From NCBI GenBank assembly GCA_024641735.1, contig JAHECN010000006.1, positions 1-48,521 on the forward strand: DNA of 48,521 bases, read 5' to 3'. Position 1 is the first letter of the stretch. Each line of letters opens with the position of its first letter. The notes under the pieces are model-generated. The model had not been told where the DNA came from. It worked only from the letters and a program-made list of their open reading frames with translations, and did no database searches. Positions 1 through 48,521 of the stretch are shown piece after piece. This DNA is from Gemmatimonadota bacterium. Its GTDB lineage: Bacteria; Gemmatimonadota; Gemmatimonadetes; Gemmatimonadales; GWC2-71-9. Position numbers and translations under genes: made by a program.

Positions 1-759
1 CGCCGTCCATCCGTCCTGCAACACGGCGTCGAGCCGCCGCGCGGCGATCATCTTCGGATCGGTGCCATCATGACTCGTCGCGATGGTGACCGCGATCAGT
101 GTGGCACCAGCCACCGCGCGAGTGCGTGCCTGCGCCGAGTATACAAACCCGTCGGCACCGCGTTGCGTAAACCCCTCCGCATCGACCACCGCAGCAGGAT
201 AGCCGAGCTTGGCCACACCGGTTGACGGCACGAACGCCAGTTGCGCAGTTCCCGGCACGCGGAGGAGGATCGCCTGCTTGTCCGCCAACGCGACCGCGCG
301 CACCGTGTCGTTACCGAAGATGGCCAGCGCTTCTGCCTCGTGGAGCCGTAGTTGGAATTCCCTCACTTCGCCGCCGATGCTTCGGGTAAGCACCAAGCGA
401 CCGCCGGGGAGTTTGGTCGGGTACGGGATCTGTTCGTAGGGATCATCGAAGAGGGCATGGAAGCGTGGCATGGAGTCCTGTGCCACCAGCCGCTGCATCG
501 TCGTCCAATTCCAGATGGGAGTACGGAAGATCTCCGGGAGCCGTTCGTCCCAGAGATCGCCGCGATCGAGTGAGAGGTTGAGGGTGCTCTCTTCGCCCCA
601 GAGGAGTCCGCCGAGGAGCCCGTTCCCGATCGGGACGGCCTCGTCCCAGCGGGTGATGGGGGCGGTGAGGTGGAGGGTGGAGCGGGCGTCCTGCGCGGCC
701 ACGGGGCCCGCCAGAAGCACTGCCACCACCCAGAGTCGCCAAGCATCCTTTTGAAACAT
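1..759 (-). CDS. GH95-like glycoside hydrolase (alpha-L-fucosidase family N-terminal region), secreted, partial at window edge
   Basis: Own translation of the open frame running off the left edge (not in the ORF track): MFQKDAWRLWVVAVLLAGPVAAQDARSTLHLTAPITRWDEAVPIGNGLLGGLLWGEESTLNLSLDRGDLWDERLPEIFR; signal peptide followed by a GH95-like W-x-EAxPIGNGxLG...LNxxxLW motif; SD-like gggagg upstream. Confidence 0.7.
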   Translation of the reverse strand, partial: MFQKDAWRLWVVAVLLAGPVAAQDARSTLHLTAPITRWDEAVPIGNGLLGGLLWGEESTLNLSLDRGDLWDERLPEIFRTPIWNWTTMQRLVAQDSMPRFHALFDDPYEQIPYPTKLPGGRLVLTRSIGGEVREFQLRLHEAEALAIFGNDTVRAVALADKQAILLRVPGTAQLAFVPSTGVAKLGYPAAVVDAEGFTQRGADGFVYSAQARTRAVAGATLIAVTIATSHDGTDPKMIAARRLDAVLQDGWTA

Positions 760-822
760 CTGGCCTCCCATGCCTTGACCTCACCCAGAACCCGCGGCAC
801 CCTTCCCAGAGGAGGAACGTAC

Positions 823-1773
823 GTGACCGAGAGCGCCACGCCAGTCAGTGCACCCAAATTGCCGCGCGCACCGCGCGGTGGTCTGTTGCGTGCCATTGCC
901 ACGCGACTGGTGATCTCCCTCCTCTGCTACAACGCCGCGATCGCGGGATACCTCTGGTTCCTGGCACTCCAGCAGGACCGGGATGTGGTGGCGCTCTACC
1001 AAACCTCGGGCGTGGCACAGGGCGCCGCCGACAGCGCGGCCACCGACCTCCGGCGGTATCAGCTTATTCGCCGGCCGATCATCGACCGCCTCCTCCCCGA
1101 CGGCCACCGTGGCACCCTGGTCCTGCACGAGCTCGGCGGACCAGCCGGCGTCGCGTGGACCCAAAGTTCTGCCATCGGACTCCTGGCCGGCTCGTTGACC
1201 CGCGAACTCTCACGGGGTGGCGCCCTCGCTGGCGAGACCGTGGAGATCCACGAGCGCGCGCACCTGCTCCGGACCTATCACGCCGGCGCTGTCTCCGCGC
1301 TGATGCGCACGATGCCCGCGCCTGCCCCGGACGAGTATGCCGCGACCAATTCGGGAGAACACTTCGCCGAAATGGCGGCGCAGGCCTATCAAATGGTTGT
1401 GGCGCCGGCGAGTCGGCGGAGGCGCTACGATGCCTCGTTCCACCTGCGCGCCGTCGAGCAGCGTGTCCCCGGAACCGCGGGCTTCGTACTCTGGTATCTC
1501 CGGAACATGGACCCGAGCGCGCCGCAGTTTGCCTCGCTCCAACAGACCGCGCGGGAACTGGCTGCAGACCAACTGACGCTCTGGGAGCCGATCTACGCCG
1601 CCCTCGAGACGCAGCAACGGGCCAACGGGACCATGGCCCCGTGGCCCGCCGTGACGCCGCGCCATCGATTGGCGCAGGCGATCGCATCGCTGGAAGAAGA
1701 GGGAACCCGGAGCACCATGGTGATGGCGTTGGCGCTGACGCCAGGGGAGTATTTCCTGCGCCTATTCGAGTAG
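823..1773 (+). CDS. membrane-anchored protein with HExxH (HERAH) motif, putative zincin-like
   Basis: GTG start after AGGAGG; N-terminal TM segment (LVISLLCYNAAIAGYLWFLAL); EIHERAHLLR ... NSGEHFAEMAAQAY. Confidence 0.7.
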   Translation: MTESATPVSAPKLPRAPRGGLLRAIATRLVISLLCYNAAIAGYLWFLALQQDRDVVALYQTSGVAQGAADSAATDLRRYQLIRRPIIDRLLPDGHRGTLVLHELGGPAGVAWTQSSAIGLLAGSLTRELSRGGALAGETVEIHERAHLLRTYHAGAVSALMRTMPAPAPDEYAATNSGEHFAEMAAQAYQMVVAPASRRRRYDASFHLRAVEQRVPGTAGFVLWYLRNMDPSAPQFASLQQTARELAADQLTLWEPIYAALETQQRANGTMAPWPAVTPRHRLAQAIASLEEEGTRSTMVMALALTPGEYFLRLFE

Positions 1774-2133
1774 CCGGTCGTTGCTCTCCACCACCACCGC
1801 CGTCCCGTAGCACAACACTTCCGTGACGCCCTGCATCATCTCGTTGGCGTCGTAGCGCACCCCAATCACGGCATTGCCACCCGCCATGTCAGCCTGCATC
1901 AGCATGGTGTCGAAGGCCTGCTCCCGGGCGCGCTCCGCGAGTTCGGTGAACATCGAGATGTTGCCGCCGCGGACCGTCTGGAGCATTGCGCCGAGGGTGC
2001 CGAACATCGAGCGCGACCGCACCACCACGCCACGCACCACGCCGAGCGATTGCACCACCTGATACCCCGGGATATCGAAGGTGGTAGAGGTCATTTCGTG
2101 CGGCACGCTCGCCGCTTGCTTGAGGTAATCCAT
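1762..2133 (-). CDS. YbjQ/UPF0145 family protein
   Basis: MDYLKQAASVPHEMTSTTFDIPGYQVVQSLGVVRGVVVRSRS...GGNAVIGVRYDAN; family signature. Confidence 0.85.
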   Translation of the reverse strand: MDYLKQAASVPHEMTSTTFDIPGYQVVQSLGVVRGVVVRSRSMFGTLGAMLQTVRGGNISMFTELAERAREQAFDTMLMQADMAGGNAVIGVRYDANEMMQGVTEVLCYGTAVVVESNDRLLE

Positions 2134-2147
2134 CGCGCCCTCGCCTG

Positions 2148-2507
2148 TCAGCCTTGCGGGTCGACGACAACCGCCGTCCCGTAACACAACACCTCCGTCA
2201 CCCCCGGCATCATCTCGTTGGCGTCGTACCGCACCCCGATCACGGCGTTCCCCCCGGCCATGTGGGCCTGGAGCAGCATGGTGTTGTATGCCTGCTCCCG
2301 CGCCTGCTCGGCAAGCGAGGTGAACACGGAAATGTTGCCCCCGAAGATCGTCTGCAGCTTGGCGCCAAACGTCCCCACGACTGAGCGCGAACGCACGACC
2401 ACGCCGCGCACCACACCGAGCGTGGCGACGACATCATATCCCGCGATGTCAAAGGCCGTGCTCGTCATCTCGTGCGGCACCGTGGCCGCCTGCTTCAGCA
2501 AGTCCAT
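2148..2507 (-). CDS. YbjQ/UPF0145 family protein (tandem paralogue)
   Basis: Very similar to the adjacent protein: MDLLKQAATVPHEMTSTAFDIAGYDVVATLGVVRGVVVRSRSVVG... Confidence 0.88.
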   Translation of the reverse strand: MDLLKQAATVPHEMTSTAFDIAGYDVVATLGVVRGVVVRSRSVVGTFGAKLQTIFGGNISVFTSLAEQAREQAYNTMLLQAHMAGGNAVIGVRYDANEMMPGVTEVLCYGTAVVVDPQG

Positions 2508-3751
2508 TACGGCTTCCAGGTCCCCTTGGCCACATCCGGCAAGAAGGCGTCGAGCCCCTTCGGCGGGAACGCGACCGTCTTGTCGGACTGCGCACTCATG
2601 TACGCCGTCATCAGGATCTGCATCACTTCCACACCATCGTGAAAGGTGAGCAGCGGCTCTTCCCGGCCCAGGAACACATTCACGAAGTGGCGATTCTCAT
2701 GCACATACCCGTACGCCGACGCTTCGTCCGGCACCACCGGCATCAACCCCATCTCGGCGTTCTGCTTCTCGACCAAATCCTCCCCCGCCGCGCCATGCAC
2801 CTCGCGCGAGAAGAAGCAGTTCAACTCGCTGTTGAGCGTATTCCAGTTCATCGAGTACTCGGGGCCCAGCAACTCACCACTCAACCGTAGCCCGGCACCG
2901 ACAAAGCTCCACGACGTGCTCGCCTCACCGATCACCGTCAATCCTTCGGGTGTCTCGTAGGTGATCGTCACCGACGCAAAGTCCTCGCTCGGACGCTTGG
3001 CGTAGTCCACGTCCTTACCGTAGCGCGCCTTCAGTTGTTTCACATAGGCCGGGCGCGACCACTTGAGCGAGGCGATCCTCCCATTGACACTCACTGGCTT
3101 CAACGACGCCCGCGGCTTCCCCGGCTGCGTCAGGAGAAAGCGCACCACTTCGACCGAGTGACACATCATGTCGTTCAAGACGCCACCGCCCTGCTTCTCA
3201 CCCTGCCAGAACCAGGCATTGTGCGGCCCCGAATGCTCCTCGGCGGCACGCGCCAGATACGGCCGCCCCGTCGTCGCGGCACCACGCGCCCAGATCAGGT
3301 CGCGCCCACGCGTGATCCCCGGCGAGAAGAGCTGGTTCTCCAGGTAGCCATGCTTGATCCCGGCCTTGGTCACCAGCTTGAGCACCTGCTTCGCCTCGGC
3401 GACGCCACGTGCCAGCGGCTTCTCGCAGGCCAGGCCGAGCAGCGTTCCTTTGCCACTGGTCACGGCCGCACAGATCTCCTCGACATTCTCGATCCGCGCC
3501 TGGTTCGGGCCGCAGAGCCAGATCGCATGAATGTTCGGATCGGCGACCATCTCGGTGATGCTCTTGTACGCCTTCGCCGGGCCGACGCCGAGGTCATTGG
3601 CGAGCTTCGCGGCGCTGGCGGCATTCTTCTGGTTGGGGCTCCAGACGCCTCGCACATCGGCGTCGCGCACGGACACCATGGCCTGGATGTGGAAGCGCGT
3701 GTTGAAGCCGGAGCCGATGAAGCCGATGCCTAAACGAGAGGGATACGTCAT
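2507..3751 (-). CDS. Gfo/Idh/MocA family oxidoreductase
   Basis: N-terminal IGFIGSGFNTRFHIQAM Rossmann motif, ACEKPLA motif, 414 aa; no signal peptide. Confidence 0.88.
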   Translation of the reverse strand: MTYPSRLGIGFIGSGFNTRFHIQAMVSVRDADVRGVWSPNQKNAASAAKLANDLGVGPAKAYKSITEMVADPNIHAIWLCGPNQARIENVEEICAAVTSGKGTLLGLACEKPLARGVAEAKQVLKLVTKAGIKHGYLENQLFSPGITRGRDLIWARGAATTGRPYLARAAEEHSGPHNAWFWQGEKQGGGVLNDMMCHSVEVVRFLLTQPGKPRASLKPVSVNGRIASLKWSRPAYVKQLKARYGKDVDYAKRPSEDFASVTITYETPEGLTVIGEASTSWSFVGAGLRLSGELLGPEYSMNWNTLNSELNCFFSREVHGAAGEDLVEKQNAEMGLMPVVPDEASAYGYVHENRHFVNVFLGREEPLLTFHDGVEVMQILMTAYMSAQSDKTVAFPPKGLDAFLPDVAKGTWKP

Positions 3752-3773
3752 CTATTCGAGATCCTGAGTTGTG

Positions 3774-3840
3774 GTCGTGAGTCGTGAGTCGTGGGTCGTG
3801 AGAGGTGGTAGCGTTGGGATCGCCGTTGACCTCTCGCGAC
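3774..3840. repeat. heptamer repeat GTCGTGA (x4) with inverted arm CCTCTCGCGAC
   Basis: gtcgtga gtcgtga gtcgtgg gtcgtga gagg ... cctctcgcgac. Confidence 0.85.
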
Positions 3841-3853
3841 TCTCTCCTCGCTT

Positions 3854-4441
3854 CTAGCCTCTCAACTTGTTGTACGCTTCCGCCGTGCACCCCGTCCACT
3901 CCATCACCGGCACGTTCCCCATGTAGCCGAGATCCTCGATACCAATTTCCGAGGTCCAGTAGCCGGATGCGGCGAAGTCCCGGAAGGAGTTGAACCAGGC
4001 GACGCCGTGGGAGAACTCTGCCTTGGCGCGCTTCGGGTAGGCGATCTCGTCGAGCATCGCGCGCCGATCGGCGTCGGAGGCCGTGATGAAGTCCGTGTTG
4101 ACGCGCCGGCGCATCTGGTTGTCGATCCACGCCAGGCCGCCGCGATGCGCCACGCGCATCCCCTGCTCGAGATCGAGAAAGGTGTCCATGAACTCGGGGA
4201 CGCCGGCCTCGGTGGCGGAGCCACCGCGCTCATCACGCGGGAAGAGATAGTCCACCAAGACCTTCACTGTCTCGTACTCGTGCGGCGTGTAGGTCTTCAG
4301 CGCATAGCCGCCGGGTGCCATCCGCGCCGCAGCTGCCGCGCGCGTGGCTTCCGTTGCTTGTACCGGCGTCGGCAGGAGGAAGGCACCACTCGTCGCCGCG
4401 AAGGTCGCGAGCAGTTCACGGCGTGAAAAGTCGTGGCTCAT
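3854..4441 (-). CDS. gluconate 2-dehydrogenase subunit 3 family protein, Tat-like signal
   Basis: MSHDFSRRELLATFAATSGAFLLPTPVQA twin-arginine signal; VLVDYLFPRDERGGSATEAGVPEFMD; ATGA overlap with upstream GMC gene. Confidence 0.82.
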   Translation of the reverse strand: MSHDFSRRELLATFAATSGAFLLPTPVQATEATRAAAAARMAPGGYALKTYTPHEYETVKVLVDYLFPRDERGGSATEAGVPEFMDTFLDLEQGMRVAHRGGLAWIDNQMRRRVNTDFITASDADRRAMLDEIAYPKRAKAEFSHGVAWFNSFRDFAASGYWTSEIGIEDLGYMGNVPVMEWTGCTAEAYNKLRG

Positions 4442-6132
4442 AGCTTTCCCTCCTTCCGCTGATCCGCAATGAAGCGTGAGGTGCGCATCGAGAGCGCCAA
4501 GATGGTCCAAGTCGGATTCTTGTCGGCCTGCGAGACGAACGGCCCGCCATCGGCGACGAAGAGATTCTTGCAATCCCATGCCTGGCAATTCGAATTCACC
4601 ACGGAGGTCGACGGATTGTCACCCATGCGGACGCAGCCGAGCTCATGGATGATCGCGCCGCCGGTGGCGATGCCGTAACCCTGCTCCTTGGTCGGCATCG
4701 TGGAGCGGACTTCGGCGCCCATCTCGGCGAGCAGGGTGCGGAAGGTCTCCTGCATATGCTTGACCTGCAGGTACTCGTGGTCGCTCCACTCCCAGTTGAA
4801 GCGGAGGACTGGAATCCCCCACCGATCGACCGTGCGCGGGTCGAGTTCACAGAACGACTTCTCGTTCGGGATCATCTCACCTCGGCCCGAGAAGCCAATG
4901 GTGGCGCCCCAATTCTTGCGATACTCATCCTTGAGCGAGGAGCCATAGCCCCCGCCGCCGGCGTAGTTCTGGATGCCGCCCATGAAGCCGTAGCCGGGCA
5001 TGCCCATCCCGCCCCAGATTTCGATATGATAGCCGCGCGGGAAGTCGAGCTTCTTGTTGTCGATCCACCACGGCATGTAAAGGTGCGCGCCGCCGACACC
5101 ATCACAGTTGTGGCGTGGCATGTCCATCAACGCGGGAACGAAGCCGCCGACGTCTGTGCCGGTGGTGTCGGTGAGATACTTGCCGACCATCCCGCTCGAG
5201 TTGCCAATTCCTTCTGGGAACTTGGTCGACTTCGAATTCAACATGATCCGCGCGGTCTCACAGGCCGATGCGGCCAGCACCACGACCTTCGCTTCCACCT
5301 TCTCTTCCATTCCCGTCAGCTTGTCGATGAAGAGCACGCCGTCGGCAAGTCCGTCACGGTTGACCGAGACCTCACGCACCATCGCATCGGTACGGATGGT
5401 GAGCTTGCCGGATTGCATGGCCGGGAAGAGCAGGACGTTGGGTGAAGTGAAATTCGAGTTCGTCAGGCAGCCGCGATTGCACTGCCCGCAGTAGTGGCAC
5501 GCGGGACGACCGTTCTTTGGCTTGGTCAGAATCGAGAGACGGGACGGGATGCAGGTGACCTTGTGCTTGTCGGCTGCCTTCTTGACGACGGTCTCCCAAC
5601 AGCGCGGCTTCGGTGCCGGAAGGAAGTTGCCGTCCGGGTGGTTGCGGAGCCCCTCGTTGCTGCCGAAGATGCCGACCAGATCATCGACCTCGTCGTAGTA
5701 CGGCTTGATGTCGTCGTAGGAGATCGGCCAATCCGAGCCGAGGCCGTCCTTGCTCTTCCCCTTGAAGTCGTCCGGGCCGAAGCGGAGGGAGATGCGTCCC
5801 CAGTGATTGGTCCGACCACCGAGCATCCGACCGCGCCACCAGTTGAAACGGGTACCGGGCGCGGTGGTGAACGGTTCGCCGGGAATGTTCCAGCCACCGA
5901 TGCAGGCGTCATGTTCGCCGAAGGGGCGGTCGGGTGTGCTGGCACCGCGCCGATCGGTCTCCCACGGCTGCATCAGCATGGTCGAATCTTTGGTGTTGTC
6001 CCACATCCCGCCCGCCTCGAGCACCAGCACGGTGGCTCCGGCTTTGGTCAGTTCGTGGGCAGCCATGCCACCACCGGCACCAGAGCCGACGATGACGACG
6101 TCATAGACGACGCGTCGCGCAGAATTGTTCAT
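4438..6132 (-). CDS. GMC family oxidoreductase
   Basis: VVYDVVIVGSGAGGGMAAHEL FAD-binding motif; CHYCGQCNRGC; C-terminal LFVADGGPFVSQADKNPTWTILALS. Confidence 0.9.
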   Translation of the reverse strand: MNNSARRVVYDVVIVGSGAGGGMAAHELTKAGATVLVLEAGGMWDNTKDSTMLMQPWETDRRGASTPDRPFGEHDACIGGWNIPGEPFTTAPGTRFNWWRGRMLGGRTNHWGRISLRFGPDDFKGKSKDGLGSDWPISYDDIKPYYDEVDDLVGIFGSNEGLRNHPDGNFLPAPKPRCWETVVKKAADKHKVTCIPSRLSILTKPKNGRPACHYCGQCNRGCLTNSNFTSPNVLLFPAMQSGKLTIRTDAMVREVSVNRDGLADGVLFIDKLTGMEEKVEAKVVVLAASACETARIMLNSKSTKFPEGIGNSSGMVGKYLTDTTGTDVGGFVPALMDMPRHNCDGVGGAHLYMPWWIDNKKLDFPRGYHIEIWGGMGMPGYGFMGGIQNYAGGGGYGSSLKDEYRKNWGATIGFSGRGEMIPNEKSFCELDPRTVDRWGIPVLRFNWEWSDHEYLQVKHMQETFRTLLAEMGAEVRSTMPTKEQGYGIATGGAIIHELGCVRMGDNPSTSVVNSNCQAWDCKNLFVADGGPFVSQADKNPTWTILALSMRTSRFIADQRKEGKL

Positions 6133-6253
6133 GAGGACCGTAGTGTTGGAGGAGCAGGTCGTCGCATACGGCAACTCCGGAAGGTACGTGACTTCGGGGC
6201 GGCTGTCATCCTGCAGTGTGCCCCATCATCGGGGCGGGATAGAATTCGGAATT

Positions 6254-7045
6254 ATGGCATCTGCTCCGTCCTTTCGCTTCGCCGAGGAGAAGCCCGACCC
6301 CCGCCTGGCGGCGTGGATTTGGCGCTACTGGGAATTCGGGGTCGAGCACGGGGCACCCCTACTCCATCACGTCCCACCTGATGGTGCCACCTCCCTCCTC
6401 GTCCCCATCATACCGGGGCAGGCGACTGCCGCCATTCTCAGTGGCCCTTGGCTGGAGCCGCTGGTGCTCCCGGTTGTTGCGGGGAGCCGCTACATTGGGG
6501 TCCGCTTCCTTCCGGGGGCTGCCGCACCCTTCGTGGGGGTCGACGCCGAAACGCTGGTCAACCGGACGCGGCCGGCCGCGAACACACTCGGACCGCTCGC
6601 CGAGCAACTGGCCCGCGGGGTGGCGGCCTCGGGCTCCCTCGTCGAGGCGACCCGGGTGATGAACCCGCTCTTGAACTCCCACAGTGCTGGAGTGGCACAC
6701 CCAGACGAGCGGGTCCAGCGAGCGGTCACCCGCCTGACCGCGAGCGGCGGAAGAACAGCCATCACCATACTGTCAAAGGAGTTGGGAACTTCGCAGCGCA
6801 CACTACTACGTTGGTTCCGCGCGGCGACAGGTCTCTCCCCAAAGCAGTTTGCCCGGGTGCAGCGCTTCCGGTCGGCCGCCATGGCGATGGTCGGGAGTCA
6901 CCCTTCGCTCAGCCGAGTCGCGGCCGAGGGTGGCTACGCGGACCAGCCGCACCTGACCCATGAATTCGTCTCCCTCATGGGCCTCACGCCGGCCGAGATG
7001 CAGGCGATCGTCAGCGCCACCCGCCATGAGAATCTCTCGTACTGA
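6254..7045 (+). CDS. AraC family transcriptional regulator
   Basis: C-terminal HTH: ELGTSQRTLLRWFRAATGLSPKQFARVQRFRSA...GYADQPHLTHEF. Confidence 0.88.
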   Translation: MASAPSFRFAEEKPDPRLAAWIWRYWEFGVEHGAPLLHHVPPDGATSLLVPIIPGQATAAILSGPWLEPLVLPVVAGSRYIGVRFLPGAAAPFVGVDAETLVNRTRPAANTLGPLAEQLARGVAASGSLVEATRVMNPLLNSHSAGVAHPDERVQRAVTRLTASGGRTAITILSKELGTSQRTLLRWFRAATGLSPKQFARVQRFRSAAMAMVGSHPSLSRVAAEGGYADQPHLTHEFVSLMGLTPAEMQAIVSATRHENLSY

Positions 7046-7115
7046 CCATTTTCTTCAAGACATCCTGTTGGCGCCAGGCCATCTTCCGGGTAGCCCCGTC
7101 ACCTCTGGAGAGCGC

Positions 7116-7658
7116 ATGCGTGTCCTTCCCATGATCTTCGCCGCCGCCCTCGCGGCGACACCGCTCGTCGCCCAGCAGGGTCCGCCCCCTTTCGACCATT
7201 CGGTCCTCGCCTTCTTTGACAAACTGGCGGGGGAATGGACCGGAACCGCCTGGATCGTCCTGGGCCCCGATGGCCGACACAATGTCGTCCAGCGCGAATC
7301 GGCAAAGTGGGTCGCCGGCAAGACGGTCTTTGTGGTGGAGGGTCTCGGGGTCGAGAAGATGCCGGATGGCACCATGCGCACTGTACATGACGCCTTCGCC
7401 ACCATCTATGTGGACCGGGATGGCAAGACACCGCGGATGCGCGCCTTCGTGGCGTCGGGTCAATGGCAGGACATGGACCTGAAGGTTCTTGCCGATGGTT
7501 ATGACTGGGCGATGACCGTCCCGGGCGACATCCGGATCCGCTACGAGATGCGTTTTGACTCCGCGGGGCGCTGGGTCGAGAAGGGGTTCATGTCGCGCGA
7601 CCAGGGCGCGACATGGATCCCCAACTTCGAGATGACGCTGAGCCGCGTGAAGCCGTAG
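7116..7658 (+). CDS. secreted protein, DUF1579-like
   Basis: Signal peptide MRVLPMIFAAALAATPLVAQ; FFDKLAGEWTGTAWI...RYEMRFDSAGRWVEKGFMSRDQGATWIPNFEMTLSR. Confidence 0.65.
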   Translation: MRVLPMIFAAALAATPLVAQQGPPPFDHSVLAFFDKLAGEWTGTAWIVLGPDGRHNVVQRESAKWVAGKTVFVVEGLGVEKMPDGTMRTVHDAFATIYVDRDGKTPRMRAFVASGQWQDMDLKVLADGYDWAMTVPGDIRIRYEMRFDSAGRWVEKGFMSRDQGATWIPNFEMTLSRVKP

Positions 7659-7675
7659 GGGGTGTCAGTGGCCCT

Positions 7676-7885
7676 TCACCCGGAACTGTCCTTCCGGGTG
7701 GAGAAGCCAAAGATCGAATACGCCGGACAGCGCGCCGCCGTCGAGGTCACCAGAAAGACGATTGCAATGACCCCAAGGACGGTGGCGACCGTGCCGCTGA
7801 TCCGATCGGTGAAGTAGAGGAACGCAATACCCAGTGCGACAAGAATCCGGATGATGCGGTCTGCATTGCCCATGTTGGCCTGCAT
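7676..7885 (-). CDS. DUF2892/YgaP-like inner membrane protein
   Basis: MQANMGNADRIIRILVALGIAFLYFTDRISGTVATVLGVIAIVFLVTSTAARCPAYSIFGFST. Confidence 0.85.
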   Translation of the reverse strand: MQANMGNADRIIRILVALGIAFLYFTDRISGTVATVLGVIAIVFLVTSTAARCPAYSIFGFSTRKDSSG

Positions 7886-7956
7886 CGGATACCTCCCTGG
7901 AGTGGTCCCTGTGCAGCCCGAGCGAGACAACCGCTCGGGCCGCTCGTTTGACGCTA

Positions 7957-9717
7957 CTACTTCGCTGCGAGGCGCCGAATCTCCGCGGCCAACGCCTTCA
8001 CCCGCGCCTGATCGGCGGCACCGGAAACGTCCTTGTCCACCTGTCCGGCCAACGTCCGGAGCGCCCTCGCCCGCGCGGCCCCGCTCGCCTTCTCTGCCGC
8101 ATTCAACGCCGCGTTGATCGCCGTGGTCCGCGCTGCGGAGAGGCCGTTGCCACGCACCAGCTGATCGACGTAGCTGCGCACCACCGGGAACGCGGCGGGC
8201 CAGACAATCACCGGCTGGCTCTGCGGATTGTACTCATCCATCATCACGAGCTTCGCGGCTGCGAGCTCATTGGCGCTCAGCTGCGCGCTCGGCACCATCT
8301 CGAGGATGTCGAACCCGCGCGCCAACTCCGACGAATAGACCATCCCGTTGTACCAATAGGCGCCCCACGAGCCGCCGATCGTCCCGCTGCCACGACGCAC
8401 CGGAGTGCTGTCGCTCGCCGGGGGTGCTGCGTCGATCGGCCCACGATCGAAGAATGCCATTTCGAAGGGATGCATCGGATCGGTGAAGTCCATCACGCTG
8501 ACGCCACCCTGATACCACCCCTGTACCATGATGTCGCGACCTGGCACCGGGATCAGCCCGCCATTGTGCGAGACACAGTTCTCCTGCGCCGTCTGACCCG
8601 TCGGAATCTTGAAGTAGGCATGCTGCGTCAACTTCCTATCTGCGCCAATGGTCAGCACGGTGTTGCCGCCCATCTCGAGCATCGAGGTGGCCTGGCACAT
8701 CGGCCCAGTGCCACCACCCCACTCGTCGGTGAAGACGACCTTCTTGCCGTCATTGCTGAAAACCGCCGTGTGCCAGAGCGAGAAATTGGTGTCGGAGAGC
8801 GCGTCGATGCGCACCGGGTGTTCCGGGTCCGAAACATCGACCAGCAAGCCATGGCTTCCGCAGGCGCCGGCCAGCAACCCGAACGCGGGATAGGCAGAGA
8901 CGTCATGGCAATTCCGGGGGCCGCTCGCAGCTCGGCCACCACCGGCCTGACCTCCACCACGGCGAGGCGCGGCGTTGAGTCCGGTGAAGATGCGCGCGCC
9001 GGTGACCACCTCAGCCGCGGCCGGATTGGCGAGGGGCACCTTGATCACATCCAACCGATAGAGCGAGTTGTTCTCGTCCGCCGGCTCGGTTCCTTCCACG
9101 CACCCTGCCAACTCGGGGCGCACGCCGCCGCTGCCAGACACGTAGATGTAGATGATCCCCTTTTCGGTCGGGCTCGGGATGACCGTGTGCGTATGCGAGC
9201 CTTTGCAGGTCTGCACATTCTTCACGAGCCGAGGTGTCTTGGGATTCGAGACGTCGTAGATGCGGACGCCGGCCATGTGATCCGCCGGATCCTGGACGCC
9301 ACCCTTGGCGCAGTCGTTCCGGTTACCGCCACCTTCTGCCGAGATGAAGAGCAAGTTCCCGATGATGGAGGGGTCGCCCTGCGACGTGACGCACGGCACC
9401 GCTGCCACCAGCACTGGGGCCGCGGGCTTGCTCACATCATAGATCGAGAAGCCGGAGAAATTCCCCTGATAGACATACTTGCCGCGAAAGGCGAGGTCGG
9501 AATTGATGAAGGTGAGGCCGCGCACTGAATCGAGTGCGGCCGGCTTCGTCACGGTCCCGACGAGTCGCATCCCCTGCGCCGCGACGCCGGCGTCCCGCAT
9601 TCCCGACTTGAGTCCGTCGCGCGGATCGCCGCCCTTGGGATAGCTCTGGGCGGCGAGCGTTGACGCAGTGGTCAACACCAGCGCAGCAGTGGCAAGCAGG
9701 CGAAGCGATCGGGTCAT
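7957..9717 (-). CDS. secreted LVIVD-repeat beta-propeller protein
   Basis: Signal peptide; repeated IYDVSKPAAPVLVAAVP / IYDVSNPKTPRLVKNV; SHTHTVIPSP; LLVDVSDPEHPVRID. Confidence 0.8.
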   Translation of the reverse strand: MTRSLRLLATAALVLTTASTLAAQSYPKGGDPRDGLKSGMRDAGVAAQGMRLVGTVTKPAALDSVRGLTFINSDLAFRGKYVYQGNFSGFSIYDVSKPAAPVLVAAVPCVTSQGDPSIIGNLLFISAEGGGNRNDCAKGGVQDPADHMAGVRIYDVSNPKTPRLVKNVQTCKGSHTHTVIPSPTEKGIIYIYVSGSGGVRPELAGCVEGTEPADENNSLYRLDVIKVPLANPAAAEVVTGARIFTGLNAAPRRGGGQAGGGRAASGPRNCHDVSAYPAFGLLAGACGSHGLLVDVSDPEHPVRIDALSDTNFSLWHTAVFSNDGKKVVFTDEWGGGTGPMCQATSMLEMGGNTVLTIGADRKLTQHAYFKIPTGQTAQENCVSHNGGLIPVPGRDIMVQGWYQGGVSVMDFTDPMHPFEMAFFDRGPIDAAPPASDSTPVRRGSGTIGGSWGAYWYNGMVYSSELARGFDILEMVPSAQLSANELAAAKLVMMDEYNPQSQPVIVWPAAFPVVRSYVDQLVRGNGLSAARTTAINAALNAAEKASGAARARALRTLAGQVDKDVSGAADQARVKALAAEIRRLAAK

Positions 9718-10337
9718 CGAGTATCTCCGTTCAGGGTAGCCAGCATCTGGTGCATCAGAGCAATTTCAGCGGTCTGGACCTGGTGTACATCGTTGGCAAA
9801 GACATTCACGTCGATGTCTTGCGCCGCGCGCGGCGTCTTGAACAAATCGGCCACCATCGAGAGCGCCCCCTCGTGGTGTTGAATCATCAGTTCGAGGAAG
9901 CGGCGATCAAAGGTGGTTCCCTTGATCGACGCAAGCTCGCGCAACTCCTCGGTCGTGAGCATGCCGGGCATCATGATGGTGTGGTACGCGGCGGTGTCCG
10001 GCGCGACCTGCTTGCGGTCCACCAACCACCCCTGCATCAGGCGAATCTCGGATTCCTGTGACTGGTCGATCTTTTTTGCGAGCTTGATCACTCGGCTGTC
10101 GGCCCCGCGCGTCTCGGCGAGGTGCGACATGCGAATCGCCTGCCCGTGGTGCGCGATCATCCCCTGCATGAACTGCACGTCGGCGGCAGTCTCGAGGGCC
10201 CCCGCAGGGATCGGCCGGAGATCCGGCATTCCGGTGTGCCCCATGCCGTGCATGGAATGGTCCTGCGCGGCAGCGGGCGCGCAAACGCCAAGCGCGAACG
10301 CGAGGAGCAATGTCTGGAAATGTCGGTTGGTGAGCAT
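9714..10337 (-). CDS. DUF305 domain-containing secreted protein
   Basis: ADVQFMQGMIAHHGQAIRMSHLAETR ... FLELMIQHHEGALSMV; Met/His-rich N-terminus HSMHGMGHTGM; 4-bp overlap with downstream gene. Confidence 0.88.
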   Translation of the reverse strand: MLTNRHFQTLLLAFALGVCAPAAAQDHSMHGMGHTGMPDLRPIPAGALETAADVQFMQGMIAHHGQAIRMSHLAETRGADSRVIKLAKKIDQSQESEIRLMQGWLVDRKQVAPDTAAYHTIMMPGMLTTEELRELASIKGTTFDRRFLELMIQHHEGALSMVADLFKTPRAAQDIDVNVFANDVHQVQTAEIALMHQMLATLNGDTR

Positions 10338-10458
10338 CACACGAAGTTGCCTCTCAGCGAACCCCTCCGCAAGTCGGACAAGGCTCGCCTGCACAGGATG
10401 AATCATCATCGCCCTACGACCTTTACGACAGCGGGCGAGGCATGTCTGTCGGATATCC

Positions 10459-10478
10459 CTGCGGCCTGACGGCCGCAG
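10459..10478. repeat. short hairpin CTGCGGCC-TGAC-GGCCGCAG
   Basis: Perfect 8-bp stem; exact reverse complement occurs at 17099-17118. Confidence 0.9.
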
Positions 10479-10490
10479 TTGACTCGACCC

Positions 10491-10510
10491 CACGACTCAC
10501 GACTCGTCAC
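10491..10510. repeat. heptamer repeat (CACGACT)
   Basis: cacgact cacgact cgtcac. Confidence 0.7.
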
Positions 10511-11370
10511 ACCGTACACCGCTCCCTCGCCTCCACCAGCGCCGCTTCCTTCTCACCACGCGGCGAGAACTCGTGCGCCAGCCATCCGGTGAAGCCGCTG
10601 TCCGCAATCGCCGTGGCAATCGCGGTGTAGTTCAACTCCTGCGTGTCGCCGATCTCGTTCCGCCCCGGGTTCCCCGCCGTGTGATAGTGCGCGAAGTACT
10701 TCCCGTTGGTGCGGATCGAGCGGATGATGTCGCCCTCGCTGATCTGCATGTGGTAGACGTCGTAGAGCAGCCGCACGCGCGGCGAGTTGACCTTCTCCGC
10801 GACTGCGATGCCATAAGCGGACGTGTTCCCTTGGAAGCCGCGATGATCGACGCGCGAGTTCAACATTTCCAGGATCACCGTCACCCCTTCCTTCTCGGCC
10901 AACGGCGCGATCTTCGCCAATCCTTCCGCGCACGCCGCGATGCCATCCTCCGTGCTGATCGTGCCGGCATTGCCGAACATCGCGATCACGTTCGGAATTC
11001 CCGCCTTGGCGGCGGCCGGAATCACGGTGGTGAGTTCGCCGAGGATCAATTCGTGGTTGGCACGGTCATTCAGGCCGCGGCTGATGAAGTCACGGCGCGT
11101 CGTGGAGTTGGATGTCGAGATCTTGAGCCCGTGCTTTTGCACCAGCGCCCAGTCATCGGGATTGACGAGATCGACGCCGCCGAAGCCGAGCCGCACGAGC
11201 ATCTGGCAGAATTCATCGTAGGGCATGCCGCCGTAGGTCCAGCGCGTCACCGACTGCTTCAGGCGACCGGCGCGCACGGGCGCCGTCATGGCAGGGAGTG
11301 CGTCGACGTGCGAGAGGCCGGCGAGGGTCGCGGCCGAAGCGGCGAGAAAGGTGCGGCGAGAAGCGGCCAT
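10507..11370 (-). CDS. hydroxypyruvate isomerase-like TIM-barrel protein, Tat-like signal
   Basis: MAASRRTFLAASAATLAGL twin-arginine signal; VRLLYDVYHMQISEGDIIRSI...HYHTAGNPGRNEIGDTQELNY. Confidence 0.85.
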   Translation of the reverse strand: MAASRRTFLAASAATLAGLSHVDALPAMTAPVRAGRLKQSVTRWTYGGMPYDEFCQMLVRLGFGGVDLVNPDDWALVQKHGLKISTSNSTTRRDFISRGLNDRANHELILGELTTVIPAAAKAGIPNVIAMFGNAGTISTEDGIAACAEGLAKIAPLAEKEGVTVILEMLNSRVDHRGFQGNTSAYGIAVAEKVNSPRVRLLYDVYHMQISEGDIIRSIRTNGKYFAHYHTAGNPGRNEIGDTQELNYTAIATAIADSGFTGWLAHEFSPRGEKEAALVEARERCTV

Positions 11371-11401
11371 GAGGAGAACTCCACCAATTCAGTGATATCG
11401 C

Positions 11402-11425
11402 AGGTGCGTGGCATGCCACGCACCT
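11402..11425. repeat. 24-bp perfect palindrome
   Basis: AGGTGCGTGGCATGCCACGCACCT. Confidence 0.93.
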
Positions 11426-12242
11426 ACCATCGCAATGCACGCAAATAGTTGTACGACGCCCGAGCGGTCGCGAGTTCATCGGCGGGCGCATCATGTTCCA
11501 CGAGTACGTGCCGCACGCCGGCGCGCTTTCTTTGGCGAAAGATCCGAGTCCAGTCGATCGTGCCGGCCCCGACATCGGCAAAACCGCCACCCATCGCCAT
11601 ATCCTTGATATGGAGCGCGGGGACTCGACCCGGATTCCGGAGCAACCACGCCACCGGATCGTGCCCCGCCTTGGTGACCCAGTAGCAGTCAAGCTCCAGC
11701 TGAACCAACTCCCTGTCCGTCTCCGCGAGGAAACGACCGAATGCCGGGACACCATCCACCGGCAGAAACTCCGCGGCATGATTGTGGAAGCCGAGCGTCA
11801 CGCCCGCCTTCCGTGCCTCCGCGCCCGCGCGATTGAACGTCGCCGCCAACTCACTGATTCCTGCGCGGCTCGTCCACATCGCCGCCGGGACGGACGGACA
11901 GAAGATGTAGCGTGCACCGAGCGTCTGTGCACGCGCGATCGCTCCAGGCCAATTCGCCGCGCTCAAGTCAGCCCACGGCGCATGCAGCACGGGGCAGCGC
12001 AGCCCGACGGACTCCATCATCGCTTCGAGCGCCGGCGCCGTGCTGCCGTAGAGCTGGCTCAGCCCGATTTCTTTGTATCCCATCTCGGCGAGTGCGGTGA
12101 GCGTTGCCTCAGGCGCGGCTCGCATCCCCTTCGCCACGGTGATCGTTGCCATCCCGATATCGCCCAAGCGATCCGCGGTGGGGCGCATGCGCATCGCGGG
12201 AAGTGCCGCCGCGGCGGTCATCAGGAAGTCGCGTCGCTCCAT
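11424..12242 (-). CDS. sugar phosphate isomerase/epimerase-like TIM-barrel protein, Tat-like signal
   Basis: MERRDFLMTAAAALP; GFHNHAAEF; ELDCYWVTKAGHDP; ALHIKDMA; VLVEHDAP. Confidence 0.85.
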   Translation of the reverse strand: MERRDFLMTAAAALPAMRMRPTADRLGDIGMATITVAKGMRAAPEATLTALAEMGYKEIGLSQLYGSTAPALEAMMESVGLRCPVLHAPWADLSAANWPGAIARAQTLGARYIFCPSVPAAMWTSRAGISELAATFNRAGAEARKAGVTLGFHNHAAEFLPVDGVPAFGRFLAETDRELVQLELDCYWVTKAGHDPVAWLLRNPGRVPALHIKDMAMGGGFADVGAGTIDWTRIFRQRKRAGVRHVLVEHDAPADELATARASYNYLRALRW

Positions 12243-12243
12243 G

Positions 12244-13938
12244 CTAGAGCTCGTTCCGCTTGAGCCGCGACACCGCGTACGCTGCGGCACGCGCGGTGAG
12301 CGCCATGTAAGTCAGCGACGGATTGACGCAGCTCGATGAGACCATCGCCGCACCGTCCGTCACGAAGACATTCTTGGCGTCCCAGACCTGGTTCCAGGCG
12401 TTGAGCACCGACGTTTTCGGCGAACGACCCATCCGTGCTGCGCCCATCTCATGGTTGGTCTGCCCCATCGGCGGGGGCGGGCCGCGATTGATACTCACGT
12501 TCTTGACGCCGGAGGCCTCGAGCATCTCGCCTGCCTGCTCCGCCATGTCCCGATGCAGTCGCAATTCGTTGTCACCCCACGCGGCGGTGATGTTGAGCGT
12601 CGGAATCCCCCAGGCATCACGCAGGTCCGGATGGATCGTCATCCGGTTCTCCGGATTCGGCAAACATTCGGCGAAGCCACTCAACCCGAAACCCCAGCCA
12701 CCGATCGCCCCTTTCAGTGAGCGCTTGAAGTCGGCCCCAAAGCCAGGCATCCCGGCCGCCGACGACCAGAGCGGACCACGTCCACCCGCGCCGCCTTGGA
12801 AGCCGTAGCCTCGCACGAAATCGGTCTGGTGACTGCGCGTGTCGAGGTTCCGGAAGCGCGGGATGTAGATCCCCGTTGGCCGACGCCCGAACGCGGTCTT
12901 GTCGTCGAGTCCTTCCACCCGTCCCGAAGCACCGGCGCCCTTGATGTGGTCCATCAGGTTGCGGCCGAGTTGATCCGAGGCGTTGCCGAGGCCGGTGGGC
13001 TGACCGGGTGTGGCGCTGTTGAGGAGGATCCGCGCCGACTCGAGTGTCGAGGCGCAGAGGAAGATCACCTTTGCCTTCAGCTCAATTGCTTCATGCGTGT
13101 TGGCGTCGATGATCCGCACGCCCGTCGCCTTGCCGGTGCGGTCGTCGTAGGCAAGCGAATGCACGACCGAGAATGGCCGGATGGTGCAGCGCCCGGTCTT
13201 GGTCGCGGCGGGGAGGGTGGCGTGGACCGAATTGAAATAGGAGAAGGTCGAGCAGCCGCGCTCACAACTGTTGCAGTAGTGACAGGCCGCCCGCCCATGG
13301 ATCGGCGCCGTGAGGACGGCGGTGCGGCCAATGGTGAAGACTCGGTCGCCACCATATGCCTTCGCCATCCCGGCTTTGACCTGCTCTTCCGCACAGGTGA
13401 GCGCCATCGGTGGGAGGAAGTGCGAGTCCGGCAGATAGTCGAGCCCGAGCGCCTCGCCGGAGACGCCCACAAAGCGCTCGACGTATTCATACCATGGTGC
13501 GATGTCGGCGTAGCGAATCGGCCAGTCGATCGCGATCCCATCGCGCAGGTTCGCGGTGAAGTCCAGGTCGCTCATCCGGAAAGCCATGCGGCCCCAGAGG
13601 ATCGAGCGCCCACCGAGCACCCGGGAGCGGAGCCAAGAGAAGTTCGTGCCGGGCGCGGTGGTGTACGGCAATTCGCGATCGTCGACGAAAAACTGCTTCG
13701 TCGACTCCGAGAAGCCGACTGATCGACGCTGAACGGAGTACTTCTCCGCGGTCTCCTTCGGGTCCCCAAGGCCACGATACGGGAACTCATACGCCGGCGC
13801 GTCCATCAGATAGTCGCGCTCCGGCGTGATCATCCGACCAGCCTCCAGCACCAGGGTGCGGAGCCCACGTTCGGCGAGTTCCTTCGCCGCCCAACCGCCG
13901 GACATCCCGGAGCCAACGACGATCGCGTCCCAGATCAG
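12244..13938 (-). CDS. GMC family oxidoreductase (start codon uncertain, possibly CTG at 13938; longest ORF begins 14064)
   Basis: WDAIVVGSGMSGGWAAKELAERGL; CHYCNSCERGC; LFVTDGAAMVSSSCVNPSLTYMALTARAA. Homology with the paralogue starts at the residue right after the candidate CTG/ATC codons. Confidence 0.88.
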   Translation of the reverse strand: MIWDAIVVGSGMSGGWAAKELAERGLRTLVLEAGRMITPERDYLMDAPAYEFPYRGLGDPKETAEKYSVQRRSVGFSESTKQFFVDDRELPYTTAPGTNFSWLRSRVLGGRSILWGRMAFRMSDLDFTANLRDGIAIDWPIRYADIAPWYEYVERFVGVSGEALGLDYLPDSHFLPPMALTCAEEQVKAGMAKAYGGDRVFTIGRTAVLTAPIHGRAACHYCNSCERGCSTFSYFNSVHATLPAATKTGRCTIRPFSVVHSLAYDDRTGKATGVRIIDANTHEAIELKAKVIFLCASTLESARILLNSATPGQPTGLGNASDQLGRNLMDHIKGAGASGRVEGLDDKTAFGRRPTGIYIPRFRNLDTRSHQTDFVRGYGFQGGAGGRGPLWSSAAGMPGFGADFKRSLKGAIGGWGFGLSGFAECLPNPENRMTIHPDLRDAWGIPTLNITAAWGDNELRLHRDMAEQAGEMLEASGVKNVSINRGPPPPMGQTNHEMGAARMGRSPKTSVLNAWNQVWDAKNVFVTDGAAMVSSSCVNPSLTYMALTARAAAYAVSRLKRNEL

Positions 13939-14780
13939 AAGCGCAGCTCCTTCAGATAGCGGAACGACGTCTTGATGCTCGCCATCGGATCGGCCGGGTT
14001 GTCGTGCTCCACGAAGAAGTGCTTGATCCCAGCCTCCTTCTGGCGCGAGAAAATCTCGGCCCACTTGATCGTCCCCTTGCCGACCTCGGTCATCTTGAGC
14101 TCCGGCGGGGGACCGGCGTCCTTCACGTGCACCAACGGGAAGCGCCCCGGGTGCTTGGCGAAATAATCCAGCGGAGAGACGCCGCCCTTGGTCGCCCAGT
14201 AGAGGTCCATCTCGAAGTCGACGTACTCGGGATTGGTCTCCTCGAGCAGCACGTCATAGATGCGCCGCCCTTCGACTTCCTTGAACTCGAAGTCGTGATT
14301 GTGGTAGGCGAAGCGCATCCGGTAATTTTTGGCGTCCTCACCCGCCTTGTTGAACACCTCCGCCGTGCGCTTGATGGCATCGAGTGAGTTGCGCTCTTTC
14401 TCGGCCAGCGACGCGACGAGCGCCCACTTGTGTCCGACTTCGGCAGAGTCATTGAGGCGGCGATGCCATCCGTTGGTCAGTTCGGCGAAGGGCACGTGCA
14501 CCGCGGGTGACTTCAATCCGTTCCGATCGAGCAACTGTCGGATCGCGCGCGGGGGTCGGCCGAAGTAGTCGTGAAACTCGACTTCCTTGTAACCAATGTC
14601 GGCCACGTCCTTGAGTGTGCGCTCGACCGATTCCCGCATCAAGCCGCGAATGGTGTAGAGCTGCAATCCGATCTTGTCGATCTTGTTGGCACTGGGAAGG
14701 GCGAAGAGCACCTGGTCCTCCAGCAGAAGCGATGCGACCCCTGCGGCCCCGAGGGCCCCCACAAACATGCGACGATCCAT
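13935..14780 (-). CDS. sugar phosphate isomerase/epimerase-like TIM-barrel protein, Tat-like signal
   Basis: MDRRMFVGALGAAGVASLLL; YHNHDFEF; EMDLYWATKGGVSP; LVHVKDAG; FFVEHDNPADP. Confidence 0.87.
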   Translation of the reverse strand: MDRRMFVGALGAAGVASLLLEDQVLFALPSANKIDKIGLQLYTIRGLMRESVERTLKDVADIGYKEVEFHDYFGRPPRAIRQLLDRNGLKSPAVHVPFAELTNGWHRRLNDSAEVGHKWALVASLAEKERNSLDAIKRTAEVFNKAGEDAKNYRMRFAYHNHDFEFKEVEGRRIYDVLLEETNPEYVDFEMDLYWATKGGVSPLDYFAKHPGRFPLVHVKDAGPPPELKMTEVGKGTIKWAEIFSRQKEAGIKHFFVEHDNPADPMASIKTSFRYLKELRF

Positions 14781-16477
14781 CAGAGCTCCTTGCGTTGCAT
14801 CGCGCGGACGGCATAGTCGGTCGCGCGTGCGGTGAGTGCCATGTAGGTGATCGAGGGATTCTGGCACGCTGACGACGCCATGCAGGCGCCGTCGGTCACG
14901 AAGACATTCTTCGCATCCCAAACCTGATTCCACTTGTTGAGGACACCACTCTTGGCGTCCTTCGCCATCCGCGCCGTTCCCATTTCGTGGATGGTGAGGC
15001 CGGGGGACGAGTTGTTGTCGTACGTGGTCACCTCGGTGCAGCCGGCCGCTTCAAGCATCTCTGCCGCCGCGACCTGGGTGTCCTTCATGATCGCCCGTTC
15101 ATTCTCGCGCCACTGCATGTCGATGTGCAGCGCAGGAATGCCCCACCGATCGACCAGGGTCGGGTCGAGTGTGATGCGGTTTTCCCGGTGCGGCAAACAC
15201 TCACCGAACCCGCCGAGCCCCATCCGCCATTTGCCGTACTGCGGCACCTTGAGCGCACGCTTGAAATCGGCGCCAAACCCTTCCGCACCCACGCCGCGCT
15301 GCCACCCTTCGACCGAGCGATAGCCACCACCCTGGTAGGCATAGCCACGCACAAAGTCCGGATGCTGCTCCTTGACGTTCCGGAAACGCGGTAGATAGAT
15401 CCCGTTCGGCCGACTCCCGAAGGTCCGCTTCTCCTCGAACCCCGGGACCGTACCGCGCGCGCCGCTCTGCATCGTGTGATCCATCAGGTACCGGCCGAGG
15501 TGATCGCTGTTGCCACCAAGCCCGTTGGGGTGCGCGCGGCTCTTGGAATTGAGCAGGATCCTTGTCGACTCGAGTGCGGAGGCACAGACAAAGATGATCC
15601 GTGCATCGAAGTCGATCGTCTCTTTCGTCTGACCATCCACGACGCGGACACCGGTCGCCTTCCCTTTGGCGTCGTCCCAGACAACAGAGTGGACGACCGA
15701 GAACGGTCGAATGCGACACTTGCCGGTGGCGAGTGCGTCCACCAGAGTCGTCTGCACCGAATTGAAGTAGGCTCCGACCGTGCAGCCGCGGTGGCAGTCG
15801 CCGCAGTAATGGCACGCTGCGCGACCGCGATGCGCCACGCTCAAGTTGGCAACGCGCCCGACGGTCAACTGCCGCGCGCCACCGTATTCCTTCGCGATGC
15901 CGTCGCGCACGAACTGTTCGGCGCAGCTCATCTCCATCGGCGGCAAGAAGGGACCGTCCGGTAGGTGGGCGAGCCCGAGTTTCTCCCCGGAAATCCCGGC
16001 GTATCCCTCGACGTAGTCGTACCACGACTCGATGTCCTTGTAGCGGATCGGCCAATCGGTGCCGTGGCCGTCTTTCAGGTTGGCCTCGAAGTCGAGATCA
16101 CTCCATCGATAGCACTGCCGCCCCCACATGATCGACTTGCCACCGAGCTGGCGACCACGAATCCAGTCGAAGGGGCGCCCCTCGGGGGTGGAATATGGAT
16201 TGTCCACGTCATCCACGAAGAACTGTGCCGCCCCTTCATCGCAGGCGTAGCACTTTTGCTGGACCTTCTGCCGAGAATTCAGGTGCTTCTTGTCGCCGAG
16301 GTAGCGGTAGTCGAATTCGTAGGCGGGCGCGTTCATCAGGTAGTCGCGCGCGGGGTCGATGGTGCGGCCGGCTTCCAGCACGATCACCGAGAGCCCCTTT
16401 TCCGACAACTCCTTCGCGGCCCACCCTCCCGTGATCCCACTCCCGATCACGATTGCATCAAAGGTCTCGCGCGACAT
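14780..16477 (-). CDS. GMC family oxidoreductase
   Basis: MSRETFDAIVIGSGITGGWAAKELSEKGL; CHYCGDCHRGC; NVFVTDGACMASSACQNPSITYMALTARA; TGATG overlap with flanking genes. Confidence 0.92.
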   Translation of the reverse strand: MSRETFDAIVIGSGITGGWAAKELSEKGLSVIVLEAGRTIDPARDYLMNAPAYEFDYRYLGDKKHLNSRQKVQQKCYACDEGAAQFFVDDVDNPYSTPEGRPFDWIRGRQLGGKSIMWGRQCYRWSDLDFEANLKDGHGTDWPIRYKDIESWYDYVEGYAGISGEKLGLAHLPDGPFLPPMEMSCAEQFVRDGIAKEYGGARQLTVGRVANLSVAHRGRAACHYCGDCHRGCTVGAYFNSVQTTLVDALATGKCRIRPFSVVHSVVWDDAKGKATGVRVVDGQTKETIDFDARIIFVCASALESTRILLNSKSRAHPNGLGGNSDHLGRYLMDHTMQSGARGTVPGFEEKRTFGSRPNGIYLPRFRNVKEQHPDFVRGYAYQGGGYRSVEGWQRGVGAEGFGADFKRALKVPQYGKWRMGLGGFGECLPHRENRITLDPTLVDRWGIPALHIDMQWRENERAIMKDTQVAAAEMLEAAGCTEVTTYDNNSSPGLTIHEMGTARMAKDAKSGVLNKWNQVWDAKNVFVTDGACMASSACQNPSITYMALTARATDYAVRAMQRKEL

Positions 16478-17028
16478 CACGTGTCCCCGATCGGCACGCA
16501 ACCATCAAAGCGTCCTGGGTAGAACTCCACCTCCAACTCTTCCTGGATCCCAATCCGTGAGGTGTAGTAGCCGTAGAGGGTCAGGTACTTGAGATCGCGC
16601 CAAAAGGTCGCGTTCGGTTGCGCACTCGCGCGGGCGTCGCGTTCGACTCCGGCGAGAACCTCATCCTGCGCGGTCGGCAACTGATCGACGAAGAGTTTCT
16701 GTGACGCGCGGGAACTCCGCTGATCGAGATCGACCAGCCCGTCGACAAATCGCTTCTGCTGCGCCGTACCGTAATGATCTGCCACGATTCGCTCGGCGAA
16801 ACGATGACACTCTGCCTCCCGCGCACCGGGGGTCTCGGTGTCCGGGATGATCCGGTCACACGCCGCGGCCACTGTTTGCATCTGGTGGGCGTCGAAAAAG
16901 CCGAGTGGTGACGGATCGGTGCTGAGCGCCGCGTGTGTCCGTTCGCCCAGGGCGAAGAGTTCGTCGACCGGTATCGTCGCGATCGCGGAGGCCCCGCCAA
17001 GGAGGCGGAGAAGGGCTCGGCGGTGCAT
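16477..17028 (-). CDS. gluconate 2-dehydrogenase subunit 3 family protein, Tat-like signal
   Basis: MHRRALLRLLGGASAIATIP; AAACDRIIPDTETPGAREAECHRFAERIVADHYG; YYTSRIGIQEELEVEFYPGRFDGC. Confidence 0.85.
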   Translation of the reverse strand: MHRRALLRLLGGASAIATIPVDELFALGERTHAALSTDPSPLGFFDAHQMQTVAAACDRIIPDTETPGAREAECHRFAERIVADHYGTAQQKRFVDGLVDLDQRSSRASQKLFVDQLPTAQDEVLAGVERDARASAQPNATFWRDLKYLTLYGYYTSRIGIQEELEVEFYPGRFDGCVPIGDT

Positions 17029-17098
17029 GGCAGATCTCGAGAGTGGGAGAGCTTCGAATATACAGCGTGCGGGGTGAGGGGGAACAACGCATTTCCAG

Positions 17099-17118
17099 CT
17101 GCGGCCGTCAGGCCGCAG
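17099..17118. repeat. short hairpin CTGCGGCC-GTCA-GGCCGCAG
   Basis: Exact reverse complement of 10459-10478. Confidence 0.9.
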
Positions 17119-17143
17119 GGGTTGTGATCGTGTTCCTCTGTCA

Positions 17144-17242
17144 GGGGGAGGGGATGGGGGCCTCGCTCCTCGCGACCGGAACTCGCCGCTTCGCGGCTCA
17201 GACAGCCGGTCGCTTCCTCGTCGAGGCCCCCACCCCCTCCCC
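17144..17242. repeat. nested palindromic element
   Basis: Outer arms GGGGGAGGGGATGGGGGCCTCG (17144-17165) / CGAGGCCCCCACCCCCTCCCC (17222-17242); inner GCGACCGG/CCGGTCGC; apical GCCGC-TTC-GCGGC. Confidence 0.9.
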
Positions 17243-17287
17243 GTCATAGCTCCTCTCGCGATCCATGACTAGCGACTCACGACTCCC

Positions 17288-18139
17288 CTACGGCGCCCGC
17301 TGACCCCACCGCGTCACAATCGCCCCGACCGTCGCACCGAGGATCGCCCCACCAGCCCCTCCCAGGGCGATGCCATAGCCCCACGCCTTGCGATGGTCGC
17401 TGGCACATCCCTCGGTCGATTCGCAGAGCGCCGTGACGATCAGGTGCAAGAATCCGGTGAATGCCGCTGCACCAACGACTCCCCCGATCGCGGCGCCACG
17501 CAGCGTATTGCGCTCTCTGCCCCAGACCGTGGTGACGTCGCCGAGCGGTATGGGCGCGGTGCCGTCGCCGCTGCGGAGCAGGAGGGCTTCGGCGGTGAGG
17601 CCTTCGAATCGGCCGCTCAGGAGCTGCGATTGGGCAGCCACACGGACCCGATCACCCGGTGCCATGCTCGCCAGCCCGACCTCCGCGACCGCGTGGCAGG
17701 AAGCCATCCGAGTGAAGGCGAAGCGCTGCTCGCGGAACTTGTCGCCTTCCTCGCCGGTGAGGAGCACGTTGATCTTGTCTGGCCCATCGAAGGCGTAGCG
17801 GATCCGCCGGGGAAAGTCGTGCTGGGGCTCCTCGACCACAAAGGAATCCGCCGTGGTCATGATGGCCCGGAAGTCGGTGGTGCCAGCTCCGGCCGGGGTG
17901 GCTCGGTAGAGGACTCTGCCAGCGGGCGCCTCGACCCGCAGCCGCTCCGTCACCCTGCGGGAGTCTCCGCGGACAACGGCACCGGCACCCACCAGCGAGC
18001 CGTTCGGCTTGAGGATCCAGCTTTCCCGGAACGCCCCGGCTTCCCAACACCCCGCCAACCGCGCCATCGGGGCAAGCTGCGTCTGGGCCGCGAGGGGCGG
18101 TGCGACGACCATGGCAAGAGCGAGCACGCGACGGAGCAT
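17288..18139 (-). CDS. secreted DUF6265-like protein with C-terminal glycine-rich TM region
   Basis: Signal peptide MLRRVLALAMVVAPPLAAQ; MARLAGCWEAGAFRESWILKPNGSLVGAG; C-terminal AAIGGVVGAAAFTGF. Confidence 0.65.
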   Translation of the reverse strand: MLRRVLALAMVVAPPLAAQTQLAPMARLAGCWEAGAFRESWILKPNGSLVGAGAVVRGDSRRVTERLRVEAPAGRVLYRATPAGAGTTDFRAIMTTADSFVVEEPQHDFPRRIRYAFDGPDKINVLLTGEEGDKFREQRFAFTRMASCHAVAEVGLASMAPGDRVRVAAQSQLLSGRFEGLTAEALLLRSGDGTAPIPLGDVTTVWGRERNTLRGAAIGGVVGAAAFTGFLHLIVTALCESTEGCASDHRKAWGYGIALGGAGGAILGATVGAIVTRWGQRAP

Positions 18140-18915
18140 CAGGGATCTCCCAGAGATTCGACGAACTCCCGAACCATACGTGAGATCTCTCCGGGTTGAT
18201 CCATCATCACCCAATGGGAAACCCCGGTCATGGCCTGGCGGGGCAGGCCGGGACGGAGTTCATGTAGGGCAAAGGAGGACGAGTTCACTGGTGCCGTGAC
18301 GAGGAGAACCGGACCAGGAAATCGGTCGAGTGACCGAGTCGGTCGATAGCGTAGCAGTGAGTCATACAACCCTCTGATCACTAGCCGTGGAGCGGCCAAG
18401 AGCGCTGCCCGCACCCTACGCTCCGTCTCCGGCGTCGCCCCGCCCAAGGCGACCTCAATGGCACCTTCGACCGTTTCGGCATAGTGGGCCTCGTGGGCGA
18501 GGCCGGCCATGAAGCCCCGCAACGCCTCGGGTGGCACATACGAGAAGTCCCCGGCGGCATCGAGAAGGACCATCCCCGCCACCCGGTCCGGCATCCGCGC
18601 CGCCAGTTCCATCGCCACGCTGGCCCCAAAGGAGTGGCCGACCAGCACGAACCGCTCAAGCGCGAGCTCCCCCACCACCGCAGCCAGGTCGTCGGCGCAC
18701 CCCTCAATGGAGTAGTCACCCTCTCCGGAGAGGGCCGATCGGCCATGACCCCGGAGTTCGGGAACGATCAGCCGATACCCCGAGCCGAGGGCACGGACCG
18801 TCGACGCCCAGAAAGAAGCGTCCCCGGCCATGCCGTGGATCAGGAGAATGGGGAGGGGGCCCTGGCCGTGCTCTTCGATGACGATGGTGCCGGCGGGCCC
18901 GGCGATGCGGCGCAT
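18139..18915 (-). CDS. alpha/beta hydrolase
   Basis: LLIHGMAGDASFW; ELRGHGRS; LVGHSFGASVAMELAARMP nucleophile elbow. Confidence 0.9.
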   Translation of the reverse strand: MRRIAGPAGTIVIEEHGQGPLPILLIHGMAGDASFWASTVRALGSGYRLIVPELRGHGRSALSGEGDYSIEGCADDLAAVVGELALERFVLVGHSFGASVAMELAARMPDRVAGMVLLDAAGDFSYVPPEALRGFMAGLAHEAHYAETVEGAIEVALGGATPETERRVRAALLAAPRLVIRGLYDSLLRYRPTRSLDRFPGPVLLVTAPVNSSSFALHELRPGLPRQAMTGVSHWVMMDQPGEISRMVREFVESLGDP

Positions 18916-18924
18916 GCGGAACTC

Positions 18925-18954
18925 GGAGAACAGAGAACAGAGAACAGAGAACGG
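18925..18954. repeat. heptamer repeat (AGAGAAC)
   Basis: ggagaac agagaac agagaac agagaac gg. Confidence 0.85.
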
Positions 18955-19491
18955 CTACGGCTTCATCACTCCACAGCCGTCCGTCGACGGTGGGTTCGGT
19001 GCGCCGTAGCGGGAACGAATCACATCCACTCGTCCCGGCACGAGCAGAAGGGTAAAGAACGACTCGTACACGTTGTCACAGAGGTCTCCAACCTTCGGCC
19101 CGCCGAACGCTTCCACGATGTGACCGATCGTATTGCTGTGTCCGATCACTAGCACGGCGCCACCCAGGGCCCGTGCCGAATCGGCGACGGCGCGGGCGTG
19201 TGCCGGGACGCCGCCGCGCACCGCCATCTCGATCGGCGTGAGGCCATGACGTGCGGCCACCAGGGCGGCTGTTTGCCGTTGCCGTGCGTACGGCGTCACG
19301 ATGATCGCGGTGATCTTCACGTCGGCAAGCGCGCTGTCGAGCGCCGCGGCGCGCGCCAATCCAGCGGGACTCAGCCCCGGATCGTTCGCCGGTTGCGCCA
19401 ATTTTTCGGCGTGACGAACGACGATAATCGTCGTCGGGCGGATGGTGTCGGCAGGAGCAGCGAGGAAGAGTGAGAGCAGGAGTGTGAGCAT
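18955..19491 (-). CDS. histidine phosphatase family protein, secreted
   Basis: IIVVRHAEKLAQPANDPGLSPAGLARAAAL; VLVIGHSNTI; signal peptide. Confidence 0.9.
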   Translation of the reverse strand: MLTLLLSLFLAAPADTIRPTTIIVVRHAEKLAQPANDPGLSPAGLARAAALDSALADVKITAIIVTPYARQRQTAALVAARHGLTPIEMAVRGGVPAHARAVADSARALGGAVLVIGHSNTIGHIVEAFGGPKVGDLCDNVYESFFTLLLVPGRVDVIRSRYGAPNPPSTDGCGVMKP

Positions 19492-19526
19492 CGGGGAAAG
19501 GTAACGCCGGGGTGCAGCCTACCTCC

Positions 19527-19895
19527 CTACCGTTGTTGTGCTTCACGCTCAAAGCAGTTCTGAGAGTAGGGATCCTCACCCCGCCCCCACGCCATGGCCG
19601 AGGCCACGGCGTACGCCAGCGGAAAGAACGGCCCCCACCGTTCGGCTTGGGCCACGTGGACCCGTTCATGAAGCCGCCACAGGTCGAGTGTCGACTGGTC
19701 GACAGCCAGGATGACGTGGCCAAGGGTGATGGCCGCGGGGCACATCCCGAAGCCGATCCGAGGAAGCAGTCGCGGGAGCAGCCCCCCGCAGGCCTCGAGG
19801 GTGTGGTCGCGGCGGCAGAGTGGCGCGCGACAACTGGTGGCAATCAGCACGCCGACGAGGGAGAGCGGGGAGGGCCAGATATAGCGAAGCATCAC
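19527..19895 (-). CDS. small protein with HExxH (HERVH) motif, putative zincin-like
   Basis: TLGHVILAVDQSTLDLWRLHERVHVAQAERWGPFFPLAYAVAS...DPYSQNCFEREAQ; 4-bp overlap with upstream CDS. Confidence 0.72.
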   Translation of the reverse strand: MMLRYIWPSPLSLVGVLIATSCRAPLCRRDHTLEACGGLLPRLLPRIGFGMCPAAITLGHVILAVDQSTLDLWRLHERVHVAQAERWGPFFPLAYAVASAMAWGRGEDPYSQNCFEREAQQR

Positions 19896-20416
19896 GACCG
19901 AACCACATCCTCCTCGTAGCGCTGCAGGAACTGCTCCAGCGTCCGCTCCGCCAGCGGGTGATTGTGGCCATCACCGAAGAGAACCCACCGTGGCGCGATG
20001 CGCCCGATCACGAAGGCCGCGGCAACGCCCACAATGAGCGCAGGGATGATGGCGCGTGGGCCCGCGATCCTGGCGAACGGAAGAAACGAGATCCCGACCC
20101 CGAGACTCCCGATCCACACTCGGCGCAGGGTCGCAACGGTCGGGTTCGACACCATCGCGTCGCCGCGATCATTCCATGCCACGAGCCTGTCACTTGCAGG
20201 GATCGGGGCGACCCACCACGTCACCCCCTTCCCTCCGATCCCCAACTCGCCGCTGGCGAGCCGCCGAGCGCCGATCACGTCCGGTGCCGCCGACACGTAG
20301 AGCGTCAATCGCTGCGCCGAGTTCATTGAATCCCCCGGCGCGCGCTCGGCCGCCGCGCGCGCGTGGTGTTCCACCACCGCCCAAGGATCGGGGCGCGGTG
20401 CCGGCGATTGCGTCAT
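19892..20416 (-). CDS. hypothetical membrane protein with two TM helices
   Basis: IGSLGVGISFLPFA / AIIPALIVGVAAAFVIGRIAP; coupled by 4-bp overlaps on both sides. Confidence 0.65.
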   Translation of the reverse strand: MTQSPAPRPDPWAVVEHHARAAAERAPGDSMNSAQRLTLYVSAAPDVIGARRLASGELGIGGKGVTWWVAPIPASDRLVAWNDRGDAMVSNPTVATLRRVWIGSLGVGISFLPFARIAGPRAIIPALIVGVAAAFVIGRIAPRWVLFGDGHNHPLAERTLEQFLQRYEEDVVRS

Positions 20417-21237
20417 GGACGACGCGTGTTGGCGTCGAGCACTGTTCCGCCGATCACACACGTCGAGATCTGTGGCCCTGAGCAGGCACGGGCGATCGCG
20501 TCAGAGAACGCACGAGCCCGCTCCAACTCAAGCAGGGCAGGATTTCCTGCATACGCGTTTCCACGGAGCCGCGTCGCTTCCGCTTCGGCCTGCGCACGGA
20601 TGATCGTGGCGCGTGCCGCCACGGAATCGATCGCGAAGCGCTTCAACGTCGAGTCCAACACTTGTGCCTGTGCGACGGCTCCGATCCGCGCATCCTCGAT
20701 GGTCTTCGGAATCCGGATGTCACGCACGTACGCCCGCTTGATGGTGGCCAGCGTGCCAAGCTTCCGCTGAATGTGCGCTTGCACCGAATCCGAAAGCGCC
20801 GTGCGTCGCACTGAGAAGATGTCTTCAACCGTCCACCCGGCTAACGCGGTCCGATATCCCTCGCGAATCGCATTCAGAATTTCAATTTCGGCGGCCGCCG
20901 GCGTGCGCTTCGCGATGAAGACGCTGTTGACCGATGCGGGATCATACGCGTAAACCACACCGACATCTCCCTGCACTGTCACCGGGTCCGCCGTCTGGGC
21001 ATCGATCTGCTCAGTGCTGCCCTGATTCGGGTAGTTCACATCGGTCAACGGGAAGCAGGTCGCCTCGCTGAAGATCGTGAACGCCATTCCGGTCGCCATA
21101 TGCTCATCGACGACCTTGCCGAAACGTGTCTCGATGCAGTAGTCGGTTTGATCGACCTTGGTGCAGCCCGTGAAGAAGACGCCAAGAAGAACGACCACGG
21201 CGAACAACGTTCCGCCAATTGCGCCAAAGCGTGCCAT
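20413..21237 (-). CDS. SPFH/Band 7 domain protein, possible lipoprotein
   Basis: CTKVDQTDYCIETRFGKVVDEHMATGMAF; RTALSDSVQAHIQRKLG; RAQAEAEATRLRGNAYAGNPALLELERARA. Confidence 0.82.
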   Translation of the reverse strand: MARFGAIGGTLFAVVVLLGVFFTGCTKVDQTDYCIETRFGKVVDEHMATGMAFTIFSEATCFPLTDVNYPNQGSTEQIDAQTADPVTVQGDVGVVYAYDPASVNSVFIAKRTPAAAEIEILNAIREGYRTALAGWTVEDIFSVRRTALSDSVQAHIQRKLGTLATIKRAYVRDIRIPKTIEDARIGAVAQAQVLDSTLKRFAIDSVAARATIIRAQAEAEATRLRGNAYAGNPALLELERARAFSDAIARACSGPQISTCVIGGTVLDANTRRP

Positions 21238-21277
21238 GCGGGGGACTCCGGTGGAGGAGAGAGATGCAGAGAAAATA

Positions 21278-21454
21278 GTCGTGAGTCGTGAGTCGTGAGA
21301 TGGGTGAGGGGTGAGGGGGAACAGAAGGGAACAGGGAACAGGGAACGGGAAAACAAGCGGGGCTGTCGACTTGGATCGCTCCCAAGCCAACAACCCCACC
21401 TAAGACCTACGACCTACAACCCTCACGACTCCCGACCAACGACTCGCGACTCAC
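21278..21454. repeat. composite heptamer repeat block GTCGTGA x3, GGGTGAG x2, GGGAACA-like x4, with inverted CACGACT-type arm at 21422-21454
   Basis: gtcgtgagtcgtgagtcgtgag ... gggtgaggggtgag ... gggaacagggaacagggaac ... ctcacgactcccgaccaacgactcgcgactcac. Confidence 0.85.
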
Positions 21455-21675
21455 TTCAACTTGTCATACCCCCACAGCACAATCATCGCGCCGATGACTG
21501 AGCCCACGAATCCGACGCCGCGGCCCATGCCGAGCAGGCCGAAGAGCATCGAGCCGACCCACGATCCGGCGATACCGAGGAGGATCGTCATGATGATCCC
21601 ACCGCCCTGCTTGCCGGGATAGAGAACCTTGGCCACCAGGCCAACGAGGAAGCCAATCAGGATGGTCCACAGCAT
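21451..21675 (-). CDS. GlsB/YeaQ/YmgE family stress-response membrane protein
   Basis: LIGFLVGLVAKVLYPGKQGGGIIMTILLGIAGSWVGSMLF. Confidence 0.92.
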   Translation of the reverse strand: MLWTILIGFLVGLVAKVLYPGKQGGGIIMTILLGIAGSWVGSMLFGLLGMGRGVGFVGSVIGAMIVLWGYDKLK

Positions 21676-21792
21676 CTGCGTACTCCTTGGAACGGGTCAC
21701 CGAGAGTTCTTGAGTGTCTCTCCTAGACGAGCTTGGGAGTGTGGGGGTTTCACGTTGCACCAACGAAACACCCCACGGGCCCCCCGGACGGG

Positions 21793-22236
21793 TCAATCCA
21801 CGCTATCGGTGTCCACCTGTCCACTGAGGCGCCGGGAGAGGTGGGACCAGCTCATCCCCATGGCCAGAATCATCGCCAAAACCACCAGCACCACATGGGA
21901 AATCGCCTGGCCCTGCAACGAGAAGACATTCCACGAAGAGAGGAGCCAGACGACCCCTCCACAGATCGCCGTCACGAGGAGTGCGCCGGGGACGCCGAGG
22001 GAACGGCGGGTTGCCTGCAGGTAAAGCACCCACCCGGCGACAAGCAGGACGGCGCTTAAGAACTTGAGCGGCAACTGGGATGAGGCGACGCCATCGCCCT
22101 GACCGAAGATCGGGTAGAGCGCCCAGTGCGTGAACGAGGTCCCGGTCGGATTCCAGGTCGCGTACACCAGCAACAGCGCGAGCACAAAACGCACGCCGAT
22201 CCCCTTCCACGAAAGTCCTTCCGTTGTCATCGCCAT
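21793..22236 (-). CDS. DUF6524-like membrane protein
   Basis: VRFVLALLLVYATWNPTGTSFTHWALYPIFG plus several hydrophobic helices. Confidence 0.65.
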   Translation of the reverse strand: MAMTTEGLSWKGIGVRFVLALLLVYATWNPTGTSFTHWALYPIFGQGDGVASSQLPLKFLSAVLLVAGWVLYLQATRRSLGVPGALLVTAICGGVVWLLSSWNVFSLQGQAISHVVLVVLAMILAMGMSWSHLSRRLSGQVDTDSVD

Positions 22237-22279
22237 GCGGCACGCTCCGATAGATGTGATCCCTGCGGACAAATCTTGC

Positions 22280-23551
22280 CTAGCGTGTGAGTCCCCACAC
22301 TTCGAGGCGAATGAGCCCCGTGCTCGGATCTTCACGACGTATCACGACACGGTCGCGTCCTGCGGCAAAGAGGACGCCCTTGGGCAACGTGACTCGCCCC
22401 TGCAGCGCACCGTCCACGCCAAAGATTCCCCACTGCGTGGTGCTGTCGAGTGGAGACCAGCCGAGACTGGCCCAGACCGACCCGGTGGGATCGACCAGCA
22501 ATTGCGAGAGGGCCGGAAACTGCGCCGCGAAGCGGGTCTCTTCGAGTTTCTTGATCTCGCCATCGAGGATCTCCGGCGGGACCATGGCGCCGAGTCGGCG
22601 CAGGGCATCGGAGAAGACGCGCTTGTACTCGCTCTCGTCCGCGGGAGTCACGTCGCGCGCGGGCACGTCGACCCGAATCACCTGCAGGAGCGCGCCTCCG
22701 GTACTGCGCCGCTGCAACTCGAACTGCTTTCCAGGTGTGGACCAGAGCGCGCCCTGCGCCACAGCCAGCACAGGGACCGCGCCGAATCCAATCTGTCGCG
22801 GGATCGCCGTCGTCTGCCCTTGAATGGTGATCGAGGACGAGTACATCTCGGCCCCTTTCATCATCAGGAGGGTGTCGTAATTCATGCCACCCGCGAGCAG
22901 GGAGACGATCGCCAGTGGAAATTGAAAGCGGTTCGGATCTTCACCGGCTGGTGCCGTGGCAGCGATCCCATCAACCCGGTGGATCGAGGTGCCGTCCGAG
23001 AGGACGCCAAGGATCGTTGGAGGAACCGGCAACGCTCCTGCCGAAGGGTAGTCCCGCTCACCGCGCAGCGACCCGTCGAGGCCAAAGAGCACGCCGCGCC
23101 GTTGCGACGGATCGAACGCCAGCAGCGTGTCTCCACCGAGGAGGAGGAGTTGGGTGATCATGCGATACTCACCCGGACCTTCGCCCTGTCGCCCAATCGT
23201 CCGAAGCAATTGCCCTGTCGTGTCAATCAGGAGGATGTGCGGCGGCTGCCCGGCCACCACGACCAGACGTCCATCAGGCAACAGTCGGCCAACCGCACCG
23301 GACGAGGCCCCGACGATCCCGGACGAGAGGTCGATCGTCGTGTCGTTCGCTTCGCCACCGATCATCGTGAGGGGTTGGGCGGAGAGTTTCCATTCCGGTG
23401 CGCCCTGCCACGCCGCGTTCGAGTACTCCCAGACGGCTACGCCTGCGGAATCGCGAACGGCCACGTCGAGCGCCGCGGAGCTAGGGGCACCCTTGTCGCC
23501 GCCACAGGCAGCGAGGAGGAGCACTGAGAGGAAGAGATGACGGTGACGCAC
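22280..23551 (-). CDS. 6-bladed beta-propeller lipoprotein
   Basis: Lipobox LLLAACGG; VGRLLPDGRLVVV, TIGRQGEGPGEYR, repeated propeller-blade motifs. Confidence 0.82.
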   Translation of the reverse strand: MRHRHLFLSVLLLAACGGDKGAPSSAALDVAVRDSAGVAVWEYSNAAWQGAPEWKLSAQPLTMIGGEANDTTIDLSSGIVGASSGAVGRLLPDGRLVVVAGQPPHILLIDTTGQLLRTIGRQGEGPGEYRMITQLLLLGGDTLLAFDPSQRRGVLFGLDGSLRGERDYPSAGALPVPPTILGVLSDGTSIHRVDGIAATAPAGEDPNRFQFPLAIVSLLAGGMNYDTLLMMKGAEMYSSSITIQGQTTAIPRQIGFGAVPVLAVAQGALWSTPGKQFELQRRSTGGALLQVIRVDVPARDVTPADESEYKRVFSDALRRLGAMVPPEILDGEIKKLEETRFAAQFPALSQLLVDPTGSVWASLGWSPLDSTTQWGIFGVDGALQGRVTLPKGVLFAAGRDRVVIRREDPSTGLIRLEVWGLTR

Positions 23552-23566
23552 GACAACCTCGACGGC

Positions 23567-23658
<92 letters not shown>

Positions 23659-23661
23659 TTT

Positions 23662-24570
23662 TCACTTCGCCAGCCCCGCCGGCCCCTTCTCCCGCCCCAC
23701 CGCCACCGCCAGCACCGCCAGCGCCAACAGATACGGCAGCGCCTGGAAGAGCTGGTATGGCACCGCGCTTCCGCTCGCCTGGAAAGTGTATTGGAGTGCC
23801 GTTGCCGCGCCGAAGAGGAGCGCCGCGAGTCCGGCGCCGATCGGATGCCAGCGGCCGAGGACCACGATGGCGATCGCGATGAAGCCACGCCCCGCCGTCA
23901 TCTTCTCGGTGAAGGTGCCAACCTGCGAGAGGACCAGCGTCGCGCCCGCGAGACCGGCGAAGGCGCCACCGATCACGGTGGCCACCACGCGCCGACGCGT
24001 CACTGGGACACCCATGGCGCGAGCCGCCGCCGCCGACTCCCCCGCCGCCCGCACCTCCAAACCCCAACGCGTCCGGAAGAGGAGCCAAGTGGCCCAAGCG
24101 ATCGCGGCGAACGCGACATAACTCATGACAGACTGCGAGAAGAACGCGGGACCGATCACCGGGATTGCGGCGAGTCCGGGGATCGGCAGGACAGGAAGGG
24201 TCGGGATCGTGAGCCCCGCACCCGCATCACCGAAGGCGAGGCGTGCACCCAGTCCGGTGAGGCCGGTCATGCCGAGCGTCACGGCGGTGCCGGTGATGAT
24301 CTGATCCGCGCGCGCCCCGACGGCGACGGCCGCGAAGATCGCCGACGTCGCCATTCCCGCCGCGACCGCAAACGCGACACCCCCGAGTGGCCCCAAGGAA
24401 ATCGCACCCACCGCCGCGGCGAGCGCACCGGCGAGCATGGCGCCCTCGATGCCGAGGTTCAGCACACCACTCTTCTCGGTGATCGTTTCGCCGATGGCCG
24501 CGAGCAAGAGCGGTGTGGCCACTCGCACGCTCGCTGCCGCGAAGCCGGAGATCAGGGCGAGTTCAATCAT
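23662..24570 (-). CDS. ABC transporter permease, BMP/nucleoside-type (NupQ/YufQ-like)
   Basis: PLLLAAIGETITEKSGVLNLGIEGAMLAGA; coupled with the next permease. Confidence 0.9.
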   Translation of the reverse strand: MIELALISGFAAASVRVATPLLLAAIGETITEKSGVLNLGIEGAMLAGALAAAVGAISLGPLGGVAFAVAAGMATSAIFAAVAVGARADQIITGTAVTLGMTGLTGLGARLAFGDAGAGLTIPTLPVLPIPGLAAIPVIGPAFFSQSVMSYVAFAAIAWATWLLFRTRWGLEVRAAGESAAAARAMGVPVTRRRVVATVIGGAFAGLAGATLVLSQVGTFTEKMTAGRGFIAIAIVVLGRWHPIGAGLAALLFGAATALQYTFQASGSAVPYQLFQALPYLLALAVLAVAVGREKGPAGLAK

Positions 24571-25618
24571 TGCCGTTCGCCGTTCGCTGTCCGCTGTTCG
24601 CCGCCACCACCATCGTCAGAATCACCACCGCCTGCACCACCTGCACTGCCACCGCCGGAATCGCGGCGTCGCGCTGCATCCCGCCGGCTCCTGCTTCCAA
24701 CGCGCCGAACAACAATCCGGCGACCACCACACCGCCCGGCCGCAACCGGCCGAGCAACGCCACCGCGATCGCGGTGAACCCAAACCCTGGCGAGAGATTC
24801 AAATAGAGCGCGTACGACACCCCGCTCACCTCGACCGCCCCGCCGAGCCCGGCCAGTGCGCCGCTGATCAGGAGCGCGACCGCCAACAACCGGCCCGCGC
24901 GAATCCTGCCGCTCACCTCCGCCACCCTCGGCCCCGCGCCAACCGCACGCAGCTCGAATCCCCACCGCGATCGCTTCAGCACCACCGCCATCACCACCGC
25001 AACGGCAAATGCGATCAGCAACCCCAGGTGCAGCCGACTCATCGGCAGCAGCTTTGGCAGCCGCGCGGCCATCGTCAGCGACGCACTCTGCGGATAGATG
25101 CCACTCGGTTCCTGCAGCGGGCCCGTCACGGCGTAACTCACCGCCGCTTCCGCCACGAAGTTCAACAACAAGGTCGAGATGACTTCCGTCACCCCGAAGC
25201 GCAACCGCAACAACACCGGCACCGCCATCCAAAGCGCACCGGCCGCCATCCCCGCGCCGAGCACCATCGGCAACGCCACCACACCGGGCAGCGCACCAGT
25301 GTGCGTGCCCATCCACGCCGCTGCCATCGCACCCAACGCGAACTGTCCCTCCATCCCGATGTTGAGCGCGCCCCCTCTGCTCCCCAGCGTGAAGGCGAGC
25401 CCCAACAGAATGAGTGGCGTCGCGCGCACCAGTGTCGCCGACGTGAGGGCGTACCACGAGCCGAACGCACCGCGCCAGAGCGCGCCGAGCGCGAGGGGTA
25501 CATCGAAGCCGGCCACCAGGAGGAAGAGCGCCAGAAAGAGGAGCCCGAGTCCGAACGCTCCGGCGGTGACGCCGACGTCACGCCACCGCGAGTTGCTGCT
25601 CGGGGGAGCGAGCCTCAT
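24563..25618 (-). CDS. ABC transporter permease, BMP/nucleoside-type (NupP/YufP-like)
   Basis: ATPLILLGLAFTLGSRGGALNIGMEGQFALGA; TM pattern; C-terminus NSGQRTANGND encoded by heptamer repeats. Confidence 0.9.
   Translation of the reverse strand: MRLAPPSSNSRWRDVGVTAGAFGLGLLFLALFLLVAGFDVPLALGALWRGAFGSWYALTSATLVRATPLILLGLAFTLGSRGGALNIGMEGQFALGAMAAAWMGTHTGALPGVVALPMVLGAGMAAGALWMAVPVLLRLRFGVTEVISTLLLNFVAEAAVSYAVTGPLQEPSGIYPQSASLTMAARLPKLLPMSRLHLGLLIAFAVAVVMAVVLKRSRWGFELRAVGAGPRVAEVSGRIRAGRLLAVALLISGALAGLGGAVEVSGVSYALYLNLSPGFGFTAIAVALLGRLRPGGVVVAGLLFGALEAGAGGMQRDAAIPAVAVQVVQAVVILTMVVAANSGQRTANGND
24575..24602. repeat. heptamer repeat GTTCGCC-like x4 inside 3' end of permease CDS
   Basis: gttcgcc gttcgct gtccgct gttcgcc. 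Confidence 0.82.
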
Positions 25619-27054
25619 GGGGTCGGGAGCCCCAGCATCGCGTCACCAACCACGTCACGGGACGCCCCGGCTGGTACCGTGACGAGCTTTCCGTTCGCCA
25701 TGACCAAGACACGGTCAGCCAAGTCAAGAATTTCATCGAGGTCAGAGGAGTGCACGATCACCGCCGCTCCATTGGCCGCCGCGCTGCGCAATCGCGCGTG
25801 AATCGCTGCGGCCGCGTGCAGGTCGAGACCGCGCGTCGGGTCCTCGGCGACGAGCACATCCGGTTGGCGAGAGAGCACTCGTGCAAAAATCAGTTTCTGC
25901 TGATTACCACCACTCAGCGCGCTTGCCGCGCTCGCCGCATTGCCCCCTCGCACATCGTACTCGGCAAGCGCCAAGTCGCAGTCTGCCGCCAGGAGACCCC
26001 AGTCCATCCATCGCTCGCGGACACGACCGAGCACGAAGTTCTCCGTCAGGGAAAACTCCGGAATGATCCCTTCCGTGGTGCGGTCCTCAGGAACGAAGCC
26101 AACTGCCCCACTCACGCGCAGGGTGCCATCGACCCGAGTGATTTCGGGAAGCCCCGCCATGGCGCGCAACAACTCCCGCTGACCATTCCCTTCGATCGCC
26201 GCGATGCCGACGATCTCCCCAGCCATGCACTCCATCGTGATCGGCCCGACCGGTGTTCCGCCCCGTTCCGGCCGGAGCAGGAGTCCATCGGCGTGAACCC
26301 TCGTCCCGCCCGGCGTCACCGCGACACGCTCCGGTTGGGCAGGCGCTTCGCCAATCATCGCCAGGGCGAGGGAGCGCGGCGTCTGCTCCGCGACACGCCC
26401 CGTCAACGTGACCCGCCCCTGGCGCAACACGGTCACGCGGTCCGCAACAGCGAAGACCTCCGGCAACTTGTGCGAGATGAACACCACCGCCCCGCCCCGT
26501 GCCGCAAAAGCACGCACCATCGCCAACAGTTCCGTCACTTCTCGTGGCGCCAACACCGCCGTCGGTTCGTCGAGCAGAAGGATCTGCGGGTCGCTCGCCA
26601 TCGCCTTGACGATCTCGAGCCGTTGCCTGAGTTGCACCGAGAGCGTCTCGACCACGGCCTCCGCGTCGAGCGGCAATCCGATTCGCGCGATCGTCTCCCG
26701 CGCGCGCACTCCAAGCGCCTTCCCGCTCTCCTGCCATCCCGCCGCCAGCGCAATGTTCTCGGCGACGGTGAAGGCGGGGATGGAGGTGAAATGTTGAGCA
26801 ACCAATGAGAGGCGAGTCGTTGGTCGTGAGTCGTCAGAGGTGTCAGGTGAGTACGGTGTTCTCTCGCGACTCACGACTCGCGACTCGCCTCTATCCGCCG
26901 GCATCCGGCCGGCCGCGATCGCAACGAGCGTGCTCTTCCCTGCCCCATTCTCTCCCAACAACGCATGTACTTCTCCGGCAGCGGCGTCGAAGGAGACGTC
27001 GTCCAGGGCGAGGGTGGCGCCGAAGGACTTGGAGATGTGGGAGAGGGTTAGCAT
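25615..27054 (-). CDS. ABC transporter ATP-binding protein, BMP/nucleoside-type, two ABC domains, with repeat-derived internal segment
   Basis: LLGENGAGKSTLVAIAAG Walker A; LLLDEPTAVLAPREV; SGGNQQKLIFARVLSRQPDVLVAEDPTRGLD. Confidence 0.92.
   Translation of the reverse strand: MLTLSHISKSFGATLALDDVSFDAAAGEVHALLGENGAGKSTLVAIAAGRMPADRGESRVVSRERTPYSPDTSDDSRPTTRLSLVAQHFTSIPAFTVAENIALAAGWQESGKALGVRARETIARIGLPLDAEAVVETLSVQLRQRLEIVKAMASDPQILLLDEPTAVLAPREVTELLAMVRAFAARGGAVVFISHKLPEVFAVADRVTVLRQGRVTLTGRVAEQTPRSLALAMIGEAPAQPERVAVTPGGTRVHADGLLLRPERGGTPVGPITMECMAGEIVGIAAIEGNGQRELLRAMAGLPEITRVDGTLRVSGAVGFVPEDRTTEGIIPEFSLTENFVLGRVRERWMDWGLLAADCDLALAEYDVRGGNAASAASALSGGNQQKLIFARVLSRQPDVLVAEDPTRGLDLHAAAAIHARLRSAAANGAAVIVHSSDLDEILDLADRVLVMANGKLVTVPAGASRDVVGDAMLGLPTP
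26809..26891. repeat. GTCGTGA-type inverted repeat embedded in frame in ABC ATPase CDS
   Basis: GAGGCGAGTCGTTGGTCGTGAGTCGTCAGAG (26809-26839) / CTCTCGCGACTCACGACTCGCGACTCGCCTC (26861-26891), about 26/31 paired. Confidence 0.9.
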
Positions 27055-27060
27055 CGGAGA

Positions 27061-27134
27061 ATGGATCATGGATGATGGATCATGGATGACAGGAGTGCGG
27101 TATCCATCATCCATCATCTCTCATCCATCATCTC
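27061..27134. repeat. heptamer inverted repeat (ATGGATG/CATCCAT family)
   Basis: atggatcatggatgatggatcatggatgac ... tatccatcatccatcatctctcatccatcatctc. Confidence 0.85.
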
Positions 27135-27139
27135 TCGTT

Positions 27140-27907
27140 TCAAAGGCCCGTCGGATGATCATGAAACTCCCACGGCACCCCGAAGCGTTCGTGGAGCAGT
27201 TCGCCGAGCGCCTTCACGCCGACCGTTTCGGTGGCATAGTGTCCGGCGTAGAGGACGTTGATTCCGGCCTCGAGCGCGTCGAAGGTCGTGTAGTGCGCGC
27301 CCTCTCCCGTGATGTAGGTGTCGAGCCCTGCGGCGGCGGCGGCTTCGATGCGCCCTCCGGCCCCGCCGGTGATGATGCCGACGCGGGTGGTTGTTTCCGG
27401 ACCGCCGGGAATCAGGTGCACCCGAGCGCCCAGCAATTCTGTCAGCCGTGCGACCAGTCCATCACGCGAACTGATCAGGTGGCCGGCCGCACCGAAGGGC
27501 ATTCCCTTGTACGTGTCGAACGGCACCGGGTCGAGGATGCCGAGCATCTTGGCTAGCACGGCGTTGTTGCCGACCTCGGCGTGCGCGTCCAGCGGAATGT
27601 GTGCGCCATACACGGCGATGTCGTGATCAAAGAGCGCCTTCAATCGGCGGTGGCGTCGTCCGGTCACCGGGCGATTGCCATCCCAGAACAGCCCGTGGTG
27701 CACCACCAAGAGGGTGCCGCGCGGGCACTCTGCCACGACGCGATCGATCGTCTGCTGGGACGCATCGACCGCCGTGACGATTGCCGTGACGCTCCCACTG
27801 TTGGCGACCTGGAGCCCGTTCAACGCCCCCGACTCATCAGGGATATTGGTGACGTCGAGGTAGTGGTCGAGGAAGTCCGTGATCTCGTCGAGTGATGCCT
27901 GCTTCAT
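27140..27907 (-). CDS. Nif3-like dinuclear metal centre hexameric protein
   Basis: LVVHHGLFWDGNRPVTGR; YGAHIPLDAHAEVGNNAVLAKMLG; GGAGG; TGEGAHYTTFDALEAGINVLYAGHYATETVGV. Confidence 0.92.
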   Translation of the reverse strand: MKQASLDEITDFLDHYLDVTNIPDESGALNGLQVANSGSVTAIVTAVDASQQTIDRVVAECPRGTLLVVHHGLFWDGNRPVTGRRHRRLKALFDHDIAVYGAHIPLDAHAEVGNNAVLAKMLGILDPVPFDTYKGMPFGAAGHLISSRDGLVARLTELLGARVHLIPGGPETTTRVGIITGGAGGRIEAAAAAGLDTYITGEGAHYTTFDALEAGINVLYAGHYATETVGVKALGELLHERFGVPWEFHDHPTGL

Positions 27908-28878
27908 GGCGTTTTCGTTCCCGCGACAATGAGGGTTCCCGTAATGATCGAGTCGCGTGCGGCCTGCACGCGCTCGGCCAAGCCGGTCGGCCAGCGGTTC
28001 TGCAGCTCTGGGTTCGCCACAAACGCAATCACACCACTCTCCAAGCCGAACGACTCCACCCGGGGAGTGAAGCGATTCTCCTGCACTTCCCGCGCAATCA
28101 AAAGGAGGGCCCGGGGAAGTTCGAGCACGGCAGAACCCACCACGTGTCCGGGGGCGAGTGCGGATTGATCGGCGTTGGCACCGTATACATAGACGTTGGC
28201 TTGTTCTTTCGCGGCACCGAACAGACCGATCGCTGCGGCGTCTGCGTTGTGGTGGAGTTGGTCGACGCCGAGTCGGATCATGGCGAGTGCGGCCTCCTTC
28301 CCGGCGGCGGCATCGTCAAAGTTGCCGAGGTACGTGACGCGACTTTCGATATCGGGACGCGTCGCGCGGGCACCTTGCAGCCACCCTTCGTAGCCCAGCA
28401 CAATTGGGGGCAACTCCATCCCGCCAACGAAGCCGATCTTCCCGGTTTTGGTGAGCGCCCCCGCGACCATGCCCGCAAGGTACGTCGCCTCATGAATCCG
28501 AAAGATCAACGGCACGACATTGCCGACGACTTCCTGGCCGCTCGTGATCACAAAGATCGTTTTGGGAAACTCAGCCGCGGCCCGTTCCGCCGGTTGCTGG
28601 AATTCGTAGCCGTGGCCGAAGACGATCGTGTACCCCTCGGCGGCGTAACTCCGAAGCGCTTCTTCCTGGTCGGCCGGAGTTCGCGCTTCGATATGGGAGA
28701 CGGTTGCACCAAGGGAGTCGCGCACCTGTTGGAGACCGCTGTACGCACCGGCATTCCAGGCGGCATCGGCGATCGATCCGGGGGTGACCAGCGCCACGCG
28801 GAACGCGGCCGGTGGCGCTGACGTCTCGGAGCCACAGGCGCTGAACAGCAGGGCAATCGCGAGCAGGGTACCGCGCAT
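27904..28878 (-). CDS. BMP family ABC transporter substrate-binding lipoprotein
   Basis: Lipobox LLFSACGS; VALVTPGSIADAAWNAGAYSGLQQV; GKIGFVGGMELPPIVLGYEGWLQGA. Confidence 0.9.
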   Translation of the reverse strand: MRGTLLAIALLFSACGSETSAPPAAFRVALVTPGSIADAAWNAGAYSGLQQVRDSLGATVSHIEARTPADQEEALRSYAAEGYTIVFGHGYEFQQPAERAAAEFPKTIFVITSGQEVVGNVVPLIFRIHEATYLAGMVAGALTKTGKIGFVGGMELPPIVLGYEGWLQGARATRPDIESRVTYLGNFDDAAAGKEAALAMIRLGVDQLHHNADAAAIGLFGAAKEQANVYVYGANADQSALAPGHVVGSAVLELPRALLLIAREVQENRFTPRVESFGLESGVIAFVANPELQNRWPTGLAERVQAARDSIITGTLIVAGTKTP

Positions 28879-28904
28879 TGAACACTCCGGCGTCACGGAC
28901 CGTG

Positions 28905-29795
28905 CTATCCCTCGAAGGGTGCCCCGAGGATCAAGTCGAGCAGTCGCGCGAGATCGTCATTGGAATAATAGGAAATCGTGAGAAGGCCACGTCCACGGCG
29001 CTTTGCGGTCAGTCGGACATCGGTGCCGAGACGCTTGCGCAGGGCATCTTCGATGCGGCGCGCATCAGCACTGACGGCCTTGGGGGCAGGGGGCTTCTTC
29101 ATCATTTTGCCGCGCGCGGCTTCCGGAGCTTCCCCGCGAACGACGGCCTCCACTTCCCGCACCGACCACCCCTTCGCGACTGTCTCCCGTGCGAGTCGTG
29201 AGAGTTCCCTCGGCTCTTCGATGGCGAGCAGCGCACGCGCATGCCCTTCGGAAAGCTTCTTGGTCGAGAGGAGTTCCTGCACGTCGGCGGGCAACTTCAA
29301 GAGGCGCAAAGTGTTGGCGATGGTCGAGCGGTGCTTGCCGACCAATCGTGCCACTTCCGCCTGCGGCAACTCGAACTCCTCCATCAGCCGCTGATAGCCG
29401 GTGGCTTCGTCTAGGGCCGTGAGGTCGTCGCGTTGGAGGTTTTCGATCAGCGCGAGCGTCAGCGCGGTCCGATCATCGAACTCGCGCACGACCGCAGGAA
29501 TCTTCGGCCACTTGAGTCGTTGCACGGCACGCCAGCGCCGCTCACCTGCGATCAATTCGTACCGGGCGCCGACCTGCCGCAGCACGACTGGCTGCAACAG
29601 TCCGGACGCTTCGATTGATGCGGTCAATTCCGCGAGCGCCTCTTCGTCAAAGGTGCGGCGCGGCTGATAGGGGTTCGCACTGATCAGCCCGACCACCACT
29701 TCGCGATAGATCCCGCTCTCCTCGGCTTGCTCACGAGAGATCGGACCGAGCAAGGACTCCAGGCCACGGCCGAGACGCTTCTTGGTTTCGCTCAT
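28905..29795 (-). CDS. parB: chromosome partitioning protein ParB
   Basis: RLGRGLESLLG; NPYQPRRTFDEEALAELTASIEASGLLQPV; GERRWRA; ALIENLQRDDLTALDEATGY; HTH; LSEGHARALL. Confidence 0.96.
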   Translation of the reverse strand: MSETKKRLGRGLESLLGPISREQAEESGIYREVVVGLISANPYQPRRTFDEEALAELTASIEASGLLQPVVLRQVGARYELIAGERRWRAVQRLKWPKIPAVVREFDDRTALTLALIENLQRDDLTALDEATGYQRLMEEFELPQAEVARLVGKHRSTIANTLRLLKLPADVQELLSTKKLSEGHARALLAIEEPRELSRLARETVAKGWSVREVEAVVRGEAPEAARGKMMKKPPAPKAVSADARRIEDALRKRLGTDVRLTAKRRGRGLLTISYYSNDDLARLLDLILGAPFEG

Positions 29796-30598
29796 GCGCC
29801 GCCACCTGTCCGCTTGCGTCCGCGGGTCAGCCCTTCGGTCCGCTTCATCAATTCTTGTGCGACGGCGAGGTAACTCTTGGCGCCGACGGATTGAATGTCG
29901 TAGAGCAGGATTGGCTTGCCGAACGACGGCGCCTCGGCGAGACGCACGTTTCGGGGGATCACGGTGCGGAACACTTTGGGCCCGAAATATTCCTTTGCTT
30001 CTGCAACGACTTGGCGCGAGAGATTCAGCCGGTTGTCGTACATCGTCAGCAGCACTCCCTCGATCTGGAGATCGGGGTTGAAATTCTGCTGGACGACGCG
30101 GATGGTGTTGAGGAGTTGGGAAATCCCCTCCAGCGCGTAGTACTCGCACTGGATCGGGATGATCACCGCGTCGGCGGCGGCCAGGACGTTGAGGGTGACA
30201 AGGCCGAGGGAAGGCGGACAGTCTATGAGTATGTACTCATACTCCTCTTGTGCGGCATCGACGGCAGTTTTGAGAATGGCCTCGCGGTTGTCTTTCCCAA
30301 TCAGCTCAAGCTCAGCTCCCACAAGGTCTTGCGTTGCTGGTAGTACGTGCAAATACGGCAACTCGTCGTCGGGCCTGACCGCATCCGCGATGGCCATCCC
30401 GTCGATCAAGACATCATAGAGGGAGCTGGCCACCGAACCCTTGTCCAAACCGACCCCTGAGGTGGCGTTCCCCTGGGGGTCGGCGTCAATCAGCAGGGTC
30501 TTTCGCTCCGCAATCGCAAGCGAGGCGGCAAGATTGACTGCGGTGGTGGTCTTCCCGACGCCGCCTTTCTGGTTGGCGATCGCGATAGTACGGGCCAT
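29792..30598 (-). CDS. parA: chromosome partitioning ATPase ParA/Soj
   Basis: IAIANQKGGVGKTTTAVNLAASLA; IDCPPSLGLVTLNVL; IQCEYYALEGISQLL. Confidence 0.96.
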   Translation of the reverse strand: MARTIAIANQKGGVGKTTTAVNLAASLAIAERKTLLIDADPQGNATSGVGLDKGSVASSLYDVLIDGMAIADAVRPDDELPYLHVLPATQDLVGAELELIGKDNREAILKTAVDAAQEEYEYILIDCPPSLGLVTLNVLAAADAVIIPIQCEYYALEGISQLLNTIRVVQQNFNPDLQIEGVLLTMYDNRLNLSRQVVAEAKEYFGPKVFRTVIPRNVRLAEAPSFGKPILLYDIQSVGAKSYLAVAQELMKRTEGLTRGRKRTGGGA

Positions 30599-30670
30599 GA
30601 GAGATCCAATTCGGTGGGGATTGCAGGGAAGATAGGGGGTTTGGTATGGAACGGATAGCGGGGAGGGGAG

Positions 30671-30684
30671 GTTTCACGTGAAAC
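30671..30684. promoter_or_regulatory. parS centromere-like site (ParB binding), site 1
   Basis: GTTTCACGTGAAAC followed by A; perfect 14-bp core of canonical TGTTTCACGTGAAACA; next to parAB. Confidence 0.95.
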
Positions 30685-30687
30685 ATG

Positions 30688-30808
30688 GAAGAGAGAGGAG
30701 AGAAGAGAAAGGAGAAAAGAGGACCCACCGGGATGGCGGCGCCGCGCCGAGGAATCCACCGAACCGCCTCCTTTCTCCTCTCTCTTCTCTCTTTTCTCTT
30801 TTCTCCTC
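30688..30808. repeat. imperfect inverted repeat: purine-rich (30688-30722) and pyrimidine-rich (30767-30808) arms with heptad periodicity, between two parS sites
   Basis: gagagga gagaaga gaaagga gaaaaga versus tttctcc tctctct tctctct tttctct tttctcc; about 24/27 bp pairing by eye. Confidence 0.7.
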
Positions 30809-30811
30809 ATC

Positions 30812-30825
30812 GTTTCACGTGAAAC
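30812..30825. promoter_or_regulatory. parS centromere-like site (ParB binding), site 2
   Basis: GTTTCACGTGAAAC perfect 14-bp core, 4 bp past the mnmG stop. Confidence 0.94.
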
Positions 30826-30828
30826 CCC

Positions 30829-32694
30829 CTACACAACCCGCTCCCGGCGCAGGATTTCGACCAACAGGTGCTGCAAGTCGGCCGGGGAGACCCCAGGAAT
30901 ACGGCCGGCTTGCGCCAACGTGGTCGGCTGGACGCGGGCCAGCTTCTCTCTGGCCTCGTACGACAGCACGGTCATCTCAGCCCACGGGAGGTCGGCGGGG
31001 AGGGGGGAGGCCTCAAGGCGGGCCACCTTCTCGGCGGAGACCCGCTCCCGGGCGAGATATCCGCCGTACCGGAGCTCGATTCCGGCCCATTCCGACTCTT
31101 CGGCGGTGAAATCCGCGCCCACAGCCTGAAAGAGGGCGGGAAGGGAGACCCCAGGCCGCTTCACCAGCTCCGCGATGCGCACCGGCTCAGAGATAGGGCT
31201 GGATCCTGCCGCTGTCAGCGCCGCAACTGCCACCGCAGGAGATACCGCGGTCTGCTGCGAGGCCTCGAGGGCGAGATCCTCCCGTTCCAGGCGCCGTTCC
31301 GCGGCCTTCCGCTCTACGTCGGACCAGAGCCCTAGCCGCAGCGCGGTGGGGGCCAGCCTGCGGAGTGCGTTGTCCTGGCGAAGCAGCAGGCGATGCTCGG
31401 CGCGCGAGGTAAAGAGCCGGTACGGCTCGTCAACGCCCCGAGAAACGAGGTCATCCACCAGCACGCCGCAGTACCCCTCGTCTCGACCGAAGATCACCGG
31501 TTCGAGGTCGAGGGCGTGGGCGGCGGCGTTCAGCCCCGCAACCGCGCCCTGGCCGGCAGCTTCCTCGTATCCCGTGGTCCCGTTGACCTGCCCGGCGGTA
31601 TAGAGCCCGGGGATCGACTTCACTGCGAGGGTGCGGTCCAGCTGCGTGGGCGGGAGATAGTCATACTCGATCGCGTAGCCGGGGCGCGTCATCACCACCT
31701 GCTCCATCCCAGGGATCAGCCGGAGCATGCGCTCCTGCACCTCGGGAGGAAGGGAGGTCGACAAACCGCCGACGTACATCTCCTCTGTATCCAGTCCTTC
31801 CGGCTCCAAAAAGACCTGGTGACGGGGAGCATCGGGGAACTTCACGATCTTGTCCTCGACGCTTGGGCAATACCGCGGGCCTCGACCTGAGATCTCGCCC
31901 CCGTAGAGAGCGGAATCGGCAAGGTGCCGTTCGATCAGCTCCCTGACAGGCGCCCCTGTATGGGTCAGCCAGCAGGGCCGACTCTCGGGGTGACGCGCCC
32001 GTTCGTGGTAGGAGAACCAGTAGGGAGCTGGGTCGGCGTCCTGCCGCTGCATCACCGAGCGATCCAGCGTGGTTCCGTCCACCCTGGGAGGCGTTCCGGT
32101 CTTGAAGCGTTCGACCGTAACCCCAAGTGCCGCAAGGTTTTGCGCGATTTCCACCGACGGTGGTTCGCCCGCTCTTCCGGCAGGAACCGTGTGGGTCGTA
32201 CCCACGTGGATCCGGCCCCGCAGGAAGGTCCCCGCCGTCAGCACCACGGCGCGTGCCCGAAGCGTGGAGCCGTCGGCGGTACGGACGCCAACCACTCGTC
32301 CGCCCTCCAGGAGAAACTCGGTCGCCGTCCCTTCCACTAACGCGATCGGATGCCGACAGGGCACCTCACCCAGCAGGCCACGCACCGCAGCGCGATAGAG
32401 TGCACGGTCACACTGCGCTCGGGGGCTCGCGACCGCCGGCCCTTTGCTGCGGTTAAGCATGCGGAATTGGATCATGGCTCGGTCAGTCGCGCGGCCCATC
32501 ACGCCACCCAACGCGTCGACCTCGCGCACCACGGTACCCTTGGCAATCCCGCCGATGGCTGGGTTGCACGACATCTGACCGATCGTGTCCAGTCGCTGGG
32601 TCAACAAGGTGACGCGCGCACCTCGGCGCGCCGCAAGCGCGGCGGCTTCGGCGCCGGCGTGGCCACCACCGAGGATGAGGACGTCGGAATGCAT
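30829..32694 (-). CDS. mnmG: tRNA uridine-5-carboxymethylaminomethyl(34) synthesis enzyme MnmG (GidA)
   Basis: DVLILGGGHAGAEAAALAARRGARVTLLT; MSCNPAIGGIAKGTVVREVDALGG; GRGPRYCPSVEDKIVKFPD; VNGTTGYEEAAGQG. Confidence 0.97.
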   Translation of the reverse strand: MHSDVLILGGGHAGAEAAALAARRGARVTLLTQRLDTIGQMSCNPAIGGIAKGTVVREVDALGGVMGRATDRAMIQFRMLNRSKGPAVASPRAQCDRALYRAAVRGLLGEVPCRHPIALVEGTATEFLLEGGRVVGVRTADGSTLRARAVVLTAGTFLRGRIHVGTTHTVPAGRAGEPPSVEIAQNLAALGVTVERFKTGTPPRVDGTTLDRSVMQRQDADPAPYWFSYHERARHPESRPCWLTHTGAPVRELIERHLADSALYGGEISGRGPRYCPSVEDKIVKFPDAPRHQVFLEPEGLDTEEMYVGGLSTSLPPEVQERMLRLIPGMEQVVMTRPGYAIEYDYLPPTQLDRTLAVKSIPGLYTAGQVNGTTGYEEAAGQGAVAGLNAAAHALDLEPVIFGRDEGYCGVLVDDLVSRGVDEPYRLFTSRAEHRLLLRQDNALRRLAPTALRLGLWSDVERKAAERRLEREDLALEASQQTAVSPAVAVAALTAAGSSPISEPVRIAELVKRPGVSLPALFQAVGADFTAEESEWAGIELRYGGYLARERVSAEKVARLEASPLPADLPWAEMTVLSYEAREKLARVQPTTLAQAGRIPGVSPADLQHLLVEILRRERVV

Positions 32695-32774
32695 GCGGGA
32701 AGATACGGGGTGAGGAGTGATGAGTGAGGGGGAAGAGCAGGGAACAGGGAACGGGACAGCAGCAGCTCCGTTGT

Positions 32775-33101
32775 GAGGGGTATCACGCCAGCGCAACGAG
32801 GACCGCCCGGCGCACGCCCTACGTGGCGAAGAGATCGCCGAACTCGGCGACCCAGCGAGACCGGTGCAACGCACCGGCGAGCCGGTCGCCGCAGGCGTGC
32901 GGCTCGGTCCAAGTGAAGCTGGCGTGGTACCCCGACCCCGCGCACGGAATCAAACCATCAGGCAACGCGTGTCACATCACCTCCGCGCGGACCGAAGCCG
33001 CGCGCCGCGGCGACCCCTTCGCTGACGCTGCGCGTCAGTCTCGGGGGGTCGCCGTTTTCGCCGATCACTGTTTCGGAGAGGGCGCGCGCCGGCCGGTCCG
33101 C
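32775..33101. repeat. Intergenic structured repeat copy R1 (module A 32775-32986 + module B 32987-33101)
   Basis: Shares long near-identical blocks with R2 and R3: CAGCGYARCGAGGACCGC...GCGCACGCCCT; GAGACCGGTGCAACGCACCGGCGARCCGGTCGCCG; GGACCGAAGCCGCGCGCCGCGGCG[A/G]CCCCTTCGCTGACGCTGCGCGTCAG. Confidence 0.88.
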
Positions 33102-33153
33102 ACTCCGGTGACGCGACACGCGCGCGCGACTTGTGGGTGTGAGGCTGTCGCAG

Positions 33154-33384
33154 GAGGGGCACCACGTCAGCGCAACGAGGACCGCTGGGCGCACGCCCTA
33201 TCCTGTTATGGGATCGCAGAATACGGCGACCAAGTGAGACCGGTGCAACGCACCGGCGAACCGGTCGCCGCGGGCGGGCGGCTCGGTCCGAGTGAAGTTG
33301 GCGTGGTGCCCCGAACCCGCGCACGGAATCCAACCGTCAGGCAACGCGTATCACATCACCTCCACGCGGACCGGTGACGCGACA
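33154..33384. repeat. Intergenic structured repeat copy R2 (module A only; module B absent)
   Basis: Module A matches R1/R3; junction GCGGACCGGTGACGCGACA replaces module B. Confidence 0.88.
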
Positions 33385-33409
33385 GTGGATATTTCGTAAT
33401 AGGGGCGCC

Positions 33410-35230
33410 CTACCGAACCACTGGTAGCGTCAGGTGCGTCGGATACGCGCGCGACCGCTGCACCGCATGCGTCGCCTTCTGGAAGTCAGATGCGACAGCG
33501 TTGAAGATGTTCGGTACAAAACGCTGCGGGTTGCGATCGATCAGCGGGAACCAGGTGCTCTGGATCTGCACCATGATGCGGTGGCCTGGCTGGAAGGTGT
33601 ACTCCTGCGTGTGCAGATCGACGGTGAAGCGCTCCACCTTGCCAGGCACCAGCGCGCGCGGCTTCTCGAAGGAATCGAGGTAGCGGCCGCGCAACACATC
33701 ATTCGCGATCATGAACTGGTAGCCACCCATCGGGGATGGCAACGAGTCCGGGTAGACGTCGATCAGCTTCACCACCCAGTCGGCGTCGCTTCCGCTGGTG
33801 GACGCAAAGAGAGTCGCCGCAATTTCGCCGCTGATAGTGATCGGTGAATCGAGCACGCCGGTCTGCCACGTCAACACATCGGGGCGGTGATCCACGAAGC
33901 GTTGATCCTCTGTCAGCCAAGGTCGCCAGAGGGATCCCGGGCCATAGGTGGGCTGAATCGGGCGGCGGCGATAGGGGACGGGGTTGGCCGGGTCCGAGAC
34001 AAAGGAGTCCGCGGCCGCCGCGACCATTGGAGCGATGAACGACAGCGCGCCAGCAGCCGACGTGTAGATCGGCGTCGCGGTGACGCCGTTGCTTCGCGGA
34101 AAGCGTGCGGCGGTTGTCCACTGATTGGCACCCCCGCGGAAGAGGGTCGCCTCCGCGGGCGTGCACCCAGTCCCGGCCCCCTTGAGGTGGCATGCGAAGA
34201 AGGGACGCTGAAGCTCCTGACGGTAGTAGTCCCCGGTATTCGCACCGAAATCAATCGCGCCGAGTGTCTTGCCGGCGCCACCCCACCCACCATGGTTCCA
34301 TGGTCCGACCACCAGGAAATTCATGTTGTTGGCGTCGTGCTGCTCCATGGCGCGGTAAATCGTCACCGGGCCGTAGAAGTCCTCCTGATCCCACCACCCC
34401 GCAACGTGCAGCGTCGGGACGGTCACAGGATGATTCAGGTAAGGCACCGCCGCCTGCTTCTGCCAGAACGCGTCATAGTCCGGGTGCGCGACGTAATCGT
34501 TCCAAGTCGGGATCGTCCCCTTGAACACTTCCGCGTTGACGCGTGAAAGTCCGCCGAGCGCGAGATACCAGTCATAGGTGTCAGCACGGTCGAACGTGAA
34601 GCTCTTCGAGACCTTCCCCTGTTCCATGTCGTAGGCGTACTCGAATCCATACGAAAGCCGGAACGCACCCTGATGATGGAAGTCGTCGCCCATCCACATG
34701 TCCGCGGGAGAGGCCTGTGGGGAGGCCGCCTTGAACGCGGGGTGCGGGTCCATCAAGGCCTGCACCACCAGCCAACCATCGTACGACACACCGAGCATTC
34801 CCACTCGACCATTGGTGCCGGGAACCCGCTTGATCAACCAGTCGATCGTGTCGTACGCGTCGCTCCCTTCATCGATCGCCTTCGGATCGCTGCGATCGCG
34901 CGGGGCGCGCTGCATCACGAACGTTCCCTCGCTGCCGTAGTGCCCACGCAGATCCTGGAAGGCGAAGGCATAGCCATCGTCCGCAAGCTCCCGATACGAC
35001 CCGGTAAAGCGGCCGTTCGCGTTCGCGATGTTGTACGGCGTCCGGGTGAAAATGATGGCCAGTGGACCGATGTACCCCTGTGGCACCCAGATCGAGGTGC
35101 GGAGACGCACGCCATCCCGCATCGCCACCATGGTGTCCACCAACTTCACATAGCTGTACTTCGGGGTCTGGGCCTCAGCCTGAATCGGGGACGATACACC
35201 GAGGAGGAATAGCAGGAGCAGAGCACGCAT
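33410..35230 (-). CDS. CocE/NonD family hydrolase (X-Pro dipeptidyl-peptidase S15-like), secreted
   Basis: Signal peptide MRALLLLFLLGVSSPIQAEA; MRDGVRLRTSIWVP; GRVGMLGVSYDGWLVVQAL; C-terminal jelly-roll SPITISGEIAATLFASTSGSDADWVVKLIDVYP. Confidence 0.93.
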   Translation of the reverse strand: MRALLLLFLLGVSSPIQAEAQTPKYSYVKLVDTMVAMRDGVRLRTSIWVPQGYIGPLAIIFTRTPYNIANANGRFTGSYRELADDGYAFAFQDLRGHYGSEGTFVMQRAPRDRSDPKAIDEGSDAYDTIDWLIKRVPGTNGRVGMLGVSYDGWLVVQALMDPHPAFKAASPQASPADMWMGDDFHHQGAFRLSYGFEYAYDMEQGKVSKSFTFDRADTYDWYLALGGLSRVNAEVFKGTIPTWNDYVAHPDYDAFWQKQAAVPYLNHPVTVPTLHVAGWWDQEDFYGPVTIYRAMEQHDANNMNFLVVGPWNHGGWGGAGKTLGAIDFGANTGDYYRQELQRPFFACHLKGAGTGCTPAEATLFRGGANQWTTAARFPRSNGVTATPIYTSAAGALSFIAPMVAAAADSFVSDPANPVPYRRRPIQPTYGPGSLWRPWLTEDQRFVDHRPDVLTWQTGVLDSPITISGEIAATLFASTSGSDADWVVKLIDVYPDSLPSPMGGYQFMIANDVLRGRYLDSFEKPRALVPGKVERFTVDLHTQEYTFQPGHRIMVQIQSTWFPLIDRNPQRFVPNIFNAVASDFQKATHAVQRSRAYPTHLTLPVVR

Positions 35231-35323
35231 GGAGACTCCAGAGAATGCGGGAATCTGAGTAAGGTGGGGAAGATGAGGCGGGAGGGTAAGGGGGAACGGG
35301 GAGTCACGGGGGGGGTGTCGCGA

Positions 35324-35646
35324 GAGGGGTACCGCGCCAGCGTAGCGAGGACCGCTGGGCGCACGCCCTCTCCCCTGGTGGGATCGCAGAATACGGCGAC
35401 CAAGTGAGACCGGTGCAACGCACCGGCGAACCGGTCGCCGCGGGCGGGCGGCTCGGTCCGAGTGAAGCTGGTGCGGTACTCCGAACCGAGCCTCCGATCT
35501 GTCCCACCTCGGGGCACGTGACATCGACTCCGCTCGGACCGAAGCCGCGCGCCGCGGCGGCCCCTTCGCTGACGCTGCGCGTCAGTCTCGGGGGGCCGCC
35601 GTATTCGTCGATCGATGTCCGGGAGAGGGCGCGCGCCGGCCGGTCC
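35324..35646. repeat. Intergenic structured repeat copy R3 (module A + module B 35536-35646)
   Basis: Same orientation as R1/R2; module B stem CGGCGGCCCC/GGGGCCGCCG with CTGACG/CGTCAG apical hairpin. Confidence 0.88.
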
Positions 35647-35690
35647 TCGCTGCGCCGACGCCACGCGCCCCTCTCACCGGCAATCCGAAG

Positions 35691-35719
35691 CCCCGCCCCG
35701 GATCTCCGGGACGGGGCGT
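35691..35719. terminator. GC-rich hairpin
   Basis: GCCCCGCCCCGG-ATCT-CCGGGACGGGGC between the exporter permease stop and repeat R3. Confidence 0.55.
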
Positions 35720-35723
35720 AGTT

Positions 35724-35744
35724 GTTCTCTGTTCTCTGTTCTCC
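35724..35744. repeat. heptamer repeat GTTCTCT x3
   Basis: gttctct gttctct gttctcc. Confidence 0.82.
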
Positions 35745-35746
35745 GC

Positions 35747-37048
35747 TTACCCCGCCCGCACCCACCGCCACACTTCCCGCAGCGACGGCTTCTTACCGTA
35801 CATCAAGATCCCGGTACGATAGATCCGCCCAGCCAACCAGACGACCGCGAGCAGGCCCGCGATCATGATGCCCAATGAGATCGCCAGCTCTGCCGGGGGC
35901 ACGGCCGCCATCGACCAGCGCACCGGCATCACGAAGGGTGCGGTGAAGGGGATCATCGAGAGAATCGTCCCGAGCCCGCCTGAGGGATCCTTGATCACGG
36001 CAAAGACACCGAAGAAGCCCACCATGATCAGCATCACCACGCCGGAGACCGCCTGCTGGGCTTCCTGCGTCGAGTTCACCATTGAGCCGACCGCCGCGAA
36101 GAGTGCGCCGAACAACAGGAATCCGAGAGCGAAGTAAGTCAGGAAAACGATCAGCAGTTCGGTGGGAATGTTCGGCAATGGCATCTGCTGCATCGTCTCG
36201 ACGGGCACGTTGAAGAGGTTGGCAAGCACCGCGCGGTTCCGTCCGACCAGGAAGATCGTACCGCCCCAGATCGACATCTGCAGCAGGCCGACTGAGCCGA
36301 CGCCGAGCACTTTCCCCATCAACATCTCGAACGGGCGCAGCGACGACGCGAGGATCTCCATGATCCGCGACGTCTTCTCTTCAATCACCGACATCATCGT
36401 CTGCTGGCCGAACAACACCACCGAGATGTAGAGCATGAAGCCCATCAGGTAGGCGAGAATGAACGACGCCTCACCACTCTCGCCGGTCGCCATTCCCTTT
36501 GACACCTTGGTGCTCTTGAGGGACGCCGGTCGCATCGCGGCGGTGACGAGCCCGGCGTCCACGCCGGCACGCTCGAGCCGGGTACCGACAATCGTGGACG
36601 AGAGGATCCGCTGCAGGTCTCCCATCGACTCCAGCGAGCCGACATTGGTCCCGAAGTATTCCGCCTGCCCTCCTGAGAGGACGCCTTCGGGGAGGACTAG
36701 GACGCCGTCCAGCGGCTCGGCGGCATCACGAATCGTGCGCTTCAGCAGGGAGTCACGCAACGTCGTGACGTCGCCGGTTGGGGCGATGTGCTCAATCGCG
36801 TACTTCGGCTTCCCGCCCTCCTTGAAGGTGGGACGCTCGAGCCCGGCGATGATCCGCGTACCAACGGAGTCGGAGGTCGCATCGATCACCGCAATATTGG
36901 TGGTGCGATCGGTCCCCTTCATCATCAGCACCGGCACCACGGTGACAAAGACCATCAGGATTGGCAACCCGAAGGTCGAGAGGATGAACGCCTTGGTGCG
37001 GACCCGCTCGACAAACTCCCGACGGATCACAGCAAAGATCTTGTTCAT
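35747..37048 (-). CDS. ABC transporter permease (NatB-like/ABC-2 family)
   Basis: MNKIFAVIRREFVERVRTKAFILSTFGLPILM; coupled to ATPase gene; C-terminal TM cluster. Confidence 0.88.
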   Translation of the reverse strand: MNKIFAVIRREFVERVRTKAFILSTFGLPILMVFVTVVPVLMMKGTDRTTNIAVIDATSDSVGTRIIAGLERPTFKEGGKPKYAIEHIAPTGDVTTLRDSLLKRTIRDAAEPLDGVLVLPEGVLSGGQAEYFGTNVGSLESMGDLQRILSSTIVGTRLERAGVDAGLVTAAMRPASLKSTKVSKGMATGESGEASFILAYLMGFMLYISVVLFGQQTMMSVIEEKTSRIMEILASSLRPFEMLMGKVLGVGSVGLLQMSIWGGTIFLVGRNRAVLANLFNVPVETMQQMPLPNIPTELLIVFLTYFALGFLLFGALFAAVGSMVNSTQEAQQAVSGVVMLIMVGFFGVFAVIKDPSGGLGTILSMIPFTAPFVMPVRWSMAAVPPAELAISLGIMIAGLLAVVWLAGRIYRTGILMYGKKPSLREVWRWVRAG

Positions 37049-37995
37049 GCGGCCTCCCCTGTCCGTGACGCCACGGCGGCGTTGCCCACCTTCGCGATGA
37101 AGATCGACTGGAGCGACGGCTCCACGATCTCGAAGCGACTCAGCCCAACGCCCTCGCGCACCAGCGCGTGGAGGACTCCCTCGGGGTCGGCGCCCTCGGT
37201 CATCTGGATGTCGGCACTCGCGCCGTAATCGTCCACCGAGGCAATCAGGGTACGATCCGCGAGGATACGAGAGGCGCGGTCTCGATCATGAGTGAAGCCG
37301 AGCGCCACATGTCGTCCGCCAAACTCCCCCTTGATCTCGGAGAGCGATCCGTCAACCACCTTCTCGCCCCGCGCGATGATCACAATCCGATCGCACATCC
37401 GCTCGGCCTGCTCCATGATATGGGTCGAGAAGAGGACGGTGACCCCCGACTTGGCCAGATCGATCACCACATCCTTCATCACCTGGGAGTTCACTGGGTC
37501 CAGCCCCGAGAACGGCTCGTCAAGCACCACCAGCTCGGGGTCGTGGAGCAGTGCGCCAATGAACTGCACCTTCTGCTGCATCCCCTTGGACAGGTCCTCG
37601 ACCTTCTTGTCGGCCCAGTCGCCGATCCCCAGCCGCTCCAGCCACGCGGTCGCGCGTCGCCTCGCCTCACCTCGGCCAATCCCCTTCACCTCGCCGAAGA
37701 AGACCAGGTGATCGAGCACCTGCATCTTCTTGTAGAGCCCGCGCTCCTCCGGGAGGAAGCCGATCCGGGCGGAGAGGTCGCGCCCCTTCCGGTCCGACCC
37801 GAAGAGGGCGATCGACCCTTCGTCCGGCTCGATGATATCCATCATCATCCGGATGGACGTCGACTTGCCGGCACCGTTGGGGCCGAGTAGACCGAAAATG
37901 CCCCCTGTCGGGACCTCAAAGGAGAGGTTCCGGACGGCGACATGGCCGGAGAAGCGCTTGGTCACGTGATCGAAGCGGACGGCTGGAGCAGCCAC
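37045..37995 (-). CDS. ABC transporter ATP-binding protein (NatA-like)
   Basis: GLLGPNGAGKSTSIRMMMDIIEPDEG; LSKGMQQKVQFIGALLHDPELVVLDEPFSGLDP; C-terminal NatA-type extension. Confidence 0.94.
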   Translation of the reverse strand: MAAPAVRFDHVTKRFSGHVAVRNLSFEVPTGGIFGLLGPNGAGKSTSIRMMMDIIEPDEGSIALFGSDRKGRDLSARIGFLPEERGLYKKMQVLDHLVFFGEVKGIGRGEARRRATAWLERLGIGDWADKKVEDLSKGMQQKVQFIGALLHDPELVVLDEPFSGLDPVNSQVMKDVVIDLAKSGVTVLFSTHIMEQAERMCDRIVIIARGEKVVDGSLSEIKGEFGGRHVALGFTHDRDRASRILADRTLIASVDDYGASADIQMTEGADPEGVLHALVREGVGLSRFEIVEPSLQSIFIAKVGNAAVASRTGEAA

Positions 37996-38070
37996 GGAAG
38001 GTCCCCACGGAGAAAGAGTCAGGGGAACTTACTGCAATTGTGGGGGGGAGGTTTCAGGGGCGGGAACAAG

Positions 38071-38166
38071 ATGATGGATGGTGGATGGTGGATGGTGGGT
38101 CATCGGTGGGCCGGTTGCAGCTCACCACCACCCGCCCCTTTCGCCATCATCCATCATCCATCATCC
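38071..38166. repeat. heptamer inverted repeat (GATGGTG / CCATCAT family)
   Basis: atgatggatggtggatggtggatggtgg ... gccatcatccatcatccatcatccc. Confidence 0.85.
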
Positions 38167-38168
38167 CG

Positions 38169-38429
38169 TCAGAACTTCTCGACCGACACAAACTCCTCCG
38201 CCGGTATCACCATCAACCGATTTTCCGGCGGGACCCCGAACTTCTGCAGCTTGGCGACCCAGGCGTCGCGATCGCCACCCGGTTCCAGGATGGCCGTGTC
38301 CTTCATGACCACGCCGCGCTCCTGCCGCTCGTGCCAGCGACCGACGTAGAGTCGGCCACTGGTCCCCTCGATCAGCACGGTGATCCCGTGGAGTTCGTCA
38401 TGCCCGGGGTGGAGCACCATCCCGCTCAC
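38169..38429 (-). CDS. hypothetical protein (86 aa)
   Basis: Full ORF coupled (ATGA overlap) to the bacilliredoxin gene: MSGMVLHPGHDELHGITVLIEGTSGRLYVGRWHERQERGVVMKDTAILEPGGD. Confidence 0.7.
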   Translation of the reverse strand: MSGMVLHPGHDELHGITVLIEGTSGRLYVGRWHERQERGVVMKDTAILEPGGDRDAWVAKLQKFGVPPENRLMVIPAEEFVSVEKF

Positions 38430-38848
38430 GCGCAGTGTGTCTCGAACGCGGCGACGATGTCACCCGCGATCTCATCGGCCGAGCGTCCTTCGATCTGGTG
38501 CCGGTGAATGAACGCCACCACTTCGCCGTTCTTGAGCAGCGCCGCCGAGGGCGACGACGGCTGATACTCACCGAAGTAGGAACGGACTCGCGCCGTGGCA
38601 TCGAGATCCTGTCCCGCAAAGACCGTCACCATCTTGCCCGGCTTCGCTTTCGCGGTGGCGAGCGCCTTGGCCAACGCAGGTCGCGCGCCACCCGCGGCAC
38701 ATCCGCACATCGAGTTCACAAAAACGAAAGCGGTGCCCTCACCATCGGCGAGTGCGGCATCGACCTCGGCCACGCTCTTCATTTCCTGCACGCCAAGGCG
38801 TGTGACTTCTTCGCGCATGGGCTTGATCATCAGTTCGGGGTAGGGCAT
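38426..38848 (-). CDS. BrxA/BrxB-family bacilliredoxin
   Basis: MPYPELMIKPMREEVTRLGVQEMKS; VNSMCGCAAGGARPAL; VTVFAGQDLDATARVRSYFGEYQPSSPSAALLKNG. Confidence 0.94.
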   Translation of the reverse strand: MPYPELMIKPMREEVTRLGVQEMKSVAEVDAALADGEGTAFVFVNSMCGCAAGGARPALAKALATAKAKPGKMVTVFAGQDLDATARVRSYFGEYQPSSPSAALLKNGEVVAFIHRHQIEGRSADEIAGDIVAAFETHCA

Positions 38849-38864
38849 AGGGTCAATTTCCTTT

Positions 38865-38944
38865 GTGAGTCGTTGGTCGTGAGTCGTGAGTCGCGAGAGG
38901 GTCTTGGGCCATGGGAGGTTCGCCTCTCACGACTCGCGACTCGC
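38865..38944. repeat. heptamer inverted repeat (GTCGTGA family) reaching into sufU 3' end
   Basis: gtgagtcgttggtcgtgagtcgtgagtcgcgagagg ... cctctcacgactcgcgactcgcc. Confidence 0.87.
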
Positions 38945-39361
38945 CCCCAGCGACTCTTTCAATACATGCCACGCCATCGTGGCGCATTTCACCCGCATGG
39001 GATAGACCGCGAGTCCTTCAAAGGCCTTGAGTTTGCCGAGGATTTCCTTGTCAGCGGTCTTCCCGGTGAGCATCGCATGGAACGAGTCGAAGAGCGCCAT
39101 CGCTTCGTCGACCGTCTTTCCCTGGATGGCCGTGGTCATCATCGAAGCCGACGCTTTGCTCACCGCGCAGCCCTGGCCCTGAAAGCCGACTTCGGCAATC
39201 CGCCCATCGGCGTCGAGTCGCAGGTCGAGCGACACCTCGTCGCCGCAGAGCGGGTTCCGCCCCTCGGCGTGGTGCGTCGGCGCCTCGAGCGCCTTGAAGT
39301 TCCTCGGCGACCGGTCGTGCTCGATGATCAACGTCTGATACATCTCGTCCATCGTCGCCAT
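38927..39361 (-). CDS. sufU: SUF system NifU-like Fe-S scaffold SufU
   Basis: NPLCGDEVSLDLRLDADGRIAEVGFQGQGCAVSKASASMMT; VKCATMAWHVLK; C-terminus and stop within heptamer repeat. Confidence 0.93.
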   Translation of the reverse strand: MATMDEMYQTLIIEHDRSPRNFKALEAPTHHAEGRNPLCGDEVSLDLRLDADGRIAEVGFQGQGCAVSKASASMMTTAIQGKTVDEAMALFDSFHAMLTGKTADKEILGKLKAFEGLAVYPMRVKCATMAWHVLKESLGASRES

Positions 39362-40557
39362 CAGCCGAAGAGCTCCCGGACTTTGAGCAGTCCGCGGGTC
39401 AAGGTGAGCAGGTCCTGCTCCGTCGTGTACGGTCCGAACGATGCGCGCGCCGAGGCCGGGACGCCGAATCGGGCGTGCAGCGGCTGGGTGCAATGGTGCC
39501 CCGCCCGAATGCAGACCCCCTCGCTATCCAGAATCGAGGCGATGTCGTGTGGGTGGGCCCCATCCATGGTAAACGTCAGGACGCCCACCTGCGACGCTGG
39601 TCGGGCGATGAACCGAAGCCCGGGGACCTGCTCCAGCATCTCGTAGCCTGCCGCGAGCAGTTCCGCGTCGAGCCGCTCCAGCGCCGGGCGGTCCTGCGCC
39701 GAGAGCCAGCGGATCGCGGCATCGAGCCCGATCACCCCAGCGATGTTGGGGGTGCCCGCCTCGAAGCGCTGCGGCGAGGCCGCGAAGGTCGAGCGCTCGA
39801 AGGTCACGCGGTCGATCATATCGCCGCCGCCCTGGAACGGTGGCATCGCCTCCAGGAGCTCGTGCCGGCCCCAGAGGACCCCGACACCCGTGGGGCCGAA
39901 GAGCTTGTGGCCCGAGAAGCAGTAGAAGTCGACGCCAAGCGTCGTGAGGTCCACCGGGAAGTGCCCGACCGCCTGCGCCCCATCGACCAACACCGGCACG
40001 CCGTGGCGTTTGGCCATGGCCGCGAGCTCGGCGATCGGGTTGATGGTGCCCAGGGTGTTGGAGACGTGGGTCACGGCCAGTAGCAGGGGCCCTTCGCCCA
40101 GCATCCGCTCGGCGGCCTGGAGGTCGAGCTCGCCGGCATCGGTCACCGGGATCGCCTTGAGCGTCGCACCAACGAGCTGCCACGGGATGATGTTGGCGTG
40201 GTGCTCCATCTCGGTGACCAGCACCGTCGCACCGGGGGTCATCTTCGGCTTCAGGTACGAATGCGCCACCAAGTTGATCGCCTCGGTGGTCCCGCGCACG
40301 AAGACGATCTCGTCCGCACGAACTCCACCGAGGAACTCGGCCACCGTGTCGCGGGTGCCGTCATAGGCCATCGTCGCGCGTTCCGAGAATTCGTAGACGC
40401 CACGATGAATGTTGGCGTTCCACCCTTCATAGAAGCCGAGCTCCGCGTCAATCACGACCTGCGGCTTTTGGGTCGTCGCGCCGCTGTCCAGATACGTCAA
40501 CGGCTTGCCGCGTGACGTACGTGAAAAGATCGGGAACTCGGCGCGTACGGAGCTCAC
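39361..40557 (-). CDS. sufS: cysteine desulfurase SufS
   Basis: YLDSGATTQKPQVVIDA; NIHRGVYEFSERAT; GTTEAINLVAHSY; FSGHKLFGPTGVGVLWG; RAGHHCTQPLH. Confidence 0.96.
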   Translation of the reverse strand: MSSVRAEFPIFSRTSRGKPLTYLDSGATTQKPQVVIDAELGFYEGWNANIHRGVYEFSERATMAYDGTRDTVAEFLGGVRADEIVFVRGTTEAINLVAHSYLKPKMTPGATVLVTEMEHHANIIPWQLVGATLKAIPVTDAGELDLQAAERMLGEGPLLLAVTHVSNTLGTINPIAELAAMAKRHGVPVLVDGAQAVGHFPVDLTTLGVDFYCFSGHKLFGPTGVGVLWGRHELLEAMPPFQGGGDMIDRVTFERSTFAASPQRFEAGTPNIAGVIGLDAAIRWLSAQDRPALERLDAELLAAGYEMLEQVPGLRFIARPASQVGVLTFTMDGAHPHDIASILDSEGVCIRAGHHCTQPLHARFGVPASARASFGPYTTEQDLLTLTRGLLKVRELFG

Positions 40558-41867
40558 CCCAGCATCTCATCCAGGCGGACACGGACGATGGTCTCAATCC
40601 CCGCGCGAATACGCGAGACCGTGACCTCGGTCAGCACTTCCGCCGCAAAGGCCCAGATCAACAATTCCTGCGCCGTCCGCCCACCGATTCCGCGCGTCTG
40701 GAGATAGTAGCGTTGTTCATCGTTCAAGCGCCCGACCGTCGCGCCGTGGGTGCACTTCACGTCATCCGCGAAGATCTCCAGCTGCGGCTTGGTGTCGACG
40801 CGCGCCGTATCGGAGAGCAGCAAGTTGCGGTTGGTCTGTTTGGCGTCGGTCTTCTGCGCGATCGGCTGGACGAAGACCTTGCCGTTGAACACTGCCCGCG
40901 ACTTGTCCGCCAAGACGCCCTTGTAGACCTCCCACGAGTTGCTGTTCGGTTGATCATGGAAGATCGCCGAGTGGGTGTCGGCCAACTGCTCGTTGCGGGT
41001 CAGGTAGAGGCCGTACATCAGCGTCTCGACCTGCTCACCACCCAAGCGGGCGTGGATGTTGTGGCGGCAGAGCTTGGCGCCGAGCGAGAGCGCAAAGCCA
41101 CGATAGTGCGAGGCACGCGCCTGATCAGCGTGGGTGAAGCCAATGTGCCAGGCACGCTCCCCTTCCCGCTGGACGCGGATATGCTCAACCCACGACTCCT
41201 CGCCGAGCACCAGTTCGGTCACGGCATTGGAGAAGTGCAGTGTGTCGGCCAGCGAAACGAACTGCTCGACCACGGCGCCGCGGGCATTCTGCCCGGCGGT
41301 GACCAGCACCCGCGGTGCGACCAGTGCGCCATCCGCGGCACTCGTGGTCAGGTGCATAATCTCGAGCGGTGCGTCGAGCGTGGTGTTGGCGGCGATGTGC
41401 AGCACGACGCCATCGGTGAAGGTCGCCAGCGAGAGCGCCGAGAAGGGCGTCATCTCCGGCGGGGCAACGGTCCCGAGGTACTGCCGGACCACGGCGTCAC
41501 CGGAATCGATCGCCGCCTGGAGCGACTTCGCGCCGATTTCGGCGGGCAGCGCGGAGAGGTCAGGGGCGAAGCGGCCATCAATCAGGACCGCAAGCGGTCC
41601 CTCCGAGAGCCTCAGCGCCGCGACCTCTTCGGCAGACACGGCCGGTGAGACACCAGGGGCCGTCCATGCGGTCGTGGCAATCCCGCTGACCGGCGTGAAG
41701 CGCCACTCCTCGTTCCGCGAGGACGGCACGCCGACCTCGGCGAAGTGCGCGGCGGCGGCGGCGCGACGCGCCATCAACCACTCGGGCCCTTCGGCGTGTG
41801 CGGCAAGCGCCGCAAAGGCGGCAACGCCAGGCTGTTCGGTCGGGGCGATCGGGGCAACAGTCGTCAT
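40554..41867 (-). CDS. sufD: Fe-S cluster assembly protein SufD
   Basis: NEEWRFTPV; GLYLTRNEQLADTHSAIFHDQPNSNSWEVYKGVLADKSRAVFNGKVFV; DTKPQLEIFADDVKCTHGATVGRLNDEQRYYLQTRGI. Confidence 0.96.
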   Translation of the reverse strand: MTTVAPIAPTEQPGVAAFAALAAHAEGPEWLMARRAAAAAHFAEVGVPSSRNEEWRFTPVSGIATTAWTAPGVSPAVSAEEVAALRLSEGPLAVLIDGRFAPDLSALPAEIGAKSLQAAIDSGDAVVRQYLGTVAPPEMTPFSALSLATFTDGVVLHIAANTTLDAPLEIMHLTTSAADGALVAPRVLVTAGQNARGAVVEQFVSLADTLHFSNAVTELVLGEESWVEHIRVQREGERAWHIGFTHADQARASHYRGFALSLGAKLCRHNIHARLGGEQVETLMYGLYLTRNEQLADTHSAIFHDQPNSNSWEVYKGVLADKSRAVFNGKVFVQPIAQKTDAKQTNRNLLLSDTARVDTKPQLEIFADDVKCTHGATVGRLNDEQRYYLQTRGIGGRTAQELLIWAFAAEVLTEVTVSRIRAGIETIVRVRLDEMLG

Positions 41868-42634
41868 CAGACGGCCGCTCCCTCAGCAACCCCGGTCAAC
41901 CACTCATACCCCTTGGCCTCGAGTTCAAGCGCCAACTCCTTGCCGCCACTCTTCACAATCTTTCCGCCCGCGAGGACGTGCACGAAGTCCGGCACGATGA
42001 AGTCGAGCAGGCGCTGGTAGTGCGTCACCAGAATGATGGCGCGATCGGGGCGACGGAGAGCGTTCACGCCATCCGACACGATCCGCAGGGCGTCGATGTC
42101 GAGGCCGGAGTCGGTCTCGTCCAGAATGGCGAGCTTCGGCTCGAGTACCGCCATCTGCAGGATCTCGTTCCGCTTCTTCTCACCACCGGAGAAGCCGAAG
42201 TTGACAGCGCGCTCCATGATTTCCGGACCCCACTGCACCACCCGCAACTTCTCCTCGAGGATGTCGAGGAAGTCCATCGGATCGAGCTCGTCCAGCCCGC
42301 GCGCCTTCCGGATTTCGTTGAACGCCATCCGGAGGAAGTAGGCGTTGGTGACGCCAGGAATTTCCACGGGATACTGGAACGCGAGGAAGACACCGGCCCA
42401 GGCACGCTCTTCCGCTTCCATGTCGAGGAGGTCCTCGCCTTCGAGCGTGGCGGTGCCGCTGGTCACGTCATACGCGGGGTGCCCAGCGAGCACCTGCGCC
42501 AACGTGCTCTTGCCGGAGCCGTTCGGGCCCATGATCGCGTGGACTTCGCCGGCGTTCACGGTCAGGGAGATCCCCTTGAGGATTTCCTTCTCGTCCGCGG
42601 AGGCGTGCAGGTCGGTGATTTGGAGCAAAGGCAT
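41867..42634 (-). CDS. sufC: Fe-S cluster assembly ATPase SufC
   Basis: IMGPNGSGKSTLAQVLAGHPAYDVTSG; FLAFQYPVEIPGVTNAYFLRMAFN; FSGGEKKRNEILQMAVLEPKLAILDETDSGLDIDAL. Confidence 0.97.
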   Translation of the reverse strand: MPLLQITDLHASADEKEILKGISLTVNAGEVHAIMGPNGSGKSTLAQVLAGHPAYDVTSGTATLEGEDLLDMEAEERAWAGVFLAFQYPVEIPGVTNAYFLRMAFNEIRKARGLDELDPMDFLDILEEKLRVVQWGPEIMERAVNFGFSGGEKKRNEILQMAVLEPKLAILDETDSGLDIDALRIVSDGVNALRRPDRAIILVTHYQRLLDFIVPDFVHVLAGGKIVKSGGKELALELEAKGYEWLTGVAEGAAV

Positions 42635-42655
42635 TTAGTAATGTCCGTGGTGATG

Positions 42656-42739
42656 GTCGTGAGTCTCTAGTCGTGAGTCGTGAGAGGAGTCGTACGTCGG
42701 GGCGGCTCTCGCGACCCACGACCAACGACTCACCTCTCG

Positions 42740-42740
<1 letters not shown>
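42656..42740. repeat. heptamer inverted repeat (GTCGTGA family) between sufC and sufB
   Basis: tggtcgtgagtctctagtcgtgagtcgtgagagg ... ggctctcgcgacccacgaccaacgactcacctctcgc. Confidence 0.85.
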
Positions 42741-44169
<1,429 letters not shown>

Positions 44170-44173
<4 letters not shown>

Positions 44174-44856
44174 GAGGCCTCCTCGCCTGCGTCGTCGCCC
44201 GACAGGGCAACCACATAACTGCACGTGCCACAGCCGCCCGCAATGCGCGAGCGGCGTTCGATGGGGGCTGCAAAGACCCGCGCCAGGAAGCGTTCTTCCG
44301 CGGCGCAGACTTCTGGAAAACGTTCCGCGATCAGTCGATGCGGACAATGATGTTCCGTCAACAATCCTTCCGTCGACGCGTGGGCCCAGGTCGCCATGTA
44401 CCCCTCGGCGTCGAGCACGCGCGCGACCACTTCGCCCCGCCGCTCATCGCTCACGCCGCGTGTCTCCACTTCCAACCGCTCGGCGAGGGCGTGGTATTGC
44501 TGTTCCAGCAGCGCCACCGCCGCGTCCCGACCCGAGGTCGCCACCAGATGGTCGAGCAGGGAGACGATCGTCCGCTCGTAGCGATCCGGAAAGAGCGCGT
44601 GCCCCTTCGGGGTCAGGCGGTAGGTGTGCGCCGGCGCACCAACACCCTGAGGAGTCCGGTCATAGCCGATCACCCCCTCGGCCTCCAGCTCCTTGAGATG
44701 GTGTCGGACCGCGTTGAGCGAGTAGCCCAACACCTCCGCCAACTCGCCTACCGTTGCCCCCGTCTCACGCTTCAGATGCAGGAGCACCAGGCCACGCGGG
44801 CCGCGGTGTCCGGCAGGAGCCGCCGATTCGTCGAGAGGAAGTGCAGGAGAAGCCAT
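44170..44856 (-). CDS. sufR: SufR-like transcriptional repressor (ArsR/DeoR-type HTH + Cys-rich C-terminus)
   Basis: [65 protein letters not shown]...GGCGTCSY; position upstream of sufB. Confidence 0.92.
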
Positions 44857-44864
44857 AGCCCGGG

Positions 44865-44893
44865 ATTTTAGCCAAAAACTGGGTATATGTCAA
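44865..44893 (-). promoter_or_regulatory. sigma70-type promoter for sufR-suf operon
   Basis: On minus strand: TTGACA (44893-44888) - 17 bp - TAAAAT (44870-44865), 8 bp before the ATG at 44856. Confidence 0.8.
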
Positions 44894-44917
44894 TTCACAC
44901 AAGGAAAATGGTGTAAA
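44894..44917. promoter_or_regulatory. candidate SufR operator (imperfect inverted repeat abutting -35)
   Basis: TTCACAC-AAGGAAAATG-GTGTAAA directly upstream of the -35 hexamer. Confidence 0.45.
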
Positions 44918-44921
44918 CTGC

Positions 44922-45010
44922 GGGGATGATGGATGATTGATGATGGGCATCGGCACCCGGTAGGGAGATCGCGGCGACACCACCAGACCCCATCCATCAT
45001 CCATCATCCC
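44922..45010. repeat. heptamer inverted repeat (ATGGATG family) between sufR promoter and patatin gene
   Basis: gggatgatggatgattgatgatggg ... ccccatccatcatccatcatccc. Confidence 0.85.
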
Positions 45011-47151
45011 TAGAACCATCTCCCCACCCTCAAATACAGCGCCTTCCGCCCCGCGTCGTTCCAACCGTATTCGACCTGGACCGGGCCGAGCGGGGTGTCG
45101 CTGCCGACCCCGGCCCTGACCCCCAAGAGCCAGCCGCCTCGGCCAAAGACGCCGCCTCGACCGAGACCGCCCGCCGAGGCTCCAGTGAGGGAAAGGGGAA
45201 GGTCTCCAATGGCAGCGCGGCCAACCGCCCCAACAACTCGTACGCGGAGTGGCCCAGCGACCTCCTGAGAGAGCGCCAACGAAGCGAACGCCTCGCGGTC
45301 CCCGCGGCGTTCACCGATGTGGAGACCGGGGAAGCCCTCTGTGCCGCCGAGGGGGAAGGTGAGCGAAACGGGAACCCCTTCGCCCAGCCCCAGCCTGAAG
45401 TGCGGCTCGATCCGGAGCGGTCCCACCTCGCGAAGCAGGTGCGCCTCAAGCTTCAGCCAGTGGTAGTCCGGTGCCCACCCCGCCTCGGCGCCAATGCGAC
45501 TTCCCTCGTCCGGGGCAATGCGCTCCATGGCGAGGCGAGCGCCGAGCGCCTGACCGTAGCGTTCCGTGCCGGTGACCAGCGCGTGGTCCCGCCATGCGCG
45601 CGCCTCGCCCATGAGGGCGAGACGCAGTTCGCGACCGAGGAAACGCTCCACGCCGAGGGTGGCCACCGCCTCACGGAGATCGTCGGCTTCGAGTTCGACG
45701 CCGTCGCCATCAAAGCGTCGGATGTCATGCGCGCGCAGCGTGAGTGTGGCGACAGGGGAAAAGGTCGGCCTCCCGAGCAGCGTTTGTCGGCGTGCGGTGA
45801 GTCCCAAATCACGTTCAAAACGTCCGAGTGCGAGCACCGCCGAGCCCTCGACACGGATGGCCGGGAAGTTCCGATCCAGCAGCCCGGCCCACACGCGTCC
45901 ACCGAGTTCAGTGTCATACGCGAGACCAATGCCCGCAGTCCGGCGCGGGAGTGGGCGCACCGCCGGCCGGAAGGAGACGGTGTCGCCGTTGCCGCTCGGG
46001 AAGAGCCAGAGGTCGTTGAAGATTTCGCGCTGCCCGATCGTCGTGAGTTGTACCTGCAGTGCCCGCTCGTCGAGCGCGGTCGCGCCGTCGAGTTGCAGGA
46101 GTCGTTGCACCAACGTGAACTCCGACGGATTCATCGCAGCGCCCGAGATCCCCGCGAAGCGCCTCGGCACGGTGACGGGAGGGACGACGGCAGGCGTGGT
46201 CGGGCGACACTCCCACTGGCGAAGCATCGAGTCGCCAGCCGCACGCCCGAGACGAATCAGGGAGTCCACCGCTTCCGGGGAAAAGTCCAGCGCACGGAAC
46301 CCGTCAACATCAGAGCGAATCCAGAGGTCGTCGGAGCCCAGAGAATCCGCGGGTTGCCGGAAGAGCCAGTTCAAGAGCCGGTCCGCAATCACCAGCGGTG
46401 ATTCGAGGTCGAGCGCGTCGGCGGGCCGCTCCGTCACATCGCTCACGATGACGCGCGTCGCACCCGCCGAGCGCGCCACGCCGACAGGAATGTTCGCCGA
46501 GAGCCCGCCGTCGGCGAGAATCGCGTCACCAACCCGCTGTGGGGTGAACACGAACGGGATCGCGATCGACGCACGGACGGCCTGTGCCAAATCGCCACCG
46601 GCGAGCGCCACGACTTCGCGACCCTGGAGATTCGTCGCCACCACGCGCAGCGGAATCGGGAGTCGATCGAAGTCGCCGCGCGCCAGCAGGTTGCCTCGCA
46701 GGAAGGCGATGTTGAGGGCCGCGTTCATTTCCTGCTGGCGCACGGTGGAGCTCTGCAACTGAAACCCCGACGCCCCTTCCTCCCACAAGACCAACGGAAG
46801 CAGGCCGCGCCATGCCGCCGGCCCACGCGCCGCACGCGCACCGAAGAACTCGCGACGCGACATGGTGCGCGCGATCGAATCAATCTCTGCGGCGCGATAT
46901 CCCGACGCGTACAGCGAGCCGATCATCGCGCCCATTGACGTGCCGACGATCAACCGTGGCCGAACCCCTGCGGCCTCCAGTGCCGCGATCACACCAACAT
47001 GCGCCAGACCCTTGGCACCGCCCCCGCTCAACACGAGCGCGTCAACTGCGGCTCGGCACGACGTGACAACACCATCCTGCGCAACCAATCGGCTCTGGTG
47101 GGCGCTGAACAGGAGGACGCCGAGCAGGGCTCGGACAACGCGAAGAGACAT
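45010..47151 (-). CDS. patatin-like phospholipase with C-terminal outer-membrane beta-barrel-like region
   Basis: ALVLSGGGAKGLAHVGVI; VGTSMGAMIGSLYASGY; DGGLSANIPVGVARS; C-terminal repeated amphipathic strands ending YLRVGRWF. Confidence 0.9.
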   Translation of the reverse strand: MSLRVVRALLGVLLFSAHQSRLVAQDGVVTSCRAAVDALVLSGGGAKGLAHVGVIAALEAAGVRPRLIVGTSMGAMIGSLYASGYRAAEIDSIARTMSRREFFGARAARGPAAWRGLLPLVLWEEGASGFQLQSSTVRQQEMNAALNIAFLRGNLLARGDFDRLPIPLRVVATNLQGREVVALAGGDLAQAVRASIAIPFVFTPQRVGDAILADGGLSANIPVGVARSAGATRVIVSDVTERPADALDLESPLVIADRLLNWLFRQPADSLGSDDLWIRSDVDGFRALDFSPEAVDSLIRLGRAAGDSMLRQWECRPTTPAVVPPVTVPRRFAGISGAAMNPSEFTLVQRLLQLDGATALDERALQVQLTTIGQREIFNDLWLFPSGNGDTVSFRPAVRPLPRRTAGIGLAYDTELGGRVWAGLLDRNFPAIRVEGSAVLALGRFERDLGLTARRQTLLGRPTFSPVATLTLRAHDIRRFDGDGVELEADDLREAVATLGVERFLGRELRLALMGEARAWRDHALVTGTERYGQALGARLAMERIAPDEGSRIGAEAGWAPDYHWLKLEAHLLREVGPLRIEPHFRLGLGEGVPVSLTFPLGGTEGFPGLHIGERRGDREAFASLALSQEVAGPLRVRVVGAVGRAAIGDLPLSLTGASAGGLGRGGVFGRGGWLLGVRAGVGSDTPLGPVQVEYGWNDAGRKALYLRVGRWF

Positions 47152-47254
47152 CCCGGAAACGTAACGGACGGCATGCCGCGAGGGGGCATCGGTGACGTGG
47201 TCTTTGCCGCCCCCCTTGCGCATCAGGAGGGCGTGTTTCTACACTCTCCGGTCA

Positions 47255-47276
47255 GCGCGGGACACTCACCCCGCGC
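47255..47276 (+). other. 5-prime UTR hairpin upstream of ferredoxin gene
   Basis: GCGCGGG-N8-CCCGCGC. Confidence 0.6.
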
Positions 47277-47311
47277 AATCACCCGGCGCTGTCCGGAGGA
47301 GTGCTCGCTCG

Positions 47312-47578
47312 ATGCCGTACATCATTACCGACGCCTGCATTGGCGTGAAGGACCGCGCCTGCGTTGATGTCTGCCCCGTCGACTGCATCTACGAGGGGGA
47401 GGATCAACTCTACATCCACCCCGACGAGTGCATTGACTGCGGCGCCTGTGAGCCGGAGTGTCCGGTCAGCGCGATCTACCCGGAGGAGGATGTCCCCGCG
47501 AACCTCCAGGAGTTCATCACGATCAATCGAGACGTCTTCGACTCGGACGACCCACCGGGACGGCCGAAGCAGAAGTAA
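47312..47578 (+). CDS. ferredoxin family protein (7Fe/8Fe type)
   Basis: [57 protein letters not shown] at 47295. Confidence 0.95.
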
Positions 47579-47596
47579 CGATCCGAGATGCAACGA

Positions 47597-47628
47597 GAGG
47601 CCCCCGGAGCCAAAGCTCCGGGGGCCTC
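47597..47628 (+). terminator. intrinsic terminator downstream of ferredoxin gene
   Basis: GAGGCCCCCGGAGC-CAAA-GCTCCGGGGGCCTC perfect 14-bp stem followed by TTTATT. Confidence 0.93.
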
Positions 47629-47791
47629 TTTATTGGCAGGATAACTACTGTCTGGCGGAGACGAAGGGTGATGTATCGTCAGGGACGCCACCCTCTGATA
47701 CGCAACCACGTCCGAAAAAGTTGCGATGCACTCGGCACGGGCCGGAGCAATACACCGAGTAGATTCCACCCAACGCCAACCGGAGGCATGG

Positions 47792-47965
47792 GTGACCCCG
47801 AAGACCGACTATATCCGTCATACCGCCAAGCTGACTCGGCAGCTCGCCCTCGAAGCTGAGGTGGGACCTCCTCCCCAACTGACCGCCGAATACTGGAAGG
47901 CGCTGGCAAGGGCCCTCGAGCAGATCGCGGACGGCATTGAATCCACTTCCAAACGGAAGGACTGA
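47792..47965 (+). CDS. hypothetical small protein (57 aa), GTG start
   Basis: GGAGG SD then GTG: MTPKTDYIRHTAKLTRQLALEAEVGPPPQLTAEYWKALARALEQIADGIESTSKRKD; stop immediately before the next GTG. Confidence 0.6.
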   Translation: MTPKTDYIRHTAKLTRQLALEAEVGPPPQLTAEYWKALARALEQIADGIESTSKRKD

Positions 47966-48521
47966 GTGACCATACGCCTGGTGGATCGACCCGACACCTT
48001 TGCCGCCCTCCTCGCCGAGGTCGCGGGTGCGCCGTTGGTGGCCTTGGACACTGAGGCCGCCTCGTTCCACCGGTATCATGACCGCGTCTACCTGGTGCAA
48101 CTCTCGACCAGGGACATCACCGCGGTCATCGACCCCTTGGGCGTCGGTGACCTGACCCCGATCGGGACGCTCCTCGCCGATTCCGGCATCGAAACGATCT
48201 TCCACGACGCCGACTACGACCTGCGGCTCTTCGACAAGGAATTCGGCTTCCGGGCCAAGAGCCTCTTCGACACCCGGATTGCCGCTCAATTCCTGAACGA
48301 GCCGGGGATCGGCCTGGGCGCCCTCCTTGAGAAGTACTTCAAGGTCAAGGCAGACAAGCGTTTCCAGCGCGCGGACTGGTCGGCACGGCCACTCACCGGG
48401 CCGATGCTGGAGTACGCGGCAGGCGACACGGTACACCTTTGTGAGTTGCGAGACATACTCCGTGGTCAATTGACCGATGCCGGCCGGCTCGAGTGGGTCG
48501 CCGAGGAATTCGTCCTCCTCG
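47966..48521 (+). CDS. ribonuclease D-like 3'-5' exonuclease, partial at window edge
   Basis: Own translation (not in the ORF track): MTIRLVDRPDTFAALLAEVAGAPLVALDTEAASFHRYHDRVYLVQLSTRD...IFHDADYDLRLFDKEFG...SLFDTRIAAQFLNEPGIGLGALLEKYF...KRFQRADWSARPLTGPMLEYAAGDTVHL. Confidence 0.92.
   Translation, partial: MTIRLVDRPDTFAALLAEVAGAPLVALDTEAASFHRYHDRVYLVQLSTRDITAVIDPLGVGDLTPIGTLLADSGIETIFHDADYDLRLFDKEFGFRAKSLFDTRIAAQFLNEPGIGLGALLEKYFKVKADKRFQRADWSARPLTGPMLEYAAGDTVHLCELRDILRGQLTDAGRLEWVAEEFVLL

Follow-up and report, generated by a model that had tools for sequence, protein, structure and literature searches.

A predicted in-frame hairpin of facing heptamer arrays within an ABC ATPase gene of a Gemmatimonadota bacterium

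The window analysed here, a stretch of 48,521 nt, carries at positions 26808-26892 an inverted repeat of 7-bp units that lies in frame within the gene of a two-domain, nucleoside-type ABC ATPase. Judged from its sequence, this predicted hairpin is a translatable, in-frame copy of two facing GTCGYGA heptamer arrays, the commonest intergenic repeat of the genome (G000). The reading that we favour, at a probability of about 70%, is that a permissive loop of the ATPase was colonised in frame by the heptamer arrays of the genome and that the change was tolerated, the insert most likely being without a special function. In-frame coding palindromes would in this way be extended from Rickettsia to simple heptamer arrays.

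Structure of the hairpin and state of the ATPase gene

The left arm of the hairpin (26808-26839, + strand) is the heptad array AGAGGCGAGTCGTTGGTCGTGAGTCGTCAGAG, and the right arm (26861-26892, - strand) is an array that reads AGAGGCGAGTCGCGAGTCGTGAGTCGCGAGAG on the coding strand. The arms are of 32 nt each and 84% complementary, and they are separated by a 21-nt spacer (26840-26860) that codes for approximately residues R86-T93 (RTPYSPDT). The first-pass annotation had placed an in-frame hairpin at 26800-26895, with 31-bp arms of which about 26 bp were paired, and had identified it with the GTCGTGA inverted repeat seen in spacers; the computed arms bear out these coordinates to within a few bases, and the element indeed belongs to the commonest intergenic repeat class of the genome, GTCGYGA. 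An arm of one intergenic element (L156) is an array nearly identical to the left arm. The predicted fold energy of the 111-nt stretch with the hairpin was -56 kcal/mol, and when this stretch was compared with dinucleotide shuffles the z-scores were -4.4 for DNA and -6.8 for RNA, with none of the 200 shuffles equalling it. The window contains 29 copies of GTCGTGA vs 11.4 expected, a count that no shuffle reached. No target-site duplication was evident by eye at 26800-26900. The presence of a terminator or a promoter within the gene was considered and rejected, since neither was found there; the hairpin does not show the signature of an intrinsic terminator, a GC-rich stem with a T run behind it.

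The ORF at 25615-27117 (- strand) is open across the hairpin and reads there GESRVVSRERTPYSPDTSDDSRPTTRLSLVAQHF, in agreement with the protein reading proposed earlier between Walker A and the Q-loop; SRVVSRERTPYSPDTSDDSRPTTR is a peptide stretch within this translation. The hairpin-derived part amounts to 27 residues located between the two motifs, and the corresponding 81-nt coding stretch, ESRVVSRERTPYSPDTSDDSRPTTRLS (26806-26886, - strand; ORF residues 78-104), has a counterpart of 27 nt (ARQVRGRVA) in the closest relative, G007. The probable start codon is that of M22, so that the gene would span 25615-27054 (- strand), because homology begins at this residue and the preceding 21 codons are made of a second hairpin, the intergenic GGATGAT/GGATCAT heptamer hairpin immediately upstream of the gene (27061-27132). 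The gene would encode the ATPase of a BMP/nucleoside-type importer, as the two ABC ATPase domains were confirmed by search and the adjoining permease and BMP genes were assigned by reading the sequence. The permease gene (24563-25618, - strand) belongs to the same cluster, and its final codons are a GCCGTTC-type heptamer repeat. The gene at 27904-28896 (- strand) presumably encodes the BMP-type substrate-binding lipoprotein, as judged from its sequence and from what is known of the family, and a Nif3-like gene sits between it and the ATPase gene.

Apart from the loop the ATPase gene shows no damage and evolves under purifying selection. It retains Walker A, the Q-loop Gln, the signature, Walker B and the H-loop, and dN/dS outside the loop was ~0.12 relative to G007, a rough figure since it comes from 163 codons with a near-saturated dS of ~1.6. 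The only parts with a codon-usage score below zero were residues 76-100 and the N-terminus, which is probably untranslated. In the AF2 model (mean pLDDT 87.8) most of the core is above 90 and residues 86-99 are below 50; the hairpin-derived insert is drawn as a disordered loop and residues 76-81 as a strand, so that the peptide of the first arm may take the place of the first beta strand, which is lost. In addition, H107, which is nearly invariant among the orthologues, is Ala here, beside the insert, so that activity may be altered. Searches of the PDB returned generic ABC ATPases only, and searches with the ATPase gave no hits in genome contigs other than distant ABC ATPases from different phyla, and none in viral contigs.

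The loop in orthologous ATPases

Related ATPases were said in the first-pass annotation to carry usually a beta segment at this place, and of the 26 other orthologues read (L013 being left out) nearly all bear this out, with a segment that ends in GIGM or close to it. A repeat or a heptamer-derived loop was absent from the site in all 26. The loop of G007 consists of ARQVRGRVA only (9 residues), with neither beta segment nor repeat, and half of the beta segment is gone in G004, again without any repeat. The claim that the repeat had replaced the segment is therefore unsupported in the form in which it was made: the loss is not clearly due to the repeat, and with a loop of such variable length an order of events in which shortening came first and insertion later appears at least as likely as replacement. 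The stretch from the Gly to the SP varies from ~4 to 18 residues across the genus; G000 has 12, the length seen in most orthologues of the family, and the S-P pair in the hairpin spacer falls where the orthologues have their conserved SP. G007 is the single close relative that covers the hairpin site, and with its differing loop it provides no clean empty site, so that the insertion cannot be dated.

Heptamer arrays in the genome

Arrays were counted in 984 kb of the 2.75 Mb of G000, a fragmented draft assembly of 245 contigs, and all the GTCGYGAGAG motif sites were listed besides. There were 173 period-7 arrays in the 984 kb, vs 1-16 for periods 5, 6 and 8-11, and 109 in 480 kb of the genome, vs 3-12 for periods 4-6 and 8-13. 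The units fall into about two dozen classes, with GTCGYGA as the biggest. In the 480 kb, 95 of 106 arrays were intergenic, although intergenic DNA makes up only ~8%. The GTCGYGA arrays start at a median distance of 7 bp from the gene edge, and 106 out of 126 point away from the adjacent gene. As the arrays read away from genes, two arrays in one gap point towards one another, which allows a hairpin to form. The spacers of the GTCGYGA elements are unique and 5-148 nt long and the arms are variable; some spacers hold apparent terminators, and one contains a nested hairpin built from a different heptamer. Such nested hairpins, with GGGAACA arrays within GTCGYGA arms, are seen at L086 11267-11415.

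Maintenance of the hairpins by compensatory change was considered for the GTCGYGA elements and rejected, since the arm-arm identity within an element (0.655) equals that of shuffled partners from different elements (0.658). Hence, arm pairing follows from the shared unit and the opposite orientation, with no visible selection on the pairing as such.

In-frame arrays in other proteins

Two of the 52 two-arm GTCGYGA elements lie inside genes, those of the ABC ATPase and of NadE; only the NadE element fell in a called gene, the ABC gene having been clipped at the hairpin by the gene caller. In the NadE of G000 (L080, 13225-15006) the GTCGYGA hairpin is in frame in the interdomain linker, with the peptide RVVSRES...SRDSRPTTH, and the two hairpins share a reading frame, giving RVVSRE...DSRPTT. 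The frames open in GTCGYGA elements average 1.1 out of 3 per strand. The frame-critical unit, which would introduce a stop if it had the consensus TCGTGA, is TCAAGA in NadE and the CGA variant in the ABC gene, which fits selection for an open frame in coding GTCGYGA hairpins, as far as two cases can suggest.

The earlier remark that no such case was known for heptamer repeats does not hold, since in-frame arrays occur in NadE, in a Ser/Thr kinase and in DnaE as well. In a sample of 35 NadE loci, 14 period-7/8 arrays were found in 4.9 kb of linkers (two of the 14 being plain GC-rich runs), vs 1 in 55 kb of the remaining open frames. The linker units include GGGACGT in G001, the octamers GGCGGACR in G013 and AGGCGGGA in G010, and CGGGAGN in G024, among others; the arrays (L119, L125, L127, L178) are inverted heptamers or octamers whose unit differs by genus. 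In G024, perfectly matched heptamer arms surround VKFDPATNG, and G019 has VKFDPAANG with different arrays. The perfect match of the arms in G024 suggests that recent inverted copying may occur.

The linker between the kinase domain and the membrane helix of a Ser/Thr kinase (L070, 7614-10286; also L203 and L205) carries a GAGAGGA-type hairpin in G000 and a GAGACGA one in G009 and G008; these comparisons are best matches in a paralogue-rich family, so that orthology is likely but unproved. In a loop of DnaE the units are GTTCTCC in G000 and GGACGGA in one of the G003 copies, and G004 has none there. At the same loop the DnaE of G007 (L094, C53 ~26246-27919) has an in-frame copy of an unrelated palindromic repeat (GATCCTTCGACTCGC...GCTCAGGATGAC). 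Repeated colonisation of the same protein linkers is thus seen, with a spelling of the arrays that differs among lineages.

Differing units at syntenic sites

Ten syntenic intergenic regions were informative for G000 and G007: arrays were present in both genomes at six and in neither at four, and the units differed at every one of the six common sites. At four sites of the window (27061-27132, 38848-38927, 42628-42740 and 44787-45010) a facing heptamer pair is also present in G007 C204 (L093 and L031), the units in G000/G007 being GGATGAT/GGATNTT, GTCGTGA/GTCGTAG twice, and GGATGAT/GTGAAAG. The genome-wide probe matches likewise separate the lineages: GTCGTGA matched 32 times in G000 and 2 in G007, GTCGTAG 6 times in G000 and 212 in G007, and GAGACGA 2 times in G000, 0 in G007, 224 in G001 and 100 in G009. 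That syntenic sites keep their arrays while the unit changes is suggestive only, because the regions are few and mostly from one region, one of the G007 arrays is weak, and longer gaps favour arrays. Since repeats of the same design and different spelling are found in relatives in the loops of other proteins, the repeats seem to change by lineage and, in doing so, to reshape protein loops.

This lineage-by-lineage change of the unit at conserved sites is a more interesting part of the picture than the ATPase insert alone. A tentative and rather doubtful extension is that an active process both places and rewrites short arrays, with units of 7 or 8 nt, at fixed sites (gene edges, in the outward orientation, and permissive loops), with each lineage re-spelling its arrays, the translated ones included; this would be a concerted evolution of dispersed micro-arrays that edits protein loops. 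Syntenic sites of this kind would make the abundance and spread of heptamers in bacteria testable through the comparison of close genomes.

Relation to known repeats

The cyanobacterial STRR-type heptanucleotides are another kind of heptameric array. With the STRR/Xanthomonas type G000 shares tandem 7-nt repeats, far above other periods, that are mostly intergenic, lie close to gene edges, often form facing pairs and have a fixed orientation. According to the excerpted account, the GGGANTN arrays of Xanthomonas and the GGGGAYT arrays of Nostoc occur at many loci, mostly intergenic and 0-50 bp from gene edges, tolerate unit variants and overlap stop codons; Xanthomonas has 70-75 facing inverted pairs, 7-11% of its repeats lie at least partly in ORFs, its arrays lie for the most part on the coding strand where they follow a stop and on the non-coding strand where they precede a start, and 83% of the Xcc repeats are matched by a G-rich repeat at the same context of Xac (PMC4692102). 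TAACTGA heptamer arrays appear in an excerpted account of the Beggiatoaceae (PMC4679880). Our arrays resemble those of Xanthomonas and Nostoc, as excerpted, in their 7-nt units with tolerated variants, many loci, mostly intergenic placement near gene edges and overlap with stop codons. However, GTCGYGA has no G run, unlike their G-quadruplex-capable G-rich unit, and by comparison with the same excerpts many unit classes coexist here in one genome, and close relatives have different units at their common sites, unlike the Xcc/Xac pair. In-frame placement in defined protein loops is not among the features described in that excerpted account (PMC4692102).

The comparison with Rickettsia palindromic elements drawn in the first-pass annotation was apt, since both are in-frame coding palindromes. 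These elements reportedly go back to Ogata in 2000 and 2002. In the excerpted source they are of ~150 bp, form families with a conserved peptide, and lie in frame in unrelated metabolic genes, where they are apparently tolerated (PMC10969869). Here too a palindrome is in frame in unrelated genes (ABC ATPase, NadE) with a similar peptide, but, relative to that excerpt, only the arm heptads are common, each spacer being unique and the unit varying with the lineage, and no full-length element is conserved, given spacers of 5-148 nt and variable arms. Nematomorph mitochondrial genes contain perfect coding inverted repeats that are gained and lost between species (PMC6649704); our repeats are likewise inside protein-coding genes, whereas the nematomorph ones are perfect, mitochondrial and not described as tandem-unit arrays (PMC6649704). 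REP and MITE elements are similar as dispersed inverted repeats near gene edges, but differ in that no conserved element body was found here. The closest known systems are therefore the heptamers of Xanthomonas and Nostoc for the architecture and the Rickettsia elements for the in-frame palindromes, with a full match to neither, and neither precedent, as excerpted, covers the recurrence, in the same protein loops, of arrays with lineage-specific units. Literature searches retrieved no report of such repeats in this bacterial group.

Origin of the ATPase insert

In the reading that we favour, arrays would spread as short modules via replication slippage and ectopic copying or template switching between arrays, and would land nearly always in the gaps between genes. 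The rare in-frame landings in permissive loops or linkers would persist on account of a peptide that has no structure and does no harm, and the site in the ATPase would be such a place, a length-variable loop in the antiparallel-beta subdomain of the first nucleotide-binding domain. The arms could instead have been written over the native beta segment around a retained SP core, i.e., by in-place conversion to heptamers. The usual Gly-to-SP length, the S-P pair at the conserved position and the apparently native spacers of the G024 and G019 NadE would fit such overwriting, but G007 has lost SP and GIGM with no repeat, the loop varies so widely in the genus that 12 residues can arise by chance, and SP is just two residues; we regard this course as unlikely. 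Selection of the intragenic stem itself, e.g., for ribosome pausing or for tuning operon expression, draws on the very stable predicted stem and on the gene-edge sites, conserved between G000 and G007, at which arrays occur; as pairing is not visibly maintained between arms, the terminator signature is absent and the orthologues do without a stem, a functional hairpin seems quite improbable.

The insert could also mark an ATPase that is becoming a pseudogene, with its beta segment lost and H107A adjacent, although the complete ATPase motifs, the open neighbouring transporter genes, the dN/dS of ~0.12 and the intact frame of the G007 gene despite the missing segment make gene decay very improbable. 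A repeat collapsed or spliced into the gene during assembly or binning is the least probable of these explanations: a repeat-rich draft of 245 contigs invites such artefacts, but the insert keeps a stop-free frame where so few frames are open on average, a similar insert lies in NadE on a different contig, and in-frame arrays occur in the NadE, kinase and DnaE loops of separately assembled relatives.

Arrays at C-termini and near parA

The RidA-, KsgA- and Nth-like proteins (L079 2718-3113, L089 4187-4993 and L084 11218-11874, respectively) have C-termini that end inside heptamer arrays, as does the permease of the window (24563-24601). These arrays give SRES*-like tails, and the TGA of the unit is sometimes the stop codon. 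In addition, the gap between parA and the next gene (window 30667-30829) holds a GAGAAAA-type heptamer hairpin between two GTTTCACGTGAAAC (parS-like) sites, and two GTTTCACGTGAAAC sites are likewise present in the parA-adjacent gap of G007.
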